A stretch of DNA of 64,000 nt from an uncultured Pseudomonadota bacterium (lineage in GTDB: Bacteria; Myxococcota_A; UBA796; GCA-2862545), in contig CAJXTB010000026.1 in the NCBI GenBank assembly GCA_913061235.1, positions 1 to 64,000 on the forward strand, read 5' to 3'. Below the pieces are notes generated by a model. That model was not told the origin of the DNA and searched no databases. It was given only the letters and a program-made list of their open reading frames with translations. This document shows positions 1-64,000 of the stretch, piece by piece. The first letter of the stretch is position 1. Every line of letters begins with the position of its first letter. The position numbers and the translations under genes were made by a program.

Positions 1-94
1 CGTCCAGGTCTGCCGTGGCGTCCAGCTCCGCCGAGACCTTTGTACAGGCTGACAAAGCCAGCGCAGCACTCACACTCAAGACAAATCTGGTCAT
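1..94 (-). CDS. Lipoprotein, N-terminal part only (cut by window edge)
   Basis: The visible 31 residues form a bacterial lipoprotein signal peptide: a short positive start (MTRF), a hydrophobic stretch and the lipobox LSAC with the lipidated Cys at residue 18. An AAGGAG ribosome site lies 8-9 bases upstream of the ATG at 94. The mature start is acidic and Ala-rich. The rest lies left of the window, so function cannot be stated. Confidence 0.7.
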   Translation of the reverse strand, partial: MTRFVLSVSAALALSACTKVSAELDATADLD

Positions 95-512
95 GGCGAC
101 GACTCCTTCGAGGCTATCAGTATGAACCAAACCACAGGACGTTCGCCACCCTTTCGCCCTAATATGTTGCAAACAACCGCCACAAAATCCCGTTCAGAGA
201 TGGGGGCCACCGAAGGCCCGAAGGCAACTCGGACGAGGGCTCTCGGCCGCTGGCTCGTGCGAGCACGTACGACGAAGTCCGGGTGCAGACGCCAATGTGC
301 CACGACGGATGGGTCGTTCATCGGTGGGCGGTGTCGGCGCATGGCATTGCCTTCAAGAGCCTGTTCGACATCACCGATGAGCGCAATGCGGGACGACCGG
401 TGCAGCATCTGCCTGGACGCGAATCAGGGTGTACCGATCTCGGCACTCTTCTTACTGCAATCCATTATGGACCCAGAGGTTCAAAACAGGTATGCTGTCC
501 GGGGAGTCCGGT
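95..512. other. Intergenic region, no supported gene
   Basis: About 420 bases lie between the leftward lipoprotein and the rightward TetR gene. Open frames occur on both strands, but their translations are Arg/Pro/Ser-rich with no domain, no hydrophobic pattern and no good ribosome site. It presumably holds the two divergent promoters; I cannot place them with confidence. Confidence 0.4.
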
Positions 513-1082
513 ATGGCGCGTCGACGTGAATTTGATGAGGCAACGGTGGTCAACCAGGCCATGGAGTTGTTCTGGCGTCGTGGCTACCGCGGTGCCACCC
601 CGCAGGCGTTGACCGAAGCGACCGGCCTGTCTAAGAGCAGTCTATACGCGACCTTTGAGAGCAAGCAGGGCTTGTTTCTCGTTGCTCTTGAGCACTACAT
701 TGACGGCCAGGTCCAGGTTGTCTCGACCGTCCTTGCGGAAGGCCGTCTACGACGTGGCCTGGAGAGGATGTACGAAGCGCTCTTGGGTATCGCAACGACT
801 GGGCGCACCTGTCTCGTCTGCACATCAACGGTTGAAGCCCCCCTGGAGGATGCCGCAGTGGCGGCTCTGGTCCGGCGGGGCCACGAAGCCATCGAGCAAG
901 TGCTGTTCGAGCGGCTGGTTCGCGCTCAGACCGAAGGCGACCTGGATGCCGGCAGAGACCCACGCGTTCTGGCTCGCTTCATCGTCACCAACAACATGGG
1001 CCTCATGGTATCGGCGCGGGTAAATCCGGACCTTGCCGCGCTCCGTGAGGTCGCTGCAGAAGTCGTGCGCGCCGTCTGTTGA
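513..1082 (+). CDS. TetR/AcrR family transcriptional regulator
   Basis: A 189-residue TetR-type repressor. The N-terminal helix-turn-helix is clear: FDEATVVNQAMELFWRRGY, then GATPQALTEATGLSKSSLY and FESKQGLF, the classic TetR recognition-helix pattern at about residues 8-50. The C-terminal two thirds should be the ligand-binding and dimer domain. I chose the ATG at 513 because MARRREFDE is the usual family start and a GGGGAG site lies 7 bases upstream; an ATG at 492 is also possible. It is followed in the same direction by a short-chain dehydrogenase, a common regulator/target pairing. The effector is unknown. Confidence 0.9.
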   Translation: MARRREFDEATVVNQAMELFWRRGYRGATPQALTEATGLSKSSLYATFESKQGLFLVALEHYIDGQVQVVSTVLAEGRLRRGLERMYEALLGIATTGRTCLVCTSTVEAPLEDAAVAALVRRGHEAIEQVLFERLVRAQTEGDLDAGRDPRVLARFIVTNNMGLMVSARVNPDLAALREVAAEVVRAVC

Positions 1083-1177
1083 TGGCGGGCCCTGTGCCAA
1101 TAGCGGCCGCATTTTTTTGATTCGTAATTGGACCTAGAATTCCAAAACTCATCCCACCTCGTCACACTGGACATCTC

Positions 1178-2158
1178 ATGAACACCAAGACCATCCTGAT
1201 TACCGGCTCCAACTCTGGCATTGGCCTCGAAGCCGCACGCAAGCTCGCCGCAAAGCCCGAGTGGGGAATCATTGTGCTGGGCGCTCGGTCCAAGGCGAAA
1301 GCCGAAGCGGCGCGAGACAACATCATGGCAACGACGGGGCGCAGCGCTGACGATTTTCGGAACCTGATTGTCGACCTCGTAGACCCGGCGTCGGTTCAGG
1401 CCGCAGTCCAGGACGTCGCCCAACAGGGTCTGCGCTTCGATGCTGTGGTGCTGAACGCCGGCGGCATGCCTTCGGCCAACGGAGGAGAGCTACAGAAAGT
1501 GCCTTCCGGTCAGTCGAAGCTGTTCGCCATGAATGTGGGCGGACATGCGGCGCTCGTGAACGGCTTGCTGGAGGGGGGGCACTTCTCAGAGCACGCCACC
1601 GTGGTGTTTGCTGCGAGCGAGGCCAGCCGTGGCATCCCAATGATGATGGCAAAGGCCGCCAAGCTGCCTGATGGGTATGCCGACGTTGACGCCGCACTGG
1701 ATGCCATCGTCACTGGTGACCACGTGCAGAAGGTGGACGACATGTACGAGTACGGCCTCGTCAAGCTTCTCGGCGCTGTGTGGATGACCGAACTCGCGCA
1801 CCGCCATCCCAGCTCGCTACGGGCGATTGCGGTCAGCCCAGGAATGACCGGTGGTACCAACGCGATGGCTGAGATGCCGTCCCTGATGAAGACAATGATG
1901 ACCTGGGTGATGCTGCCCATGATGAGCCTGTTCGGCATGGCCCACAAGGTTGGGAACGGGGCGGATCGGTACCTGCAGGCACTCGAAGACGAGAGCTTGG
2001 TCAACGGCGGCTTCTACGCGAGCCCAGGAAGCAAGTTGACCGGACCGCTCACCCTTCAGTCCACCACCGCGCAGCCCTTGCTGAACGACGAGCCATTCAT
2101 CCGCGCCGTCGGCCGTCTGATGGACCGTCTGCCACAAGCCCCTGTCGCCGCGAAGTAG
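1178..2158 (+). CDS. Short-chain dehydrogenase/reductase (SDR)
   Basis: A 326-residue NAD(P)-dependent oxidoreductase with a Rossmann fold. Visible motifs are the cofactor loop TGSNSGIG at residues 8-15, LNAGG (the NAG motif) near residue 92, and YGLVK as the YxxxK catalytic pair near residue 191. The serine of the triad probably lies in VFAASEASRG. It is longer than the usual 250 residues, with a Met-rich C-terminal extension that resembles the retinol-dehydrogenase or protochlorophyllide-reductase-like SDR group. It lies 95 bases after the TetR gene and is probably controlled by it. The substrate is unknown. Confidence 0.88.
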   Translation: MNTKTILITGSNSGIGLEAARKLAAKPEWGIIVLGARSKAKAEAARDNIMATTGRSADDFRNLIVDLVDPASVQAAVQDVAQQGLRFDAVVLNAGGMPSANGGELQKVPSGQSKLFAMNVGGHAALVNGLLEGGHFSEHATVVFAASEASRGIPMMMAKAAKLPDGYADVDAALDAIVTGDHVQKVDDMYEYGLVKLLGAVWMTELAHRHPSSLRAIAVSPGMTGGTNAMAEMPSLMKTMMTWVMLPMMSLFGMAHKVGNGADRYLQALEDESLVNGGFYASPGSKLTGPLTLQSTTAQPLLNDEPFIRAVGRLMDRLPQAPVAAK

Positions 2159-2284
2159 GTCATTCCCCCTCGCTCATCAGCTCGCTAGGGTCATCCTGTC
2201 GCCCAAAATGCGCTCTCCAACGGTGCTTCAGCGACTGCCAGCGATGGCTCACACCCGCTCCAACGCGGGCGTCGATTCACCCCG

Positions 2285-4420
2285 TCAGGGCGACGCCTCG
2301 GGCGGCAGAAAGGTGTGGGTCTGGGCGGGTAGGCTCCAGTCGGCGGACTGACGGCTTCTACTATGCGCCTGGATTCCCCAGCAATTTTCCACTTGCGAAA
2401 TCGAGACGGTCTCGGAGTCAAGTTCAGTGGACTCAGGCTGCCAGTACAGAGGCTCGCCAAGGTCCCACGGACCTGCGCCGTGCAGCACAACAGGCTGGTC
2501 GCCCACGTTTCGCTCAAAGTGGGCACCGTTCTCCACTGCAAAAAATGCAGCTTCACGGGCTTGATCTGGCCAATTACAATCGCCCGTCGTAATTCCCCTG
2601 GGGATGTTGTGACGTCTGTCGACCACCAACACGACAGCCGGATTCGCAATCGCATTCTGGCCAGACATGGAGACATACCCAATCGCTGCTCCCCCTGCGC
2701 GCCGGTTCACCAAGCACGTAGAGGACGAAACCGCCCCCATAGACGTGGGAACCCGAAGCTGTATCTCCACGGAGTCCAGATCCACATCCATCGACACTGT
2801 GCCGCCCTGCCAGTCGCTACGCCTCACTGGGTCAACGCATCCCCCGCCCTCCAAATAATCGAAACGGGCAACATGATCGACGTCGTCCCGAATCGACACA
2901 TCACCGCCTGGAATGCGACGCTCGGCTAGGCACACCTCACCTAGGCAGTCCGAGTCCATGCAATCGGCGTCTCCATCAAGGTCGTTGTCGAGACCGTCGA
3001 CGCAGTTTTCAACGCACACCACCGCAGCGGCACACTCGGAATCTTCGCAGTCAATCAAGCCATTCGCATTGTCATCGACGCCGTTATTGCACACCTCATC
3101 GTCCACTTCCGGCGTGCAGTCGGGGTCAAGAGACCACCCCAAGCCGTCCCCATCGATATCTCGGAGGTCGGGGCCGATACACTCCTCCAGAATCGGCCCA
3201 CAATCGGGATCTGGGTCAAAGTCATTTTCCCACGACTTCACGTCGGCGTATCCATCTCCGTCATTGTCTAGGCCGTCGTGACACAGGAGCTCTACGGTAC
3301 ACCCGGGGGCGCCAAAACAGGTCGGATCGGAGCAGTCCGCCGCCCCCGAGTTGTTGTTGTCCAGACCGTCCGTACAGTCGGACTCGCCTGGGCAGTCGGC
3401 TTGCCCGGTACAGTCACGGTCAGCACAGTCAATTCGTCCGTCGTAGTCGTTGTCTTGACCGTCTGCGCAGGCCGTCTCAACGGCACAGGCAAAGTGGCTC
3501 TCACAGTCCGTATCGAGGCAGTCCACCAGACTGTCTGCGTCATTGTCGACGCCATCTACGCAGACCTCGGACCCGCTTGCTGGGATGTTGCGGGAACCCG
3601 TGAGCGTGCCCGCTGTGATGGACACACCCGCTGGCACTTCCGTGTTTTGCCGGAGCACTGCGGCTTCGCCAACCGACACATCATTACCCAGCTCTGCACG
3701 GCCGCGAATGCGGGCATCTGCACCCACCTGCGTACGTTCACCAAGCACGCTGTGCGGACCGAGGACAGCACCGGCTCCGACCACTGAGTCGTCCCCAATA
3801 CGTGCGAGGCGTGCAATGCGTACGCCGTCATGCAGCGTCACTCGGTGACCGATCTGACTGTGGCTGCCGGTGCTGACGTCGCTCCCCAGCGTTGATTGGC
3901 TTCCCACCACACCGCGCACAATAGACCGCTCACCGACACGCGTCATTGGGCCCAAAACCCCTCGCCAACCCAGTACACCATCCGCGGCTAGGCGGGAATC
4001 TTCGCGCATTTCCCCGCGAGAGGCGGCGCGCAGCCCCACCTGTGCACCACTCGCAACGACACCACCGCGAATCACGAGGCCTTGGGCCAAGACCCGGGCG
4101 GGCCCCTGGAGAGCGGCATCTTCGAGGCGTCCACCAATGATGGCGCCGTCTCCAACCAGTGCATCAACCCCGATGTACGCGCGACGCAGCAACACCACAT
4201 CGTTGCCGATGACCGCACCGGCCGAAATCGTGACCTGCCGGGCGATGACCACGTTGCTTCCCAAGGTGGCTGTAGGGTCCGCGCAGGCGTCACCGTATCC
4301 ATCAGCGTTGGTGTCAGCCTGGTCCGCGTTGTTGACGTACAGGCAGTTATCTACGGCGTCATCAATGGCGTCGCCATCAAGGTCTCCGCTCCATGCCAGC
4401 GCACTCAATATCAACCACAT
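2285..4420 (-). CDS. Secreted hexapeptide-stalk protein with MopE-like Cys/Asp repeats
   Basis: A 711-residue exported protein. It starts at the ATG at 4420, where GGGGAG sits 5 bases upstream and a short signal peptide (MWLILSALAWS) follows. Residues about 12-50 are DxDxDG-type acidic calcium-binding repeats. Residues about 50-285 are left-handed beta-helix hexapeptide repeats (IGDDSVVGAGAVLG type). Residues about 290-500 carry at least six repeats of the type C-x-DGxDND-xDG-xxDC, as in the MopE and Myxococcota surface families. The last 210 residues are an unassigned head with few Cys. The stalk resembles those of the genes at 7855, 9547 and 47691, though more diverged. Probable cell-surface or extracellular calcium-binding adhesin; the exact role is unknown. 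Confidence 0.8.
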   Translation of the reverse strand: MWLILSALAWSGDLDGDAIDDAVDNCLYVNNADQADTNADGYGDACADPTATLGSNVVIARQVTISAGAVIGNDVVLLRRAYIGVDALVGDGAIIGGRLEDAALQGPARVLAQGLVIRGGVVASGAQVGLRAASRGEMREDSRLAADGVLGWRGVLGPMTRVGERSIVRGVVGSQSTLGSDVSTGSHSQIGHRVTLHDGVRIARLARIGDDSVVGAGAVLGPHSVLGERTQVGADARIRGRAELGNDVSVGEAAVLRQNTEVPAGVSITAGTLTGSRNIPASGSEVCVDGVDNDADSLVDCLDTDCESHFACAVETACADGQDNDYDGRIDCADRDCTGQADCPGESDCTDGLDNNNSGAADCSDPTCFGAPGCTVELLCHDGLDNDGDGYADVKSWENDFDPDPDCGPILEECIGPDLRDIDGDGLGWSLDPDCTPEVDDEVCNNGVDDNANGLIDCEDSECAAAVVCVENCVDGLDNDLDGDADCMDSDCLGEVCLAERRIPGGDVSIRDDVDHVARFDYLEGGGCVDPVRRSDWQGGTVSMDVDLDSVEIQLRVPTSMGAVSSSTCLVNRRAGGAAIGYVSMSGQNAIANPAVVLVVDRRHNIPRGITTGDCNWPDQAREAAFFAVENGAHFERNVGDQPVVLHGAGPWDLGEPLYWQPESTELDSETVSISQVENCWGIQAHSRSRQSADWSLPAQTHTFLPPEASP

Positions 4421-4531
4421 GCCGTCTCCCCACCCGCCAACAGCCAGCGGGGGACGCGCAGGTTGATGAGTCACAACACGCTATCATGTCGAGGGACCAC
4501 GCTATCCGCATTTTGTAGTGTTTCCCTGCCT

Positions 4532-5362
4532 CTACGGGCTGACTGGCGCGGCGTTTCGGGCTGCGAGCACCCGCGCCGGCGGAGTCTTCAGGTCCCAGAC
4601 CAAGCCCACCCAGGACAGCACTCGGAGGACCTGGAAGGTGGGGTCGATCTGCCACCACAAGAACCCCTGGCGCGCGGAGACCTGATAGAAGTGGTGGTTG
4701 TTGTGCCAGCCCTCACCGAGCGTGAGTATGGCGAGCAGGAAGTTGTTGCGTGACGTATCTTCGGTGGCGTACGGACGGCGTCCCCAGACGTGGGCAACGC
4801 TGTTGACCGAGAAGGTCGCATGCTGCAGCAGAAGCAGCGGCAGTGTGAATCCCCAGACAAGCCCGTTCATGCCACCGACCATCGTCATTCCCACGGCCAG
4901 CGCGATGGGCGGGACCGTGTGGTAGCGCTCAAGCCAGCGCAGCTCAGGAATGCGGACGAGGTCGCGGATACGCCGGGCGTCGTGAGTCTGACCCTCGTTG
5001 CTCACCACCCACCCCATGTGCGCATGCAACAGACCGTGGTGCTTGGGGGAGTGGATGTCTTCCTTGTGGTCAGAGAACACGTGATGATGCCGGTGGTTGG
5101 CGGCCCACCACAGCACTCCCTTCTGCAGGGTGGACTGTGCAAGCACCGCTAGGACGAGCTGACCAGCCCGACTGGTACGGAAGCTCCTGTGGGAGAAGTA
5201 TCGATGATACCCCGCCGTGATCCCAAACATTCCAATGACGTAGACCGCGAAGGTGAGGAGCGCGAGCCCCCAGCTTGGCGGGTATAGAATCACGCCAAGT
5301 ACGGCGAGAACGTGCCAAGCGGCCAGGACAAAGGCTCGGATGGCAGGAAGTTTGGAATGCAA
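4532..5362 (-). CDS. Acyl-CoA/acyl-lipid fatty acid desaturase
   Basis: A 276-residue integral membrane desaturase that introduces a double bond, most likely delta-9, into fatty acyl chains using a di-iron centre. All three histidine boxes are present: HRYFSH at residues 53-58, HRHHH at residues 90-94 and GEGWHNNHH near residue 220. Hydrophobic segments near residues 8-50, 66-85 and 150-185 fit the four-helix membrane topology of the stearoyl-CoA desaturase family. It is a single gene between unrelated neighbours. The delta-9 specificity is inferred from the family. Confidence 0.93.
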   Translation of the reverse strand: MHSKLPAIRAFVLAAWHVLAVLGVILYPPSWGLALLTFAVYVIGMFGITAGYHRYFSHRSFRTSRAGQLVLAVLAQSTLQKGVLWWAANHRHHHVFSDHKEDIHSPKHHGLLHAHMGWVVSNEGQTHDARRIRDLVRIPELRWLERYHTVPPIALAVGMTMVGGMNGLVWGFTLPLLLLQHATFSVNSVAHVWGRRPYATEDTSRNNFLLAILTLGEGWHNNHHFYQVSARQGFLWWQIDPTFQVLRVLSWVGLVWDLKTPPARVLAARNAAPVSP

Positions 5363-5671
5363 GAAGGTCCCCCAGGTATGTCTACCCCTACCCTGCCCTC
5401 AGATTGCTCGTATTGAAAAGGCCAGGACTAGATAGGACAATTTTCGATACGCGGGAACGCCTCTGGGCAGGTCGAGGCACCTCGGGGGCCTGGGCTCTGC
5501 TCGGTTCGTCCAGTCTGGCTGACGCTTCAGAAGATAGCCACTTGGATGACTGCGCCATTCATCCGGACGAGGGCGCAAGGCACAACGAAACGACTTGAAG
5601 CGTCGGAAGGTGTCAGCGGCGTTCGCTGAGACCGGCGGCGCCCACTAATCGAAGGTCTCATTGGAGAACAC
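5363..5671. other. Intergenic region between divergent genes
   Basis: About 310 bases separate the leftward desaturase and the rightward methyltransferase. No convincing open frame, repeat or hairpin was seen. It should contain both promoters. A GGAG ribosome site for the methyltransferase lies just before 5672. Confidence 0.4.
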
Positions 5672-6733
5672 ATGGTCGCTCGTCGACGCGCCCTCTGGGC
5701 CCCCATCTTTCCATCGAAGAATCCGGTCACAGCGGTTCGCTCAGCCCGCTACTTCGCCCAACACGCCAGCATTGCGGTGCCGGCTTTGGTGGTCCATGCC
5801 CTTGCCGCAATGCGCAAGACAGACCTCGAAGAGATCCCGTACGACGCCGTAGATGCCATTCGCGTTCGCTACCGCCAGATCTTGGAGGATGACGTCACCC
5901 AAGCGGCAAACGGCGTCTACCCATGGTCGCTGTTGTTCGACTGGCCCGTCCGCCAATACGCCAGAGCCGTCCCCGGTGTCCTGCGCGACTTCTTCACCAT
6001 GGACAAGCGGCGAGTGGACCACGAGTGGTCGCTCAACGAGCCCGATGCAGACGCGTTCCCCAAGTACTACCGTCGTCAATACCACTGGCAGAAAGGGGGG
6101 TACCTCACTGACCGCTCGGCCCGGCTGTACGACCTAGGGGTTGAGTTGTTGTTCGTGGGTGGCGCAGATGTGATGCGTCGTCAGGTGATTCCGCCCATGA
6201 CGGCAGACTACGCCAACCATGACAACCCACGTATCTTGGACGTTGCCTGCGGAACCGGACACACGCTCGGCCAGATCGGCATGGCACTGCCGAACGCAGA
6301 ACTGCACGGTGTGGACTTGTCTCCTGCGTACGTTCGCCATGCCGCGAAGAACGCTCCCAGCAGCGCCACACTGCTCGTCAATGACGCACGGTGCCTGCCG
6401 TACCCTGATGACCACTTCGAGGTGGTGACGTCTACCTACCTGTTTCATGAGCTGCCGGACGCCTGCCGAACCGCTGTGATTGAGGAGATGATTCGTGTGG
6501 CAAAGCCAGGCGGACTCATCGTTATTCAGGACTCTGCCCAGCTAGATGACGCACCCGAGCTCGCCGAGTTCTTGCACGCGTTCGGACGCGACATGCATGA
6601 GCCGTACTACGAGAGCTACCTGAATGACCCGCTCCAAGACCGGCTTGAGAGAGCCGGTCTCGCGATTCAATCGGTGCGGTCGCAATACCTGGCCAAGACC
6701 GTGACGGCACGGGTCCCAGAGAACGTCGCCTAG
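5672..6733 (+). CDS. Class I SAM-dependent methyltransferase
   Basis: A 353-residue protein. A poorly recognised 190-residue N-terminal helical domain precedes a class I methyltransferase domain. SAM-binding motif I is ILDVACGTGHTLGQI near residue 190, followed by an acidic motif II (LHGVDLSP) and a motif with VVTSTYLFHELP. The arrangement resembles ubiquinone/menaquinone-type (Methyltransf_11) enzymes. GGAG lies 7 bases before the ATG. Its TAG stop overlaps the convergent hydrolase stop at the palindrome CTAG (6730-6733). The substrate is not evident. Confidence 0.87.
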   Translation: MVARRRALWAPIFPSKNPVTAVRSARYFAQHASIAVPALVVHALAAMRKTDLEEIPYDAVDAIRVRYRQILEDDVTQAANGVYPWSLLFDWPVRQYARAVPGVLRDFFTMDKRRVDHEWSLNEPDADAFPKYYRRQYHWQKGGYLTDRSARLYDLGVELLFVGGADVMRRQVIPPMTADYANHDNPRILDVACGTGHTLGQIGMALPNAELHGVDLSPAYVRHAAKNAPSSATLLVNDARCLPYPDDHFEVVTSTYLFHELPDACRTAVIEEMIRVAKPGGLIVIQDSAQLDDAPELAEFLHAFGRDMHEPYYESYLNDPLQDRLERAGLAIQSVRSQYLAKTVTARVPENVA

Positions 6734-7683
6734 GCGCGAGACCGCTTGAAACGAATCTTACGAACGGCGAAGGCGATGCCTTGGCCATTGAGGTCCACAT
6801 CTGTGGCCACAATGCCGGTTGCCGCCTCGGCTACGTCATGTCCAAGAGCGCGCAGCTGCGCCTCAATGATCTCGCGCGCTCTCCGGCTACAGTAGGCGTC
6901 CAAGGCGTCGTCGTGTAGGTCGTTGTCTAGGGCGTGCTGGACGACTGCTTCGTAGTCGGTGAGCTGCGCATGCATCTGTGAGAGTGCTGTAGTTAGGTCG
7001 GTATGGGCGCCAAAGTGCGTTGGGTAGACGGTCTTGGCTCCCGTCGCCACAATGCGGTCGAGCGAGGCATGGGCGGCGGGTCCGTCGAAGTCTGTGGGGG
7101 ATGTACTCGCAAGAGCGAGCGTGCCGTTGCCTTGCATGTGCGGGTACAGCACACCGAAGCTGTCCCCAGTAAAGACGCTGTTGCTGGCGTCGTCGTAGAC
7201 ACAAAAGTGGTGGTTGGCGTGCCCTCGGGTGTGCAGGAAGGTCAGCGTGCGCCCACCAAGTGTGACCGTCTCATCATCCGCCATGATTCGCACACGGTCT
7301 GCCGGCACGGGCTCAATGACGCCGTACAGCTCGTCAAACGCCTCTTGTCCGTACACTGCGGTCGCACCAGCGATGATTCGAGCGGGGTCAATCGCGTGAG
7401 GTGCCGCTTTGGGGTGGGCCAGAAGCACCGCGTTCGGACAGGCGGCCATCAGGGTTCCAGCGCCACCCGCATGGTCCAGGTGGATGTGCGTGATGATGAC
7501 GTATTTGACGGCATCTGGGGTCAGTCCGGCATCTGCAAGAGCCTGGAGTAAGGTAGGCACACACGCCGACGTGTTTGTCTCGATGAACGCCGCTTGTCCG
7601 TCGTCCACCAGGAGGTACGCCGCGGCGACCTTGGGGACGCCGGTGTACAAGGTGTCGATTGTGATGACGTCAGCTGTGGACAT
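6730..7683 (-). CDS. Metallo-beta-lactamase-fold hydrolase
   Basis: A 317-residue metal-dependent hydrolase. The zinc-binding signature THIHLDHAGG lies near residue 81, with later histidine ligands in THGRG-like HTRGHANHH and in YPTHFGAHTDL. A conserved aspartate sits in FTGDSFG. I chose the ATG at 7683 because it has an AGAGG site and gives the usual family start (vITIDTLYTG); an upstream start is in frame but unsupported. The family includes glyoxalase II-like and lactonase enzymes and the substrate cannot be named. It is convergent with the methyltransferase and shares the CTAG stop overlap. Confidence 0.88.
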   Translation of the reverse strand: MSTADVITIDTLYTGVPKVAAAYLLVDDGQAAFIETNTSACVPTLLQALADAGLTPDAVKYVIITHIHLDHAGGAGTLMAACPNAVLLAHPKAAPHAIDPARIIAGATAVYGQEAFDELYGVIEPVPADRVRIMADDETVTLGGRTLTFLHTRGHANHHFCVYDDASNSVFTGDSFGVLYPHMQGNGTLALASTSPTDFDGPAAHASLDRIVATGAKTVYPTHFGAHTDLTTALSQMHAQLTDYEAVVQHALDNDLHDDALDAYCSRRAREIIEAQLRALGHDVAEAATGIVATDVDLNGQGIAFAVRKIRFKRSRA

Positions 7684-7854
7684 GGGGACCTCTGCGTGGG
7701 TGAGCGGTCTAGCCGCGTCAACGCGGGTTCGCGACTCGCACGTCAAACGGGCCAGTCCCGCCGTTCCGCATCCTCAGTGACAGCACTGCAATGGGCTTCC
7801 CAAATCAGAGTCCTCAGCTTAAGGTGCCTGACAACACTCGATTGGGGAGAATAT

Positions 7855-9468
7855 ATGGTTCGGTGCAGCTTTTTGGTCTGGATGGTCACGGGTTCGGTCG
7901 CATTTGCAGCGGATTCGAACGGCGACGGATGCCAAGACGAGTACGCGGCAAACAGTGCCTGCGTCGACGTTGACGCAACAGTCGATGTTTCGAGCACAGT
8001 TGGCGCCAACGCGTCTGTTCTTGAGAGCGCTTCGATTGGCCCGCAGGTCGCCTTGGGATCTGGCGTTGTCGTAGCAGCCCGTGCGTCGCTCGCCGGACGT
8101 GTTGCCCACACCAGCAACCCCCTACCAATCGGAGCCAACTCGGTCATTGGTCGGAGCGCTCAGCTCGGCGCTGACCATGTTCTTGGAACGGACGTCACCA
8201 TTGGACGGTCTGCTGTCGCCGGTGCTCGGCTCACCGTCGCGAACGGCGGAAGCCTTGGGTACGGCGCCCAGGTCGGAACAGACGTCAACATTGGCGCCGG
8301 GGCCGTCGTCGGCAACCTGGTCACCCTTGGCGACTTCACCACGCTTGGTGACAACGCCGTGGTCGCTCGCGGTGTCACCGTCGCAAATGCACCGAATGCG
8401 GGGGGCAGCACTTCCATCAACGGGATCGTTGGACCCGACGTCACACTCGCAGCTGGCGCGCGCATCGAACAGGGCGCGCGCATTCGCAAGCAGGCCGACA
8501 TTGGCGCTGGCGCTGCTGTAGAAGCGAGCGGACGAGTGGGTCGCGGGGCCACTATCGAGGCCGGAGCCACGGTCTTCGGACGCGTGGGCGCGAATGCAAC
8601 GGTGGGTGCTGGAGCCACAGTAGGCGCCGGGGCGACCGTCGGCCGAGGCGCACAGGTCTGCGAGGGTGCGTCGCTTCCGGACAACGCCACGGTTGGAAGT
8701 GGAGCGCTGTTCCCCGAGAGTGGATGTACGCTGCCCACCAGCTGCAAAGACGTACTCGACGACAATCCATCAGCGGCGTCTGGTGTGTACAGCATCGATG
8801 CCGATGGTGCAGGGGCCAAAGAGGCCTTCGATGCCTACTGTGACATGGACACAGACGGTGGCGGCTGGACGCTTACGGCGTCCGTTGTGACACAGAGTTC
8901 GTTCTGGAGTGTTGGCAGCTACAGCATTTCCACGGGCGCTCGTTCCGAGACGCTGGGTACTGCCGCGCTCGACAGCAACTACGTGCTCAAGCTCGGCAGC
9001 TGGAGTGACATCCTCGCTAACAGCAGCGGCAGTAGTGAAGTCCGCGTTCGGGTACGCACCGCGGCAGGCTCCGACGTGACCCTCGGTCGACTCACCGGCA
9101 TGCAGATGGCACAAGACGGAACCTTCATCACGAATCCAACAGCGGCGTACAAGGGCAACGGCGTCCAGGTCACGCCGGCTACCAATGCCTGCGTCATCCA
9201 GTACAGCAGTCACTTCACGGGCACGGTCACGGCCGAGGCCTTCAACTCCCCTGACAGTGGCTGTGCAGGCGGACATCTGGGATGGAACGGCAGCTGTGGC
9301 TATACATCCATGGGCCACAGCGGCTCCTACTACGGCAGCGGCACGGACAAGTTCATGCACGCGTGCTCACTAGACCTGCAGTATTACTGCAGTAGCAACA
9401 ACACGACCGGCCCCACCAACGGGAGGTCTGGATGCTACTACCAACGAAAGTGGTACTACGTCCGGTAG
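7855..9468 (+). CDS. Secreted hexapeptide-stalk protein with fibrinogen-like head (copy 1)
   Basis: A 537-residue exported protein. It has a Sec signal peptide (cleavage after SVAFA, residue 18), a DSNGDGCQDEY acidic cap at residues 20-30, and a long left-handed beta-helix of hexapeptide repeats at residues about 40-285 (IGPQVALGSG, VGANATVGAGATVG). The C-terminal head starts near residue 297 with CKDV, GVYSIDADG and FDAYCDMDTDGGGWTL. This is the start of a fibrinogen-related domain, ending in a Cys/Tyr/Gly-rich stretch and WYYVR. A GGGGAG site lies 6 bases upstream. The stalk is very close to the next gene while the heads have diverged, indicating tandem duplication. Probable lectin-like surface adhesin; the ligand is unknown. 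Confidence 0.83.
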   Translation: MVRCSFLVWMVTGSVAFAADSNGDGCQDEYAANSACVDVDATVDVSSTVGANASVLESASIGPQVALGSGVVVAARASLAGRVAHTSNPLPIGANSVIGRSAQLGADHVLGTDVTIGRSAVAGARLTVANGGSLGYGAQVGTDVNIGAGAVVGNLVTLGDFTTLGDNAVVARGVTVANAPNAGGSTSINGIVGPDVTLAAGARIEQGARIRKQADIGAGAAVEASGRVGRGATIEAGATVFGRVGANATVGAGATVGAGATVGRGAQVCEGASLPDNATVGSGALFPESGCTLPTSCKDVLDDNPSAASGVYSIDADGAGAKEAFDAYCDMDTDGGGWTLTASVVTQSSFWSVGSYSISTGARSETLGTAALDSNYVLKLGSWSDILANSSGSSEVRVRVRTAAGSDVTLGRLTGMQMAQDGTFITNPTAAYKGNGVQVTPATNACVIQYSSHFTGTVTAEAFNSPDSGCAGGHLGWNGSCGYTSMGHSGSYYGSGTDKFMHACSLDLQYYCSSNNTTGPTNGRSGCYYQRKWYYVR

Positions 9469-9546
9469 GTGCCTGGTCTGGTTGGGGTACACCTGTTGAT
9501 GGCCCCCCCGTTTTGGTGCAAAGCATAGTTTTATAGTGGAGAACAC

Positions 9547-11064
9547 ATGGTCCGGTGCAGCTTTTTGGTGTGGATGGTCACAGGGTCGGTCGCGTTCGCA
9601 GCCGATTCGAACGGCGACGGATGCCAAGACGAGTACGCGGGCAACGCTGCCTGCGTCGACGTAGACGCGACGGTGGATGCGTCGAGCACGGTGGGCGCCA
9701 GCTCGCTAGTGATGGAGAGGGCCTCGATAGGTCCCCAGGTCGCCTTGGGCGCCGACGTCGTTGTGGGGTCGCGCGCAACCCTCGCCGGCCGTGTTGCCCA
9801 CACCAGCAACCCGCTGCCAGTCGGAGCCAACACCATCATTGGTCGCGGCGCACAGCTGGGCGCGGACCATGTTCTTGGAACGGATGTCACAATCGGGCGG
9901 TCGGCTGTAGCCGGCGCTCGACTCACCGTCGCGAACGGCGCAAGCCTCGGGTACGCAGCCCAGGTCGGAACAGACGTCGCCATTGGAGCGGGGGCCGTTG
10001 CCGGTAACCTGGTCACTCTGGGCGACTTCACGACCCTTGGCGACAACGCCGTGGTGGCTCGCGGCGTCACGGTCGCGAACGCACCCAATGTTGGAGCAGG
10101 TACCTCGATTAGTGGTATTGTTGGTCCAGACGTTGCTATCGCAGCAGACTCGCGCATTGAACAGGGCGCGCGCGTCCGAAAGCAGGCGGTCATTGGCGAG
10201 GGCGCCGCGGTTGAAGCCAGTGGACGCGTCGGTCGCGGGGCCACCATCGGGGCCGGAGCCACAGTCTTCGGACGCGTGGGCACGAACGCAACAGTGGGTG
10301 CTGGAGCCACCGTCGAAGACGGCGCTATCGTCGCACGCAGCGGCGAAGTGTGCTCGGGCGCAACGGTTCCCGATGGCTCAAACGTGGCGAGTGATGGAAC
10401 GTGGCCCGTCGAAGGCTGCACCCTGACTGGGGCAGCATGCCAGGCCATCAAGACCGCTAGCCCCAGCGCAGCGGACGGCGTGTACAGCATCGACCCCGAT
10501 GGCGTCGGTGGCGCGGACGCTTTCGATGCGTACTGCGACATGACACGGGACGGCGGCGGCTGGACCCTGGTCATGCAGAACAACATTGGCGTGACCAACC
10601 CGACCCCGAGCTTTGCCCAAACCACCACACAACAAACCGTGGTCGGTTCCATGGACGCACTCGGCACCTTCGACGTCATCGTGCGTCTCGCCAGCTGGCA
10701 GCACATCGGCAGTGAAGCACGCTTCGAGGTCGGTTCTTCAGCAGGCGTCCCCTCAAACCAAGCCCAGTACTCGTCCATCTCCCTCACCGGAGGCAACTAC
10801 GCGGTGTCCTTGGGCGGTCAGTCCATCACAGTCGGCGGCACCGCGCCTGGGCTATTTTCGTACCACAACGGCAGTAGCTGGTCGACATTCAACGACGATA
10901 ACGACGTTTCATCCAGCAATTGCTCCACAAGCTATGGTAGCCAGGCTTGGTGGTACAAGTCCTGCTGGAGCGGCAGCCTGTGGGGACACAACACGTCACA
11001 GGGTGCACACTGGACCGGCTCTAGTGGCAGCGGCGCCAACTGGGGCGCGCTGTGGATTCGCTGA
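9547..11064 (+). CDS. Secreted hexapeptide-stalk protein with fibrinogen-like head (copy 2)
   Basis: A 505-residue paralogue lying 78 bases after copy 1. The first 30 residues match copy 1 almost exactly (signal peptide and DSNGDGCQDEY cap), and the beta-helix stalk at residues about 40-280 is highly similar. The head (residues about 295-505) begins with ACQAI, GVYSIDPDGVGGADAFDAYCDM and DGGGWTLV and then differs strongly from copy 1, ending in HWTGSSGSGANWGALWIR. A GGAG site lies 6 bases before the ATG. A strong terminator follows at 11092. The two genes may share a promoter upstream of 7855. Confidence 0.83.
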   Translation: MVRCSFLVWMVTGSVAFAADSNGDGCQDEYAGNAACVDVDATVDASSTVGASSLVMERASIGPQVALGADVVVGSRATLAGRVAHTSNPLPVGANTIIGRGAQLGADHVLGTDVTIGRSAVAGARLTVANGASLGYAAQVGTDVAIGAGAVAGNLVTLGDFTTLGDNAVVARGVTVANAPNVGAGTSISGIVGPDVAIAADSRIEQGARVRKQAVIGEGAAVEASGRVGRGATIGAGATVFGRVGTNATVGAGATVEDGAIVARSGEVCSGATVPDGSNVASDGTWPVEGCTLTGAACQAIKTASPSAADGVYSIDPDGVGGADAFDAYCDMTRDGGGWTLVMQNNIGVTNPTPSFAQTTTQQTVVGSMDALGTFDVIVRLASWQHIGSEARFEVGSSAGVPSNQAQYSSISLTGGNYAVSLGGQSITVGGTAPGLFSYHNGSSWSTFNDDNDVSSSNCSTSYGSQAWWYKSCWSGSLWGHNTSQGAHWTGSSGSGANWGALWIR

Positions 11065-11091
11065 TTCGCTAGCCACGTTGACGGCAAGAGT

Positions 11092-11130
11092 GCCCCGTTC
11101 ACCAGCCGGTGGACGGGGCCTCTTTGTTTT
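11092..11130 (+). terminator. Rho-independent terminator after the fibrinogen-like pair
   Basis: A 12-base stem, GCCCCGTTCACC paired with GGTGGACGGGGC (one G-U pair), closes an AGCC loop and is followed by CTCTTTGTTTT. It lies 27 bases after the stop of the second stalk gene. Confidence 0.85.
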
Positions 11131-11229
11131 ACCGACGCAATCGAGCGCCGCCACACCCAACGTCCTCGACCTTCTACGGTCCACTCGCAACACCCCCTCC
11201 GCCCGTCATCGACTGCGTTAATCGGCACC

Positions 11230-11673
11230 ATGCGTTCGTTCTTCTTCCTTGTTCTACTCGCCGGGTGCAGCTCTAAAACGCTGCTCAACCCTCACCATGC
11301 GCCGTGGGCGACTCCGAAAAAGGAGGCCTACACATCGACCGTAGACAACCTACGTTCGGTCGACTTGGTGCTTGGCAACGGGACCGAAGCACTCAACGGT
11401 ATGCAGCTGACTGTCCACTACAATGGCTGGCTTCGCGGCGGAACCCTGTTCGACAGCAGCCGTGTTCGCGGCGAGCCGTTCACCGCGGTGCTTGGGCGCG
11501 GTCGGCTGATTCAAGGCTGGGAAGAAGGCATGCTCGGAATGCGTGTGGGTGGGGTTCGTCAGCTCATCATTCCGCCCAGCTTGGCGTATGCAGACCGTGA
11601 GACCGGCAAAATCCCACCCAATAGCGAGCTCGTGTTCGAGATTGAGCTGTTGGACATCACACCAGCGCCCTAG
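11230..11673 (+). CDS. FKBP-type peptidyl-prolyl cis-trans isomerase, lipoprotein
   Basis: A 147-residue lipoprotein with lipobox LAGC (Cys13). A single FKBP domain covers residues about 50-145. Typical motifs are VHYNGWLRGGTLFDSS, IQGWEEGMLGMRVGG and LIIPPSLAY, ending in LVFEIELLDI. These cover the proline-isomer binding pocket, including the Tyr, Asp and Trp positions. It should catalyse prolyl isomerisation and assist folding of exported proteins in the periplasm, anchored to a membrane. It stands alone after a terminator. Confidence 0.93.
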   Translation: MRSFFFLVLLAGCSSKTLLNPHHAPWATPKKEAYTSTVDNLRSVDLVLGNGTEALNGMQLTVHYNGWLRGGTLFDSSRVRGEPFTAVLGRGRLIQGWEEGMLGMRVGGVRQLIIPPSLAYADRETGKIPPNSELVFEIELLDITPAP

Positions 11674-11879
11674 CGTGGACCGAATGGGTTCCACCCTGTC
11701 CGTCGTCACCCCTCATTCTGGCCCTACTAGGCCGCGTGTCGGCCAGCGTCGGACGCGTCGCACACCAACTGTTCGACCGAACACCCCCACTGTTCGATCC
11801 TGTTCGACGCCCCCACCCTACTTGCTCTGTGTCAGCCCGCCGAACACCGGCGCGGCACCCCTACCGACCGGAGCCTCCC

Positions 11880-13163
11880 ATGATTCGCACCCTCGCACTC
11901 GCACTCGCACTCACCGCTCCCCTGGCCCTCGTCGGGTGTGACGAGACCCTAGACTCCGCCGTTGAGTCCGACCTGTCTGCCGAGCGCTTCACGGTCGAGC
12001 TCACGGACGCCGAGACCGCCGCTGTTCTAGCCATCGCCAACTCCGTCGACTTCGTCACCCTGGACGACGTCATCGCACTGGACCGCCGTGCCGCAACGGG
12101 CATCATCGCCGCCCGCCCCATCGCGGACTTGGCAGCCTTGGACGCCGTTCCGTACGTTGGCGACTCAGCACTGTCCCGCCTGTACACCTACGCTGCCGAC
12201 AACGGCCTCATCAACGACGGCGGCGTGATGGTCCATGGTGTCGAAGAAGGCACGGAGGCCGCAGCGGCCATCCTGCTCGTGGCCAACAACGCGTCGTACG
12301 TCGAACTCGATGACGACGCAGGCCTCGACCGCCGCGCCGCCACCGCCATCTTCGACGCAGCAACCAACGCAGACATCGGCAGCTTGGAAGAGCTCGACGG
12401 CTTGTCCTACGTAGGTGCCCGTGCCTTTGAGAAACTGATGGCCTTTAGCGAGACCTTCGAAGTGGACACCACTCCTGTCTGCCCCGCCGGCCAAATTCAC
12501 AGCGACGAAGGTGGGATCTACACCAACATCGCCGACGCCGTCACCCGCTCTGGCCCCGGGGCTACCCTCACCGTGTGCGCCGGAAACTACTCGGCAGCCC
12601 TGGTGCAAATCCGTCGGCCACTCACCATCGTCGGCCAAGGAAACCCAACACTCAACATCACCCAGATGTACATCAATGTGGATGTCAACATCTCGGATGT
12701 AGACATCACCGGACGGCTCATTCGCATTGACGGCGAGACCGGCACCTACAGCGGCGGCCCAGTCGTCAACACCGACAATGTTGCCTTCTCCGGTCAAGAA
12801 ATCTTGATGCTTCGCTCTACCCTCAACGCCGTGGACAGCGAGTTCACCGACATTCGTGAGCTGCACTTGGCCTACTGGGCACGAGCCGTCACGAACAACT
12901 CATGGTTCGACGGCAACACAGAGAACAGCCCAGTGGTCCACGTCAACTTCGGAAGTCACATCAACATGACCGGCGGTGGCGTCATCAACGGTGAACACGG
13001 CGGCGTCCTACTCGAAGGCTCGGCGGCTCACTTCAACGGCGTGGACTTCGGAATTGGCAGCACCGACAACAACATCTTCGACTTCCGTGGCCCCCGCGCC
13101 AACTACACTTGGCTGCATGATGACGTCACCATGAGCTGCAACAACAACGGCTGCAACCTGTAG
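11880..13163 (+). CDS. Lipoprotein with two HhH-like repeats and a beta-helix domain
   Basis: A 427-residue lipoprotein. The signal peptide ends at lipobox LVGC (Cys20). Residues about 40-105 and 126-190 are two copies of one repeat, each with LDRRAAT, then a ComEA-like turn (LDAVPYVGDSAL and LDGLSYVGARAF). This resembles a helix-hairpin-helix unit. From about residue 200 (CPAGQIHSDEGGIYTNIADAV) a right-handed parallel beta-helix of the pectate-lyase/NosD type runs to the end. Transcription stops at the hairpin at 13188. HhH units usually bind DNA; finding them on a predicted surface lipoprotein suggests contact with extracellular DNA, which is speculative. Confidence 0.72.
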   Translation: MIRTLALALALTAPLALVGCDETLDSAVESDLSAERFTVELTDAETAAVLAIANSVDFVTLDDVIALDRRAATGIIAARPIADLAALDAVPYVGDSALSRLYTYAADNGLINDGGVMVHGVEEGTEAAAAILLVANNASYVELDDDAGLDRRAATAIFDAATNADIGSLEELDGLSYVGARAFEKLMAFSETFEVDTTPVCPAGQIHSDEGGIYTNIADAVTRSGPGATLTVCAGNYSAALVQIRRPLTIVGQGNPTLNITQMYINVDVNISDVDITGRLIRIDGETGTYSGGPVVNTDNVAFSGQEILMLRSTLNAVDSEFTDIRELHLAYWARAVTNNSWFDGNTENSPVVHVNFGSHINMTGGGVINGEHGGVLLEGSAAHFNGVDFGIGSTDNNIFDFRGPRANYTWLHDDVTMSCNNNGCNL

Positions 13164-13187
13164 TCGTTCCACTCCCAGCTGAATCTG

Positions 13188-13226
13188 ACGCCGCCACTGC
13201 TCGCCTAAAGCAGTGGCGGCGTTCTG
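13188..13226 (+). terminator. Strong hairpin terminator
   Basis: A 14-base perfect stem, ACGCCGCCACTGCT paired with AGCAGTGGCGGCGT, has a 7-base loop and lies 25 bases after the stop at 13163. The following bases are only weakly T-rich (TCTGACTT). Confidence 0.75.
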
Positions 13227-13326
13227 ACTTATGATTCATCAAAACCGCGCGCAAAAATCACCTTTCCCGGCCGCGGTAGAGAGGCAGCGTTCTGCTGCGA
13301 AGGACCAGCCGCATTACACGGCACGC

Positions 13327-14202
13327 ATGAAACCACTCAATTGGTACCCAGGACACATGGCCAAGGCCCGCCGAGACATCGGCAAGGCCATGGGCAAGAC
13401 CGAAGTTATCTTCGAAATCCTGGACGCACGCCTTCCGTTTAGTAGCGAAAACCCGCTGGTCAACAGCCTTCGACGCGACACCCCATGCATCAAGGTGTTG
13501 AACAAGAAGGACCTGGCCGACCCACGCGTGACCCAGCTGTGGTTGACTCAGCTCAACCGGATTCCGGGTGTGCACGCGGTGGCCTTGGACTCTCGTGACA
13601 AGCGAAAGGCCCGTGAATTGCTGCCCATGGCAAGGACTTTGCTTCGTACAGACCGAAACAAAGACAAGCCGATTCAGACCATGATTCTCGGTGTTCCCAA
13701 CGTGGGCAAGTCTACGCTCATCAACACCCTGGCCGGCCGAGCCATTGCCAAAGCCAGCAACAAGCCTGCGGTGACCAAGCGTCAGCAAATCGTTCGCTGT
13801 CCGGGGAACATCCACCTCATCGACACACCAGGTTTTCTCTGGCCCAAGCTCGACCCGCCCGAGTGCGGCTACCGACTGGCCATCTCTGGGGCCATTGCTG
13901 ACAACGTCCTAGAGTACGAGCACCTCGGTGAGTTCGCGGCCCGGTACTTCCTTGAGCGCTACCCAGACCGCCTGCGCGAGCGGTTCAAGCTGGAGACACT
14001 GCCGGAGGGCGCCATTGCCCTTCTCGAAGCCATCGCTCCCAAGCGAGGCTGCCTGCGCAAGGGCGGCGTTATCGACCTGCAGAAGGTGAGCGAAGTCTTG
14101 GTGCGCGAGTTCCGAAACGCGTCCATGGGTCCAATGTCGCTCGAAGAGCCCAAGGACATGCCCACAAGCTGGTCAAACGATGACGGTGTCGAGAGCGCGT
14201 AG
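13327..14202 (+). CDS. YlqF/RbgA-like circularly permuted GTPase
   Basis: A 291-residue GTPase of the YlqF/YawG family, involved in large ribosomal subunit assembly in bacteria. The permuted motif order is visible: G4 LNKKDL near residue 60, G1 GVPNVGKST near residue 123, and G3 DTPG near residue 169. The opening NWYPGHMAKARRDI is the family signature and decides the start at 13327. An in-frame ATG at 13231 would add 32 residues with no family similarity, and neither start has a strong ribosome site. It is a single gene. Confidence 0.92.
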   Translation: MKPLNWYPGHMAKARRDIGKAMGKTEVIFEILDARLPFSSENPLVNSLRRDTPCIKVLNKKDLADPRVTQLWLTQLNRIPGVHAVALDSRDKRKARELLPMARTLLRTDRNKDKPIQTMILGVPNVGKSTLINTLAGRAIAKASNKPAVTKRQQIVRCPGNIHLIDTPGFLWPKLDPPECGYRLAISGAIADNVLEYEHLGEFAARYFLERYPDRLRERFKLETLPEGAIALLEAIAPKRGCLRKGGVIDLQKVSEVLVREFRNASMGPMSLEEPKDMPTSWSNDDGVESA

Positions 14203-14279
14203 GTTCTGGCCCGGTACACCGGAAAAGACACGCAACCGCCAGCGCGCGCATGTACGTTGCCGTCTAGCTGGGGGGACCG

Positions 14280-15056
14280 ATGCGCAGTGGACATTGGGTG
14301 ATGTGGCTAGTCGTGGCCGGAATGGCGTGCGACGGCGAGACGGACTCGGACCTAGACGCCGACACCGGAGCAGACACCGCTGCTGAAACGGACAGCGATG
14401 CCGACACGGACAACGAAGCTGACACCGACAGCGAAGCCGAAGCTGACCTTGTAGACGCCGACGGCAATACCTACGCAACGGTCCAGATAGGCGAACAAGT
14501 GTGGATGGCTGAGAACCTCAAGGTGACCTCGTTCAACGACGGTACGCCCATCGGCCTGTGGTCGTTTGGAGAGGACTGGTACTACGCCCTTGAACCCATG
14601 GCTTGGTACCAATGGAGCTCCACGTACGACCTCAACAACATCTACCCAGACCCTCTTCCAGAGGACTTCTACGGCGCGCTGTACAACGAGTTCGCCCTAG
14701 ACTCCGGTCGTTTAGCACCCGACGGCTGGCGCCTACCCACACGTGCCGACTTTGAGGTACTCGAGCAGACACTGACTGCCGATGGCTTGGACGCCACAGC
14801 ACTAAAAACGGACTTCGGATGGTCGCCCGAGACGTCCAACGGCACAGACGACTACGGATTCAACGCCCTACCCAGCGGCTATGTATCCGCCGGCGGTACG
14901 GCAACAGGAACGCCGGCTATCGTGATCTGGGCCACTTCCGAGACCAACCCCGCGGCACGGACACGTCACGTGGTCACCCTGTTCGACGACCCAACGCTCC
15001 AGTACAACGAAAACGGCGTACAGCTGGGCGCTGGTGTCCGCTTGATTCGGGAGTAG
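14280..15056 (+). CDS. Lipoprotein with Asp/Thr-rich linker and FISUMP domain
   Basis: A 258-residue lipoprotein with lipobox AGMAC (Cys17). A low-complexity linker of Asp, Thr, Ala and Glu dipeptides covers residues about 18-58. The rest is a FISUMP domain (Fibrobacter succinogenes major paralogous domain): DADGNTYATVQIGEQVWMAE, NLKVTSFNDGTPI, DGWRLPTRADFEVLEQ and the closing VRLIRE. This domain is common on surface lipoproteins of Bacteroidota, Fibrobacterota and Myxococcota; its function is not settled. The acidic linker probably lifts the domain from the membrane. Confidence 0.88.
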   Translation: MRSGHWVMWLVVAGMACDGETDSDLDADTGADTAAETDSDADTDNEADTDSEAEADLVDADGNTYATVQIGEQVWMAENLKVTSFNDGTPIGLWSFGEDWYYALEPMAWYQWSSTYDLNNIYPDPLPEDFYGALYNEFALDSGRLAPDGWRLPTRADFEVLEQTLTADGLDATALKTDFGWSPETSNGTDDYGFNALPSGYVSAGGTATGTPAIVIWATSETNPAARTRHVVTLFDDPTLQYNENGVQLGAGVRLIRE

Positions 15057-15166
15057 GCCGGTCCGCGACACCGGTTGCGTGACGGCCTGCCCTGTCTCTG
15101 ACTGACGCCGAAGGTGAAAGCGGGTAGAGTCGGCGGCGTTGCACACCCGCACCCGCCGGAGTTCTC

Positions 15167-15448
15167 ATGCGTATCTTTCTGATGACCGTCTTCCTTGCCG
15201 CCTGCAGCTCGGCCACCGTCGACACCAACGCAAGCACTTGTGAGGCGTGCCTAGAAAGCACGGGCACCTGGCAGCCAGAAGCCTCAGCCTGCACCGTTGA
15301 TTGTGGTCTGCAGGACATCTCGTGCTTCACCGACGAGTGCCCCGGTGACTGTGCCGCTGACGAGTGCGGCAACTGCTTCTCGCAAGCCGACTGTGAAGGC
15401 GCGACGTGTACGTGGACGACGATGGACGAGACCGCGACCTGCAACTAG
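15167..15448 (+). CDS. Small Cys-rich lipoprotein
   Basis: A 93-residue lipoprotein with lipobox LAAC (Cys13). The mature part has about twelve Cys in pairs (CEAC, CTVDC, CPGDC, CGNC), suggesting several disulphides or a metal-binding knot in the periplasm. A GGAG ribosome site lies 6 bases upstream. I do not recognise the family. Confidence 0.75.
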   Translation: MRIFLMTVFLAACSSATVDTNASTCEACLESTGTWQPEASACTVDCGLQDISCFTDECPGDCAADECGNCFSQADCEGATCTWTTMDETATCN

Positions 15449-15547
15449 GTCGCTGCATTCTGGCTTGTTGTCACTCCGCCGTACGCACAAGTCGCAGGCC
15501 AATATCGGGCGCGACCGACGACGCGGGTAGGACATCCCGTCTCCCCC

Positions 15548-16027
15548 TCATCCGCCAGTCGGCGGACGTGGTCGCACCAACCCCTTCTTGAAGGGATGCG
15601 ACCAGGCCTCCGGCATCACCCACAAGGCCCAGAAGAGGGTCTTCGCCGTGGTACCGCTCTGGTACCGAAGGCGGGGTCGTACCAACGTCAACGCGTGGCG
15701 GATGTCCCGGATGGCGTAGGCGGGGTCCTGGGCAATCCGTTCGAGACTCTTGGTGTTCGCCACAACGTAGTCATCGAGCCACTCGCGCGGGTAGTGGCGT
15801 TGCCAGTTCCCGTCCGGGTCTTCTTGCTGCATGGCCTCCCACGACCGCCGGTGCCCCTCGAAGAAGCTCATGGCGAGGGGCGTGCGCATGGTGGAGGGGT
15901 TGATCACACTCACCGGGATGTCCCACACAAACAGCTCGACCCGCAGCGCGTCGGCGTACCCTTCCACGGCGAACTTGGAGGTGTCGTACGGGGCGTTGCC
16001 GGGCAGGCTGACCAGCCCATCCACACT
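15548..16027 (-). pseudogene. Truncated short-chain dehydrogenase (C-terminal part)
   Basis: The leftward frame matches the C-terminal 60% of an SDR. It starts abruptly at SVDGLVSLPGNAPYDTSKFAVEGYAD, the catalytic Ser region and YxxxK motif, and continues with LRVELFVWDIPVSVINP. The whole NAD(P)-binding half (TGxxxGIG and NNAG) is missing. The frame extends to 16117, but those extra residues have no SDR character. The loss coincides with the junction near 16030, where a rightward gene fragment begins, so both look cut by one deletion. It could still be expressed but should be inactive. Confidence 0.6.
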
Positions 16028-16045
16028 GTGGGAGGGTCGATACAC

Positions 16046-16174
16046 CGCGCAGAACGGATAACATTCGACAGCGACCAGACACTGCGAGTCGACATGACAG
16101 ATGGCGACCGAATCCACACCGTAAAGGTCGACATTGAGAGCGGGGAAATGACACCCATCTTCAAGGTCTATTAG
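16046..16174 (+). pseudogene. C-terminal fragment of an unidentified gene
   Basis: About 42 codons in one frame read like a genuine protein end: RITFDSDQTLRVDMTDGD, then RIHTVKVDIESGEMTPIFKVY and stop. There is no start codon or ribosome site, and the upstream frame is the shadow of the truncated SDR. I read it as the tail of a gene that once diverged from the SDR and lost its 5' part in the same deletion. The family is not recognised. Confidence 0.4.
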
Positions 16175-16306
16175 GAAACGGCACGCATTCCGCGATGACG
16201 GACCCGCCCGTCCAACACCTCAGGTGGGCGCAAGACAGTGGCTGTCACTGTCGCGGGCCCCTACTCGCCACCACAGTCCGATATGCGGGGGGTCTGAAGG
16301 AGCCCC

Positions 16307-17440
16307 ATGACCATCACCATCCGACGTCAGCCGCTCGACAATCCAACCGAGTTCCTCGAGTTCCCCGAGTCGCTACACAGCGGTGACCCGTCGTACGTAC
16401 CGGCGCTCAAGGGCTGGCTCAAGCGGCGTCTCAAGCCGAGCAATCCGTTCTTTAAGGATGCCGAACTGGTGCTCTTCGGCGCCTACCGGGGCGACAAGAT
16501 GGTGGGCCGCATCAGCGCGCTCGTGGACCGTCGCTTCAACAAGAGCAAAGGCGAAGCGGTCTGCTGGTTCGGTTTTGTCGACTTCGAAGACGACGCTGAG
16601 GTCGCAGCCGCCCTGTTCGGCGCCATCAACGACCAGGCGCACTCGTGGGAGTGCACAGTGCTTCGCGGTGCCAGAAACCTGACCCGGCTGGAAGACCCCG
16701 GCGTCACTGTCAGCGGCTTCGACCGGCTGCCGCCAATGCTCGCGTCGCACCATCCCGCGTACGTTGCACAACATCTCGAAACTGCAGGTTTCACAAAGCA
16801 TCATGACCTGCTCGCCTACGAGATCGATCTGTTTCAAGACGACGGCAGCCCCACTCCTGTGCCCGAACCGCTGCAAGCAAAAGCCGATGCCGTCGACATT
16901 CCCGGCTTGGTGGTCCGGCCCTTTCGCTGGCGTCATGTCTGGGCGGACATGAAGCGTGCATTCACCGTGTTCGACCAGGCATACCGGACCGTACCCGACA
17001 CCGCGACAATGCCGTTTTCACAGTTCGTATCGCTTGCCCTACCGTTTATGATCTTCACCAGCCCGCACCTCGTTCAGCTGGCTCTTGTGGATGGAAAACC
17101 CGCCGGATTCGTGCTGTGTTTGCCGGAAATCAACGAAGCCATGGGGCAGTGGCGCGGCTCCTTTGGCGTACGCGGCGCGCTGCGATTTGCCCGTAAGTTC
17201 CGCAAGATTGAGACAGCCGCATTCAAGCTCATTGGCGTCATGCCCGAGTACCGAGGCACGGGTCTACACGCGAAGATGATTCTGGCGGTCGTAGAGGGTG
17301 TGCGAAAGGCCGGGTACGACAGAGTCGACGGCAGCCTCATCGATGAACGCAACAAGCCCATGCGCGGAGTCGTCGAAGGAATTGGGATGGAAGTGTACCG
17401 GACCTACCGATTCTTTGAGCGTAGCGTCGTTCCCCAGTAG
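16307..17440 (+). CDS. GNAT-family N-acetyltransferase-like protein
   Basis: A 377-residue protein of the long two-domain GNAT-like group. The N-terminal half opens with a typical stretch (FPESLHSGDPSYVPALKGWLKRRL, NPFFKDAELVLFGAYRGDKMVGRI). The C-terminal half has the acetyl-CoA-binding-like segment LIGVMPEYRGTGLHAKMIL near residue 305, followed by IDERNKPMRGVVEGIGMEVYRTYRFF. AAGGAG lies 6 bases before the ATG. The substrate is unknown. It is followed after 16 bases by a small lipoprotein, possibly in one transcript. Confidence 0.85.
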   Translation: MTITIRRQPLDNPTEFLEFPESLHSGDPSYVPALKGWLKRRLKPSNPFFKDAELVLFGAYRGDKMVGRISALVDRRFNKSKGEAVCWFGFVDFEDDAEVAAALFGAINDQAHSWECTVLRGARNLTRLEDPGVTVSGFDRLPPMLASHHPAYVAQHLETAGFTKHHDLLAYEIDLFQDDGSPTPVPEPLQAKADAVDIPGLVVRPFRWRHVWADMKRAFTVFDQAYRTVPDTATMPFSQFVSLALPFMIFTSPHLVQLALVDGKPAGFVLCLPEINEAMGQWRGSFGVRGALRFARKFRKIETAAFKLIGVMPEYRGTGLHAKMILAVVEGVRKAGYDRVDGSLIDERNKPMRGVVEGIGMEVYRTYRFFERSVVPQ

Positions 17441-17456
17441 GTTAGAATAGGGACTC

Positions 17457-17885
17457 ATGACACGCCCCACCATCGCCATCGCCGCTGCGCTCAGCGCCTG
17501 CACCATCCCGCCCGAGCAGTTTCGCGACGACCTGTGGTGTGAGGCCCTGTCCGATGCCGCACAGGAGCCTACAGAGTCGTCCTTCGACAGCGTTCCGCTC
17601 GACCTGCAGGCCGTTCACCTGACGCTCGGCGACTATTCGTACACACCGATTCCTTCCGGACGAAAGCACATCGTCAGCAACCAGGCCATTCGCCTCCAGG
17701 TGGTCGACGAGGCAGGACAGTTCGCCACACAGCTCACCGTCATTGACGAGCACCTGTGCGACGACATCGCACGCCGGTGGATTCTCGACCTAGAGCCTCG
17801 GCCCTATTTCTTGCAGCTGCGAGCGGATGAGGCAGGCGACACGGACAGTGTCGTCCTACTTGCAGCGAACGACGAAGACACCTAG
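17457..17885 (+). CDS. Small predicted lipoprotein
   Basis: A 142-residue protein with a short signal peptide and lipobox LSAC (Cys16). It starts 16 bases after the GNAT gene stop. The mature part is acidic with mixed hydrophobic/polar beta-like segments (LQAVHLTLGDYSYTPIPSGR) and ends DEDT. I do not recognise the family. Confidence 0.65.
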   Translation: MTRPTIAIAAALSACTIPPEQFRDDLWCEALSDAAQEPTESSFDSVPLDLQAVHLTLGDYSYTPIPSGRKHIVSNQAIRLQVVDEAGQFATQLTVIDEHLCDDIARRWILDLEPRPYFLQLRADEAGDTDSVVLLAANDEDT

Positions 17886-17908
17886 CCGCACTGGGGTAGG
17901 GTGCCGCA

Positions 17909-18421
17909 CTGGAGGCCACCATCCTAGCGCTACTCGTTGCACTCGCATCTGCCCAGACCCCACAGTGGACCATGACGGTCGACCCGTTGACGACGGCGCT
18001 TGGCTTTGTTCACCTGCAGACAGAGCTGGCCCTCGGACGGCGCTTTTCCATTTACGCCGGTCCCAGTCTCAAGCTGTTCGACTTTCCGGGGACCGAGCAA
18101 CAACCCTACAAAGGAATTGGCGTTGAAGCCGGTATTCGCTGGTTCGTGACGGCTGGGAACAAGCCTACCCACAAGAGCGCACCGCGCGGCGCATGGGTCA
18201 TGGTGAGAGGGCTTGCAGCCAATGTGCGACGGACGGACCGAGCCAACGTCTCCGAGTTCGGCGGATACATCAGCGCTCTTGGCGGATACACCTGGATTTT
18301 CGACGACGTCTTCGTGGTGGGTCTCGGTCTCGGCATTCAGCGTATCGACTACACGGTCGACGATCTGGGCATCCAGGGCACACTGCCCGCCGCACACACC
18401 ACCCTGGGCGTCGCGTTCTAG
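17909..18421 (+). CDS. Small outer-membrane beta-barrel-like protein, probable CTG start
   Basis: The first ATG in frame (17972) begins inside a clear coding pattern. Upstream codons from a CTG at 17909 read as a signal peptide, LEATILALLVALASA followed by QTPQW, with a stop just before (17897) and a purine-rich TAGGG 7-8 bases upstream. The 170-residue product has alternating amphipathic strands with Gly-aromatic pairs (FSIYAGPSLKLFDF, FVVGLGLGIQRIDY) and ends in Phe, as outer-membrane barrels do. The start needs proof; a one-base sequencing error or another rare start is possible. Confidence 0.6.
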   Translation: MEATILALLVALASAQTPQWTMTVDPLTTALGFVHLQTELALGRRFSIYAGPSLKLFDFPGTEQQPYKGIGVEAGIRWFVTAGNKPTHKSAPRGAWVMVRGLAANVRRTDRANVSEFGGYISALGGYTWIFDDVFVVGLGLGIQRIDYTVDDLGIQGTLPAAHTTLGVAF

Positions 18422-18451
18422 TTAAGGCCCGGCCGAACGAATGGAGTGCAC

Positions 18452-20944
18452 GTGCCCCGGGTGCTGAACTACGGCGACATCACCATAGATCTGACAGCGC
18501 GTACCTCAACCGTAGCGGGAACGTCGCACGCGCTGACTGAGCGCGAGGCCGAGGCGTTGCTGTACCTCGCGGACCGTGCCGGAGAGGTGGTGTCAAAGCG
18601 CCAAATGGAGCGGGACGTCTGGGAGTTCAAGGCTGGAGTCCGGTCTCAGGCCGTCTCAGTAGCAATGCGCCGACTTCGGGCGAAGATCGAGCGAGATCCA
18701 TCCAATCCCGCCCTACTGCTCACAGTCCAGGGAGTGGGCTGGAAGCTCGTTCCGTCCAAAGAACAGGCTCTCGCAACTACCTTTGCCCCGTTGCCCTCAT
18801 TCAGCACGCCGTTCTTCGACAGGCCAGACGCCGTCGCAGAACTGGCCAAGCTGGTGACCGCAAAACACCCCATCCTCACGGTTGTAGGCCCCGGAGGGTC
18901 CGGTAAGACTCGTCTCGCAAACGAAGTGGCTCGTCGGCAATCGCTGCCCATCTGCGCGGTAGACCTGAGCACAGCCCGCACCGCTCACGAAGCCAACGCC
19001 GTTCTACTCACCGCACTCGACCAGGTGGACACGAGCAGCCTAAGCAAGGCCGTCGCGGCGCGAGAACCCTTCCTACTGCTGCTCGACAACCTCGAACACC
19101 TGATGGAACGAGCGGTCCACTGGGCCACACTCTGGCTACCCGCACTGCCCAATGTAGTCACCCTATGCACCAGCCGCGAAGCTCTGGGCGTACCCGGTGA
19201 AGTCGTCTACCAGATGCCGGCGATGCCCCCCCAACAAGCCGCGAAGTTCTTCCGCAATCGTGCGCAAGCTGTTGGCGTAGACATCCCCTTCCCTGCTGCT
19301 GAGAAGATTGCACAGCACCTAGACGGCCTACCGCTGGCACTCGAACTGTACGCAGCACACGCCGGACTGTTCACGCCAGAGCAGCTTGTACAGCGGGTGA
19401 CGAGCGGCATGGACATGGGGCTGTCGCGCCGTGGAACCACAGACAGGCTGTCGTCTCTTGACGGCACCATGGCGTGGAGCTGGTCACTGCTGTCCGCCGA
19501 AGAACAGAACGTTCTCCAGGCGTGTGCCGTCTTTCCGGGTCGCTTCGATATTGCAGGTGCGACAAGCGTCATTCCTACGGCAACACTCCCCATTCTCGCA
19601 AGTCTACGTCGGAAATCACTCATCGTGGTCGACCGTGGCGAGCTCTCGTTGCTTCGGTCTGCTCGTGGCTACGTGACCAACCGCGCGGACAGCGACCAAC
19701 GCGCAGCCCTTCTGACCCGGCACGCTGAGTGGGCTGTTGCCCAAGCAAACAGCGCTATTGCGCGGCTTGAGAGCGAACCCCTTCAAGCGATGACCCGTCT
19801 AGAAAACCTTCGTCCGGACCTGAACCAGGCCAAAGACGCCGCTGGCGACCTGGGCATCCGTGCTGCCTTCGTACTCGTTCGCTCGCTCGCGGAACGCGGT
19901 ATGCCAAATGAACGGTTGGCCCTGCTCGATGCCCTGACGACGGACGACCCGCGTCGCCTGAGCAGCATCACCGTCGAACGCGCCCAGGCCTACTATGACT
20001 CGCTCGACCTAGACACCGCCTACCGCATTCTTGAGGGAGTTCACAGTCCAGACGCTGGATTGCTACGAGCGCGAATCAACAGGAAACGCGGGCACTTTGA
20101 CGAAATCCAGACCCAGTTGACGGCCATGCTAGACGGCTCGCAACTGTCAGACCTTCAGCGCGCGCAGGCCCTTGTTGCCAGAGCCGGTGTGTATGCACGC
20201 ACCGGCCAGCTGGACGACGCCTTCGACGACTTGCGCACAGCCGAGACCTTGTGCACGCAAAAGCGACTCCGTAAGCAACGGATCAGCGTATGGATGACCC
20301 GCGCCTCCATTCAAGCCATGCAAGGCCAATTCGCTGAGGCCGAAGACACCCTCGACCGCCTGATGGCCGAAGCAGACGGGCGCAATCTGGAACGCGCCAT
20401 CGAGGGCGCACACCACATCTACGCATACGTCTTGTTCGAACGAGACCCAGCCGTCGCCGCCAAGCACTTGCAGCAGTCCGTCGCCATCTCCCTTCGTACG
20501 GGCGATGCCGAGCGCGAGCTGACCGCCAGCGCCGATCTGGCCGTTGCCCGCTACCTCACCGGCGATACCGAAGTCGCCTCCGAGCTTCTCGAAGCGGTCA
20601 TGCCGTCTCTTCCACCCCTCGGGGCCGAGGTGATGGCCTTCTACACCGCCATTCTGGCGCTGATTCGCATTGCCCGAGGTCGCACCGCATCCGGTAAAGC
20701 GATGCTGGAGCGCATCGACAGCGCGGCGATTGGGCGCATGCTTCATGACGAAGGAGCAGGCACCATCTTCCTGTCCATCTGTCAGACTGCACTCGACCTG
20801 GCGGACAATGATCTGGGCAGCGCACGCAGGCGACTCGCGTTGGTTCGTGGGCGAGCCATAGGGGCACCGAGAATGGTGCGAATCCTGTTCCAGCACTTCG
20901 AAGGCCTCGTGGACGACGTCGATAGCGAACTAAACGGCGGATAA
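18452..20944 (+). CDS. Winged-helix regulator with STAND-like ATPase and TPR repeats
   Basis: About 830 residues. Residues 1-103 are an OmpR-type winged helix (LTEREAEALLYLADRAGEVV, VAMRRLRAKIERDP, VQGVGWKLVP). Residues about 125-400 are a STAND/NB-ARC-type ATPase with Walker A GPGGSGKT near residue 146 and Walker B FLLLLDNLEH. The remainder is TPR-like helical pairs. This is the layout of AfsR/CadC-like regulators without a receiver domain. GTG 18452 is chosen because GGAG lies 5 bases upstream; GTG 18446 is the alternative. The kinase and sigma factor follow in the same direction, 65 bases downstream. It probably controls transcription in response to a signal sensed through the TPR region. 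Confidence 0.85.
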   Translation: MPRVLNYGDITIDLTARTSTVAGTSHALTEREAEALLYLADRAGEVVSKRQMERDVWEFKAGVRSQAVSVAMRRLRAKIERDPSNPALLLTVQGVGWKLVPSKEQALATTFAPLPSFSTPFFDRPDAVAELAKLVTAKHPILTVVGPGGSGKTRLANEVARRQSLPICAVDLSTARTAHEANAVLLTALDQVDTSSLSKAVAAREPFLLLLDNLEHLMERAVHWATLWLPALPNVVTLCTSREALGVPGEVVYQMPAMPPQQAAKFFRNRAQAVGVDIPFPAAEKIAQHLDGLPLALELYAAHAGLFTPEQLVQRVTSGMDMGLSRRGTTDRLSSLDGTMAWSWSLLSAEEQNVLQACAVFPGRFDIAGATSVIPTATLPILASLRRKSLIVVDRGELSLLRSARGYVTNRADSDQRAALLTRHAEWAVAQANSAIARLESEPLQAMTRLENLRPDLNQAKDAAGDLGIRAAFVLVRSLAERGMPNERLALLDALTTDDPRRLSSITVERAQAYYDSLDLDTAYRILEGVHSPDAGLLRARINRKRGHFDEIQTQLTAMLDGSQLSDLQRAQALVARAGVYARTGQLDDAFDDLRTAETLCTQKRLRKQRISVWMTRASIQAMQGQFAEAEDTLDRLMAEADGRNLERAIEGAHHIYAYVLFERDPAVAAKHLQQSVAISLRTGDAERELTASADLAVARYLTGDTEVASELLEAVMPSLPPLGAEVMAFYTAILALIRIARGRTASGKAMLERIDSAAIGRMLHDEGAGTIFLSICQTALDLADNDLGSARRRLALVRGRAIGAPRMVRILFQHFEGLVDDVDSELNGG

Positions 20945-21009
20945 CTGCTCAAATTCGAGCCATCTGGCGGATACTCTGAGCGAAACACGATGGGTAGAGG
21001 GGAGGTCCA

Positions 21010-24000
21010 TTGCTGGGTGACGACGAAGCGGCGCTGCTGCTGTTCAAGCAATGCCTCGACCTGGACCCCGACTCTGTCGACGCCCTACTTCGCGCCGAGA
21101 CAGACCCCGTCACCCGAGACACTGTACGCGCTCTACTGCGCGCTGACCAAGAGCCAGACGAGGTCGAAAATGGCTTTGGTCTGGGCGCCCTTGAGCTGCT
21201 GGCGGCAACGGCAACAGACGGCCCGACCCCAGATATTCTCCCACAATCGATCGGCCCCTACCGTGTGATTCGCATGGCGGGTGCTGGTGGAACGGCCATT
21301 GTGTATGAGGCTATGGAGGCGGTTCCCCACCGGCGCGTTGCGGTGAAAGTCGCACGGGCCACTCTCGACCCGGACCTCCACCCGCGCTTCGAGGCCGAGG
21401 CCCATGCCCTGTCTCGGGTGCGCGACGAAGCGGTCCCCGTTGTCTACCAAGTGGGGTCGATGGTCGGGTTGCCCTGGCTCGCCATGGAGTGGGTAGAAGG
21501 CGTGCAGCTGGACCCTGAGAGCGTTCAGGCGCCACTGACAACACTTATCGCCGTGTCCCGAGGCATAGCCGCTGCGCACCAAGCGGGGATCACCCATGGC
21601 GACTTGTCCCCGGCCAACATTCTGCTGACGACAGGCGGTCCCAAGCTCGTTGATTTTGGCCTAGCGGGAGGAGATGGAACAACCGGTCCAACCGGCGGAA
21701 CCCAAGGCTATCGAAGCGACGAGCCCCTTCCACCCGAACATGCCGACCAGTACGCACTCGGCTGCCTCATTCGAGCGTGTAATCGCGGTACCGATGGAGC
21801 CTTGGACGCTATCGCAGACGCCGCCACTAAACTGGAATACAACTCTGTTCGGGCCTTGTGGACGGACCTCTGCAACCGACAAGACGACCGCCCAATCTCC
21901 GCACAACCGGACACTGCGCTGCAGTCCTTCGGGCGTTGGACTCGCCGTTTCAGAGCCCCACTTATCGGCGTGGCGGCGACCGCAGTGGCGGCGCTACTCC
22001 TCGGCGGTGCGGTTCAGGAGATTCAGCGCCAAAGCGCACAGAGCACCATCCGTCAGCTGAACGCAGCGGCAATGTCGGATCTAGACGCCGTTCTAAGGCA
22101 GCCGAGTGAGGACTTAGACGCAGCTTTGGTTCGGTGGCTCGAAGACCCGCGCTGGGTCGGAACTCCCGCCGTAGGCCGAGCCTGGCTGCAACACGCACGA
22201 CTGATGACTGCCGCAGGCGACCTACAAGCCAGCGAAGACGCCGCCGCGCAGGCATTCGTTGTCGCCATTCGCGACCAAGACCGTGAAGAAGCGGCGGTAG
22301 TGCTGGCCGACCACTTCATTCGGGATGCCCGTTGGTCCTCGTTGTTGCGACTGGCAGATTCAACAAGCTCGCAGACGTGGCGGATGGGTGCGTTGGCAGG
22401 TCAACGCGACATACCCAATGCTGCACAGGCCGCCCAGAACACACCGTTCTACGGATTGCTGTCCGAGTGGTCGAGTGCAACAAGAACCGAACACAAACCC
22501 ACGGAAATCGTCGACGGTCCACAGCCCGAAACACTGCTTCTATCTGACCAAGAAGCAGGGTTCATCCAGTTGACTGGCGCAGAATCCTCCCTGCCCATCA
22601 TCGCCAGCCTAACCATGGAGGGCGCGCGCCTTGGTGGCGGACTGCCGATGGTCATGCCCTCCGGTCGCATCGCAGAGTACTCCCACCCGCAGTCCATGAT
22701 CATCTCCGAGGTGGTCAGGCAAGGAGACACTCTGATTCGCACCGCAGAGGCATCGGGCCCCGCCAGTGCCATTGGGTTCATTCAAGTCAATAATAACGGA
22801 AACATCAGAACCTTTGCCGGGTACGGCTACCCCATCCGCGACCTTCTCGAACTGACCGCAACAGGCCCAATAGTTGCGCACACGGCCACCAGTGCCGCCG
22901 GCTCCGACGTGGGTCCACTACTCGCAGTGAACCTTCCAGACGGTACCCCGGCGCTCGTTGCCGCCGTCGGCCCATGGCGTGCGTACGACGTGCGACTGTA
23001 CCGGGCTGACGGCCCTCTGGAGTTACTCGACCGCGAAGAATTGGGAACGGTGACATCCCTTCAGGTGATCAGCACCAATCCTGTCCTCATTGCCGTTGGT
23101 ACCTCCGACCGATTCGGTAATGGCCAGGTACTGGGCGCCGACACACCGTTCGGGCGGGGTCGCGGAATCCACCTTCGCGAGGTCACCCAAACCGGGCTCA
23201 TCGACCGCGGCTTCTATCCGGGAGACATTGCGTTCAAGGCGGAAGAGACCCTGCTAGGTGTGGTGCCAGGGGACTTTGACGGCGACGGCCTCACCGACAT
23301 GGCCGCGCGAATCGCGACCTCTCGCGGCTCCGTCATGTGGGTCCTGCGCAACACCGGCGACGGCTACGACAGCCTTATTATCGACGATGTCGTACCGCTA
23401 TTCGCACGCAACATCGACGATGACGCCGCCGATGAGTTGTTCGCTCGCCTCGACGGCGACAACTACCACCTGTGGACCATTGGAGCCGGCGTTCAACAGC
23501 TTCCCGCTCTGCCCACCGCATCCTACGAGCCACTCCTTGCAGTCGACGTCCCGGCCCCCCTGAATGCCGTCATCCAGCTGTCCGAGCTGGGCTTGGACCG
23601 AGCAGCAATCACTCTGGCCGACCATCGAGCGGCGGGGTTGGCTCTCGAACACCAGCAGATCTCGGAACGTCTTCGCGGCCTTCTGTGGCAACGCATCGGA
23701 GATGCCCAACAGGCCGAGGTCCACCTTCAAGCCGCTTTGGATTTGGCTCACGGGAACGATGACACGGTGCGCTTACGCCTCGCTGAGGTGCAAGCCGGCC
23801 AGCTCAAGTTCTCAGAAGCGCGAGCGACCCTCTCGCCGCTCGCTGACAACGCATCACCCGACCTTCACCAACGAATTGAACGCGCCGGGGCGTACCCCGT
23901 CACCCAGCTCCAGTTCCCGCAGAGTCTAGAGCGCGCCCACCTCTACAACCTAGACGGCATCCAAACCCCCGTGGTCGGCCCACACCTCGACCTCGCCCTA

Positions 24001-25134
24001 ACGGCTACGAACGGCCCGTTGTTCGCGTTAGACTTGGAGGTTGCCGCCACAGAGTTCAGCGTGTCGTACGACGTGGACATTACGCGACTAGAGCTGGCGA
24101 GCGGCCTGTACGTATGGTTGCGCGATGAAGACGGCGAAGAGTGGCTGAGCGGCACGCAGAGTGGCAGCGGCGGAGGTCGGGAGATCAATTTGGTAGCGGG
24201 ATGCACAAGCGAGAAGCTGTCGGCCAATCACACAATCCCCATTGCCAACGAGCTGGATGTCGATGCGCATCTTCAGCTACACCTTTCCTACAACCAAGAG
24301 ACCCAACAGGCCAGGTGCCGTATCCGCACGCCGCAGGGGACCGTTGTGGATCACTCATGGACGCTGCAGGCGCCCCCCAGCCGTACACTCAGGCTTGAAG
24401 TAGGGTCACCCCCGCCAACAACCGACCGAGGTACTCGCGCGGATATTCGCCTGTCCCGCATCACTCTCCGTGGCCTACATGTGGTCGACCCACAAGACTC
24501 ACGCACCCATCACGCCGGCCTATTGCTGCTGTCGGGAGACTACGCAGGTGCCGCAGACGCCTACTCGAGCGCTGGGCTTCCCGAGTGGGCAGCACTGGCT
24601 CACTTGGACGGTGGAGCTCTGTCGCAAGCCACTCCTTGGCTGCGAGACCACCCAGACCATGCACTGACGCAACGTCTACACCGGACAAGACGCGAAGTCG
24701 GCCCCGTGCTCGCCGCCTCAGAGCCAGACCAGTATGGAGTCCGTGTCGAACGAGACTTCTCGAGTGCGCTTCGCTACACCGAAGCTCCAGATGTTGCAGC
24801 CGTGCTCTTGCACCCAACCCTCGATGACGTGGTCCCGTCGACCGTCGCCCTGTGCGAGCTCACGCGCCGTCGTGCCGGAGTTCTTGCGCAACTCGGGCGA
24901 GCGGGTCCAAGCCTGTCGGTACTCGACCGAATCAGTCGGCAACCCAGCAATACACAGCTTGAGTCCTGCATCGTGGCCGCAGACATCCACGCAGCGGAGT
25001 TGTTGGTGGGCATGGGACGACCATCGGATGCACGGGAACGGATACAACGCGCCATTGCGACATCGTCCATTCCCGACATCACCCGCGAACGACTGCAACG
25101 TCATCCCATCCTCAAGGACCAAGTCGACCCGTGA
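21010..25134 (+). CDS. Transmembrane Ser/Thr protein kinase with very large C-terminal sensor
   Basis: 1374 residues. An acidic helical segment (1-80) precedes a kinase domain (83-300) with glycine loop GAGGTAIVYE, Lys113 in VAVKVA, catalytic loop HGDLSPAN (196-203) and DFG (215-217). The HRD arginine is Gly, so it is a non-RD kinase. One membrane helix follows at 316-334. The roughly 1000-residue outer part has TPR-like helices, an FG-GAP/VCBS-like region (DFDGDGLTDMAAR) and a jelly-roll or LamG-like segment before more TPRs. The start is TTG at 21010, directly after GGAGGT. The last four bases (GTGA) overlap the sigma factor start, so translation is probably coupled. Confidence 0.9.
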   Translation: MLGDDEAALLLFKQCLDLDPDSVDALLRAETDPVTRDTVRALLRADQEPDEVENGFGLGALELLAATATDGPTPDILPQSIGPYRVIRMAGAGGTAIVYEAMEAVPHRRVAVKVARATLDPDLHPRFEAEAHALSRVRDEAVPVVYQVGSMVGLPWLAMEWVEGVQLDPESVQAPLTTLIAVSRGIAAAHQAGITHGDLSPANILLTTGGPKLVDFGLAGGDGTTGPTGGTQGYRSDEPLPPEHADQYALGCLIRACNRGTDGALDAIADAATKLEYNSVRALWTDLCNRQDDRPISAQPDTALQSFGRWTRRFRAPLIGVAATAVAALLLGGAVQEIQRQSAQSTIRQLNAAAMSDLDAVLRQPSEDLDAALVRWLEDPRWVGTPAVGRAWLQHARLMTAAGDLQASEDAAAQAFVVAIRDQDREEAAVVLADHFIRDARWSSLLRLADSTSSQTWRMGALAGQRDIPNAAQAAQNTPFYGLLSEWSSATRTEHKPTEIVDGPQPETLLLSDQEAGFIQLTGAESSLPIIASLTMEGARLGGGLPMVMPSGRIAEYSHPQSMIISEVVRQGDTLIRTAEASGPASAIGFIQVNNNGNIRTFAGYGYPIRDLLELTATGPIVAHTATSAAGSDVGPLLAVNLPDGTPALVAAVGPWRAYDVRLYRADGPLELLDREELGTVTSLQVISTNPVLIAVGTSDRFGNGQVLGADTPFGRGRGIHLREVTQTGLIDRGFYPGDIAFKAEETLLGVVPGDFDGDGLTDMAARIATSRGSVMWVLRNTGDGYDSLIIDDVVPLFARNIDDDAADELFARLDGDNYHLWTIGAGVQQLPALPTASYEPLLAVDVPAPLNAVIQLSELGLDRAAITLADHRAAGLALEHQQISERLRGLLWQRIGDAQQAEVHLQAALDLAHGNDDTVRLRLAEVQAGQLKFSEARATLSPLADNASPDLHQRIERAGAYPVTQLQFPQSLERAHLYNLDGIQTPVVGPHLDLALTATNGPLFALDLEVAATEFSVSYDVDITRLELASGLYVWLRDEDGEEWLSGTQSGSGGGREINLVAGCTSEKLSANHTIPIANELDVDAHLQLHLSYNQETQQARCRIRTPQGTVVDHSWTLQAPPSRTLRLEVGSPPPTTDRGTRADIRLSRITLRGLHVVDPQDSRTHHAGLLLLSGDYAGAADAYSSAGLPEWAALAHLDGGALSQATPWLRDHPDHALTQRLHRTRREVGPVLAASEPDQYGVRVERDFSSALRYTEAPDVAAVLLHPTLDDVVPSTVALCELTRRRAGVLAQLGRAGPSLSVLDRISRQPSNTQLESCIVAADIHAAELLVGMGRPSDARERIQRAIATSSIPDITRERLQRHPILKDQVDP

Positions 25135-25655
25135 GCAGACCGACCGACCCAGACGTTGCCGACCTCGTGGCATTGCTCTACCAAGAACTGCGCGATGTCG
25201 CGGGTCGAACCCTGCGTCGTCAACGTGGGGCTCCAGTACAGCTGACAAGCCTGGTTCACGAGTGCTACGAACGCCTGTCGAGCACAAGCATGTCGCACTA
25301 CGCAGACCGCGCGCACTTCCTAGCCACCGCCGGTCAAGCCATGCGCTACATCCTAGCCGACCGCGCACGCCGAGAAACGTCCGCAAAGCGCGGAGGCGGC
25401 TGGACACACGTAGTCCTAGACGACATTCCAATGCCTGGGCGCACGCTGGACCTTGTGGCCCTGGACCAGGCACTGAGCCGACTTGAGAACGCAGACCCGC
25501 GCTGCGCAAGAGTCGTGTCCATGCGCCTGCTGGGCGGCATGACCATCGCCGAAGTTAGTGCAGCCACCGATCTGTCGATTCGCACGGTTGAACGCGAGTG
25601 GCGGACCGGCCGAGCGTTCCTACTGAACGCCTTGGATACAGGCACGAGCGAATAA
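25131..25655 (+). CDS. ECF-like RNA polymerase sigma factor
   Basis: A 174-residue sigma-70 family protein of the ECF-like group often paired with Ser/Thr kinases in Acidobacteriota, Planctomycetota and Myxococcota. Region 2 includes LVALLYQELRDVAGRTLRRQ, LVHECYERL and AHFLATAGQAMRYILADRAR. Region 4 includes VVSMRLLGGMTIAEVSAATD and LSIRTVEREWRTGRAFL. The GTG start overlaps the kinase stop by four bases (GTGA), with no separate ribosome site. It is probably activated by, or acts downstream of, the kinase. Confidence 0.92.
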   Translation: MSRPTDPDVADLVALLYQELRDVAGRTLRRQRGAPVQLTSLVHECYERLSSTSMSHYADRAHFLATAGQAMRYILADRARRETSAKRGGGWTHVVLDDIPMPGRTLDLVALDQALSRLENADPRCARVVSMRLLGGMTIAEVSAATDLSIRTVEREWRTGRAFLLNALDTGTSE

Positions 25656-25727
25656 CTCTAAAAAGTTTGGCGGGGTTTCGGCCTGCCTTACGAAATGTCT
25701 GTTGAGGGAACCCTAACCCCCCTCCCA

Positions 25728-25770
25728 GCGTCTCATCGTTCCAGTCCACCGGTCGGGAACGATGAGACGC
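25728..25770. terminator. Hairpin between convergent genes
   Basis: A 15-base perfect stem, GCGTCTCATCGTTCC paired with GGAACGATGAGACGC, has a 13-base loop and lies between the rightward sigma factor and the leftward Dps gene. There is no T run on either side, so termination strength is uncertain. It may serve both directions. Confidence 0.65.
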
Positions 25771-25782
25771 ACCGGGTTGGGA

Positions 25783-26244
25783 CTATTCGCGCGACGTGCG
25801 CAGCATCCAAGCGGTCTTCTCGTGGAACTCGAGGCGCTGGGCCAACAGTCCGACCGTCACTTCATCGTTCGCTTCGCTCGCAGCCTGCAGTCCAGAACGA
25901 ACCGTCCGAACCACCGCTTCATGACCGTCCAACAACAGCTGGAGCATCTCGTTCGCTGTGGGAACGCCTTCGGTCTCTTCAATCGACGCGAGCTCCATAA
26001 AGCGCTTGTACGTCGCTGGGGCCGGCTCACCCAGAGCCCGGATACGCTCTGCGATAATGTCGATATCCGTCCACATTGCCGTGTATTGCTCTTCCCACAT
26101 CAGGTGAAGCTCGCGGAAGCGTGGGCCTTTGACGTTCCAGTGGAAGTTGTGAGTCTTGAGGTACAGCACGTAGGTGTCTGCAAGCAGGCGCGACAGGTGT
26201 GCTGCAATGGCCAAGCGTTGTTCTTCGGGAATTCCAATGTTCAT
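25783..26244 (-). CDS. dps: Dps family DNA-protecting ferritin
   Basis: A 153-residue Dps protein that oxidises and stores iron and protects DNA during oxidative stress and starvation. The ferroxidase motif lies at the dimer interface: LKTHNFHWNVKGPRF, then LHLMWEEQYTAMWTDIDIIAERIRALG, containing the conserved His, Asp and Glu ligands. The start at 26244 puts GGAG 6 bases upstream; an ATG one codon earlier is also possible. It is a single gene, about 260 bases from the next gene. Confidence 0.93.
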   Translation of the reverse strand: MNIGIPEEQRLAIAAHLSRLLADTYVLYLKTHNFHWNVKGPRFRELHLMWEEQYTAMWTDIDIIAERIRALGEPAPATYKRFMELASIEETEGVPTANEMLQLLLDGHEAVVRTVRSGLQAASEANDEVTVGLLAQRLEFHEKTAWMLRTSRE

Positions 26245-26504
26245 CATGTTCTCCAACACGGTTGAGCGCCAAAACTGATGGAAGGAATCGGCGGTAGGGT
26301 GCGTTCAGGGCGGCCCCCGACTGACGAAATTGTAACTGGTTACTACGAGGAAGTCGGTGGTCGAACTGGGCGTGCCATAGCGTCGAGTACGACATCAGGA
26401 TTGACGCTCACCCCTGTATGCAACGGTCTTGGCTCGCTGGATACGGGGTCGCATGTCCACCTGACAAAACTCGACCACCCCGCACACCACCGGTCCACTG
26501 CCCC

Positions 26505-26750
26505 ATGTCTGACTCACCCGACAAGCCCCTTCCGCCAAACACCGCCGGCCTCGGGTGCGGCGTCATGGCCGGAGCCAGTGCCGTCAGCCTGCTGTTCTTC
26601 TCGAGCGCACTGTTCAAGCCACTCGTCACCGAAGCCATAGGACTCGACCTGTCGGGCAACCGTTGGTCGGTCGCCTCCGCTATTGTAGGGATTGCCATTG
26701 CCATTGTCGTAGGCATTGCGTCAGCGCGCGCCCTACGACAGATGCCGTGA
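26505..26750 (+). CDS. Small membrane protein
   Basis: An 81-residue protein with two probable membrane helices (about residues 20-38 and 55-73, AIVGIAIAIVVGIASARAL), separated by a short loop. A Pro-rich N-terminus precedes them. There is no clear ribosome site before the ATG at 26505. The longer frame from 26418 adds residues with no pattern. I do not recognise the family. It is convergent with the cytochrome gene. Confidence 0.5.
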   Translation: MSDSPDKPLPPNTAGLGCGVMAGASAVSLLFFSSALFKPLVTEAIGLDLSGNRWSVASAIVGIAIAIVVGIASARALRQMP

Positions 26751-26751
26751 G

Positions 26752-27093
26752 CTAGCGGGCCTGCGGGCCGAAGGCCTCAACAACCCACAAGGACACGATG
26801 AACGCTTCATCGTTCGTGACGTCCACGGGGTTCATTCGGCCATCGCCTTGCACAACAACCGCCGCGACTTCCGCTGGCGAGAGCGTCTCCAGCCGAACGG
26901 TAAGGTCTGGTCCTTCGGACGTCCCCCGGCCGTCGTCATCATGACACTCGGCACAGTGAAGGGCGTACAGCTCCTCACCCGACGCAAACGCTTCTGCGTC
27001 TACATTCGTGTCGAAGGTGAGCGGCTCAACTTCCGAACCGCAAGCCCCCAACAACATCAGCGTCAACGCCCCTAGGGTGCGGTGAATAGGCAT
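26752..27093 (-). CDS. Cytochrome c lipoprotein (mono-haem)
   Basis: A 113-residue lipoprotein with lipobox LGAC (Cys18) and one class I cytochrome c domain. The haem attachment site CAECH lies near residue 47, followed by GRGTSEGPDL, and the distal Met is likely in DGRMNPVDVTNDE. It probably carries electrons at the periplasmic face of a membrane. Its start overlaps the end of the upstream gene by 22 bases, so the two form an operon. Confidence 0.87.
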   Translation of the reverse strand: MPIHRTLGALTLMLLGACGSEVEPLTFDTNVDAEAFASGEELYALHCAECHDDDGRGTSEGPDLTVRLETLSPAEVAAVVVQGDGRMNPVDVTNDEAFIVSLWVVEAFGPQAR

Positions 27094-28451
27094 CGCGTCA
27101 CCGGCTGGTACACATCTGCAAGAGCGTACAGGTAGTAGGTCTCACCCGACTCTAGCGACATGGGAGCGCCGCTCTGCGGGTAGGTCTGGAACGCACCGTC
27201 TGGTACGACTCCGTAGGATATTCCGGTGGTCATGGGGTCTGCAGTGGGTGCAACGTCAACACGCCACAGCACGCCCTCTGGCATATCCAAGTTCGGCGGA
27301 ACGCCAGGAGGCATGGAGGTTTCGCCCATGACGTAAACGTAGCGCGCGCCACCTCCACTCCAGGTGATTGTGCCATCGGAGCTGATGCCATTCGAACCGG
27401 TACAGGCTTCGGCTTCGTACACGAGCTGGTCGTACAGCGGGCCACCGAAGGGGGGGGTATCCGTGAAGTCCGCGCGGGTCAGACCGCGGCCTGCCAGCTC
27501 ACCCTCAAAGAAGGCCAGCATGCGCTCGGGGTCCGTTGTCGGAACGCCCGTGGTGTCGCGGCTGAAGCCGTTGTTGTCTTCGGGCGCGAAAGCGCCGAAA
27601 GCAACGGAGCTGACCCAGTCAGCCATCATCGCCATGCCGTCTTCGTCAAACGTGTCCGTCCAGATTGGCTCAGCTTCGAGGTACCAGCCTGAAGCGGCGC
27701 CATCCGGTGCCAGCTCGGTGCTGTGGCAGCAGGTACACGCCGACGCTTCCACTTGGGCAGTCACCCAGTCGTACTCGGCAACCCATTCCGGGTCAGACAA
27801 ACGCGGGTCGTCCACCGCCGTGTCATTCGGGACGGTGGCAGCCCAGTATGGCCGCTGGGTGAGAACTTCATCACAGTCGGCGTAGTCAGCGAACTGACGT
27901 CCCTCTTCTGTCGAGCCAGAGATGGCCTGCCACGTGCAGACTTGGCCGTCAGCGCTCTGGCCAGCCGGCTCACCTTCGAGAGGCTCGACACAGACCTGAA
28001 CAAACGGCGAGAAGACCCCAAGAGACACGCCGGGCCCTTCAGAACCGTCGCACAACTCCGACTCTACGTAGTCCCCACCCGCGAAGCTGCAGCCAATGCT
28101 CAACCCGTCGCAGCTGTCTCCAGCAACACCGGGGAAGACCAAGGTTGAGGCTTGGTCGGAGTCCGCATCAATGAAGCACTCGCCCAAAAAGCTCGTGCGG
28201 TCACAGCCAACATCCAGGACCAACTCGCCAACGGCGCCAGGCACGGGAGCCGCACAGTCGTCTTCGAGCAGCTCATCTGTCCAGCCGTCACCGACGTACT
28301 CTTTGCACTCTTCGCTCTGGGAGAAACTGTTCAAGTACAGACAGCTTCCAACGACAGCGACCGTAGCGGTGTCACCGGTATCGGTGACTTGAGTGTCACC
28401 TTCGCCGGCACAAGCCGACAAAAGAACTGCGCTGAATAGTAGCCGTGACAT
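27072..28451 (-). CDS. Large lipoprotein with one CxxCH motif
   Basis: A 459-residue lipoprotein. A GGAG site lies 8 bases before the ATG at 28451, and the lipobox is LSAC (Cys14). The first 200 residues have several Cys and acidic loops with no family I recognise. A single haem-binding-like CTCCH motif lies near residue 240 (ASACTCCHSTEL), and the C-terminal part is rich in beta-like segments. It partners the downstream cytochrome c, suggesting a membrane-attached redox pair; partners and substrate are unknown. The upstream region carries a cluster of inverted repeats that may be its operator. Confidence 0.7.
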   Translation of the reverse strand: MSRLLFSAVLLSACAGEGDTQVTDTGDTATVAVVGSCLYLNSFSQSEECKEYVGDGWTDELLEDDCAAPVPGAVGELVLDVGCDRTSFLGECFIDADSDQASTLVFPGVAGDSCDGLSIGCSFAGGDYVESELCDGSEGPGVSLGVFSPFVQVCVEPLEGEPAGQSADGQVCTWQAISGSTEEGRQFADYADCDEVLTQRPYWAATVPNDTAVDDPRLSDPEWVAEYDWVTAQVEASACTCCHSTELAPDGAASGWYLEAEPIWTDTFDEDGMAMMADWVSSVAFGAFAPEDNNGFSRDTTGVPTTDPERMLAFFEGELAGRGLTRADFTDTPPFGGPLYDQLVYEAEACTGSNGISSDGTITWSGGGARYVYVMGETSMPPGVPPNLDMPEGVLWRVDVAPTADPMTTGISYGVVPDGAFQTYPQSGAPMSLESGETYYLYALADVYQPVTRCLFTAP

Positions 28452-28479
28452 AAATTTCTCCGAAGCGGGCCGCGACTGT

Positions 28480-28536
28480 AACCCTATGCATAGGTTGTGC
28501 ACAAGGTTTTGTACTCAAAATGCATAGGGTTTGGAT
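28480..28536. promoter_or_regulatory. Palindrome cluster upstream of the cytochrome operon
   Basis: CCTATGCATAGG (28483-28494) is a perfect palindrome, followed directly by the perfect palindrome TTGTGCACAA (28495-28504). A third related element, TGCATAGGGTTTGGAT, is at 28521-28536. They fall 30-85 bases before the leftward start at 28451, where promoter and operator sites belong. Confidence 0.5.
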
Positions 28537-28677
28537 AGTCTCACTTTGCCTGCATCCATAAACTACGTTGAGGGCTACGTTCTCCGTCTCAACACGCCTT
28601 TCACTGTGCCCATCCGATCACATGGCCCCATGTACACCGCAGCAACCCAGTGCAGTGGCGCATCCAAACCCTATGCA
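28521..28677. repeat. 16-base perfect inverted repeat, 125-base spacing
   Basis: TGCATAGGGTTTGGAT (28521-28536) and its exact complement ATCCAAACCCTATGCA (28662-28677) face each other in the gap between divergent genes. One arm lies near each gene, as expected for two operator sites of one regulator, possibly with looping. Further TGTGCA/CTGCA half-sites follow to about 28715. Confidence 0.6.
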
Positions 28678-28784
28678 CAGTCCCCAACTCTGTGCATCCA
28701 CTGTGCAGAGACTCTGCATTCCGGATTCTACCAAGAATTCCAGCCGTCAGATGGCGTAGACAGAACGCACCCCTGGAGGTTTTC

Positions 28785-29747
28785 GTGCATTCCACTCTCT
28801 CCGCCGTCGAGACCATCGCCTTCTGGATGTTGACGAGCGTGCTCGGTCTCGCGACCGTGACGCTTCAGTTCTCCAACGACAACACCTTTCCCCTGGCCGT
28901 TGCCCACGCCCTCGCCGGCTACCTGTGGCTGGCGGTAGTACCGCTCATCCTGTGGTCCGCGGTGGCGTCGAGTCGGCCACGCGTGGGTGCGGCAGTGGTT
29001 GTTTTCGCCTGTACGTTGGCGTGGGTCGCACCGGGTCACGTCCCAACAACTCCCCGCGGAGAGCCCGAGCTGCGCCTGGCCTCAGCGAACGTGCTCATGG
29101 TTCACCAAGACCCCGACCGCGTCATCGCAGACCTGGTGACACAAGACCCCGACCTCATTGTTCTCCAAGAAATTAGCCATCAATGGGCAGACGCTATCGA
29201 GCATTCTGATGCCCTTGAAGCGTGGCCACACCGCCTCATCCATCCTCTGGACGGCTCTTTCGGCGTGGCTGTGCTGTCCAAGGTTCCACTCCACATGACC
29301 ATCGAGGACCTGGCCGGAATCCCAATGGCCAAGGTGGAGCTGACGCTGAACGGTCAGCGCATTGATGTCTACGACGTCCACACCCTGCCGCCGCGCTCCG
29401 ACGACTACGCGGCCATCTGGTCCGAGCAGATGACCCTCCTCGCCGACCGGGTCCGCACCAGCCCCGTGCCCGTCATTCTTGCCGGCGACTTCAACGCGAC
29501 CCGCCACCATCCGTCGTACAAGCGTCTGACCGGCGCTGGGCTGAACGATGCCCACGCACAGGTGGGACGGGCCTCTGCGAAGACCTGGCCCAACGGCCTA
29601 TTTCCCGTACCATCACTGCGCCTCGACCACGTTCTGGTTGGCGACGGCATTACCGTGCACGCCGTGGCGGAAGGCCCCGCAAACGGCAGCGACCACAAGC
29701 CGCTGTTCGTCGACCTTGGCTGGGACGGACCCTTACGCGGGTCCTGA
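28785..29747 (+). CDS. Membrane-anchored endonuclease/exonuclease/phosphatase family protein
   Basis: A 320-residue protein with a GTG start, fixed by a perfect GGAGG site 5 bases upstream. Three hydrophobic segments lie within residues 1-75. They are followed by an EEP (DNase I-like) metal-dependent domain: ASANVLMVHQDP, DLIVLQEIS (catalytic Glu), VYDVHTLPP, ILAGDFNATRHHPSY (the GDFN motif), RLDHVLV and GSDHKPLFVDL. The active site should face the periplasm or outside. It may act as a phosphodiesterase or nuclease. It is divergent from the cytochrome operon and convergent with the XRE gene. Confidence 0.88.
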   Translation: MHSTLSAVETIAFWMLTSVLGLATVTLQFSNDNTFPLAVAHALAGYLWLAVVPLILWSAVASSRPRVGAAVVVFACTLAWVAPGHVPTTPRGEPELRLASANVLMVHQDPDRVIADLVTQDPDLIVLQEISHQWADAIEHSDALEAWPHRLIHPLDGSFGVAVLSKVPLHMTIEDLAGIPMAKVELTLNGQRIDVYDVHTLPPRSDDYAAIWSEQMTLLADRVRTSPVPVILAGDFNATRHHPSYKRLTGAGLNDAHAQVGRASAKTWPNGLFPVPSLRLDHVLVGDGITVHAVAEGPANGSDHKPLFVDLGWDGPLRGS

Positions 29748-29750
29748 CAC

Positions 29751-30530
29751 TCAAGCGCCGCGAACTGCACGCAGCAGCGCTTCGGTCTGTGCATCGGCTG
29801 GGTAGTACGACTCAATGCGTATCTCAGACAGGGTGACGTCGACGGGGGTTCCGACCGTGGTCAACGTGGAGAAGAGCGACGCCCGTTGCCCGGCGGCCCG
29901 CAAGATGATTGGGACGACCAATCGATCCGCAAGGAAGCTCGCCGGCTGACGCCACCCGACCGGCACACCGTCCATCGCCAACAGCCGCTCGTACAGTGCC
30001 CAGAGTGCGTCGTCCGAGTCCGCCAGGGCCTCGCGTCGTACACGCTCCAAGGTCGTTCGGGCGACCTCTTCCCAGTTCTCGATGTACGGACGCAGACCAT
30101 CCGCCGCAAAGGTCCGCTCAAGCAGGTTGTCTCCGACCTCCATCGGTCGGGGTAAGAGCGACCGCCGGAATGCGTCATAGGCGGTATCTTGCACAATAAT
30201 CGTCCACAAACGGTCGACAGCAATGGCACCGAAGGGAGCGCTCTGGACGATGAGCTCCACCGCATGTCTCACCGCAGTGCCGCTGTCCGCGAACAGGTCC
30301 GTCTCTGCATAGGCCGGCGCGTAGCCTGCGGACCGAAGCAGCGTATTGCGCTCGCGAAGAGGAATATCCAGTGCGCTGGCCAGCAACAAGACCATCTGCT
30401 GACTCGGATGCGCCTTACCCGTCTCTAGACACGACAAGTGTCGCGTGCTGACTTCGGCGGCGTCGGACAGCGCCGCCTGGCTCATCCGTCGCTGAACACG
30501 CCACTGACGTATCAAGGGACCCACGGTCAT
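29751..30530 (-). CDS. XRE-family regulator with MmyB-like ligand-binding domain
   Basis: A 259-residue regulator. The N-terminal XRE helix-turn-helix (residues about 5-60) reads LIRQWRVQRRMSQAALSDAA, then VSTRHLSCLETGKAHPS. The remainder matches the MmyB-like ligand-binding domain found in such regulators, where a small lipid or fatty-acid-like ligand is known for some members. The start at 30530 lies within a GGTCA-N3-TGACC palindrome, and two more GGTCA/TGACC palindromes lie upstream. This suggests autoregulation and control of the divergent membrane gene. Confidence 0.88.
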   Translation of the reverse strand: MTVGPLIRQWRVQRRMSQAALSDAAEVSTRHLSCLETGKAHPSQQMVLLLASALDIPLRERNTLLRSAGYAPAYAETDLFADSGTAVRHAVELIVQSAPFGAIAVDRLWTIIVQDTAYDAFRRSLLPRPMEVGDNLLERTFAADGLRPYIENWEEVARTTLERVRREALADSDDALWALYERLLAMDGVPVGWRQPASFLADRLVVPIILRAAGQRASLFSTLTTVGTPVDVTLSEIRIESYYPADAQTEALLRAVRGA

Positions 30531-30593
30531 TGTGACCTCCGTCTGGCCTGTATGGGCACTGGGTCATTGTAACCATGACCTGTGAGGTCATGG
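30525..30593. promoter_or_regulatory. Three GGTCA/TGACC operator-like palindromes
   Basis: Site 1, GGTCA-TTG-TGACC (30525-30537), covers the XRE start codon. Site 2, GGTCAT-N7-ATGACC, is at 30562-30580. Site 3, CCATGACC-TGTGA-GGTCATGG (30573-30593), shares its left arm with site 2. On the leftward strand a TACAAT box lies just inside site 2. The pattern fits an autoregulatory operator between divergent genes. Confidence 0.6.
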
Positions 30594-30637
30594 GGAATGT
30601 GCAGGATGCGCGTCATATAGTGAGCAGGAGGTCTCAC

Positions 30638-30952
30638 ATGCGTCGGTTTCTCGCTCCCCTTGCTTTCGTCCCCTTCGTGGCGTTCACGACTTGGATCCTG
30701 GCAGATATCGGTCTTATCGCCTTCATAAAGGACGCCTTGGCGACCGTCTCGGGGCAGCAAGTCTTCCTGGACCTGATCCTGATGGGCGCCATGCTCGCCC
30801 TGTTCATGATTCGAGACGCGAAGGAACGAGGGGTCACCGTGTGGCCGTGGCTCGTGCTGACCCTCGCGCTCGGCTCCATTGGACCCCTCGCCTACTTCAC
30901 CTACACAGGCTGGTTCGCTGGCCCGTTCGCCGTCGCCGAAACCCCCACCTAG
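30638..30952 (+). CDS. DUF2834-like small membrane protein
   Basis: A 104-residue protein with three predicted membrane helices (about residues 4-26, 40-56, 68-90). The pattern GQQVFLDLILMGAMLALFMI, then DAKERGV and LALGSIGPLAYF is typical of DUF2834-type proteins, which have no known function. A perfect AGGAGGT site lies 6 bases before the ATG. It is divergent from the XRE regulator and probably its target. Its stop overlaps the histidine operon end at CTAG (30949-30952). Confidence 0.75.
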   Translation: MRRFLAPLAFVPFVAFTTWILADIGLIAFIKDALATVSGQQVFLDLILMGAMLALFMIRDAKERGVTVWPWLVLTLALGSIGPLAYFTYTGWFAGPFAVAETPT

Positions 30953-31533
30953 CCCTGACGACGACGTAGCTCCGCGAGTACATCCGCTACCCCAATGCCA
31001 CGCGCTCGTGCCGCTACAAGTGCGTGGTACAGCACATCTGCGACCTCGTACACGACGTCTTCATCCGTCCCGTCGGCACAGGCCAAGCTTAGCTCCACCG
31101 CCTCTTCGCCGAGCTTCTTCAGGCGCAGGTTGCGGTCGGTCAGCAGCTTGTTGGTGTAGCTACCTTCGCTAGGATTTGCGGCGCGGTCTGCCAGGGTGTC
31201 GTCGAGCGCCTGAAGCGTTGGCGGCACCGAAAAGCAGCTTCGCGAGCCGAGATGACACGCGGGACCGGCTGGAATGACCCGGTAGACAAGCGCGTCCGCG
31301 TCACAGTCGGTGCCCATCTGCACGACTGTCTGCGTATTGCCGCTCGTCGCACCCTTGTGCCACAGCTCTTGGCGCGAGCGTGACCACAGCCAGGTCTGGC
31401 CCGTCTCTGCAGTCTTCTGCACAGCCTCTGCCGTGGTCCATGCAACCGTCAACACCTCGCCGGTGTCTGCGTGTTGAAGGACGACTGCAAGCAGTCCGCT
31501 GTCTGGGAAACTCAGTGTGGGAACGGTCAGCAT
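30949..31533 (-). CDS. hisIE: Histidine biosynthesis bifunctional protein HisIE
   Basis: A 194-residue protein with two domains. The N-terminal HisI (phosphoribosyl-AMP cyclohydrolase) has [37 protein letters not shown] and the metal-binding [21 protein letters not shown] region. The C-terminal HisE (phosphoribosyl-ATP pyrophosphohydrolase) has [19 protein letters not shown] and ADVLYHALV. It carries out steps 2 and 3 of histidine synthesis. It is the last gene of the leftward operon, and its ATG overlaps the hisF stop by 7 bases (ATGCTGA). Confidence 0.95.
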
Positions 31534-32294
31534 GGAACATCCAAGAGGCGCATGGGAAGGCCCGCCTGGGCACAGTGTGCCTTCACAGCGGAGATAGAGA
31601 GCTCGCGAAAATGGAACAGACTGGCCGCGAGCGCTGCACCGGCCCCAGCATGCAGAGCGTCGGCAAAGTCCTGCGCACACCCGGCACCGCCACTGGCAAT
31701 GACCGGCACGCCAACGGCATCGCAGACCGCTTGGGTCAGCGCTAGGTCGTAGCCGGCCTTCGTGCCGTCAGCGTTCATGCTGGTCAGCAGGATTTCCCCT
31801 GCTCCAGCCGCAACACCGTCCACACACCACTGAACGGCGTCTCGCCCTGACGCGTGTCGACCGCCTGCGGTGAAGGCTTGCCAGTGGTCACCGGTCCGCT
31901 TGGCATCGACAGCAAGGACCACACACTGCGCACCGAAGCGGTCTGCCAGACGCGACAGCAAGGTGGGGTCAGCAAGCGCCGCACTGTTGACGGTCACCTT
32001 GTCTGCGCCACGTTCTAAGAGCGCCCGGGCGTCGTCCACCGAGCGCACTCCGCCACCAACCGTGAACGGCAAGAACACGCGACTGGCGACGTCCTCGACC
32101 ATCTGGAGCAGCGTGCCACGACCTTCGTGGGTAGCTCCGATGTCCAAGAAGCACAGCTCGTCGGCACCTTCGGCTTCGTAGGTCTGAGCCTGTTCAACAG
32201 GGTCGCCGGCGTCGATCAGGTCCACAAACTGCACGCCTTTGACCACGCGACCGCCGTGGATATCCAGACACGGGATGATGCGACGGGTCAGCAT
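31527..32294 (-). CDS. hisF: Imidazole glycerol phosphate synthase subunit HisF
   Basis: A 255-residue TIM-barrel cyclase. The opening [20 protein letters not shown] contains the first catalytic Asp (CLD), and the second catalytic Asp is in [15 protein letters not shown]. Phosphate-binding segments [13 protein letters not shown] and IASGGAGC are present. It uses ammonia from HisH to make imidazole glycerol phosphate and AICAR. It overlaps both neighbours by seven bases. Confidence 0.97.
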
Positions 32295-32980
32295 ACCGAC
32301 TGAGCCTCAGCATAGGTAAACACGCCTGTTACCAGCGCTTTGCCGACAACCACGGACTCCACATCTGCGAGCTTGGCCAGCGACTCTAGGTGCGACAGAA
32401 CGCCAACCCCACCCGACGCAATCACTGCCACGCCATGCCCAGAGACCTCGCGCAGCACCGCTTCATCCGGTCCCTTCAGCGTGCCATCACGCGACACAGC
32501 CGTACACAGGATGCGCAGGATGCCGCGCTCAGCAAGCGCCTTAGTGAATGGACCTGGGGCGGTATCGGCGGTCGTGACCCAGCCGCGAGTCGCCACCCGA
32601 CCGTCTTTCACGTCCACACCCACCACGAGCTGTTCGCGAGAGATGCCGTCCAACAGCTCCGGTGTCTCCACAGCAGCCGTGCCCAGGATGACGCGAGCGA
32701 CGCCCAGATCGAGGACCTGCTGAATGGCATCCGCCGTACGCAGCCCCCCACCCACTTGAATGGGCACAATCTTCGCCATCTGTTCGAAGAGTGCTGTGTG
32801 AACAGGCCTACCTTCAAAGGCGCCCGACAGGTCTACCACGTGAACCAATGGAGCCCCCGCCGCGGCAAACTGCTCGACCAGCGCAAGCGGGTCGCCAAAG
32901 TCTGTGACCGCCTCACGCTTGCCGTGCACCAAGCGTACGGCGCGTCCGTCCAACACATCAATCGCGGGAATTACCTGCAT
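32288..32980 (-). CDS. hisA: ProFAR isomerase HisA
   Basis: A 230-residue TIM-barrel isomerase that acts on the ProFAR intermediate. Typical motifs are [20 protein letters not shown] (catalytic Asp), [37 protein letters not shown], a second acidic segment [13 protein letters not shown], and IASGGVG. The ATG at 32980 has AGGAG upstream and gives the family start MQVIPAID; longer in-frame starts are unsupported. Its TGA overlaps the hisF ATG by seven bases (ATGCTGA). Confidence 0.96.
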
Positions 32981-33005
32981 TGCATCTCCTGAATCATAGA
33001 TGTTG

Positions 33006-33587
33006 CTACGCTGTCTCAGCGAATCGTTTGAGCAGCGCCAGACCCGCTGGACCCGACTTCTCGGGGTGAAACTGAACGCCCCACACCCGGTCTCGCTGCA
33101 TGGCTGCGGCAACAGGTACCGAGTGGGTGGACGTTGCTACAACGCCGTCTGCAGTCGCTGAGATGTAGTAACTATGGGCAAAATAGGCATACATCGTGCC
33201 GTCCACAGGCCCCGAGCCAGAGACTTCGTTCCACCCCATGTGGGGCACGGTTCCGGTGTCTGGTAGGCGCTCTACGGCGGCGTCGAACACACCCAAGCCC
33301 ACGTGTTCACCGCGCTCGGTGCTCGTCCGACACAACAACTGCATGCCAAGGCAGATCCCCAACAGCGCCCCTTCTTCGTGAAGGTGCATCATCAGGGCGT
33401 CGTGCAGACCCGTCTCGTGAAGTCGAGCAATGCCCGCACCAAAGGCGCCAACCCCGGGCAGCACCACACGGTCTAAGCCGCGCATATCCGACGGCTTGCC
33501 CACCAGGCGCACACTCGCTCCAACGTGCTCTAGAGCACGTCGGACGCTGAACAAGTTGCCCGCATCGTAGTCAATGAGCCCAATCAA
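33006..33587 (-). CDS. hisH: Imidazole glycerol phosphate synthase glutaminase subunit HisH
   Basis: A 193-residue class I glutamine amidotransferase. It has IGLIDYDAGNL, the PGVGAFG oxyanion region, nucleophile Cys in LGICLGMQLL near residue 80, and the His/Glu pair in VWGVQFHPEKSG near residue 170. It makes ammonia for HisF. Its ATG overlaps the hisB stop by four bases (ATGA). Confidence 0.96.
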   Translation of the reverse strand: MIGLIDYDAGNLFSVRRALEHVGASVRLVGKPSDMRGLDRVVLPGVGAFGAGIARLHETGLHDALMMHLHEEGALLGICLGMQLLCRTSTERGEHVGLGVFDAAVERLPDTGTVPHMGWNEVSGSGPVDGTMYAYFAHSYYISATADGVVATSTHSVPVAAAMQRDRVWGVQFHPEKSGPAGLALLKRFAETA

Positions 33588-34165
33588 TCGAGGACTTCCT
33601 TCGTAGAGGCCAAGATCTGAGTGCCGTCTGGCCGACTTGCGGCGCGAAGGGCCCGTCCCAAAGCCTTGAACGTGGCTTCGACGACATGGTGGTAGTCGCG
33701 TCCGCGCAAGACATCCACGTGGACATTGGCACCAAGGTGGTCGGCCATTGCCTTGATGAATCCTTCAAGAACCGTCAGGTCAATGACGGGCGTGTACACG
33801 CTCTTGGGCTCGCCGGTCCACACCACAAACGAGCGGCCGGACAAGTCCACGGCAACACGGACCAGGGCTTCGTCCATGGGCATGTACGCATGACCCGTGC
33901 GCTCAATCCCCTTGCGGTCTCCGAGCGCTTTCAGCAGGGCTTGACCGATCACAATGCCGGTGTCCTCTACCGTATGGTGCGCGTCGATGTGCAGGTCGCC
34001 CGTTGTGCGAATGTGCAGCCCGAGCCGCCCATGACGCCCCATCGCGGTGAGCATATGGTCGAAGAACCCGTGCCCAGTGTCCACGTCTACCGCGCCGCCT
34101 TCAAGGTTGACGGTAACGGTGATGTCGGTCTCTGCACTGGTTCGAGTAGCGGTTGCTTCACGCAT
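33584..34165 (-). CDS. hisB: Imidazoleglycerol-phosphate dehydratase HisB
   Basis: A 193-residue manganese-dependent dehydratase. Metal-binding motifs are GHGFFDHMLTAMGRHGRLGL and IDAHHTVEDTGIVIGQAL. Later signatures are HAYMPMDEALVRVAVDLSGR and GRDYHHVVEATFKALGRAL. It is a single-domain HisB with no fused phosphatase; the phosphatase role may be filled by the HAD gene just upstream, which overlaps by eight bases. Confidence 0.97.
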   Translation of the reverse strand: MREATATRTSAETDITVTVNLEGGAVDVDTGHGFFDHMLTAMGRHGRLGLHIRTTGDLHIDAHHTVEDTGIVIGQALLKALGDRKGIERTGHAYMPMDEALVRVAVDLSGRSFVVWTGEPKSVYTPVIDLTVLEGFIKAMADHLGANVHVDVLRGRDYHHVVEATFKALGRALRAASRPDGTQILASTKEVLD

Positions 34166-34898
34166 GTGTGGCCTCCAACAGGGCTCGTAAGAAGGGGTTG
34201 ATGCCTAGGGTGACGACGTCCGCGTCGGGGACCTCGGTGGCCTCGGTGACCACGCGGGCAAAGGAGAGCTGACACTCGGTCAGCGGCTGGGCGGCGAGCG
34301 CACAGTTCTGGTCGTCGATGCTATCGCCAATGAACCACGCGCGTGGCACATCGAGCAGTGGCAGTAGAGCTGCGGGGTCCGGCTTGCGGGCGTCTTCGCT
34401 GGTCCGGACGGCGTCGAATTGGATGCCCAGACGTGCGTTCGCAAGGTCCATCTCTTCGCGGTTTCGACCCGTACACGCGCACAGGCTGACGCCGGCACTC
34501 TGAAGCGCATGAAGCAACGACAGGTCCACAAGCAGCGTCTCGGTGTGGGCGAGCGTTCGGTACACCGCCATACAGCGCTCGGAGACATCTCCGGGGTCGT
34601 CTTGCCGTCCAATGAACGGGTCTACACCCGCATTCGCTTCGAGAAGTTGAGCGAGCGGCGTGGTGTCCCCTGTGCGTTGCTGCCAACGAGACACCGTGAT
34701 TGCGGCACGGGTGAGGTGCCAATCGTCGTTGAAACCACCCGCCTGTTTGAACGCTGAGATGCCGTCATCATCGAGCGTTCCACCGAACTCACGCGCAACC
34801 TGCTTAGCGGTCTCGTAGAAGCTCGGGTGGGTGTCCAACAACACCTGGTCGATGTCCAGCACCAGGCGTTCGGCAGCAGTGACGGTTCCGGTCAGCAT
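34158..34898 (-). CDS. HAD-superfamily hydrolase, candidate histidinol-phosphate phosphatase
   Basis: A 246-residue HAD subfamily IA protein. Motif I is LDIDQVLLDTHPS (Asp15 and Asp17), motif II is CACTGRNREE, motif III is ARKPDP, and motif IV is WFIGDSIDDQNCA. It lies inside the histidine operon between hisD and hisB with seven- and eight-base overlaps. No other histidinol-phosphate phosphatase is encoded in the operon. I recall that a related HAD group (HAD-SF-IA-hyp1) is fused to a hisB in an oomycete, which supports the role. The assignment remains an inference from context. Confidence 0.78.
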   Translation of the reverse strand: MLTGTVTAAERLVLDIDQVLLDTHPSFYETAKQVAREFGGTLDDDGISAFKQAGGFNDDWHLTRAAITVSRWQQRTGDTTPLAQLLEANAGVDPFIGRQDDPGDVSERCMAVYRTLAHTETLLVDLSLLHALQSAGVSLCACTGRNREEMDLANARLGIQFDAVRTSEDARKPDPAALLPLLDVPRAWFIGDSIDDQNCALAAQPLTECQLSFARVVTEATEVPDADVVTLGINPFLRALLEATHA

Positions 34899-36175
34899 GC
34901 GTCGGACGCCATGGCTTCCAGTCGCACTTCAATCGCCCGTGCATGACCAATCAAGCCTTCTGCGCGAGCAAAGGTAGCGACATCCGCGCCGTGCTCGGCG
35001 AGCTCTGACTTGCCGAAGTTCACCACATTGATGCGCTTTTCAAACGCCGAGACCCCCAGGCCCGACTGAAACCGCGCCGCGCCACCTGTGGGCAAGGTGT
35101 GGTTCGGCCCCGCCAAGTAGTCGCCGAGCGGTGCCGGAGACCAGCCTCCGAGGAACACCGCGCCGGCCGAGGTGACCTTGGCAAGCAACGCCTCTGGGTC
35201 TGCGACTTCGAGCTCCAAGTGCTCAGGCGCATAGGCATTGACGACCTCTGCCGCCTTGTTCAGGTCCGCCACCACGCACACCGAGCCATTCTCAGCGAGC
35301 GCTTGCTCGGCAACAGCAATGGGCTCCGCTGCCAGAATCTCTGGAATGCGCTCCAGCACGGCCTGAGCAAGGTCTGCGGACGTGGTCACCAACAGGCATG
35401 AGGCACGCGGGTCATGCTCAGCCTGAGCAATCAAGTCGCGTGCCACCCAGTCGGCATGTGCGGTGTGGTCGGCCACAACACACACCTCGGACGGTCCTGC
35501 GTCCAGATCGATGCCCACCCGTCCCGAGACCAACCGCTTTGCCGCAGCTACCCAGGCGTTTCCGGGCCCCACAATCGCGTCCACCGCCGGCACTTCCTCG
35601 GTTCCGTAGGCGAGAGCCCCAACCGCTTGTGCGCCGCCAATGCGGAACAAGCGCGTGACACCGGCCAAGCGCGCAGCGTAAGCAACTGCCGGGTCAATCA
35701 GACCGTCTCTGCCAGGCGGAGTGACCATGATGACGTCCGACACACCCGCGACAGCGGCCGGAATCGCCAGCATCAGCACGGTGGATGGATAGCGGGCTCT
35801 TCCGCCAGGAACATAGATGCCCACACTCGCGAGCGGGCGCACTTCTTGGCGACAGACTCCCACGCTGTACGACTGTCCCTTCTGCGGCTCGTGGAATGCA
35901 CGAATCCGTTCGGCAGCCGTCTTTAGGATGCGCTGCAGGTCATTAGGACAGCGGTCCGCAATCGCATTCCACTGCTCGCTGAGCAGCTCTGAGCGGTCCA
36001 GCTGCACGCCATCGAGGGACGCTGTCAGTCGCAGAACAGCGCTGTCTCCGTCTCTCAGCACGTCGGCCACAATCGCCCGAGCTTGCTGCTCAACACGCGG
36101 GTCGCTGCGCGAGGTCTCACGGCTGGCGTCTAGCCAAGCTCGGTCATCGGCATTGTCCCAGTCCAGACGTCTCAT
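34892..36175 (-). CDS. hisD: Histidinol dehydrogenase HisD
   Basis: A 427-residue zinc enzyme for the last two oxidation steps to histidine. Motifs are SVGIYVPGGRARYPSTVLML, RIGGAQAVGALAYGTE, DAIVGPGNAWVAAAKRLV, IDLDAGPSEVCVVADHTA, AQAEHDPRASC, NAYAPEHLELEVAD and GPNHTLPTGGAARF, covering the NAD site, zinc ligands and the catalytic His/Glu pair. The ATG at 36175 overlaps the upstream TGA by one base (TGATG), and the stop overlaps the HAD start by seven bases (ATGCTGA). Confidence 0.97.
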   Translation of the reverse strand: MRRLDWDNADDRAWLDASRETSRSDPRVEQQARAIVADVLRDGDSAVLRLTASLDGVQLDRSELLSEQWNAIADRCPNDLQRILKTAAERIRAFHEPQKGQSYSVGVCRQEVRPLASVGIYVPGGRARYPSTVLMLAIPAAVAGVSDVIMVTPPGRDGLIDPAVAYAARLAGVTRLFRIGGAQAVGALAYGTEEVPAVDAIVGPGNAWVAAAKRLVSGRVGIDLDAGPSEVCVVADHTAHADWVARDLIAQAEHDPRASCLLVTTSADLAQAVLERIPEILAAEPIAVAEQALAENGSVCVVADLNKAAEVVNAYAPEHLELEVADPEALLAKVTSAGAVFLGGWSPAPLGDYLAGPNHTLPTGGAARFQSGLGVSAFEKRINVVNFGKSELAEHGADVATFARAEGLIGHARAIEVRLEAMASDAC

Positions 36176-37704
36176 CACGCCTCCATGAGGGCTGCGATTG
36201 CGCGCTTCACCGCTTCTGGGCGCAGGTGCCATGCCGCCCGATTGACGATGATGTGGGCGGAGATCTCAGCAAGCGTCTCAAGGACCACAAGGTTGTTCTC
36301 CTCCAACGTCTTGCCAGTCTCGACAACGTCTACAATCGCGTCCGCCATACCGGTCAACACGCTGACTTCCACCGACCCTTGCAGCGGCACCACCTCAGCA
36401 ATGAGACCGCGCTCAGCGAGCGCTCTAGCAGCGGTCTTTGCGTACTTGCTGGCTACGCGAAGCGTTCCCCGAGCATGAAGTGCGGCAATGTCGAGATCTG
36501 CCGGTCCACACAGGCACAAGCGACACTGGCCCAAGCCAAGGTCGTAGGGAACGAGCACATCGGCACCGCCCTCGGCCAAGACATCGGAGCCGACGACGCC
36601 AACGTCCACAACACCGCGCTGTACGTAGGCTGGAACATCCGGGTCTTTCAGCGGCAAGAACTTCCACGGTCCGCGCTCCAAGACCAGACGCCGTGACGCC
36701 AGGTCTTCCGCCGTGGGTCCCTGGTCGCCAAGGCGCGCAACGAGGTGCTTGAGCAGCCGACCCTTGGGCAAGCCGAAGGTCAGATCCTTCAGCGGACGGT
36801 CTTCGGTCCACGCCAGCGTGTCCAAGTCCAACGACACACCAACCGCAGGACGTGGCGCACCGTAACGACCGACCAACGTATCATAGCGACCACCACCCGC
36901 CACGGGTCCAGCACCGCCGGGTACGTAGATATCGAACACCGCACCTGTGTAGTAGGTGGGCGTGCGCACGTGGGCGAGGTCAATGGTCACGTCTACGTTC
37001 GGCAAGCGAACCAGCAGCTCCGCCAGGTCATCCAGCGCGTCATCGCAGCCTGGAAGCACGGCACGTGCGGCATCCAACACTTCTGGGCCGCCGGACAGGT
37101 CGAGCAGAGCCTGAACCGCAACGCGACGTTCAGGGGTCAGCGCCTGAACTTCTGGAAGCGCCAACAGCGCCTTCCGATCACGACGATGCAGGGCAAGCCG
37201 AACACCCGGTGTAGACGGCAAGACACGGTCCACGACCGCCACTGAGCCAACCGCCACCTGCGGGCGCAGCCCCAGGGCCCGAAGCGCATCTACAGCAACC
37301 TGAATGACCGCAGCCTCACCTTCGGCGCCCGACACACCAAACAGCTCCGCCCCTGCTTCGCGGGTCTCCACAACGCCGTCGCCTTCAGAGTCAAAGGTCG
37401 AGCCACGGTAGGCCAAGCGCAGGGGACCGTCGATGTCACGCAGGCGAGTCGCGGCAATGCGCGCCACGGGACCGGTGAAGTCCGAGCGGACAGACATGAC
37501 CCGACCCTTGGCATCTACCCAGCGGGGAGCGCCGGTTCCACCGGTAAAGACCTCGGCCACATCGACCGTTGGCGGTGTGACTTCGCGGTAGTCCGCGGCA
37601 TGAATAACCCCGAGAACAACGTCTTCCACGTGACGAAGACGCTGGGTTGCAACTGCCAAGTGGTCGGTACTTCCGGGGGCAGGCCACGCATATGGAACAG
37701 ACAC
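36175..37704 (-). CDS. hisZG: HisZ-HisG fusion: ATP phosphoribosyltransferase with HisRS-like regulatory domain
   Basis: A 509-residue single frame. Residues 1 to about 300 are a HisZ (HisRS paralogue) domain: an ending close to GGGRYDTLVGRYG near residue 270, LRLAYRGSTFD, and VGVSLDLDTLAW. Residues about 306-509 are a short-form HisG: LTFGLPKGRLLKHLV, DVGVVGSDVL, DLGLGQCRLCLC, and the PRPP loop LTGMADAIVDVVETGKTLEENNL. HisZ and HisG are normally separate subunits, so this joins both in one chain, with the junction near base 36789. It starts at GTG 37704 with AGGAGA 5 bases upstream. It is the first gene of the operon and catalyses the first, feedback-regulated step. Confidence 0.92.
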   Translation of the reverse strand: MSVPYAWPAPGSTDHLAVATQRLRHVEDVVLGVIHAADYREVTPPTVDVAEVFTGGTGAPRWVDAKGRVMSVRSDFTGPVARIAATRLRDIDGPLRLAYRGSTFDSEGDGVVETREAGAELFGVSGAEGEAAVIQVAVDALRALGLRPQVAVGSVAVVDRVLPSTPGVRLALHRRDRKALLALPEVQALTPERRVAVQALLDLSGGPEVLDAARAVLPGCDDALDDLAELLVRLPNVDVTIDLAHVRTPTYYTGAVFDIYVPGGAGPVAGGGRYDTLVGRYGAPRPAVGVSLDLDTLAWTEDRPLKDLTFGLPKGRLLKHLVARLGDQGPTAEDLASRRLVLERGPWKFLPLKDPDVPAYVQRGVVDVGVVGSDVLAEGGADVLVPYDLGLGQCRLCLCGPADLDIAALHARGTLRVASKYAKTAARALAERGLIAEVVPLQGSVEVSVLTGMADAIVDVVETGKTLEENNLVVLETLAEISAHIIVNRAAWHLRPEAVKRAIAALMEA

Positions 37705-37873
37705 AGACTCTCCTAATGAGCGGCCGAAGCTAACGGCTCGGCACGTCACCAGAGGTCGCAATCACGTCGTGTTCCGTCGCAGTTCCTCTACGCGGCGTCA
37801 CGCCGCTCTCGAGAACCACACCCACAGACCAGTGTTCGTCTGCGCTATGGTCTGTGCTCCTCATGAGGTTCGA

Positions 37874-40384
37874 ATGTCCGCAAGCCCTACCAGCCGCCGT
37901 CTCTGTTCAACCGGCTTGCTGGCGCTACTTCTGACAGGGTGTCGCATCGCTGTGCCCACACCGGATGATTCGGGAGACACAACCGACATCGAGGACACCA
38001 CGGACGTCATTGACGACGACACCGACACAGAGACCGACACAGACGCCGACTCGGACACAGACGACGGCACCGACCCCGTTGTCAACGTCCCGCCCAGCGT
38101 CACTATCAACGCCCCGGCAGACGGAGCCGTGCTCTCCGGAAACGCGGCAATCACATTTGTGGCCACCGTTGAAGACGGCAACGGATTCGACGACATCGCA
38201 GCTATCGAGTGGAGCACCGATGGCGGCCTGAGCGACTCGTCAACCGCCGACGCCCAGGGTCGCACTCAAGTCTCACTACCTCTAGCGCCCGGCATGCATG
38301 TCGTCACCGTCACCGTCATCGATCTCGACGGTGCCAGCGCAGAAGACGACATTCGCGTGGACATTCTGCCCAATGACGTTGGCGCAAGCATCACATCACC
38401 AACCTCACTGCAACAGTTCAACATCAACACCCCCATCGCATTGAGCGGCATGGTCTCAGACACCGATGGGGCGGTCACGGACCTGACGGCCGATTGGGAA
38501 GCCGAGTTGGTCGGCTCGCAGCTGGACGTCGACCTGGGCAGCAGTACAGTGAACGCCGACGGCAGCACGGACACCGTGTGGTCCGGCGGCGCGTTCGCAG
38601 GCGACTGGACCATCCGCCTGTTCGCGACAGACGACCAAGACAATCAGGGCATCGCAGAGGTCACGATTCGCCTGGTCGACCCGCTCAGCATCGACATTGA
38701 CGAAGACGGCTTTTCCATTGAAGACGGCGACTGTGACGACAATAACTCCAGCATCTCGCCAGCCGCCCCGGAACTGTGCGGAGATGGCGTGGACAACGAC
38801 TGCAACGGCTCCGTAGACGACAAAGACGACGACGACGACGGGTTCATCGATGACGCCTGTGCGTCCGACTACGTTGGACCGTTGCCAGTGACGGACTGCG
38901 ATGACACCCTCTTCGCCATCAACCCAGGTGCCGCTGATGAACGAGACAGCGACGGCCTGGACACCAACTGCGATGACTTCGACGGAGACGCGAGCAACGG
39001 TATCTTCGTCAGCTTGGGTGCGAACGGCGTGGGGACATTGAGCGACCCCATGGGAAGCATTCAATCGGCCATCTACGCCGCCAGCGCCAGCGGCGCCGAC
39101 GTGTTTGTCAGCACCGGCACCTACACCGTCCCCGACACCATTCAACCCGACAATAACACCGCTATTTACGGTGGATATTCCCCAAACACCTGGGTCTTCG
39201 GCGGAACACGGGACACCATATTCGAGGTCCAACAAGCGGTCGCCATGAGCGCGAGCAACACAGACAACGTCACCCTGGATGGGCTGACCATCCGCTCGGT
39301 CAACGTGTCTGTGCCCAGTGGAACCGGGTATGGCATGCGTCTCATCGGATGCGAAGGCTGGACCGTGGACAATGTCACGTTGATCGCGGGATCTGGTGGC
39401 GACGGCGCGTCAGGCACACCACCGACAGGCTTACAAGCTCTCGCAGGGAATGGCGGCGGCGCCGGCCAGGCTGGATGCGAAGACTCGACTGGCGCCTGCG
39501 ACGAGTGCGACCGCCCGCTGGGTGGGTCTGGCGGAAATGCGCAGACCTGCACCGAATCCGTCAGCGGAAGTGGAGGCCCAGGCGGACGACCCGGCTTTGA
39601 TCGTGACGACGGCGACGCAGGGACGGCTGGAAATGCAGCCGGCGGGACCAGCGCCGGTGCTGGCGGCACAGCTGGCCCCGGAAGAGAAGACCACCGAGGA
39701 AATAGCGCGGATGCCGACCACAACGGTGCGCCAGGAGACGACGGCGGAGACGGGGTCGCGGGTCGGCCAGGCAGCATCCGCTTCAGCGCCTCAGGTCTCG
39801 TTCCAGTGAGCGGCGAACCGGGAACCTCGGGTGGAAACGGCGGAGGCGGAGGCGGAGGCGGTGGCGGAGGCGGAGGACGTGACGGCTGCGACAGCTTCGG
39901 CGGAGGCGGAGGCGGTGGTGGCGGCGGAGCCTGTGGCGGCGCGAGCGGTGGTGGAGGACAGACCGGAGGCGGCTCCATTGCCGTCTACCTGTGGGGCTCC
40001 CAGGCTGACCTGACCGACGTTCGCCTTGAGACCTTCGGCGGCGGCAATGGCGGTGACGGCGCAGATGGCCAGCTCGGCGGCGTTGGTGGCGAAGGAGCCC
40101 TCGTCGGCTCTACCGTCGGCAATCCATACGGCGGAAACGGCGAACAAGACGATGGGTCGAACGGGGGCAAGGGCGGAGACGGCGGGGACGGCGGAAACGG
40201 CGGCGAAGGCGGTGCCGGGTGTGGTGGACCGTCGCTCGGCATCCTGTCCGGCAACAACTCCACGGTCGTCCGCAACAGCCTCATAGTGTCGCTCGGTCCC
40301 GGCGGTGTGCACGGACTCGGCGGCGCAGGGTGCGGAGATGGCACGGGTGTCGTGCAGGACTTTTGGGACATCGACATTCCATAA
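37874..40384 (+). CDS. Large lipoprotein: Ig-like, MopE-like and Gly-rich beta-helix surface protein
   Basis: An 836-residue lipoprotein with lipobox LTGC (Cys23). In order: an Asp/Thr linker (residues about 35-70), two Ig/cadherin-like beta domains (about 75-285), MopE-type repeats (DGDCDDNNSSI, GDGVDNDCNGSVDD, TDCDDTLFAINPGA, about 300-400), a right-handed beta-helix opening (SLGANGVGTLSDPMGSIQSA), then about 300 residues dominated by Gly-Gly, Gly-Asn and Gly-Asp turns. It resembles Myxococcota DUF11/MopE surface proteins. GAGG lies 6-7 bases before the ATG at 37874. Probably a calcium-binding outer-surface protein; the role is unknown. Confidence 0.83.
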   Translation: MSASPTSRRLCSTGLLALLLTGCRIAVPTPDDSGDTTDIEDTTDVIDDDTDTETDTDADSDTDDGTDPVVNVPPSVTINAPADGAVLSGNAAITFVATVEDGNGFDDIAAIEWSTDGGLSDSSTADAQGRTQVSLPLAPGMHVVTVTVIDLDGASAEDDIRVDILPNDVGASITSPTSLQQFNINTPIALSGMVSDTDGAVTDLTADWEAELVGSQLDVDLGSSTVNADGSTDTVWSGGAFAGDWTIRLFATDDQDNQGIAEVTIRLVDPLSIDIDEDGFSIEDGDCDDNNSSISPAAPELCGDGVDNDCNGSVDDKDDDDDGFIDDACASDYVGPLPVTDCDDTLFAINPGAADERDSDGLDTNCDDFDGDASNGIFVSLGANGVGTLSDPMGSIQSAIYAASASGADVFVSTGTYTVPDTIQPDNNTAIYGGYSPNTWVFGGTRDTIFEVQQAVAMSASNTDNVTLDGLTIRSVNVSVPSGTGYGMRLIGCEGWTVDNVTLIAGSGGDGASGTPPTGLQALAGNGGGAGQAGCEDSTGACDECDRPLGGSGGNAQTCTESVSGSGGPGGRPGFDRDDGDAGTAGNAAGGTSAGAGGTAGPGREDHRGNSADADHNGAPGDDGGDGVAGRPGSIRFSASGLVPVSGEPGTSGGNGGGGGGGGGGGGGRDGCDSFGGGGGGGGGGACGGASGGGGQTGGGSIAVYLWGSQADLTDVRLETFGGGNGGDGADGQLGGVGGEGALVGSTVGNPYGGNGEQDDGSNGGKGGDGGDGGNGGEGGAGCGGPSLGILSGNNSTVVRNSLIVSLGPGGVHGLGGAGCGDGTGVVQDFWDIDIP
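39838..39877 (+). repeat. GGC/GGA glycine-codon microsatellite
   Basis: Repeats of GGAGGC run almost unbroken inside the Gly-rich part of the surface lipoprotein, with a similar block at 39899-39925. Such tracts can change length by slippage in multiples of three without breaking the frame. Confidence 0.6.
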
Positions 40385-40484
40385 GCCCGCTATCGGCCGC
40401 ACAATAGCGACTTAGGACGAACTCAGAGGGGAACTGTAAGAACCGGAACGCAGCCACGTTGTCGGAGTCCTCATTGGAGACGCC

Positions 40485-40961
40485 ATGAAGCTGCCGATCA
40501 AGACGCCCTGCCCCACCCGTCCCACACTGACAGGCGCCGGTGACGGCACAAGCCACTGCTCCATCTGTCCCAAGCGCGTCCACCACCTGTCACAGATGAC
40601 CGAAGCTGCAGGCATGGCCCTCATCAAGCGGTCCAAGACGGAAGACGTGTGCGTTCAGTACATCGCCAATCGCCGCGGACATGTGCAGTTCGCACCGGCG
40701 ATTCGTGCCGCTGCCGCTGCCGGTTTCTTGGCGCTCTCACCCATGGCCATGGCAGACGGTGGAGATGTCGTCGCAAGCGTACTGGCCGAAGTTAACCGCA
40801 TGCAGCATGACGCCACCGGAACGGTTGCCACGCCATCCGATGCCGTGACAGACGCCACCCAGACCAATCAAGCGCACAGCACGGCATCGCAAGCAAGTAC
40901 GCAGGGAACCGAGACCACGCCCGACCCCGAAGAGTACCTGATGGTCTTGGGCGGCATCTAG
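40485..40961 (+). CDS. Zinc-ribbon membrane protein, paralogue 1
   Basis: A 158-residue protein. The N-terminal cytoplasmic part has CPTRPTLTG, then a CxxC motif (CSICPKRVHHLSQMT) and a single later Cys (VCVQYI), a small zinc-ribbon-like domain seen in Myxococcota and Bacteroidota membrane proteins. One membrane helix follows at about residues 72-90 (AAAAAGFLALSPMAMADGG), then a 65-residue Thr/Ala/Gln-rich tail ending LMVLGGI. GGAG lies 6 bases before the ATG. It is the first of three tandem paralogues. Confidence 0.75.
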   Translation: MKLPIKTPCPTRPTLTGAGDGTSHCSICPKRVHHLSQMTEAAGMALIKRSKTEDVCVQYIANRRGHVQFAPAIRAAAAAGFLALSPMAMADGGDVVASVLAEVNRMQHDATGTVATPSDAVTDATQTNQAHSTASQASTQGTETTPDPEEYLMVLGGI

Positions 40962-40989
40962 CGGCCCCACAGCCCACCCGGAGTTCCTC

Positions 40990-41460
40990 ATGAAGCTCAG
41001 TCTACGCAGCCCGTGCCCCGTGCGTCCCACTCTGACCAGCGTTGGCGACAAGACGAGTGCATGCGCCCAATGCAACAAGCACGTGCATCATCTGACCCGC
41101 ATGACCGAAGCGGAAGGCAAGGCGGTTGTAGAACGCGCGAAGACCGAAGACACCTATGTCCGATACGTCTCTGACAGAAGCGGCAATGTGGTGTTCGCTC
41201 CGAAGCTTCGCCAGATCGCTGCCGCCGGACTGCTGACCTTCGCACCCGTTGCCTTCGCAGACGGTGGAGACGTTGTCGCAAGCGCCCAAGCCGAGATGAA
41301 CCGGGTGCAGAACGAGATGGTCGAGGTCGGAATTGACCCGAAGCTTGTGGTCGTAAGCGACAGTGAGAACGACACAAATGCCCACCAGAACGGCTCGACA
41401 ACAGCGGGGACGGAGCCGGAGCCGGAGGAATTGGAGCTGTGGGATGGCTTCATGCTGTGA
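40990..41460 (+). CDS. Zinc-ribbon membrane protein, paralogue 2
   Basis: A 156-residue paralogue starting 28 bases after the first. It keeps CPVRPTLTSVGDKTSACAQC and HVHHLTRMTEAEGKAVVERA, but the third-position Cys is Tyr (TYVRYV), unlike paralogues 1 and 3. The membrane helix is near residues 75-93 (AAAGLLTFAPVAFADGGDVV). The tail ends LWDGFML. The C-terminal tails are the most variable parts of the three proteins. Confidence 0.75.
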   Translation: MKLSLRSPCPVRPTLTSVGDKTSACAQCNKHVHHLTRMTEAEGKAVVERAKTEDTYVRYVSDRSGNVVFAPKLRQIAAAGLLTFAPVAFADGGDVVASAQAEMNRVQNEMVEVGIDPKLVVVSDSENDTNAHQNGSTTAGTEPEPEELELWDGFML

Positions 41461-41544
41461 CGCCAGCACAAGAATGGGCAATTCGATTCGTAGTGTAAGT
41501 CCGGTGTCTCCGCCGCGTTGTCCCACCGTCACCTGGAGTCCAAC

Positions 41545-42018
41545 GTGAAGATTAGTCTACGCAGCCCATGTCCCGTCCGTCCCACTCTGACCGGCGTGGG
41601 CGACAAGACCAGCGCGTGTGCCCTGTGCAAGAAGCACGTGCATCACCTCACCCGCATGACCGAAGCCGAGGGCAAGGCGGTTCTAGAGCGCGCTAAGACC
41701 GAGGACACCTGTGTCCGGTACGTCTCTGACAGCCGCGGAAACGTGGTCTTCGCCCCACAGCTGCGCCGAGTCGCCGCCGCCGGACTTCTCGCCTTCGCAC
41801 CCATGGCCTTCGCAGATGGTGGAGACGTTGTCGCAAGCGCCCAAGCCGAGATGAACCGGGTGCAGAACGAGATGATTGAGGTGGGCATTGACCCCACGCT
41901 TGTGGTCATGGACGACAGTAAAAGAGCTATCAACGCACACCAAGACGGTTCGACCACCGCAGGGACGGAACCCGCGTTGGAAGCGGACATCTGGATGATG
42001 GAAGATGGCGGAATCTAG
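41545..42018 (+). CDS. Zinc-ribbon membrane protein, paralogue 3
   Basis: A 157-residue paralogue with a GTG start, fixed by GGAG 6 bases upstream and by alignment with the MKL starts of its neighbours. It has SLRSPCPVRPTLTGVGD, CALCKKHVHHLTRMTEAEG, TCVRYVSDSRGNVVFAP and a membrane helix near residues 75-93. It is nearer to paralogue 2 than to paralogue 1. The tail ends EDGGI. A degraded gene fragment follows directly in the same frame. Confidence 0.75.
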   Translation: MKISLRSPCPVRPTLTGVGDKTSACALCKKHVHHLTRMTEAEGKAVLERAKTEDTCVRYVSDSRGNVVFAPQLRRVAAAGLLAFAPMAFADGGDVVASAQAEMNRVQNEMIEVGIDPTLVVMDDSKRAINAHQDGSTTAGTEPALEADIWMMEDGGI

Positions 42019-42060
42019 GCCACCGTTCGAGCAGTAGGAACCGTGCGGCGAGCCGGCGCC

Positions 42061-42222
42061 TGGCATGGCGGTGTGAGCGGGGACTGGGCGGCGCTGGCAA
42101 GCAGCGGGTACCGAACGAACAACACCATCAACTGCTCATCAAGCTGCGTAAAGTACAGCAATAGCTGCTTGTCGAACGTCTACACAGGCGCCACGTCGAC
42201 CGAGTCCTTCTGGGTGCGGTAG
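42061..42222 (+). pseudogene. C-terminal remnant of a secreted protein
   Basis: Downstream of the third zinc-ribbon gene an open frame reads SGDWAALASSGYRTNNTINC, then SSSCVKYSNSCLSNVYTGAT and SFWVR followed by a stop. The Ser/Cys/Tyr composition and the final WVR resemble the ends of the fibrinogen-like head proteins (WYYVR, LWIR). There is no start codon, signal peptide or ribosome site. I read it as the tail of a secreted protein gene that lost its 5' part. Confidence 0.4.
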
Positions 42223-42231
42223 CATGTGTGG

Positions 42232-43197
42232 ATGGACCCTCACCTTCGCCCCTTGCACATCGTCCTGCCCGTTGGCATGGCGCTACTGCTCGTTCTGTCT
42301 GCCTTCGCGAGTCGGCTCTGGTTCGTCCTGGTCATGGGTGGCGAGGACCCGCTAGCGTGGTGGGCTCTGTTCCCGACCGGCGTCATTGCGTCCATCGTTG
42401 CGGCATGTTTGATCTTTGGTGCCCTCGCGAGCTCCATGGTGCCCAACGCTCTCGGCGCAAAACTGCAGGTTGCCGGCGCCCTCGCAACGGCGACAACAGT
42501 GGCGCTTTTCCACGCGACAACTGACCACGGTCTGACCGGCACTGCCGTCATGGCATGGGTCGGGTATGGCATTGCTGTGGTCCTTCCGACAGCGCTGTGC
42601 GTGGCGGCCGCGCCAAGACTCCAGCGACGCTATGACGCGCCAGTTCTACACATTCTGGTGGCCACGTGCACACTGTTCGGATGGGCAAACACGGCGTTCA
42701 TGGCACGATTGTCCGAGGACGCCTGGATTCGAGACTCCCTCTTGCTGCAGCTTCAGCCAATCTGGTCGACGATAGTCATCTTATCGGCGTTGCTCGTCTT
42801 AAGAAGACGGTCTGTGCTGCGGCTGTTCGGAGCCACCACGAGCCCCGAGTACTACCTCATCGGTGGCGCTCTAAGCTACGCTGTCGCTTCTATCGTTGGC
42901 GGGCCCGCATCCTACTTGTGTAGGCGCATGTACCAGCTGATGGAGCCCGGGACGGTGTCGAGCGTCGGCCTGCTCGGGTGGGTGCCCAACACGGCCTCGT
43001 TGGCGGTCGTCGTGGCGCTCATCTTCGTCATCCGCAACACCACCACCCGCTATGAGATCCAGGCTCCACAAAGTCGCGATCTACGGATCCTCGGAGGGTT
43101 GGGGGTAGCCGCTCTCATCGCATCCGCAGTCCTCTTTTGGAAAGAGCACCAGCACGTCTCAGCGTTCGCCATGGCTATCTGGGACTACCGATGGTGA
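42232..43197 (+). CDS. Polytopic membrane protein of unknown function
   Basis: A 321-residue protein with about eight hydrophobic membrane segments from residue 9 to 300 and short charged loops (RRRSVLRLFG, RNTTTRYEIQAPQSRD). No transporter or enzyme motif is evident. A GTG two codons upstream (42226) is an alternative start; neither has a good ribosome site. The C-terminus is WKEHQHVSAFAMAIWDYRW. It is convergent with the small lipoprotein at 43222-43662. Confidence 0.65.
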   Translation: MDPHLRPLHIVLPVGMALLLVLSAFASRLWFVLVMGGEDPLAWWALFPTGVIASIVAACLIFGALASSMVPNALGAKLQVAGALATATTVALFHATTDHGLTGTAVMAWVGYGIAVVLPTALCVAAAPRLQRRYDAPVLHILVATCTLFGWANTAFMARLSEDAWIRDSLLLQLQPIWSTIVILSALLVLRRRSVLRLFGATTSPEYYLIGGALSYAVASIVGGPASYLCRRMYQLMEPGTVSSVGLLGWVPNTASLAVVVALIFVIRNTTTRYEIQAPQSRDLRILGGLGVAALIASAVLFWKEHQHVSAFAMAIWDYRW

Positions 43198-43221
43198 CGA
43201 ACGCACACGGCCTTCGCTGCG

Positions 43222-43662
43222 CTACAGTCCGCCGCTGACCCGAATCCGCTCTTCGCCCACCCCGCCGCGCTCGTCGCGTACCCGGTAGCGGACTTCGAGG
43301 TCGTCATTGCAGTTGACCTCCGTGCTCTGAAGGTCGAACTCGCCTTGCCAGACGTCCACCTCGGAGCGGGACTGGACCAGGGGCATTGAGGCGACTTGGC
43401 CGTCGGGTCCGAACAGTGTGGCGTTGACACGGGCAACGTCACTAATGCCGTCGTCGTCGAACACTTGCACGTCCATGAGCACGTCAAACAGGCCGTCGCA
43501 GACGGCGCTGGTCCCCAGAAACTCGGGGCGATTGCCGGCACCTGGAAGGCCGACATGGACCTCACCGTCTTCGTAGCGGACCACGTCGGTGAGGTCTTCA
43601 CAGCCTGGAGCGAGTGAGCCAACGGCGACGGTAAGCATGAGAGTGAGCCAGACGCGGGACAT
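43222..43662 (-). CDS. Predicted lipoprotein with a single beta-rich domain
   Basis: A 146-residue protein with a signal peptide and a Cys at residue 21 in LAPGC, an atypical lipobox. An AGGAGG site lies 6 bases before the ATG at 43662. The mature part resembles an Ig-like or cadherin-like fold: VCDGLFDVLMDVQVFDDDGI, SDVARVNATLFG and DDLEVRYRVRDERGGVGEE. There is no enzyme motif. It lies downstream of the coiled-coil stalk gene on the same strand. Confidence 0.7.
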   Translation of the reverse strand: MSRVWLTLMLTVAVGSLAPGCEDLTDVVRYEDGEVHVGLPGAGNRPEFLGTSAVCDGLFDVLMDVQVFDDDGISDVARVNATLFGPDGQVASMPLVQSRSEVDVWQGEFDLQSTEVNCNDDLEVRYRVRDERGGVGEERIRVSGGL

Positions 43663-43762
43663 GCGGTCCTCCTTGATGCCGGGGTGGACGTTGCGTCGAC
43701 GCACAATCGTCAGACCCGCGACGTCTCGTGACGAGACCCGCCCCAGTTCCACGTCAACAGCG

Positions 43763-45502
43763 CTAGTAGACCTCTTCCATCTCGACGACGAATGTGGTGT
43801 TGTTCCAGCCCGCGTACCAGTCGCTGCGGTTTCCGCCGACATCCACGACCTCGACCGTGAAGGTGTGGGCACCCGCTTCGATCGGCCCGGATGCCGTCGC
43901 GCGACAGTAGCCCAGCAGCGACGCATTGTAGTGGTCGTCGCTGTAGTGGTCTCCGTCAAGCCGGGGGCCGTAGCTGTGATGCCACCACTGCATCGGCTTC
44001 GGGTCAACGCACAGCTCGCCGTCGATGTACCCGCGCCAGTATCCGTAGGAGTAGCCAAGGGTACGACGGTTATCGAACCAGGTGATGCGAACAGTGGTGT
44101 CGTCGTGCTCCTTGACGAAGGTGAGTGTACGCGACGCGATGATGCCACTGTCTTGGCCTTCGTTTCGCTGGCCGACGATGCGCTGAATGGTGCGCGGCTC
44201 TGAGGACTCCGCCGCCACCTGGGTGATGTCGAGGGCATTGTCGGAGATGGCCGTGGCATTTTCCCCGATCAGGTCGAGTGCCGCGTCCAGGTCACCATTG
44301 AGTGCGATGAGTTCGTCCTGCGCAGCGGCGATAGCCAACTGGGCAGAGGTAATCTCGCCGCCCTGCGATGCCGCAGACAGTGTGTTTGCGTCGGTGTCGG
44401 TGCGCAGTCCGGCGAGCAGGCCCGTGTGGCTAGAAGACGTGCTCGTCAAGCCACTGATGTCGCTGTCGAGACCGCCGAGACGCCCCGCAACGGTTGTCAG
44501 GGTCGACGCGTTGGAGGTCGCAGTGATGGACAGGTCGCTGACGTCGACATCGAGTCCATCGAGACGCCCTGTGTGGGTTGTCAGGATGGACGCATTCTCA
44601 CCCAACGTGATGTCGAGGGCGGCTAGGCCGTCGGCGTTGGATTGAATGGCGTCTGCTTGCACGCCGCTCTCGCCGGCGAGTTCGTCGAGGTCGGTCTGCA
44701 GGTCAGTCAGACCGCCGCCTTGACTGCCGATGGTGGCATTGATGTCCAAGATATCGGTGGAGAGCCCGTCGGTGACGTCCTCCAATGCTCCGATAGTTGA
44801 GGCGTTGTCAGCCACGTCAGCCACAACGGCTTGCACGTCGTCGGCCACACCGGACACCCGCTCGTCGACCGATGCGGAGAGGTCGGCATTGGCTTGGATC
44901 TGCGTGGCCTGCCCATCAACGCGACCATCCACCGTAGTGATGGCGGTGTTGGCAGCGACCAGGCCTTGGGCGTTCGTGATGCTGCGCGCATCGACCGTGG
45001 ATACGTCGGCGATGGCCGCAGCGAGGCTGAGCTCGAGAGCGGTGATGTCGCCTGTGGCAGCGTCTAAAGAGGTCTGGAGCCCAGAGCCGGTCGCGGTGTT
45101 TCCGTCGACGGTAGTCTGCAGACTTCCAAGCGATGCCGCGGTTGCGTAGTCTTGCTCAACAACCCATTCCTCGCTCGCAATCGTCACCTCCTCAATGGCT
45201 GCGAGGCGCGTGTCGAGCCCGTCTACGTCGTTGACGAGGTTGGCCAAATCAAAGCCTGTTGCGGTCTCGATCTCTTCGGTGAGCGCAGCAATGTCTGCAC
45301 GGTCGGTCGCCAGCGCTTCCGAATGGGTCTCGAGCGTGGCGGACGTCGCTGCCGCATCCGCCTCTAGGGCTTCTACGCGGAGCACCATCTCGGCAAGCTC
45401 AGTTCGGAGCTGGGTGTTGTCTTCCTGAACACTCAGCAAGTCAGAGCTTCTGCAGGCACCGATGGCGGGCAAGAGAGCGAGAATCAAGAGGGGTCGGATC
45501 AA
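43763..45502 (-). CDS. Coiled-coil stalk lipoprotein with C-terminal head
   Basis: A 579-residue lipoprotein. The start is TTG at 45502, with GGAGG 5 bases upstream; lipobox AIGAC. Residues about 18-440 are a long run of heptad-like coiled coil built from repeated units such as LDGLDVDVSDLSITATSNAS and LTTVAGRLGGLDSDISGLTS, and SITNAQGLVAANTAITTVDG. These are typical of trimeric stalk proteins. A compact, aromatic-rich head of about 130 residues follows (RTLGYSYGYWRGYIDGELCV, HSYGPRLDGDHYSDDHYN). The head may bind a ligand away from the cell. Its family is unrecognised. Confidence 0.75.
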   Translation of the reverse strand: MIRPLLILALLPAIGACRSSDLLSVQEDNTQLRTELAEMVLRVEALEADAAATSATLETHSEALATDRADIAALTEEIETATGFDLANLVNDVDGLDTRLAAIEEVTIASEEWVVEQDYATAASLGSLQTTVDGNTATGSGLQTSLDAATGDITALELSLAAAIADVSTVDARSITNAQGLVAANTAITTVDGRVDGQATQIQANADLSASVDERVSGVADDVQAVVADVADNASTIGALEDVTDGLSTDILDINATIGSQGGGLTDLQTDLDELAGESGVQADAIQSNADGLAALDITLGENASILTTHTGRLDGLDVDVSDLSITATSNASTLTTVAGRLGGLDSDISGLTSTSSSHTGLLAGLRTDTDANTLSAASQGGEITSAQLAIAAAQDELIALNGDLDAALDLIGENATAISDNALDITQVAAESSEPRTIQRIVGQRNEGQDSGIIASRTLTFVKEHDDTTVRITWFDNRRTLGYSYGYWRGYIDGELCVDPKPMQWWHHSYGPRLDGDHYSDDHYNASLLGYCRATASGPIEAGAHTFTVEVVDVGGNRSDWYAGWNNTTFVVEMEEVY

Positions 45503-45636
45503 AGCAGCCTCCACCGCTATTGTAGAGGAAGTGCAGGCATTTTGGGAACTCAATGGGCGAGTAATAGCAGATGGACAGCACGTTGATGGAAGGTCATCCC
45601 ACGCCGCGCTGTCGCAGCCAACACCCTGGCGCTGAC

Positions 45637-46617
45637 CTAGCGCACCGCCCACAGTGCATCGGTAAACCAGCCCTTCGGGTCCGTGTACCGTTCGATTCCG
45701 TCGAACCCACAGACCTCTGCCAAGTCCACGATGTCATCGACCAAGTACTTGTAGCTGTACTCGGTATGGATAGGTTCCCAAGATTGGAACCTGAATGTGG
45801 TCCGAAGCGCTTCAATGTGGACCTCTTGCTTGGTCAGCGACATCAAGTACGATTCCATCGCGCCAGTGAACACGTTGTACGTGCCGAAGTGCCGCCACTG
45901 GTCCAAGTCAAAGTTCCCGCCCAGCTCGCGATTGATGCGGCTGAGCAGGTTGAGGTTGAAGGCGCTGGTGACTCCTTCAGAGTCGTTGTAGGCGCTGAGA
46001 AGGACGTCGATGTCCTTCTTCAGATCGAAGCCCGTGAGCAGATGGTCGCCCTGTCGCAGACCACTCCAGATGCGCCGCAAGAACGCACGGGCACGAGGCT
46101 TGTCGAAGTTGCCAATGTTCGAGCCCAAGAACAGCACCAACCGTTCTCGGTCGTCCTGGGCAGACAACCAGCGCAGACCGGCAACGTAGTCCCCGACAAT
46201 TCCAGCGACTTCGAGGTCCGGCATGCGCTTGGCAGCGATGCCATACAGCGAGGCCATGGCCCCTTCCGAGATGTCGATAGGCACGTAGCGAACTGTCACA
46301 CCGGCGTCTCGCAGATGCTGAATGAGCACGAAGGTCTTGCTGCCATCACCCGCGCCCAGGTCCACAACATCCAGCGAACGTCCAGCAAAGTGGGCGGCAA
46401 TGTCCACGCCACGATTGTCAAAAATCCAGCGCTCAAGATCGGTTGGATAATACTCGTCTAAACCCATGATTTGCTGGAAGAGACGGCTTCCTTCGTCATC
46501 ATAAAACCAGCGCGAGGACAACTGTTTGGGACGCTCGGACAGTCCGGTCAGAACACTCAGGGCAAATTCCGCTCGAGGGCTCTCTGCGGTCGTTGTGGGG
46601 AGGACATGCCAGGACAT
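45637..46617 (-). CDS. EgtD-like histidine methyltransferase (SAM-dependent)
   Basis: A 326-residue member of the EgtD family, which makes hercynine by methylating the amino group of histidine three times during ergothioneine synthesis. Signatures are RWFYDDEGSRLFQQIMGLDEYYPT, the SAM motif VVDLGAGDGSKT, VPIDISEGAM, LVLFLGSNIGNF, the FDLKKD loop and EYSYKY near the end. ATG 46617 gives the usual length. There is no egtB, egtC or egtE in the window, so an ergothioneine role is uncertain. Confidence 0.82.
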   Translation of the reverse strand: MSWHVLPTTTAESPRAEFALSVLTGLSERPKQLSSRWFYDDEGSRLFQQIMGLDEYYPTDLERWIFDNRGVDIAAHFAGRSLDVVDLGAGDGSKTFVLIQHLRDAGVTVRYVPIDISEGAMASLYGIAAKRMPDLEVAGIVGDYVAGLRWLSAQDDRERLVLFLGSNIGNFDKPRARAFLRRIWSGLRQGDHLLTGFDLKKDIDVLLSAYNDSEGVTSAFNLNLLSRINRELGGNFDLDQWRHFGTYNVFTGAMESYLMSLTKQEVHIEALRTTFRFQSWEPIHTEYSYKYLVDDIVDLAEVCGFDGIERYTDPKGWFTDALWAVR

Positions 46618-46860
46618 ACGCAAACTCGTGGGCGAAAAGGTGCTCGATAGCGGTATCCCAGGCCTGCCCCGTGTCGAGGCATGCGGCACCGGCGCCGACG
46701 AGACCTAAGCTCGACGTAGCGCTCGGCGGCGTAGCCCACACGGCTCGTCAGTGTGAGCCGACAGGGCGACCACGTCTCGTAGCAACACCGCTAGTTAGCA
46801 GATGTCAGCGCCCCCACTTGGACCGGACAATCCCTGTAAACCGTGAGACGGAGGTACACT

Positions 46861-47646
46861 TTGTGGTGGATTTTATGGATGGCACAAGCCCTGGCAACGC
46901 CAATGTTGTCTGACCTCAACTGGCGTACGGTCAACGACACGGTCATGGGTGGTGTCTCGTCATCGTCTGTTGAAGCTGGAGAAACGCTGGTATTTAGCGG
47001 AGACCTGTCGCTTGAACAGAACGGCGGGTTCACCTCGATTCGAGGAGCCGGCGTGAACGGCTCCCTGGCCGAGGCCACCGGGCTTCAGGTTCGCCTAAGC
47101 GGAGATGGCCGAACCTACGACCTGACCCTTGAGCGGTCCGATGTCCGCATGCGAGCCGGCAACTACCGGGTCAAAATCCAGACGGTGGCCGGTGAGGTGA
47201 CTGAGCTGACTGTCCCCTTTTCAGACTTTCGTCCCACGTCATTCGGTAGACCCGTAGACGGTGCACCCGCGCTGGACTCGGCAACCGAGCAAATCTCCCA
47301 GGTGGGGTTCCTGCTAGCAGACGGCAATCCGGGTCCGTTCCACTTGGAAGTCTTGAGCATTGACTCCGTCATTGGCCGACTGCCGCGCGGAAGCTCATAC
47401 GAAGGCGTCCTCCGACAGCTCGCCACCGCCATCCAAGACGGCGTACCTGTGTTCAACAGCGGCGACGTCGCAGGCTGCCGAGACCTCTACAAGGGTGCAC
47501 TCACGAGCGTGAGGACAAGCGACGGACTCACCCCAGGCGAGCGCAGTCTGGTGGACGAAGCCCTAACGACCGCAGACCGCCAAGACGCATCTGCCGGGGC
47601 TTGGACCTTACGCCACGCCATGGACTCGATTCTGGGTGCTGGATGA
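46861..47646 (+). CDS. CIA30-family exported protein
   Basis: A 261-residue protein with a TTG start (46861), supported by GGAGG 6 bases upstream; GTG 46843 is an in-frame alternative. A signal peptide (WWILWMAQALA) is followed by a CIA30 (NADH:ubiquinone oxidoreductase intermediate-associated protein 30) jelly-roll domain: LNWRTVNDTVMGGVSSSSVE, GFTSIRGAGV, YDLTLERSD, VPFSDFRPTSFGRP and QISQVGFLLADGNPGPFHLEV. A 75-residue helical extension follows. Bacterial CIA30 proteins have no firm function. Confidence 0.82.
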   Translation: MWWILWMAQALATPMLSDLNWRTVNDTVMGGVSSSSVEAGETLVFSGDLSLEQNGGFTSIRGAGVNGSLAEATGLQVRLSGDGRTYDLTLERSDVRMRAGNYRVKIQTVAGEVTELTVPFSDFRPTSFGRPVDGAPALDSATEQISQVGFLLADGNPGPFHLEVLSIDSVIGRLPRGSSYEGVLRQLATAIQDGVPVFNSGDVAGCRDLYKGALTSVRTSDGLTPGERSLVDEALTTADRQDASAGAWTLRHAMDSILGAG

Positions 47647-47690
47647 GTCTCTGACCGCAGCCAAGAACGCTCACTGGAGCGGCATCGGAG

Positions 47691-49310
47691 TCAGTTGATA
47701 GGGTAGCGAACAATGACGATGCCCGAGCCGCCGGTACCACCTGCACCACCTGAACTACTCACAGTCGAGCCGGCGCCACCGCCACCGCCGGTATTGGGCG
47801 TGCCCGCGCCACCGGACTGATAGGTACCGGGTGCGCCGCCAGTACCGCCGCCGCCGACACCGCCATACCCACGACCATTCGCCGGATTGTGCGAACCACC
47901 GCCACCGCCACCTGCGTAGTAGGTTGGCGTTCCGGAGATGTCGACCTGCAGTCCGGGGCCACCGTCGCCAATCTCACCGCCAGACGTACCGGCGATTCCA
48001 GCGCCGCCAGCACCGCCGCCGCCACCGCCCGCATAGGGATTGTTATGGCCGAAGCCGCCATTGTGTCCCTGACCAACGACCCCGCTTCCGCCTACGTTTC
48101 CGTACCGTCCGCCACCGCCGCTTCCGCCATTTCGCCCCACTCCGCTGGGGTCCGAGCCACCGCCGCCGCCGCCCTGTACCGACAGGACACCAAACGACGA
48201 CGCTTGTCCGTCGACGCCCATGCCACCGCCACCGCCACCGCCGCTGCCGCCACTGCCGATGACCACACTGAAGGTCTCGCCTTGGCTCACGTCCAGCGAG
48301 GTGACGTACGTAAGACCCCCAGCACCGCCACCGCCGCCTGAACGACCGCCACCACCGCCGCCGCCGGCAACGAGCAACACATCGACCATACCGTCGGCCT
48401 GTCCAACCTCAAACGTGCCGTTGCTTGTGAAGGTGTGGATACGGTAGCCATCCATGTCCACGACAGTCCCGCCAGTCGCTTCAAGAACGCATCCCTCTGG
48501 CGGCCAGCTGTCTCCACGGAAGACAACGTCAGAGCTGCCGACCGTCGCCCCCGCACAGACCGTCGCATTTGCGCGAACCACACCCGTTACAGTCGCACCG
48601 GCCTCAACGGTGGCACCACGACCGACACGTGCACCGTCGAGCACTTGAGCACCCGACAGAAGCGTGGCCTGCTTGCGCACTCGAGCCGTCTCCGCCACAA
48701 AAACGTCGGAGTGAATCGTTACCCCAGGTCCGACAACTCCAAGGATGTCGGTCGCCTCGCCTGCGTTGGGGGCGTCGGCCACCGTGCTGCTGTGCGCGAT
48801 GATGGCTGCCGGGCCCAAGTAGGTGAAGTTTCCGAGCTCGACGAGATTACCGACAGTCGCGTTGTCGTCGAGGGTGACATCAGAGCCCAGGTCCGCGCCG
48901 TAGCCCACTGTGACGCCGTCGCCGGTTGTCAGGCGAGCACCGGCGATGACCGAGCGCAAAATTGCAGTGTCCAGCCCCAAGACGTGGTCCGCACCCAGGA
49001 CTGACTGGCGACCGACCACCGTACCCGCCCCGACCGGAAGGGGCTGTGTGGTGTGGGCTACCCAGCCTTCCAAGATGGCACGGTCCGAGATGTGTACATC
49101 ATCGAGGGCCACGAAAGGGCCGATGGACGACTGCTCACCGACAAAGGTGCCTGCTACCGTGGTGACTGTGGGATCAAGGGAGGCGGTCTCGGAGATACAG
49201 GCGCCGTTCGCGGCAAACTGTGCATCTTCGCATCCATCTTCGTTCAGATCTTCCGCCCAAGCGAGAGGGGCACCGACGACTATCGCACTCAAGACCCAAA
49301 GATACCGCAT
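47691..49310 (-). CDS. Secreted hexapeptide-stalk protein with glycine-rich head
   Basis: A 539-residue exported protein. The signal peptide (cleavage after PLAWA) is followed by the acidic cap DLNEDGCEDAQF and a left-handed beta-helix of hexapeptide repeats to about residue 270, sharing WVAHTTQPLPVGAGTVVGR and LGADHVLG with the pair at 7855/9547. The head (residues about 295-539) begins YRIHTFTSNGTFEV and VDVLLVAGGGGGGG, then a long Gly-rich repeat and ends GTGGSGIVIVRYPIN. That ending is the signature of the glycine-rich adhesin domain. GGGGGGAGAAATCTG precedes the ATG. Confidence 0.83.
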   Translation of the reverse strand: MRYLWVLSAIVVGAPLAWAEDLNEDGCEDAQFAANGACISETASLDPTVTTVAGTFVGEQSSIGPFVALDDVHISDRAILEGWVAHTTQPLPVGAGTVVGRQSVLGADHVLGLDTAILRSVIAGARLTTGDGVTVGYGADLGSDVTLDDNATVGNLVELGNFTYLGPAAIIAHSSTVADAPNAGEATDILGVVGPGVTIHSDVFVAETARVRKQATLLSGAQVLDGARVGRGATVEAGATVTGVVRANATVCAGATVGSSDVVFRGDSWPPEGCVLEATGGTVVDMDGYRIHTFTSNGTFEVGQADGMVDVLLVAGGGGGGGRSGGGGGAGGLTYVTSLDVSQGETFSVVIGSGGSGGGGGGGMGVDGQASSFGVLSVQGGGGGGSDPSGVGRNGGSGGGGRYGNVGGSGVVGQGHNGGFGHNNPYAGGGGGGAGGAGIAGTSGGEIGDGGPGLQVDISGTPTYYAGGGGGGSHNPANGRGYGGVGGGGTGGAPGTYQSGGAGTPNTGGGGGAGSTVSSSGGAGGTGGSGIVIVRYPIN

Positions 49311-49614
49311 CAGATTTCTCCCCCCAGTTTGAATATCTGCACGTTGAACGTAGAAGACTCGTTCATGTGTGCGGACGAAAAAACCCTATCACACCGCCGG
49401 AATTCTGGGTATTCCCCAGTTGGCCATTCACTTGCATCCATCGCAGTGTGGCCCTTCGTGTCGGGCGGCTGAGTTCGTCACGAGCGCACAGCGTCCACCT
49501 CAAGAAACGCCGTCAATCACCGAGGTGGAATCACACAACAGCATCGTGTGCTGGGACAACGCGGACCCCAGAGTCCGCCTACACATCGTGCTCGTTTCTT
49601 GTCCCCCGCCTTAC
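49311..49614. other. Intergenic region with a degraded gene copy
   Basis: About 300 bases separate the stalk gene start (49310) from the HxH protein stop (49615). Apart from the cellulase-like fragment listed separately, I see no gene, hairpin or repeat in it. Confidence 0.4.
49461..49541 (-). pseudogene. 81-base decayed duplicate of the cellulase-fold gene
   Basis: Bases 49461-49541 align without gaps to 51374-51454 inside the cellulase-like gene, with 7 differences (about 91% identity). In the leftward frame the original TCG CTG reads TCT TGA, an in-frame stop. The flanks do not match. It is a small, non-functional copy of an internal part of that gene. Confidence 0.75.
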
Positions 49615-50826
49615 TTAGTCCAGCTCACACCCGACCATGTGGATGTACGGCATGGTCACATCCACCGAGGCCGGGCCGCTGGCGGCGGCGGTCTGACCGG
49701 AGATGGTCGTGGTGTGCGCGTGGGCCCCGGTCGCAGCGGAGGTGAATGCAGCGATGTTCAGGTCGTGTTGGTGGTTAACGCTGACGCCACTGGAGGTGAA
49801 TGCCCCAATGTTCACGCTGTGAGCATGGTTACCAGCAGCCTGGGTGTTGTGCCGAACCGCATTCGGGCCGTTGTCTCTACCGTAAGAGGGGCCAACACCG
49901 CCAGACACGTTCCAGTCGTCTTGTAGCGTTGCAATCCCGTGGCTGTGGTTGCCGGTTGCGTTGGTGTTGGTGTTTGGCGGGTCCACGCTGTGTGTGTGGT
50001 TGGCATTCTGGCTTCCGCTTCGCGTGTTTGGCGGGTCCACGCTGTGTGCGTGGTTTCCAGCCGACGAGGACGAGGCTGTTGCCGAGCTCACTGAGTGGCC
50101 ATGGCTCGGGGCTTCTGTGATGGCGCGGCCTCCACCGTCCGCGAGCGCGGCGCCTACGGTGTCTCCAGCTGAGGCAGTGGAGGTCGCTGCCACGACGACA
50201 CGACCGCGAAGTTCGGTTTTCTCGCTCCAACCACTTGGACAGGAGCCCTCGAAGTACGCGATGAGACCGGGTGCTGTTGCCATGCCTGTTGTGGCGTCGT
50301 CGCCGGGGGCCGCCATCAACATGTTGGACCAGCCACCCGGACGGCAGCCCTGGAACGTGCCACCATCCCAACGAATCTTGCCGTAGTCAGCGGATCCCGC
50401 GCAGGTTCCGGTTGTCTCCGTCTCAAGCTTCAGGTCGCCGACGGTGACGTCGCCAGAGACGCTATTCGCAATCAATGAGCGTGCTGCAACCGGCACGCTC
50501 GACAGGCGCTGACGCGGCCCAATGGGGTTTCCGTCCACCAACACCTGTGCATAGCGGACGTCTGCTGCAATCTCGCCGGACAATGGCGCTGTGCCGTCCT
50601 GACCGAGCTGCAGCGTTGCGTAGCCACCCTCGAGCATTGTCTCGAAGGACTCGGACCACAGCGGGGCGCCGGCACCATCGTCTGCGTACAGGTCCACGGT
50701 CAACGTTCGGCTGCCTTCGATGGGTAGCCCTGACGCGTCCAACAGTCGGACTTGGTGGCTCATCACCACATCCTCCGCGTAGGCGGGCATGGCTAGCAAC
50801 AGAGCAATTAGGGTGAGTAGGCGCAT
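49615..50826 (-). CDS. Phage-fibre-like secreted protein with seven HxH motifs
   Basis: A 403-residue exported protein (signal peptide RLLTLIALLLAMPAYA, GGAG site before ATG 50826). Residues about 20-135 are a beta-rich domain seen in other predicted surface proteins (VRLLDASGLPIEGSRTLTVD, LSSVPVAARSLIANSVSGDV). From about residue 185 it resembles phage tail-collar or fibre proteins (PGLIAYFEGSCPSGW). It then carries seven HxH motifs in repeats such as GNHAHSVDPPNT, NHTHSV, GNHSHG, NHQHDL and GAHAHT, and ends MPYIHMVGCELD. In the T4 long tail fibre tip, HxH motifs bind iron in a trimeric needle. No phage gene is nearby. Confidence 0.72.
   Translation of the reverse strand: MRLLTLIALLLAMPAYAEDVVMSHQVRLLDASGLPIEGSRTLTVDLYADDGAGAPLWSESFETMLEGGYATLQLGQDGTAPLSGEIAADVRYAQVLVDGNPIGPRQRLSSVPVAARSLIANSVSGDVTVGDLKLETETTGTCAGSADYGKIRWDGGTFQGCRPGGWSNMLMAAPGDDATTGMATAPGLIAYFEGSCPSGWSEKTELRGRVVVAATSTASAGDTVGAALADGGGRAITEAPSHGHSVSSATASSSSAGNHAHSVDPPNTRSGSQNANHTHSVDPPNTNTNATGNHSHGIATLQDDWNVSGGVGPSYGRDNGPNAVRHNTQAAGNHAHSVNIGAFTSSGVSVNHQHDLNIAAFTSAATGAHAHTTTISGQTAAASGPASVDVTMPYIHMVGCELD
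49971..50054 (-). repeat. In-frame 30-base direct repeat in the HxH gene
   Basis: Bases 49971-50000 and 50025-50054 are identical but for one base (TGTTTGGCGGGTCCACGCTG begins both). They encode the HSVDPPNT repeat of the HxH protein and point to recent in-frame duplication. Confidence 0.7.
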
Positions 50827-50884
50827 CGAGACTCCGCAATGGTAATTAGTCGGAGTATAGACCCAATTGGCGGTGTAAGACGCC

Positions 50885-51844
50885 TCACTCGTTCGCCATC
50901 CACGCGGCAAGCTCATCCAAGTCTAGCGGGCCATGCCCATCATCGGCATTCAGACTCCATGGGAACGCCCCCGAGTAGCCAGCGCCGAGAGCGCGGCCCA
51001 TGACATTGTCGACGTCGCGGTCGGCGCTAAACTCACCAAGGGTGACCGGTAGGTCCTCGGGCAAGTCCGTGGGGTCGGGCAGGGTCAGGCCGTACCAGTG
51101 AACGCTCACCACATCCAGGGGGACGTCGACCCAGATGTCCTGGACCGAGCGCATGTCGGTGCTGCCCACAGACACCGGAGCGTCTGTGTGGAGGAACAAG
51201 GTCTCGGCAACGTCGCTGACAAAGTCGACCATGGGACCGTCACCCGTTTCTTCCATTCCAAGGCGCCCGCGCATAGGCCACTCAGGTTCGTTGATGACCT
51301 CCCAGCCGGCAACTCCGGGGTGCTCGGCGTAGGTCTCGGCAAGCGGAAGAATGACGGTGTCCAACAGGGAGCGTCGGGCGGCGGAGTTCGTCACGAGCGC
51401 ACAGCGTCCACCCAGCGAAACGCCGTCAACAACCGAGGTGGAATCACACAACAGGTAGTCGAAGAGCACCACAAGCACCTGAACATCATGGGCTGCGGCA
51501 CGGTCAAACACGGTGTCAAAGTCGTCCCAAGCAAGGTCTTCGAGGCCCATCACTCGGTCCCCCTCAAACTCTGGGCTCGCGCGTCCATCACCGAAGGCAA
51601 ACCAGCGTACTTCGCCCACACCGGCTTGTTCGAGCGCGGCAAAGGTGGCGTCGACCTCGTCCACTCGGGTGCTTGCTCCGAAGTGGCCCCAGGCATTGCT
51701 GCCCACGTCGCCGCCGTAGCTCCACCACGGCAAGTTCACGCCGACTGTGAACGGCTCGTCGAACGGGATGGGCTCGACACAGCCGGCAAGGCCAACACCT
51801 ACGAACCAACAAAGTAAACGGACAATCGACACGCGGTGCTCCAT
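50885..51844 (-). CDS. Cellulase-fold (GH5-like) lipoprotein
   Basis: A 319-residue lipoprotein with lipobox LAGC (Cys22). It has a TIM-barrel glycoside hydrolase fold: FTVGVNLPWWSYGGDVG, VRWFAFGDG, acid/base Glu in GWEVINEPEWP near residue 190, VVSVHWYG and a likely nucleophile Glu in PVTLGEFSAD near residue 283. The spacing fits clan GH-A (GH5 or GH39-like). It probably hydrolyses a polysaccharide at the cell surface. A fragment of it is duplicated upstream at 49461. Confidence 0.82.
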   Translation of the reverse strand: MEHRVSIVRLLCWFVGVGLAGCVEPIPFDEPFTVGVNLPWWSYGGDVGSNAWGHFGASTRVDEVDATFAALEQAGVGEVRWFAFGDGRASPEFEGDRVMGLEDLAWDDFDTVFDRAAAHDVQVLVVLFDYLLCDSTSVVDGVSLGGRCALVTNSAARRSLLDTVILPLAETYAEHPGVAGWEVINEPEWPMRGRLGMEETGDGPMVDFVSDVAETLFLHTDAPVSVGSTDMRSVQDIWVDVPLDVVSVHWYGLTLPDPTDLPEDLPVTLGEFSADRDVDNVMGRALGAGYSGAFPWSLNADDGHGPLDLDELAAWMANE

Positions 51845-51874
51845 GGCGAACCTACCCGTGAAACGCCATTCACG

Positions 51875-52651
51875 TCACAGCCGTTCGCCAAACTCCACCG
51901 AGCGCTTCGAAAACGGTCCCCACACCCAGCCCTCAATCGGGTGTCGTGTCCCCTCGCCTTCTGCAGCGGCAGCCGCGATAAACAGTGGCACAAAGTGGTC
52001 TTCTTGAGGGTGTGCAAGACGAGCGTGTGGAGCCAGCTCGAGAAACGAAGCGAGACGGGTCAGGTCGCCGCTGTCCAAGGTCTGCTGCACCCAGTCATCA
52101 AAGGCCGTGGCCCACGCAGGCGGTGGCGTGTTGACGCCTGTGAAGTGACGGAGGTTGTGCGTGAGCAGACCGCTCGCCACAATCAGCACCCCTTCGTCTC
52201 GCAGGGGCTTGAGCGCACGCCCAACTGCCATCAGCGCTTGCGGGTCACGCGACGGGATGGACACCTGAAGAACCGGCACCGACGCATCTGGGTACATGGC
52301 CATCAGCGGGACGTACGCGCCATGATCGAGACCTCGGGTGGGCTGGGACGCACTGGCCATACCCGCCTGTTCCGCAAGTTCGTGGACCCGTGCAGCGAGC
52401 CAAGGCACACCTGGTGACGGATACTGCATCTCGTAAAAACGCCGCGGAAAGCCACCGAAATCGTAGATGAGCGGGACGGAGTCCTCGGCACCCGTGGTCA
52501 GAACATCGGTCTCCCAGTGCGCCGAGAGCATCAAGATGGCGCGCGGCTGCGGCAGATCACGGGCCCATGCACGCAGCTCAGCCATCCACGCGGCGTCGTC
52601 TAGAAGCGGAGGCGCCCCGTGGGCAACAAAGAGAGTTGGCAGGCGGTTCAT
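51875..52651 (-). CDS. ygiD: DODA-type extradiol dioxygenase (YgiD family)
   Basis: A 258-residue non-haem iron dioxygenase of the 4,5-DOPA-dioxygenase (YgiD) family. Motifs include LFVAHGAPPLLDD, LMLSAHWETD, LIYDFGGFPRRFYEMQYP, GLDHGAYVPL, IVASGLLTHNLR and AHPQEDHFVPLF, giving the metal-binding His residues. It lies 29 bases after yceI, probably in one transcript. The natural substrate is often unclear. Confidence 0.93.
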   Translation of the reverse strand: MNRLPTLFVAHGAPPLLDDAAWMAELRAWARDLPQPRAILMLSAHWETDVLTTGAEDSVPLIYDFGGFPRRFYEMQYPSPGVPWLAARVHELAEQAGMASASQPTRGLDHGAYVPLMAMYPDASVPVLQVSIPSRDPQALMAVGRALKPLRDEGVLIVASGLLTHNLRHFTGVNTPPPAWATAFDDWVQQTLDSGDLTRLASFLELAPHARLAHPQEDHFVPLFIAAAAAEGEGTRHPIEGWVWGPFSKRSVEFGERL

Positions 52652-52680
52652 GGCGGTATTCCTCTTCTGGGTCTTCCCCA

Positions 52681-53304
52681 CTAGCGCCCGACAAGTTCGA
52701 TTGTCAGGGCCACACTGTCTTGGATGAGGTCGTCTGGCATTCCGGGGTAGGCAATGCCGAAGTCTTGGCGGTCAATGACAAACTCGGTCGACGCCGTCAT
52801 GGCGCCATCCGTCTGACTCACGGTCGCAGGAAACGTCAGACGCTGGGTTTGCCCATGCATGGTGAGGTTGCCAGTCACCTCGTGGGTAGCGCCGTCAACA
52901 CCTGGCTTTGCCACAATGCTGGTCGAGGCAAAGCGCGACGTGGGAAAGGTCTCTACGTCGAAGAAGTCCGCCTTCTTAAGGTGGGCAGTGAGGTCTTCGA
53001 TGTCCGCACGAAGCGAGTCCATGTGAATGGTGACCTCAACAGAGGTGAGCTCTGATCCTTCGGCGCGGAGCTGTCCTTCCCAGCGGTCGAACGCGATGGG
53101 ATGGGTTGCGGTGATCTTGGCGCCCAGGGCGTGAACGGTCGATGCTCCAACATCCAGTGCCAACACACGACCGGTGGGAGCAGCCGCTTCGGTGGTCGGA
53201 GCCGGCTCAGAGACAGTCGCCGCCACACGGCCTTCACCCACATCAGGGGCACAGGCGGACAGAGCGAGCAGAAGGGCGGGAAGGGTTAGACGAGCGAAGG
53301 TCAT
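52681..53304 (-). CDS. YceI-family lipoprotein
   Basis: A 207-residue lipoprotein with lipobox LSAC (Cys18), followed by an Ala/Glu/Pro linker and a YceI lipocalin-like domain (residues about 45-205): VEVTIHMDSLRADIEDLTAHLKKADFFDVETFPTS split over two strands, NLTMHGQTQRLTFPA, DFGIAYPGMPDDLIQDSVAL. YceI proteins bind isoprenoid-like lipids and respond to acid or osmotic stress in some species. It is the first gene of a two-gene leftward transcript with ygiD, divergent from a LysR gene. A GGAG site precedes ATG 53304. Confidence 0.92.
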   Translation of the reverse strand: MTFARLTLPALLLALSACAPDVGEGRVAATVSEPAPTTEAAAPTGRVLALDVGASTVHALGAKITATHPIAFDRWEGQLRAEGSELTSVEVTIHMDSLRADIEDLTAHLKKADFFDVETFPTSRFASTSIVAKPGVDGATHEVTGNLTMHGQTQRLTFPATVSQTDGAMTASTEFVIDRQDFGIAYPGMPDDLIQDSVALTIELVGR

Positions 53305-53402
53305 GGGAACTCCAAGGTGAGAAGTGCCGTGAGCGGCCTCTCCATGACCCCTCAATAGAGGGTTGCTGTTTCGCTGTCGCTATGCAAATATGGTAGCCGG
53401 AG

Positions 53403-53416
53403 TTGCAAAAACGCAA
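53403..53416. promoter_or_regulatory. LysR-type box at the divergent promoter
   Basis: TTGC-AAAAAC-GCAA is an imperfect-spacer palindrome, typical of LysR operator half-sites. It lies immediately before the LysR start (53419) and about 100 bases upstream of yceI. It suggests autoregulation and control of yceI-ygiD. Confidence 0.45.
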
Positions 53417-53418
53417 TT

Positions 53419-54291
53419 ATGGATCTGAACGCTCTACAGACCTTCTTGTTCGTGGCCGACGAAGGCAGTCTTGCCGCGGCAGCCAACGCACTCAACGTGC
53501 CCACATCTACGGTGAGTCGACGAGTGGCTCGACTGGAAGACGACCTGGGTCTGTCCCTACTTTCTCGCTCTGGACGCGGAACCGTCCTGACCGACGACGG
53601 CCGCGCGCTGGCTCGGCGCTCGCGGTCAGCGCTGCAAGACCTGCGGGAGGTGGAACACGGCTTCGCAGATGCAGATGGACGCCCGCGCGGCACGCTGGTC
53701 GCAACAGCCCCGGTGGACTTGGGAACGACTGCCCTGTTGGCTGGCGTCATTGCCGAGTACGCCCGGCAATTTCCGCAGGTCAAGACCCGTCTACGGTTGA
53801 CCAATCGCGTCACCGACCTGCTAGATGACGGGATCGACGTGGCCTTTCGTATGCACACTGGCCCGCTTCCCCCACGCGACGACTTGATTGCACGCAGACT
53901 CGGACACCTGACGTTCGGGGTGTACGCAAGCCGACACTATCTGCAGGGAGCGACGACTCCACAGGTCTGGCAAGACCTCCAAGCCCACCCCCTCATTGCC
54001 CACAGCACAGCCACCGAAGCGGTCCTTCCGGCACATCCGCTCATCAGTGCAGACGACTTCAGTGCCATTGCCGCACTCATTGCCCACGGTGCTGGCGTGG
54101 GCATCTTGCCGGACTTCGTCAGCCAAGCCTATCCAGACCTCGTGCGCCTCGACCTCGACTGGCCGGGCGGCGAGTCAACGCCAACACTCTCGTTGGTGTG
54201 GCTGCGTACCCGTCACTTGTCCGCACGCATCCGCAGCTTTGTAGACGTCTGTGTCAGCCAGACCCAAGAAAGCGAGTGGTTGTCTCGCTAG
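53419..54291 (+). CDS. LysR-family transcriptional regulator
   Basis: A 290-residue LysR regulator. The N-terminal winged helix-turn-helix reads MDLNALQTFLFVADEGSLAA, AANALNVPTSTVSRRVARLE and LGLSLLSRSGRG. The effector-binding domain follows, with LVATAPVDLGTTALLAGVI, RLTNRVTDLLDDGIDVAFR and LIAHGAGVGILPDF. It is divergent from yceI-ygiD, the usual arrangement for a LysR regulator and its targets. Confidence 0.94.
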   Translation: MDLNALQTFLFVADEGSLAAAANALNVPTSTVSRRVARLEDDLGLSLLSRSGRGTVLTDDGRALARRSRSALQDLREVEHGFADADGRPRGTLVATAPVDLGTTALLAGVIAEYARQFPQVKTRLRLTNRVTDLLDDGIDVAFRMHTGPLPPRDDLIARRLGHLTFGVYASRHYLQGATTPQVWQDLQAHPLIAHSTATEAVLPAHPLISADDFSAIAALIAHGAGVGILPDFVSQAYPDLVRLDLDWPGGESTPTLSLVWLRTRHLSARIRSFVDVCVSQTQESEWLSR

Positions 54292-54311
54292 CGGGCCCGG
54301 CCTGCACAGCG

Positions 54312-54572
54312 CTAGTCGTTATTGCGACGAGACAGCAGCGCCGAGACTTCTTCTTGCTCGGTGCATGTCAGGCTGTTGTCGTCGTTCACTCGGCAGTGTT
54401 TGACCTTGCCATCACCGACGCCACACCCAAGGACAGGCTTGCACTCGCCTTCCCAGTAGCCAACGTAGATAGCGTCCGAGGTCATCTCCGCGCTGGAGAC
54501 GGTGCGAATGGTCGCACAGGCGCTGCTCATCAACGCCACGGCCAGCAGTAGTACAGTCTTGGTACCCATCAT
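54312..54572 (-). CDS. Small lipoprotein (micro-lipoprotein 4)
   Basis: An 86-residue lipoprotein with lipobox SSAC (Cys19). The mature part has four Cys (GECKPVLGCGVGDGKVKHC, LTCTEQEEV), resembling its upstream neighbours. It is the last of four small lipoproteins in one leftward transcript, 10 bases after the third. The family is unrecognised. Confidence 0.7.
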   Translation of the reverse strand: MMGTKTVLLLAVALMSSACATIRTVSSAEMTSDAIYVGYWEGECKPVLGCGVGDGKVKHCRVNDDNSLTCTEQEEVSALLSRRNND

Positions 54573-54582
54573 ACGAGCCCCC

Positions 54583-54864
54583 TTACAGCCGTGGCTGAAC
54601 GTTGTAGTTGGTGATGTTTTCGATGACGAGAGTGGTCCTGCAGTTGCTCTGCTCGCTGCCGTTCACGTCGCAGATCTGGACATAGTAGTTGGTCAGCTGG
54701 GTCTCACTGCTGCCGCTACCAATGCTGCCGGCATCCTTGAGGCTCTCCCGGACGACCTTGTTGGTGTCCGGCAAAAACGAGTCATGAAGCATAATCTTGG
54801 GGGTTCCACACCCCACAAGTCCAACAAGGCCGAGCACGAGCCCGGCGCGAAGAATCACGGTCAT
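54583..54864 (-). CDS. Small lipoprotein (micro-lipoprotein 3)
   Basis: A 93-residue lipoprotein with lipobox LVGC (Cys19), start ATG 54864, and a GAGGTG site upstream. The C-terminus has two Cys in YYVQICDVNGSEQSNCRTT, matching the C-x(n)-NG-x(n)-C pattern of the other three. It lies 8 bases downstream of micro-lipoprotein 2. Confidence 0.7.
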   Translation of the reverse strand: MTVILRAGLVLGLVGLVGCGTPKIMLHDSFLPDTNKVVRESLKDAGSIGSGSSETQLTNYYVQICDVNGSEQSNCRTTLVIENITNYNVQPRL

Positions 54865-54872
54865 TGCACACC

Positions 54873-55148
54873 TCATTGGAAGAAGACCTGAGTCTTGTTG
54901 CAGGCCAAGCGGTCGCCAGTGTCGTCCCGCACATCGCACCGCTTCTCACACACGAGTCCGTCGCCAGACTCACCGCACTCCCACCACACGGTCTTGGTGA
55001 AGCCCCACAGCACGAAGCTCTTGCTGTCGAGGGTCTTGATGATGGTGGTACCTCCGCCGCCAGGCGCATCTTCCACCGACACAATCATCCGTCCCGCGCA
55101 GCCTGTTGCCAGGATGAGTCCGCACGTCAGCAGTGCAACGCGAATCAT
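54873..55148 (-). CDS. Small lipoprotein (micro-lipoprotein 2)
   Basis: A 91-residue lipoprotein with lipobox ATGC (Cys17). The mature part has GGGGTTIIKTLDSKSFVLWG, then CGESGDGLVCEKRCDV and LACNKTQVFFQ. The ATG overlaps the stop of the preceding gene by four bases (ATGA). Confidence 0.72.
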   Translation of the reverse strand: MIRVALLTCGLILATGCAGRMIVSVEDAPGGGGTTIIKTLDSKSFVLWGFTKTVWWECGESGDGLVCEKRCDVRDDTGDRLACNKTQVFFQ

Positions 55149-55372
55149 TGCCCACCCCCGCGGCCGTCATTGAACGTGATGGGTACACGCTTGCAGTTGG
55201 TGAGGGAGCCGTCGGCCGTACGGGCGCACTGAATGACGCCAGTCCTGGCGCCACCCGCTTGCGAGTACACCATGGTCATCTTGCCCGGCGTCGCCGTCAT
55301 TGACGTGATGAGCCGAGGTGCCTGGCACGCCGACGCACTGACAACAAGCGCCAGAAGTAGGGGTCTAAACAT
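55145..55372 (-). CDS. Small lipoprotein (micro-lipoprotein 1)
   Basis: A 75-residue lipoprotein with a Cys at residue 16 (SASAC) and start ATG 55372 with AGAGGT upstream. The mature part ends VIQCARTADGSLTNCKRVPI and FNDGRGGGQ. It is the first of four small lipoproteins; its stop overlaps the next ATG by four bases. Confidence 0.7.
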   Translation of the reverse strand: MFRPLLLALVVSASACQAPRLITSMTATPGKMTMVYSQAGGARTGVIQCARTADGSLTNCKRVPITFNDGRGGGQ

Positions 55373-55518
55373 ACAGAACCTCTGTAGAAGGGAGGGGTCG
55401 CCTGGGTTGAGCGGAGCCCACTGTCTCAAGTTCGACGCCTGCATTCCCTTTCACTGTCTCTCACCTGAACCCATCAAGAGCCCTTGCCACCACCCCATCC
55501 GCGCACAGCTGAGCCCCC

Positions 55519-57342
55519 ATGTCTGAACGCCCCCCAAAGAAGTTGGGCTGGTTCCGCCGTTCTCTAGGAGTCTTCCGCGCCACTCCGCGCGCGGTCGCCC
55601 TGGTGTGGTCGACCAGTCGCAGTCTGACCCTCGCCCTGTTCGCCCTCACCTTGGTCGCTGGACTGTTGCCAGGAGGCATTGCGTGGGTTGGAAAGCTCAT
55701 CATCGACGCCGTTGTCGCAGCCATGGATTCCCCAGACCATGACCCGACCATCGCGCTGCAGTGGGTTGCTGTAGAAGCAGGGCTCATCGTGGTAATGGCA
55801 GCGATTCAGCGTGGCTTAGACGTCGTCAATTCCCTGCTCCGCGCTCAGCTGGGCCACAACGTCAACGTCCTCATCCTGAACAAAGCACTCGACCTGTCGC
55901 TGTCGCACTTTGAAGACCCGACCTTCTACGACCGCATGACACAGGCCCGCAGAGAGGCATCCTCACGGCCTCTTTCACTGGTGCAGCGCTCCTTCGGCTT
56001 GGTCCAGAACGTCATTGCCTTATCGACCTACGCCGTCCTCCTGATTCGCCTGTCCCCATGGGCCGTAGGCGTGCTCGCACTCGCCGCCATTCCCGCGTTC
56101 ATCGCGGAAGCTCAGTTCGCGGGTCAGGCATTCCGATTGTTCCGTTGGCGCACCCCCGAAAAACGAAAGCAAGCCTACCTAGAAGTCGTGGTTGCCCGAG
56201 AAGACTACGCCAAAGAGGTCAAGCTGCTTCGCATTGGGCCGCTGTTGGTTCAACGCTACCAAGACATCTACGAGTCGCTGTACGCCGAGGACCGCAACCT
56301 GACGCTTCGTCGCGGCCTCTGGGGCTTTCTGCTCGGCCTTCTGTCGACGGCGGCCCTGTACGGCGCCTACGTCTGGATTGCGTTGCGGGCCATGGGGCGC
56401 CTCATCAGTCTTGGCGACATGACCATGTACTTGATGCTGTTCAAGCAAGGACAGAGCGCCTTTGCAGCCATCCTGCGTGCGGTCGGTGGCATGTACGAAG
56501 ACAACCTGTACCTGGCCAACCTCAACGCCTTCTTGGACGAGCCCGTGACCCGCAACGACGGAACACACCCAGAAGGCCCCACGCCCGGCGACGGCATCCG
56601 CTTTGAAGACGTGTGGTTCTCGTACCCAGACAGCGACGAGCCCACGATTCGCGGTGTAGACCTCCACATTGCCCCAGGAACCAAGCTGGCTCTCGTCGGA
56701 CACAACGGCAGCGGAAAGACCACGCTCATCAAGCTGCTGACCCGGCTGTACCGCCCCACCCAAGGCCGCATTCTACTAGACGGCCTCGACCTCAACGACT
56801 GGCAAGAAGAGGCGCTGCGAAAGCGTGTCGGCGTCATCTTCCAGGACTTCGTGAAGTACCAGCTCACTGTGGGCGAGAACATTGGTGTGGGCGACGTTGA
56901 GCACATCGAAGACCAGGAGGCCCAGGCCAAGGCCGCTGAGCTCGGCATGGCCGCACCGTTCGTCGAGGACCTACCCTCGGGTCTCGATACGCAGCTCGGT
57001 CGCTGGTTCAAAGACGGTCGCGAGCTGTCCATCGGTCAGTGGCAGAAGGTGGCTCTGTCCCGCGCTTTCATGGCGCAAGACGCCGACATTCTAGTTCTTG
57101 ATGAGCCCACAAGTGCCATGGATGCCGAGGCAGAAGCCGAGATCTTCGAGCGTGTGCGGGCCATGACCGACCAACAGCTCGCCATCCTCATCAGCCACCG
57201 CTTCTCCACCGCGCGCATGGCCGACGACATTGTGGTGCTTGAGGCCGGTCGGGTACTCGAACACGGCAACCACGACACTCTCATGGCCGCCAAGGGTCGC
57301 TATGAACGCCTGTTTACCCTGCAAGCAGCCGGATACCGGTAG
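55519..57342 (+). CDS. ABC exporter (membrane and ATPase domains fused)
   Basis: A 607-residue half-transporter. The N-terminal membrane part has about six helices (residues about 35-330). The ATPase part has Walker A GHNGSGKTTL near residue 395, Q-loop VIFQDFVKYQ, signature LSIGQWQKVALSRA (a Gly-Gln variation on LSGGQ), Walker B ILVLDEPTSAMD and the H-loop ISHRFS. It resembles the lipid or peptide exporter group; two copies should form the working transporter. The substrate is unknown. A small membrane protein and an amidase follow. Confidence 0.93.
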   Translation: MSERPPKKLGWFRRSLGVFRATPRAVALVWSTSRSLTLALFALTLVAGLLPGGIAWVGKLIIDAVVAAMDSPDHDPTIALQWVAVEAGLIVVMAAIQRGLDVVNSLLRAQLGHNVNVLILNKALDLSLSHFEDPTFYDRMTQARREASSRPLSLVQRSFGLVQNVIALSTYAVLLIRLSPWAVGVLALAAIPAFIAEAQFAGQAFRLFRWRTPEKRKQAYLEVVVAREDYAKEVKLLRIGPLLVQRYQDIYESLYAEDRNLTLRRGLWGFLLGLLSTAALYGAYVWIALRAMGRLISLGDMTMYLMLFKQGQSAFAAILRAVGGMYEDNLYLANLNAFLDEPVTRNDGTHPEGPTPGDGIRFEDVWFSYPDSDEPTIRGVDLHIAPGTKLALVGHNGSGKTTLIKLLTRLYRPTQGRILLDGLDLNDWQEEALRKRVGVIFQDFVKYQLTVGENIGVGDVEHIEDQEAQAKAAELGMAAPFVEDLPSGLDTQLGRWFKDGRELSIGQWQKVALSRAFMAQDADILVLDEPTSAMDAEAEAEIFERVRAMTDQQLAILISHRFSTARMADDIVVLEAGRVLEHGNHDTLMAAKGRYERLFTLQAAGYR

Positions 57343-57404
57343 CGGTAGGACGACGACCGACAATGCGAACCGGTCCAAGTCCGCCGCGATAGGAGCGACG
57401 GACC

Positions 57405-57962
57405 ATGACCGACTCCCCGCAAGACCTACCCGAACGTCAGCCGCTTCCGCCGGCGGTGGACATTGGCACGCACGCCCAATTTGCTGCGATTGGACTGGTA
57501 GCGTCCGGCGTGACGTCCATGGTGATCTCAGGCTTCTCCCTGTGCATGGGGATAACGACCAGCGTGATGATGTTCAGTATGAACCTCACGTATGGCTTGC
57601 AATCCAGCGGCGACAGCATGTTTTTCATCATGACTGCCCTAGGATTGGCCTTCTCACTCAGCTTCCTATTTCCCCTCGCGACCGGCGCCGGTAGTGTCTA
57701 CGGCGGGTTGATGCTGAACGCTGGAGGTTCGCCAACGCCCATACGCGTTGCCGCAATCGGCATGGTTGTCGGCCATGCGTTCTTGATTGTGGGCGCTATT
57801 CCTGGCCTCATTATTGGCGGATGCACATCTGCACTGCTGCTACTGTCGTCACCGTTCATCGCCATTCTAGCCGTTGGCTCTGCCGTGTTGACGTTCGTTG
57901 CCGTCCGCGACGGCGAGCTGCTGCAACACGACAACACAGCGGAACCGCTGGAGACTTCATGA
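57405..57962 (+). CDS. Membrane protein of unknown function
   Basis: A 185-residue protein with four predicted helices (residues about 27-50, 72-95, 117-140, 143-168), a Pro-rich N-terminus and an acidic C-terminus (HDNTAEPLETS). It lies 62 bases after the ABC exporter, and its TGA overlaps the amidase ATG (ATGA), so the genes are probably cotranscribed. The family is not recognised. Confidence 0.7.
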   Translation: MTDSPQDLPERQPLPPAVDIGTHAQFAAIGLVASGVTSMVISGFSLCMGITTSVMMFSMNLTYGLQSSGDSMFFIMTALGLAFSLSFLFPLATGAGSVYGGLMLNAGGSPTPIRVAAIGMVVGHAFLIVGAIPGLIIGGCTSALLLLSSPFIAILAVGSAVLTFVAVRDGELLQHDNTAEPLETS

Positions 57963-58879
57963 CCATACGACTGCTCGGCCTCTTGCTCTTCACAGCCTGC
58001 AAGTCTTCTCAAGTTCCCGTAGAACCTCCCCAAGAACCGGTGTTGGTAGAGCCCGTTCCCGTCGACGCGTGCGCCGCACTCGACGAGGCCGCCTGCTGGG
58101 ACGACGCGTCATGCATTCTTGATGCGTCAGGGTGCCATTCGCCTGTGACGAGATGCGAAACTACCTTTGTGCAAGGTGGGACATCCGCCTGTCAGAGCGC
58201 ACCGGGTTGCTCACTGATTCAAGAGCCGTGCTTTTGTCCACCCGGCGTGACGTGTGTGTGTGGCGGAGGTGCACCCCCTACCTGCGTGGCGGGTGTGTCC
58301 CTCACCCAGAGCCCCATCATCTGGGACGCCCAACGCGAGCAGCTGACCATCGTCTACCGCGCGGCGCATCAGCAACAAGGCCCCGAGTCCGCAGACATCC
58401 ACCCCCAGGTCATCGTACTCCATTGGACCGCCGGAGAGAGTTTCAACGGCGCCTTTCAGACGTTCAACCCAGCCCGTCTAGGGGGTCGGGCAGAGCTCCA
58501 AGGCGCAGGGGCTCTCAACGTCAGCGCCCACTTCATTGTGGAACAAGACGGAACCATCCACCAGCTGCTGCCAGTGACCACCATGGCCCGTCACGTCATT
58601 GGCCTCAACCATGTGTCCATCGGGATTGAGAACGTCGGCGGGACGGACAACATGCCACTCACCGAAGCCCAAGTCACCGCGAATGTCTCGCTTATCTACT
58701 GGCTTAGCGACGAGCACGACATCACCCATGTCATTGGCCATCACGAGTACCAACAGCTCGAGGGCACGCCACTGTTCGACGAGACCGATGACACCTACCG
58801 AACCACCAAGGTGGACCCGGGAGACGTGTTCATGCGCAACGTGCGCCGCCAAATCTCAGGCCTGCGGCTGGCGCCCTAG
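57959..58879 (+). CDS. N-acetylmuramoyl-L-alanine amidase lipoprotein (Amidase_2)
   Basis: A 306-residue lipoprotein. The lipobox is FTAC (Cys14), and a Cys-rich spacer covers residues about 35-125. The Amidase_2 (PGRP-like) domain has VIVLHWTAGESFNGAFQTF, NVSAHFIVEQDGTIHQLLP, ARHVIGLNHVSIGIENVG and HVIGHHEYQQLEG, giving the zinc-binding His residues. It should cleave the bond between MurNAc and the peptide stem in peptidoglycan. The start is coupled to the membrane gene. Its TAG overlaps the next convergent gene at CTAG (58876-58879). Confidence 0.9.
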   Translation: MTIRLLGLLLFTACKSSQVPVEPPQEPVLVEPVPVDACAALDEAACWDDASCILDASGCHSPVTRCETTFVQGGTSACQSAPGCSLIQEPCFCPPGVTCVCGGGAPPTCVAGVSLTQSPIIWDAQREQLTIVYRAAHQQQGPESADIHPQVIVLHWTAGESFNGAFQTFNPARLGGRAELQGAGALNVSAHFIVEQDGTIHQLLPVTTMARHVIGLNHVSIGIENVGGTDNMPLTEAQVTANVSLIYWLSDEHDITHVIGHHEYQQLEGTPLFDETDDTYRTTKVDPGDVFMRNVRRQISGLRLAP

Positions 58880-59421
58880 GCTTTCGTGTTCCCAATGAAC
58901 TCGACAAAGCCGCGTACCTGACTGGTCAGTAGGTCGGCGGCGAGTCCAGGCTCGGGAGCGCCGTCTTCGCCAACAGTCTTGTGAACGGCAGGAAAGAACA
59001 CGCGCTCACAGTATTGATGCGCATTCCGGTAGCCGAACACCTGTTGCAGCTGCTCGACGGGCCGTATGCCGCCCCAATAGCCAGCGGCGAGGCCGATATA
59101 GCAGACCGGGCGACGCTCAAATGCCTGCGGGAATGGCAGCATATCGATGAACAGCTTGAGCGCACCGGGGTAGCTTCCGTTGTACTCGGGGGTCACAACA
59201 ACCAGGCCATCGGACGCCAGGACTTGGTCCACGAGAGGCTGGAGTGCTGCCGGCTTGTTGGCGTAGGCCGTTGGTGACAGCAAGTCTGCTGGCAGGTCGC
59301 GCAGGTCCAACAGTGAGGCATTGACCCCTTCTTGAGCCGCGTACAGCGAGGTGACATGGGCGGCAACCCGTAGTGTGGTGCTGCCTTCTCGGTTGGTACC
59401 CGAGATAATCGTGATGTTCAT
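58876..59421 (-). CDS. NADPH-dependent FMN reductase-like flavoprotein
   Basis: A 181-residue flavodoxin-fold protein. Its FMN/NADPH pattern is IISGTNREGSTTLRVA, DGLVVVTPEYNGSYPGALKLFID and RPVCYIGLAAGYWGGIRPVEQL. The ATG at 59421 has AGGAG upstream and gives the family start; a longer frame is unsupported. It probably reduces FMN, quinones or azo compounds with NADPH. Confidence 0.92.
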   Translation of the reverse strand: MNITIISGTNREGSTTLRVAAHVTSLYAAQEGVNASLLDLRDLPADLLSPTAYANKPAALQPLVDQVLASDGLVVVTPEYNGSYPGALKLFIDMLPFPQAFERRPVCYIGLAAGYWGGIRPVEQLQQVFGYRNAHQYCERVFFPAVHKTVGEDGAPEPGLAADLLTSQVRGFVEFIGNTKA

Positions 59422-59511
59422 GAGTCTCCTGGCGGCGAAGAACGCCCGTGACGACGGGTACTGTGTCCCAGGCCAAGCGACCACACCGTCAGACCGCTCA
59501 AGACACGGGCG

Positions 59512-60141
59512 CTAGGACTCGAAGAACCACGACAGCACCGTGCTCTTGATTCCGACGGGCGTGATGGGATGGTCTGCGACAACCAACGAAATACACGGCG
59601 CACCCTTGTGGATTCTCTGGTGGTGTGGCTGCGAGCCGTCTGCCACAGCAATGTCGCCACGCTCGAAGGTGCCCGACTCGTCGTCGTAGCCGCCAGACAG
59701 GACCAAGGTGCGCTCTAAGCCCGGGTGGTTGTGCGTGGGGACGGTCATCCCTGCCGCCAAATGAATGACGCGAACGGGCATCTCACTCTGCGAAAAACCA
59801 AGCGAAATCTTCTTTACGCCAGGTGCCACATAGGTCCACTCAAGGTCGCCATCACCCAGATAGCGCTCTAACGGTGCCGGAAAGCCATGCCGGGACGGAC
59901 GCGGCGCCTGCGGTTGCTCTTGGGCCGGTAGATTGGCCAGAAGCGCGTCTAGGCCAGACACGTTCTGCTCGGGCATCTGCGACAAATACTGCCCCGCCAC
60001 ATCTTGCAGATCTGCCAGTCGGTCTCGGCACTGTGGACAGTACGACGCATGACTGGCTGTCAGTAAGTCGACGCCTTCGGACTGGGTTCCCGCGATGTGT
60101 GCCAAGAGCCATTCGTCGGGCGGATGGTGAGATGGAATCAT
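59512..60141 (-). CDS. ChrR-like zinc-binding anti-sigma factor with cupin domain
   Basis: A 209-residue protein of the ChrR family. The N-terminal zinc-binding anti-sigma domain has an upstream His pair (HHPPDEWLLAHIAG) and HASYCPQC (the HxxxCxxC motif). The C-terminal cupin has VRVIHLAAGMTVPTHNHPGLERTLVLSGGYDDE. ChrR binds and holds RpoE; on singlet-oxygen stress RpoE is released. The start overlaps the sigma stop by four bases (ATGA). Confidence 0.9.
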   Translation of the reverse strand: MIPSHHPPDEWLLAHIAGTQSEGVDLLTASHASYCPQCRDRLADLQDVAGQYLSQMPEQNVSGLDALLANLPAQEQPQAPRPSRHGFPAPLERYLGDGDLEWTYVAPGVKKISLGFSQSEMPVRVIHLAAGMTVPTHNHPGLERTLVLSGGYDDESGTFERGDIAVADGSQPHHQRIHKGAPCISLVVADHPITPVGIKSTVLSWFFES

Positions 60142-60725
60142 GTCTGGCCCTCTAACGCTGCCCGCAGGTGAACCATCGCAAGGCGCACGCGGCTCTTTAC
60201 AGTGCCCAACGGAGTGTCCGTCGCTGTGGCAATCTCTGCGAGTGTGCGCCCCTCAAAGTACGCATGTTGCAAGGCAAACGCCTGCGCCTCCGGCAGCGTC
60301 GTCACCGCGTGACGTACGCGTTCCGCGCGCTGATGCAGCTGCGCAGTCTCGTCGGGCTGGGGCCCCTCGTCCACCAACATCGGATCGGTAGGCTCCACCT
60401 GGGGCCGCTTGCGACGGAAGTGGTCAATACGGGCATTGCGGGCAATTCCGTAGATCCAGCCCATGGCCGTACCGCGGCTACGGTCAAACAATGGCGCTCG
60501 CTTCCACACGCGGAGCATGACCTCTTGGGTCAGCTCGTCTGACAGCGTGACGTCGCCGCGAGTTGCACGCATCAAGAAGCTCTTAATCTTGGGAGCGACG
60601 TGCGCGTACAGCTGTGCAAATGCAGCTCTATCAGCATTCGCGGCTACAGCCTTCAGGAGCACGTCGGGATCAGCGGACAACCACACCTCTAGATGACCGA
60701 TAGTGATTCGCTGACTCGATACCAT
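60138..60725 (-). CDS. ECF RNA polymerase sigma factor, RpoE-like
   Basis: A 195-residue ECF sigma factor. Region 2 has FAQLYAHVAPKIKSFLMRAT, ELTQEVMLRVWKRAPLFD and GWIYGIARNARIDHFRR. Region 4 has AFALQHAYFEGRTLAEIATA and TPLGTVKSRVRLAMVHLR. It is followed by its ChrR-like anti-sigma partner. The ATG at 60725 lacks a clear ribosome site; a TTG at 60680 with AGAGGT nearby is an alternative start. Confidence 0.93.
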   Translation of the reverse strand: MVSSQRITIGHLEVWLSADPDVLLKAVAANADRAAFAQLYAHVAPKIKSFLMRATRGDVTLSDELTQEVMLRVWKRAPLFDRSRGTAMGWIYGIARNARIDHFRRKRPQVEPTDPMLVDEGPQPDETAQLHQRAERVRHAVTTLPEAQAFALQHAYFEGRTLAEIATATDTPLGTVKSRVRLAMVHLRAALEGQT

Positions 60726-60762
60726 GACAGACCGCAGTTTGGGGGTTCACCCTCTCTACGGA

Positions 60763-61905
60763 CTACACGGGAGCCTGGATCACTCGCCGACGCCTTCTCA
60801 GTCCAAGGATGCCCATTCCCAACAGGCCGAGCCCCCCCATTGGCATCGGAACACTGGAGCAACTCTTCGGTTCGGGCTCATCATCATCTGTGTCCGGCCG
60901 GCCGGGGCTGTCGAGACCGAGCAAGATGGCCTGCGTTCCTTCCCAACGGTCCACACACTCGGTGGCAGCAATACTGTCCGCCGGGCAGTCTCGCGGGCCG
61001 ACCACCTCATCGAACTCGAACCAGGCAACAAGGCCGTCTCCACTGTCGACCATGGCAGGCGGCAGTCCCTGGCTAAACTCAGTGCCGACGTACTGGGCGC
61101 CGGCGTGGGTCGCCAAAGTGGTCAGCACCGGGCCTGCGGGCTCCGACCAAGTCTGTCCGTCATCTGTAGAGCTGACGACGCCCATGGCGAACAACGAGGC
61201 AGACAAACCATCGGTGGTGGTGACGCCGTTGATGGCGGTCTCCACAGTCACCAGAACAGAGGCGACACCAGAGTCATCAATGCGCACCAGCTGGTCGGTA
61301 CCCGCGTAGGGAACGGACATATAAGCCCGGTCCTGTGCGTCCACAGCATGAACCAACAGGAAGCTCGATGGTGTGTCGACCAAGACCGTTGTCCAGCCGG
61401 TGTCGGGGTGGCCGGTGTACACCTCGGCACCGCCCTCAACGAAGGCAAAGACCCAAAGAGTGTCGCCGGACTCACTCGCAATCACGCCTCGCAGCCCACC
61501 GTCCCACGGGCCTTCCGTCGCCAACCATTGGTCAGCGTCTGTGCTGTACCAAAGGGTATCCGAGGTCGTGGCCCAGTAGTCGTCCCCCCGGATGGAGACT
61601 CCAGAGACATACTGGTCATCTGGACCATTGCCCTGAGCGAATGTACAGCCATCGTCCGACCAGAACAGCCCTCGGTCGGTCCCGAGAACCACGCGGTCTC
61701 CCGACATCTCGGCGGCGAGTACTACCCCCCCGCCGTAGGCGGCGTCGCACACCCAATCCCAGGCATCATCCGTCTGAGTAAACAACCCCTCAGTAGACAC
61801 GGCACGCGCTTCCGGCGACTCCGGAAGCACATGGTAGACCTCGGGTCCTCCGTGAGCGAATGCCGGAGAGGCAACGAGGGCCCAGCCTAGCAGAAGGCTA
61901 CGCAC
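60763..61905 (-). CDS. Exported beta-propeller protein with MYXO-CTERM-like tail
   Basis: A 380-residue protein. The signal peptide (LLGWALVASPAFA) is followed by BNR/sortilin-like propeller repeats with GLFWSDDGCTF, TLWYSTDADQW and MGVVSSTDDGQTW (the SxDDGxTW box). The C-terminus has Ser/Pro/Asp linker residues, then CSSVPMPMGGLGLLGMG and an Arg run (GLRRRRR): a Cys-hydrophobic-Arg tail like the MYXO-CTERM sorting signal, with an unusual Met/Pro-rich segment. It starts 3 bases after the NHL lipoprotein stop and is probably cotranscribed. Confidence 0.8.
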   Translation of the reverse strand: MRSLLLGWALVASPAFAHGGPEVYHVLPESPEARAVSTEGLFTQTDDAWDWVCDAAYGGGVVLAAEMSGDRVVLGTDRGLFWSDDGCTFAQGNGPDDQYVSGVSIRGDDYWATTSDTLWYSTDADQWLATEGPWDGGLRGVIASESGDTLWVFAFVEGGAEVYTGHPDTGWTTVLVDTPSSFLLVHAVDAQDRAYMSVPYAGTDQLVRIDDSGVASVLVTVETAINGVTTTDGLSASLFAMGVVSSTDDGQTWSEPAGPVLTTLATHAGAQYVGTEFSQGLPPAMVDSGDGLVAWFEFDEVVGPRDCPADSIAATECVDRWEGTQAILLGLDSPGRPDTDDDEPEPKSCSSVPMPMGGLGLLGMGILGLRRRRRVIQAPV

Positions 61906-61908
61906 AGC

Positions 61909-63021
61909 CTACTGAGCCGAGATGCGGATGAGCTCGTTGGCGACCATATCGACCACCACGATGTTGCCGTCGGCGTCCAAGGTCATGCCGCCGAGGTGAC
62001 CAGGCTCCATGTCCAACTGCACCCAGTCCAGAAGCTCGCCTTCGAGGTTGAAGGCAAAGATTCGCGACGTATCATGGTCGCTAACGAAGACGGTGTCTCC
62101 CTGTAGGTGCAGACCCGATGGCTGAACCATCTCAACTTCGGAGACGTCCGTCAGCTCGCGACCGCGGTCGTTCAGAGCAGACACCAGAGCACCGCCGTCA
62201 GCGAGGGTAAAGATGGTCGCACCGTCCATCTCATACATCTCGTCAAGGCCGTCATAGTTGGGTCCAATCCGACCGCCGCGCTCGCCCGTTGCAATATCTA
62301 GCACTGCAACGCGCGCATTCGCGGTGTCTGCGACGTAGAGCAGGCCGGACTCATGGTCCAGCTGCATGTGACTCGGAATGCCTTCAATGCGCGACACTTC
62401 ACCTTCGGCGTAGCGCACAATCTGACCATCACTGTGGTCAGCGCCACCGTAGCCATGGTCGCCGTTGAAGGCGTAGCGAGTCAGGCTTGCGTTGTAGCCA
62501 TCAAAGACCCAGTAGGTGTTGTCCTCTTCCCAAGCGATACCGCCGCCGAGTGGCGAGTTGTGCAGCATGTCCAGATGCCCACCGTGGCCGCCGTCGTAGT
62601 CTGCGCTGTCGTCCCACAGGACTGGGCCCATGAAGTCCGCCGGAGTGGCGTTGCCTTGGGTCAGATCATCCGTGTCGTGGATGGTGGCGAAGTTGCCGAA
62701 GTCACTGAACGCAAGCGCCATGGGTGCCACCAAGAAATGGTTGGCGCCGCCGCTCGTTGGGGTGTCAATGTTGGCGTAGTCGTCGCCAGACAAGATGGTG
62801 ATGGAGTTGTCGTTGTAGTTGGTGACCCACAGCTGCGACAGGTCGAGCGGATTGAGAGAGACGTCAGATGGCGCGTCCAGGCCATCAGCGGAGGTAGCGA
62901 GTACCTCAACGGTCATCTCTTCCAGTCCATGACTTCCATCGCCCAGAACAGCAATTCCCTCGGTCTTAGAGGTGCAGGCAGCGAGCATCAAGGGCACGGC
63001 GAGAAGGGCAAAGCGACGCAT
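61909..63021 (-). CDS. NHL-type beta-propeller lipoprotein
   Basis: A 370-residue lipoprotein with lipobox LAAC (Cys16) and GGAG before ATG 63021. The rest is an NHL/YncE-like propeller: LNPLDLSQLWVTNYNDNSIT, HMQLDHESGLLYVADTANAR, PSGLHLQGDTVFVSDHDTSR and LGGMTLDADGNIVVVDMVAN. Several His and Asp clusters (GGHGGHLDMLHN) may bind metal. It forms an operon with the MYXO-CTERM-like propeller gene. Confidence 0.85.
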   Translation of the reverse strand: MRRFALLAVPLMLAACTSKTEGIAVLGDGSHGLEEMTVEVLATSADGLDAPSDVSLNPLDLSQLWVTNYNDNSITILSGDDYANIDTPTSGGANHFLVAPMALAFSDFGNFATIHDTDDLTQGNATPADFMGPVLWDDSADYDGGHGGHLDMLHNSPLGGGIAWEEDNTYWVFDGYNASLTRYAFNGDHGYGGADHSDGQIVRYAEGEVSRIEGIPSHMQLDHESGLLYVADTANARVAVLDIATGERGGRIGPNYDGLDEMYEMDGATIFTLADGGALVSALNDRGRELTDVSEVEMVQPSGLHLQGDTVFVSDHDTSRIFAFNLEGELLDWVQLDMEPGHLGGMTLDADGNIVVVDMVANELIRISAQ

Positions 63022-63163
63022 CGAAAATTCTCCAAATTGTTGGATTGGTGCACTAGGTACACCATTCATTGCCTTTGGTTAACGGTTTCACGCCGCTTTC
63101 ATGTCACTATGCGTTTTCCATGCTTGGTTCGGTCGCAATCAGCCACCATGCAACGCCAACTCT

Positions 63164-63487
63164 CTAGGAAAGCCACCAAAGCACGCCACCAGCGATGATC
63201 CCGCCCAGCACGAGCACAAGAGCAATCACTCGACCCCATGCGACCTGAACATCAGCCAGCGCCAAGGGCCCCTTGTCGAAGGCTACAAACGACAGACCGG
63301 TGCCCGGAACCTCCGCTCCGCATGTGCAGGTGCCCCGGTCGTATACAGCCGAACAGTCACAGGTCACAACGCCTTCGTTGAGCGCGAAGTGGTCCGACTT
63401 GCCGCAGGCGTTGCAGGTGAACCACACGTTCGGATCCGAACAAGTGGCGCAGTGGACGTGAATGAAGCCAGTGTTTGTAGTGGTCAT
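63164..63487 (-). CDS. Small zinc-ribbon membrane protein
   Basis: A 107-residue protein. Four CxxC/CxC-type pairs (HCATC, FTCNACGKSDHF, CDCSAVYDRG, TCTCGAE) suggest two zinc ribbons. A single membrane helix lies near residues 85-104 (VIALVLVLGGIIAGGVLWWL). The ATG at 63487 is preferred over 63508. The function is unknown. Confidence 0.7.
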   Translation of the reverse strand: MTTTNTGFIHVHCATCSDPNVWFTCNACGKSDHFALNEGVVTCDCSAVYDRGTCTCGAEVPGTGLSFVAFDKGPLALADVQVAWGRVIALVLVLGGIIAGGVLWWLS

Positions 63488-63555
63488 GGGCGCCCGTCTA
63501 ACGGACAACGCTCGCCCACGGAAGGCTCGCTAGCAAAGTCCCGACTGCGCCCCCG

Positions 63556-64000
63556 CTAGCAACACGCTGCGAGGTCAGTCGCGACTTGGTACTCGGTGTG
63601 AGCAATCGTCGGGTCACACGGGAACTCACCGTAGTGAGTCGTGGTGTCCCCGATAATGTCGAAGTGAGCGGCGAAGCGCGTCCCAGAGAGCATCAGTGCG
63701 GTGTTGCTACACACCCGTTCCGGCCGACCCGCTTCAAACAGATGATGGTCGTCTAGGCGAAACAGGGGACCGACTTCGGGAATCGTTCCTTTGTAGACAG
63801 CGACCTGGCCGTAGTCCTCGCACCGTGCTTCAAGACCGTCGAGCTTGAGCAGGCGAACGGTGTCAGACGTGAACCGGGCTGCACCGACCTTCTTCTGAAT
63901 CTCGGCATTGCGGATGGCAATGGGTGTCGTGCTCATTCGGCGCGGGTCCAAGAAGCCCACCTTCTTGGCCAGCTGTGCAAAGTCGAAGTCGGTCATGGCG
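63556..64000 (-). CDS. arsM: Arsenite methyltransferase (ArsM), C-terminal part
   Basis: The frame continues past the window edge. The visible 146-148 residues match the C-terminal substrate-binding domain of ArsM: VGFLDPRRMSTTPIAIRNAE, YGQVAVYKGTIPEVG, RLDDHHLFEAGRPERVCSNTALM, RFAAHFDIIGDTTTHYG, and the closing CC. ArsM methylates arsenite with SAM. The Met at 63996 is probably internal, since the catalytic SAM domain would be further right. The N-terminal part is outside the window. Confidence 0.85.
   Translation of the reverse strand, partial: AMTDFDFAQLAKKVGFLDPRRMSTTPIAIRNAEIQKKVGAARFTSDTVRLLKLDGLEARCEDYGQVAVYKGTIPEVGPLFRLDDHHLFEAGRPERVCSNTALMLSGTRFAAHFDIIGDTTTHYGEFPCDPTIAHTEYQVATDLAACC

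Follow-up and report, generated by a model that had tools for sequence, protein, structure and literature searches.

Gene and genomic context

The DNA analysed here (64,000 nt in full, hereafter the window) encodes on its reverse strand, at 49615-50826, a protein of 403 residues (P0001), whose open reading frame lies where the first-pass annotation had placed it. The start codon at 50826 has GGAG 5' of it and opens a Sec signal peptide of residues 1-17 (MRLLTLIALLLAMPAYA/ED; 50776..50826, reverse strand), and the stop codon occupies 49617-49615 on the same strand. The cleavage-site residues A15 and A17 are nearly invariant in an alignment of 50 paralogues, and the Sec signal proposed from the sequence earlier is borne out, P0001 being predicted to be secreted. 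The signal peptide is followed by a beta-rich N-terminal domain (residues ~18-130; 50437..50775, reverse strand), supported by matches within the genome and to the Bdello_MAT_N family and proposed as the base of a fibre, and by a linker (residues 131-183; 50278..50436, reverse strand) with the segment CxGSxxYGKIRWDGGTFQGC.

Among the neighbouring genes in the window no phage genes were found, in agreement with the first-pass annotation: the neighbours encode LigB, YceI, LysR, ABC transporter, amidase, MopE-like and CIA30 proteins. No tRNAs were found in the window, and the G+C content of the P0001 gene is that of the adjoining genes. A 16S gene was looked for in the assembly and not found; the MopE-like protein is a mere hint of a Myxococcota-like bacterium. 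Downstream, the adjacent co-oriented gene (47691..49310, reverse strand) encodes a secreted protein of 539 aa, in which hexapeptide (left-handed beta-helix) repeats precede a glycine-rich end (Pfam Hexapep, 2.5e-14; Gly_rich_2, 2e-21; PHROG 2295, a phage family of unknown function, 9.5e-55). It is possibly a companion fibre of P0001, and its phage-like glycine-rich end is a caveat to the description of the locus as phage-free.

HxH motifs and the predicted fold-back needle

The C-terminal half of P0001 carries seven HxH motifs, at residues 242 (HGH), 259 (HAH), 277 (HTH), 294 (HSH), 334 (HAH), 352 (HQH) and 369 (HAH), i.e., at intervals of 17, 18 and 17, then 40, then 18 and 17 residues, which sets a group of four apart from a group of three. 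These motifs hold 14 of the 17 histidines of the protein. Shuffles of the mature sequence (n = 20,000) yielded 0.70 HxH on average and 5 at most, and when the His-rich tip was shuffled alone, 4 of 50,000 shuffles reached seven. The seven motifs are more than chance, and the earlier count for this half of the protein stands (residues 242-371, regularly spaced).

Around the motifs we delineated, all on the reverse strand, a short collar-like region that aligns with the phage tail-fibre collar (residues 184-241; 50104..50277; PGLIAYFEGSCPSGW...LRGRVVV...), a putative ascending arm of a needle with HGH, HAH, HTH and HSH at 17-18 residue steps (residues 242-296; 49939..50103), a head proposed as receptor-binding tip from identity comparisons with other heads (residues 297-333; 49828..49938), a putative descending arm with HAH, HQH and HAH (residues 334-371; 49714..49827), and a C-terminal return segment kept in bacterial relatives of the tip (residues 372-403; 49618..49713; ...VDVTMPYIHMVGCELD). 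The putative needle is flanked, as it is in gp37, by the patterns PGxIxxFxxxxPSGW...LRGR in the collar and VDVTMPYIxxxxC in the return segment. P0001 itself has no match above the gathering cut-off to the Pfam Phage Tail Collar family (PF07484), which is matched by a relative, L013 (2.3e-20), and by the paralogue L042.

In an antiparallel fold-back needle, the outgoing and returning motifs interleave, and the counts in the two arms must therefore match within one. Of 33 bacterial and phage tip clusters, in each of which the head was taken to be the longest gap from one motif to the next, 29 had counts on the two sides of the head that differed by at most one (null: mean 9.4, maximum 20 in 100,000 draws) and 26 had exactly n and n-1 (from 3/2 to 8/7), figures that are descriptive rather than strict probabilities because the clusters are related. 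The repeat lengths of the two arms also correlate (Spearman 0.73 for the same clusters), with repeats of 17 residues in the bacterial class and of 12-13 in most phages. The interleaved model of P0001 places the single 18-residue step of each arm on one shared rung; the corresponding register test over all tips gave 19 of 28 matches vs. 12.95 expected (p = 0.013), and an alternative register for the arm spacing, tested on the tips, was unsupported. Arm balance and matched repeats together constitute, at the level of sequence, the signature of a fold-back topology. Two tips from viral contigs (L133 and L137) break the balance, with 10/6 and 4/2 motifs, and phage tips of this type may have another needle layout.

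Monomer models (AlphaFold) reached a pLDDT of 47 for the tip and 40 for the full-length protein, with moderate confidence only in the collar strands, the last strand and the strands of the N-terminal domain. In this weak model of the tip (pLDDT 47) the return segment holds the sole confident C-terminal strand, as would be expected if the chain end returned to the collar. When this model was compared with known folds, it matched only generic beta-sandwiches (Z ≤ 4.4), which is uninformative.

Relationship of the tip to phage fibres

A profile built from five tips matched T4 gp37 (PDB 2xgf) at 3.2e-7. Because HMMER flagged composition bias, we rebuilt the profile from four bacterial sequences only; it scores the T4 gp37 tip at 36.3 bits, vs. 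at most 5.7 bits for 500 shuffled T4 tips with the HxH kept in place and at most 2.9 bits for 500 full shuffles. By profile comparison, the tip of P0001 is homologous to that of gp37 beyond composition, and this homology, together with the fold-back signature, upholds the likeness to the T4 long-tail-fibre tip first noticed from the motifs. In T4 gp37, HxH motifs lie at 883, 915 and 929, then at 966, 980, 989 and 998. Its collar is formed by residues 811-881 and 1010-1026, and H929, reported as an iron ligand beside the head, is like its partners an essential, iron-binding histidine (PMC6957217). Comparable HxH-Fe sites are known from several phage and pyocin fibres and from phage spikes (PMC6116203).

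Relatives of the tip were found in Flavobacteriales MAGs (L013 and L014), viral contigs, phages and other genomes of the same phylum. Most of those in known phages are annotated as proteins of the tail or tail fibre (the L013 tip protein has matches in 529 phage records), and viral contigs bear the tip family inside tail-fibre genes. A tblastn search of phages with the P0001 tip alone gave no match, the related L013 being needed as a bridge. A phmmer search of the PDB with full-length P0001 returned MS2 coat proteins only, which we judged a composition artefact.

A genome-wide family with a common N-terminal domain

Residues 1-165 of P0001 match 91 places in its own 7.2-Mb genome, and a profile of 50 N-terminal domains found 109 matches there (E ≤ 1e-5); ~102 of these are strong and span almost its entire length. 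The other genomes of the class that were searched hold 0-13 matches each, and two genomes elsewhere in the phylum (G134 and G239) ~20 each. The domain is predicted to contain beta strands (residues 24-97; pLDDT 74-82 in confident blocks, without an alignment). Among the 90 longer paralogues the N-terminal domains form one cluster, and the C-terminal parts fall into 48 clusters, 37 of them singletons. These ends include fibrinogen-like GGGWT (28), COLFI (9), collagen (4), glycine-rich (3) and RCC1 (2) types, and single cases of LamG, Collar, C1q and TNF; two paralogues match the profile of the gliding protein AgmC. The first-pass annotation had regarded a secreted metal-needle protein as unusual: cell encoding, a secretion signal and a gp37-type tip were indeed found, but the protein is not an isolated case, its tip being one of the types borne by a secreted mosaic family of ~100 members.

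Several observations concern single members of this family. RCC1-type propeller ends, an unusual tip fold, were assigned to L081 and L033 from their C-terminal sequences. Genes of the family stand in tandem groups of three (at L041, L044 and L033 in the same genome), which suggests local duplication followed by tip replacement. Paralogues with an in-frame stop (G000:C41:10196, C46:11906, C10:266468 and C4:134) are probably pseudogenes or assembly errors.

The commonest match of the family is NCBIfam Bdello_MAT_N (NF053851), reached by 50 of 89 paralogues at E ≤ 0.01 (best 2.4e-10) and by none of the proteins of 14 control genomes. P0001 itself scores 13.8 bits (E 0.038) and the best paralogue ~40 bits, and wherever a score is shown it lies under the curated cut-off of 60 bits; we therefore call the family MAT-like and do not assign it to that NCBIfam subfamily. 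With scores below this cut-off, the N-terminal domain of P0001 is best described as a putative distant relative of the Bdellovibrio MAT N-terminal domain. A search of the PDB with the N-domain profile returned ATP synthase fragments, which were judged spurious. MATs carry a beta-rich domain of ~130 aa after the signal peptide, and Bdellovibrio bacteriovorus HD100 has 21 of them, described as surface-exposed trimeric fibres with exchanged tips, one of which binds prey glycans (PMC10769870). Literature searches on fibrinogen-like predator proteins and other MATs found nothing beyond that paper.

Exchange of heads between genera

At least three further genera of the phylum also have this N-terminal domain fused to an HxH tip (L108 in G134, L110 in G167 and L111 in G213). 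The head of P0001 is 60% identical to that of the G134 protein and the N-terminal domain 26%, and a sibling in the same genome as P0001 (C5:51756) has a head unrelated to that of P0001 and resembling those of G213 (53%) and G239. With the P0001 head exchanged and the sibling head found elsewhere, the head behaves as a cassette, which would fit a receptor-binding role. As judged from these identities, the parts of the fibres evolve separately. One further protein (L112, at G019:C176) joins a signal peptide straight onto an HxH tip, without the N-terminal domain, and on its sequence is an alternative base for the HxH needle. The suggested search for homologues with signal peptides was thus productive, in the own-genome family, in the three fusions and in L112.

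Interpretation and alternative explanations

We read P0001 as a surface-displayed, trimeric MAT-like adhesin in which a metal-pinned needle presents a receptor-binding head, and give this reading a probability of roughly 0.7. The common N-terminal domain would hold the protein at the cell surface, and the C-terminus would form a gp37-type tip, in which each chain leaves the collar as a needle strand, folds into a small head at the distal end and returns as a second strand. Along the needle axis, HxH motifs from the two strands would alternate, each of the three chains giving two histidines per metal ion, with one ion per level and seven levels in all, by analogy with the seven irons held in the needle of T4 gp37. 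The metal would be iron, as in the HxH-Fe sites of T4 gp37, pyocin fibres and phage spikes. It is tempting to speculate that the head loops recognise a molecule on a different surface, most probably that of another cell such as prey, a target and a role in predation that we draw from the parallel with MATs. One cell would then carry ~100 such fibres with differing tips.

Since the tip belongs to a phage-fibre family, with 529 phage records matching L013 and viral contigs bearing it in tail-fibre genes, P0001 might be a relict prophage tail-fibre gene, or a recent phage capture, that by chance retained a start codon and a signal-like N-terminus. No phage genes surround it, however, its N-terminal half comes from a secreted family of ~100, the identical fusion recurs in three other genera and its G+C content is that of the adjoining genes, and we consider this origin very improbable and already nearly refuted. 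HxH pairs bind metals generally, and P0001 has a match to Pfam YmaF (PF12788) at 13.5 bits (E 0.11), under the gathering cut-off of 27 bits; a His-rich extracellular metal scavenger or store, in which HxH would take zinc, iron or copper for uptake and no needle would form, might look similar. Such a protein would not explain the strict n / n-1 balance and matched repeat lengths of the arms, nor why phage fibres share its collar and return segment, and no metal-uptake genes were found among the neighbours tested, all of which makes this function improbable.

A closer alternative keeps the same fibre and changes its target, with the head binding siblings, matrix or surfaces (in biofilm, gliding or aggregation) instead of prey or another foreign cell. 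Many paralogue ends are lectin-like, collagen-like or fibrinogen-like, and the two matches to the AgmC profile point in the same direction; the size and diversity of the repertoire, by contrast, fit many targets, as argued for MATs (PMC10769870), and we hold binding to self or matrix to be rather unlikely. Beyond the adhesin reading of P0001 itself, we propose more tentatively, at somewhat less than even odds, that a non-viral bacterium bears on its surface more than 100 mosaic fibres. Among these would be a class with a phage-type metal-pinned needle that forms after Sec export, and its interchangeable receptor-binding heads would be exchanged as cassettes with phages as well as from genus to genus. 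If true, this would be a cell-borne counterpart to the receptor-binding arsenal of phages, would join the literature on phage metal needles to that on MATs in predatory bacteria, and would mean that a needle built in the cytoplasm in the case of phages can also be exported and loaded by a cell. With its ~100 members, the repertoire is also a ready system for mapping tip diversity onto target range.

Comparison with known systems

The tip of T4 gp37 (PDB 2XGF) shares with P0001 its seven HxH motifs, the order of collar, outgoing arm, head and returning arm, and a C-terminus that goes back to the collar. P0001 differs in being cell-encoded and secreted, in its head, in standing outside a tail-fibre operon, and in its layout of 4+3 motifs at 17-18 residue steps vs. 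3+4 at 9-14 (one 32) in gp37. Tail-collar/HxH fibres of Sinorhizobium, Pseudomonas and cyanophage origin, and IMG/VR contigs, share the tip family and the n / n-1 arms; unlike P0001, these are virion proteins in a tail-gene context, mostly with 12-13 residue steps, and no MAT-like N-terminal domain was seen in them.

MATs are typically ~1,000 aa long, and the own-genome proteins are shorter (median 379 aa); unlike MATs, they had no S74 domain in a Pfam scan. The HxH needle is likewise not among the MAT tips described in the part of PMC10769870 available to us. The traits in common with Bdellovibrio MATs are a signal peptide, a beta-rich domain of ~130 aa, exchanged tips and many paralogues: P0001 has the first two (from sequence, alignment and predicted strands), and the own-genome family has a constant N-terminal end with exchanged tips (90 proteins). 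The most striking part is the size of the repertoire, with ~100 copies in this genome vs. 21 MATs in HD100.
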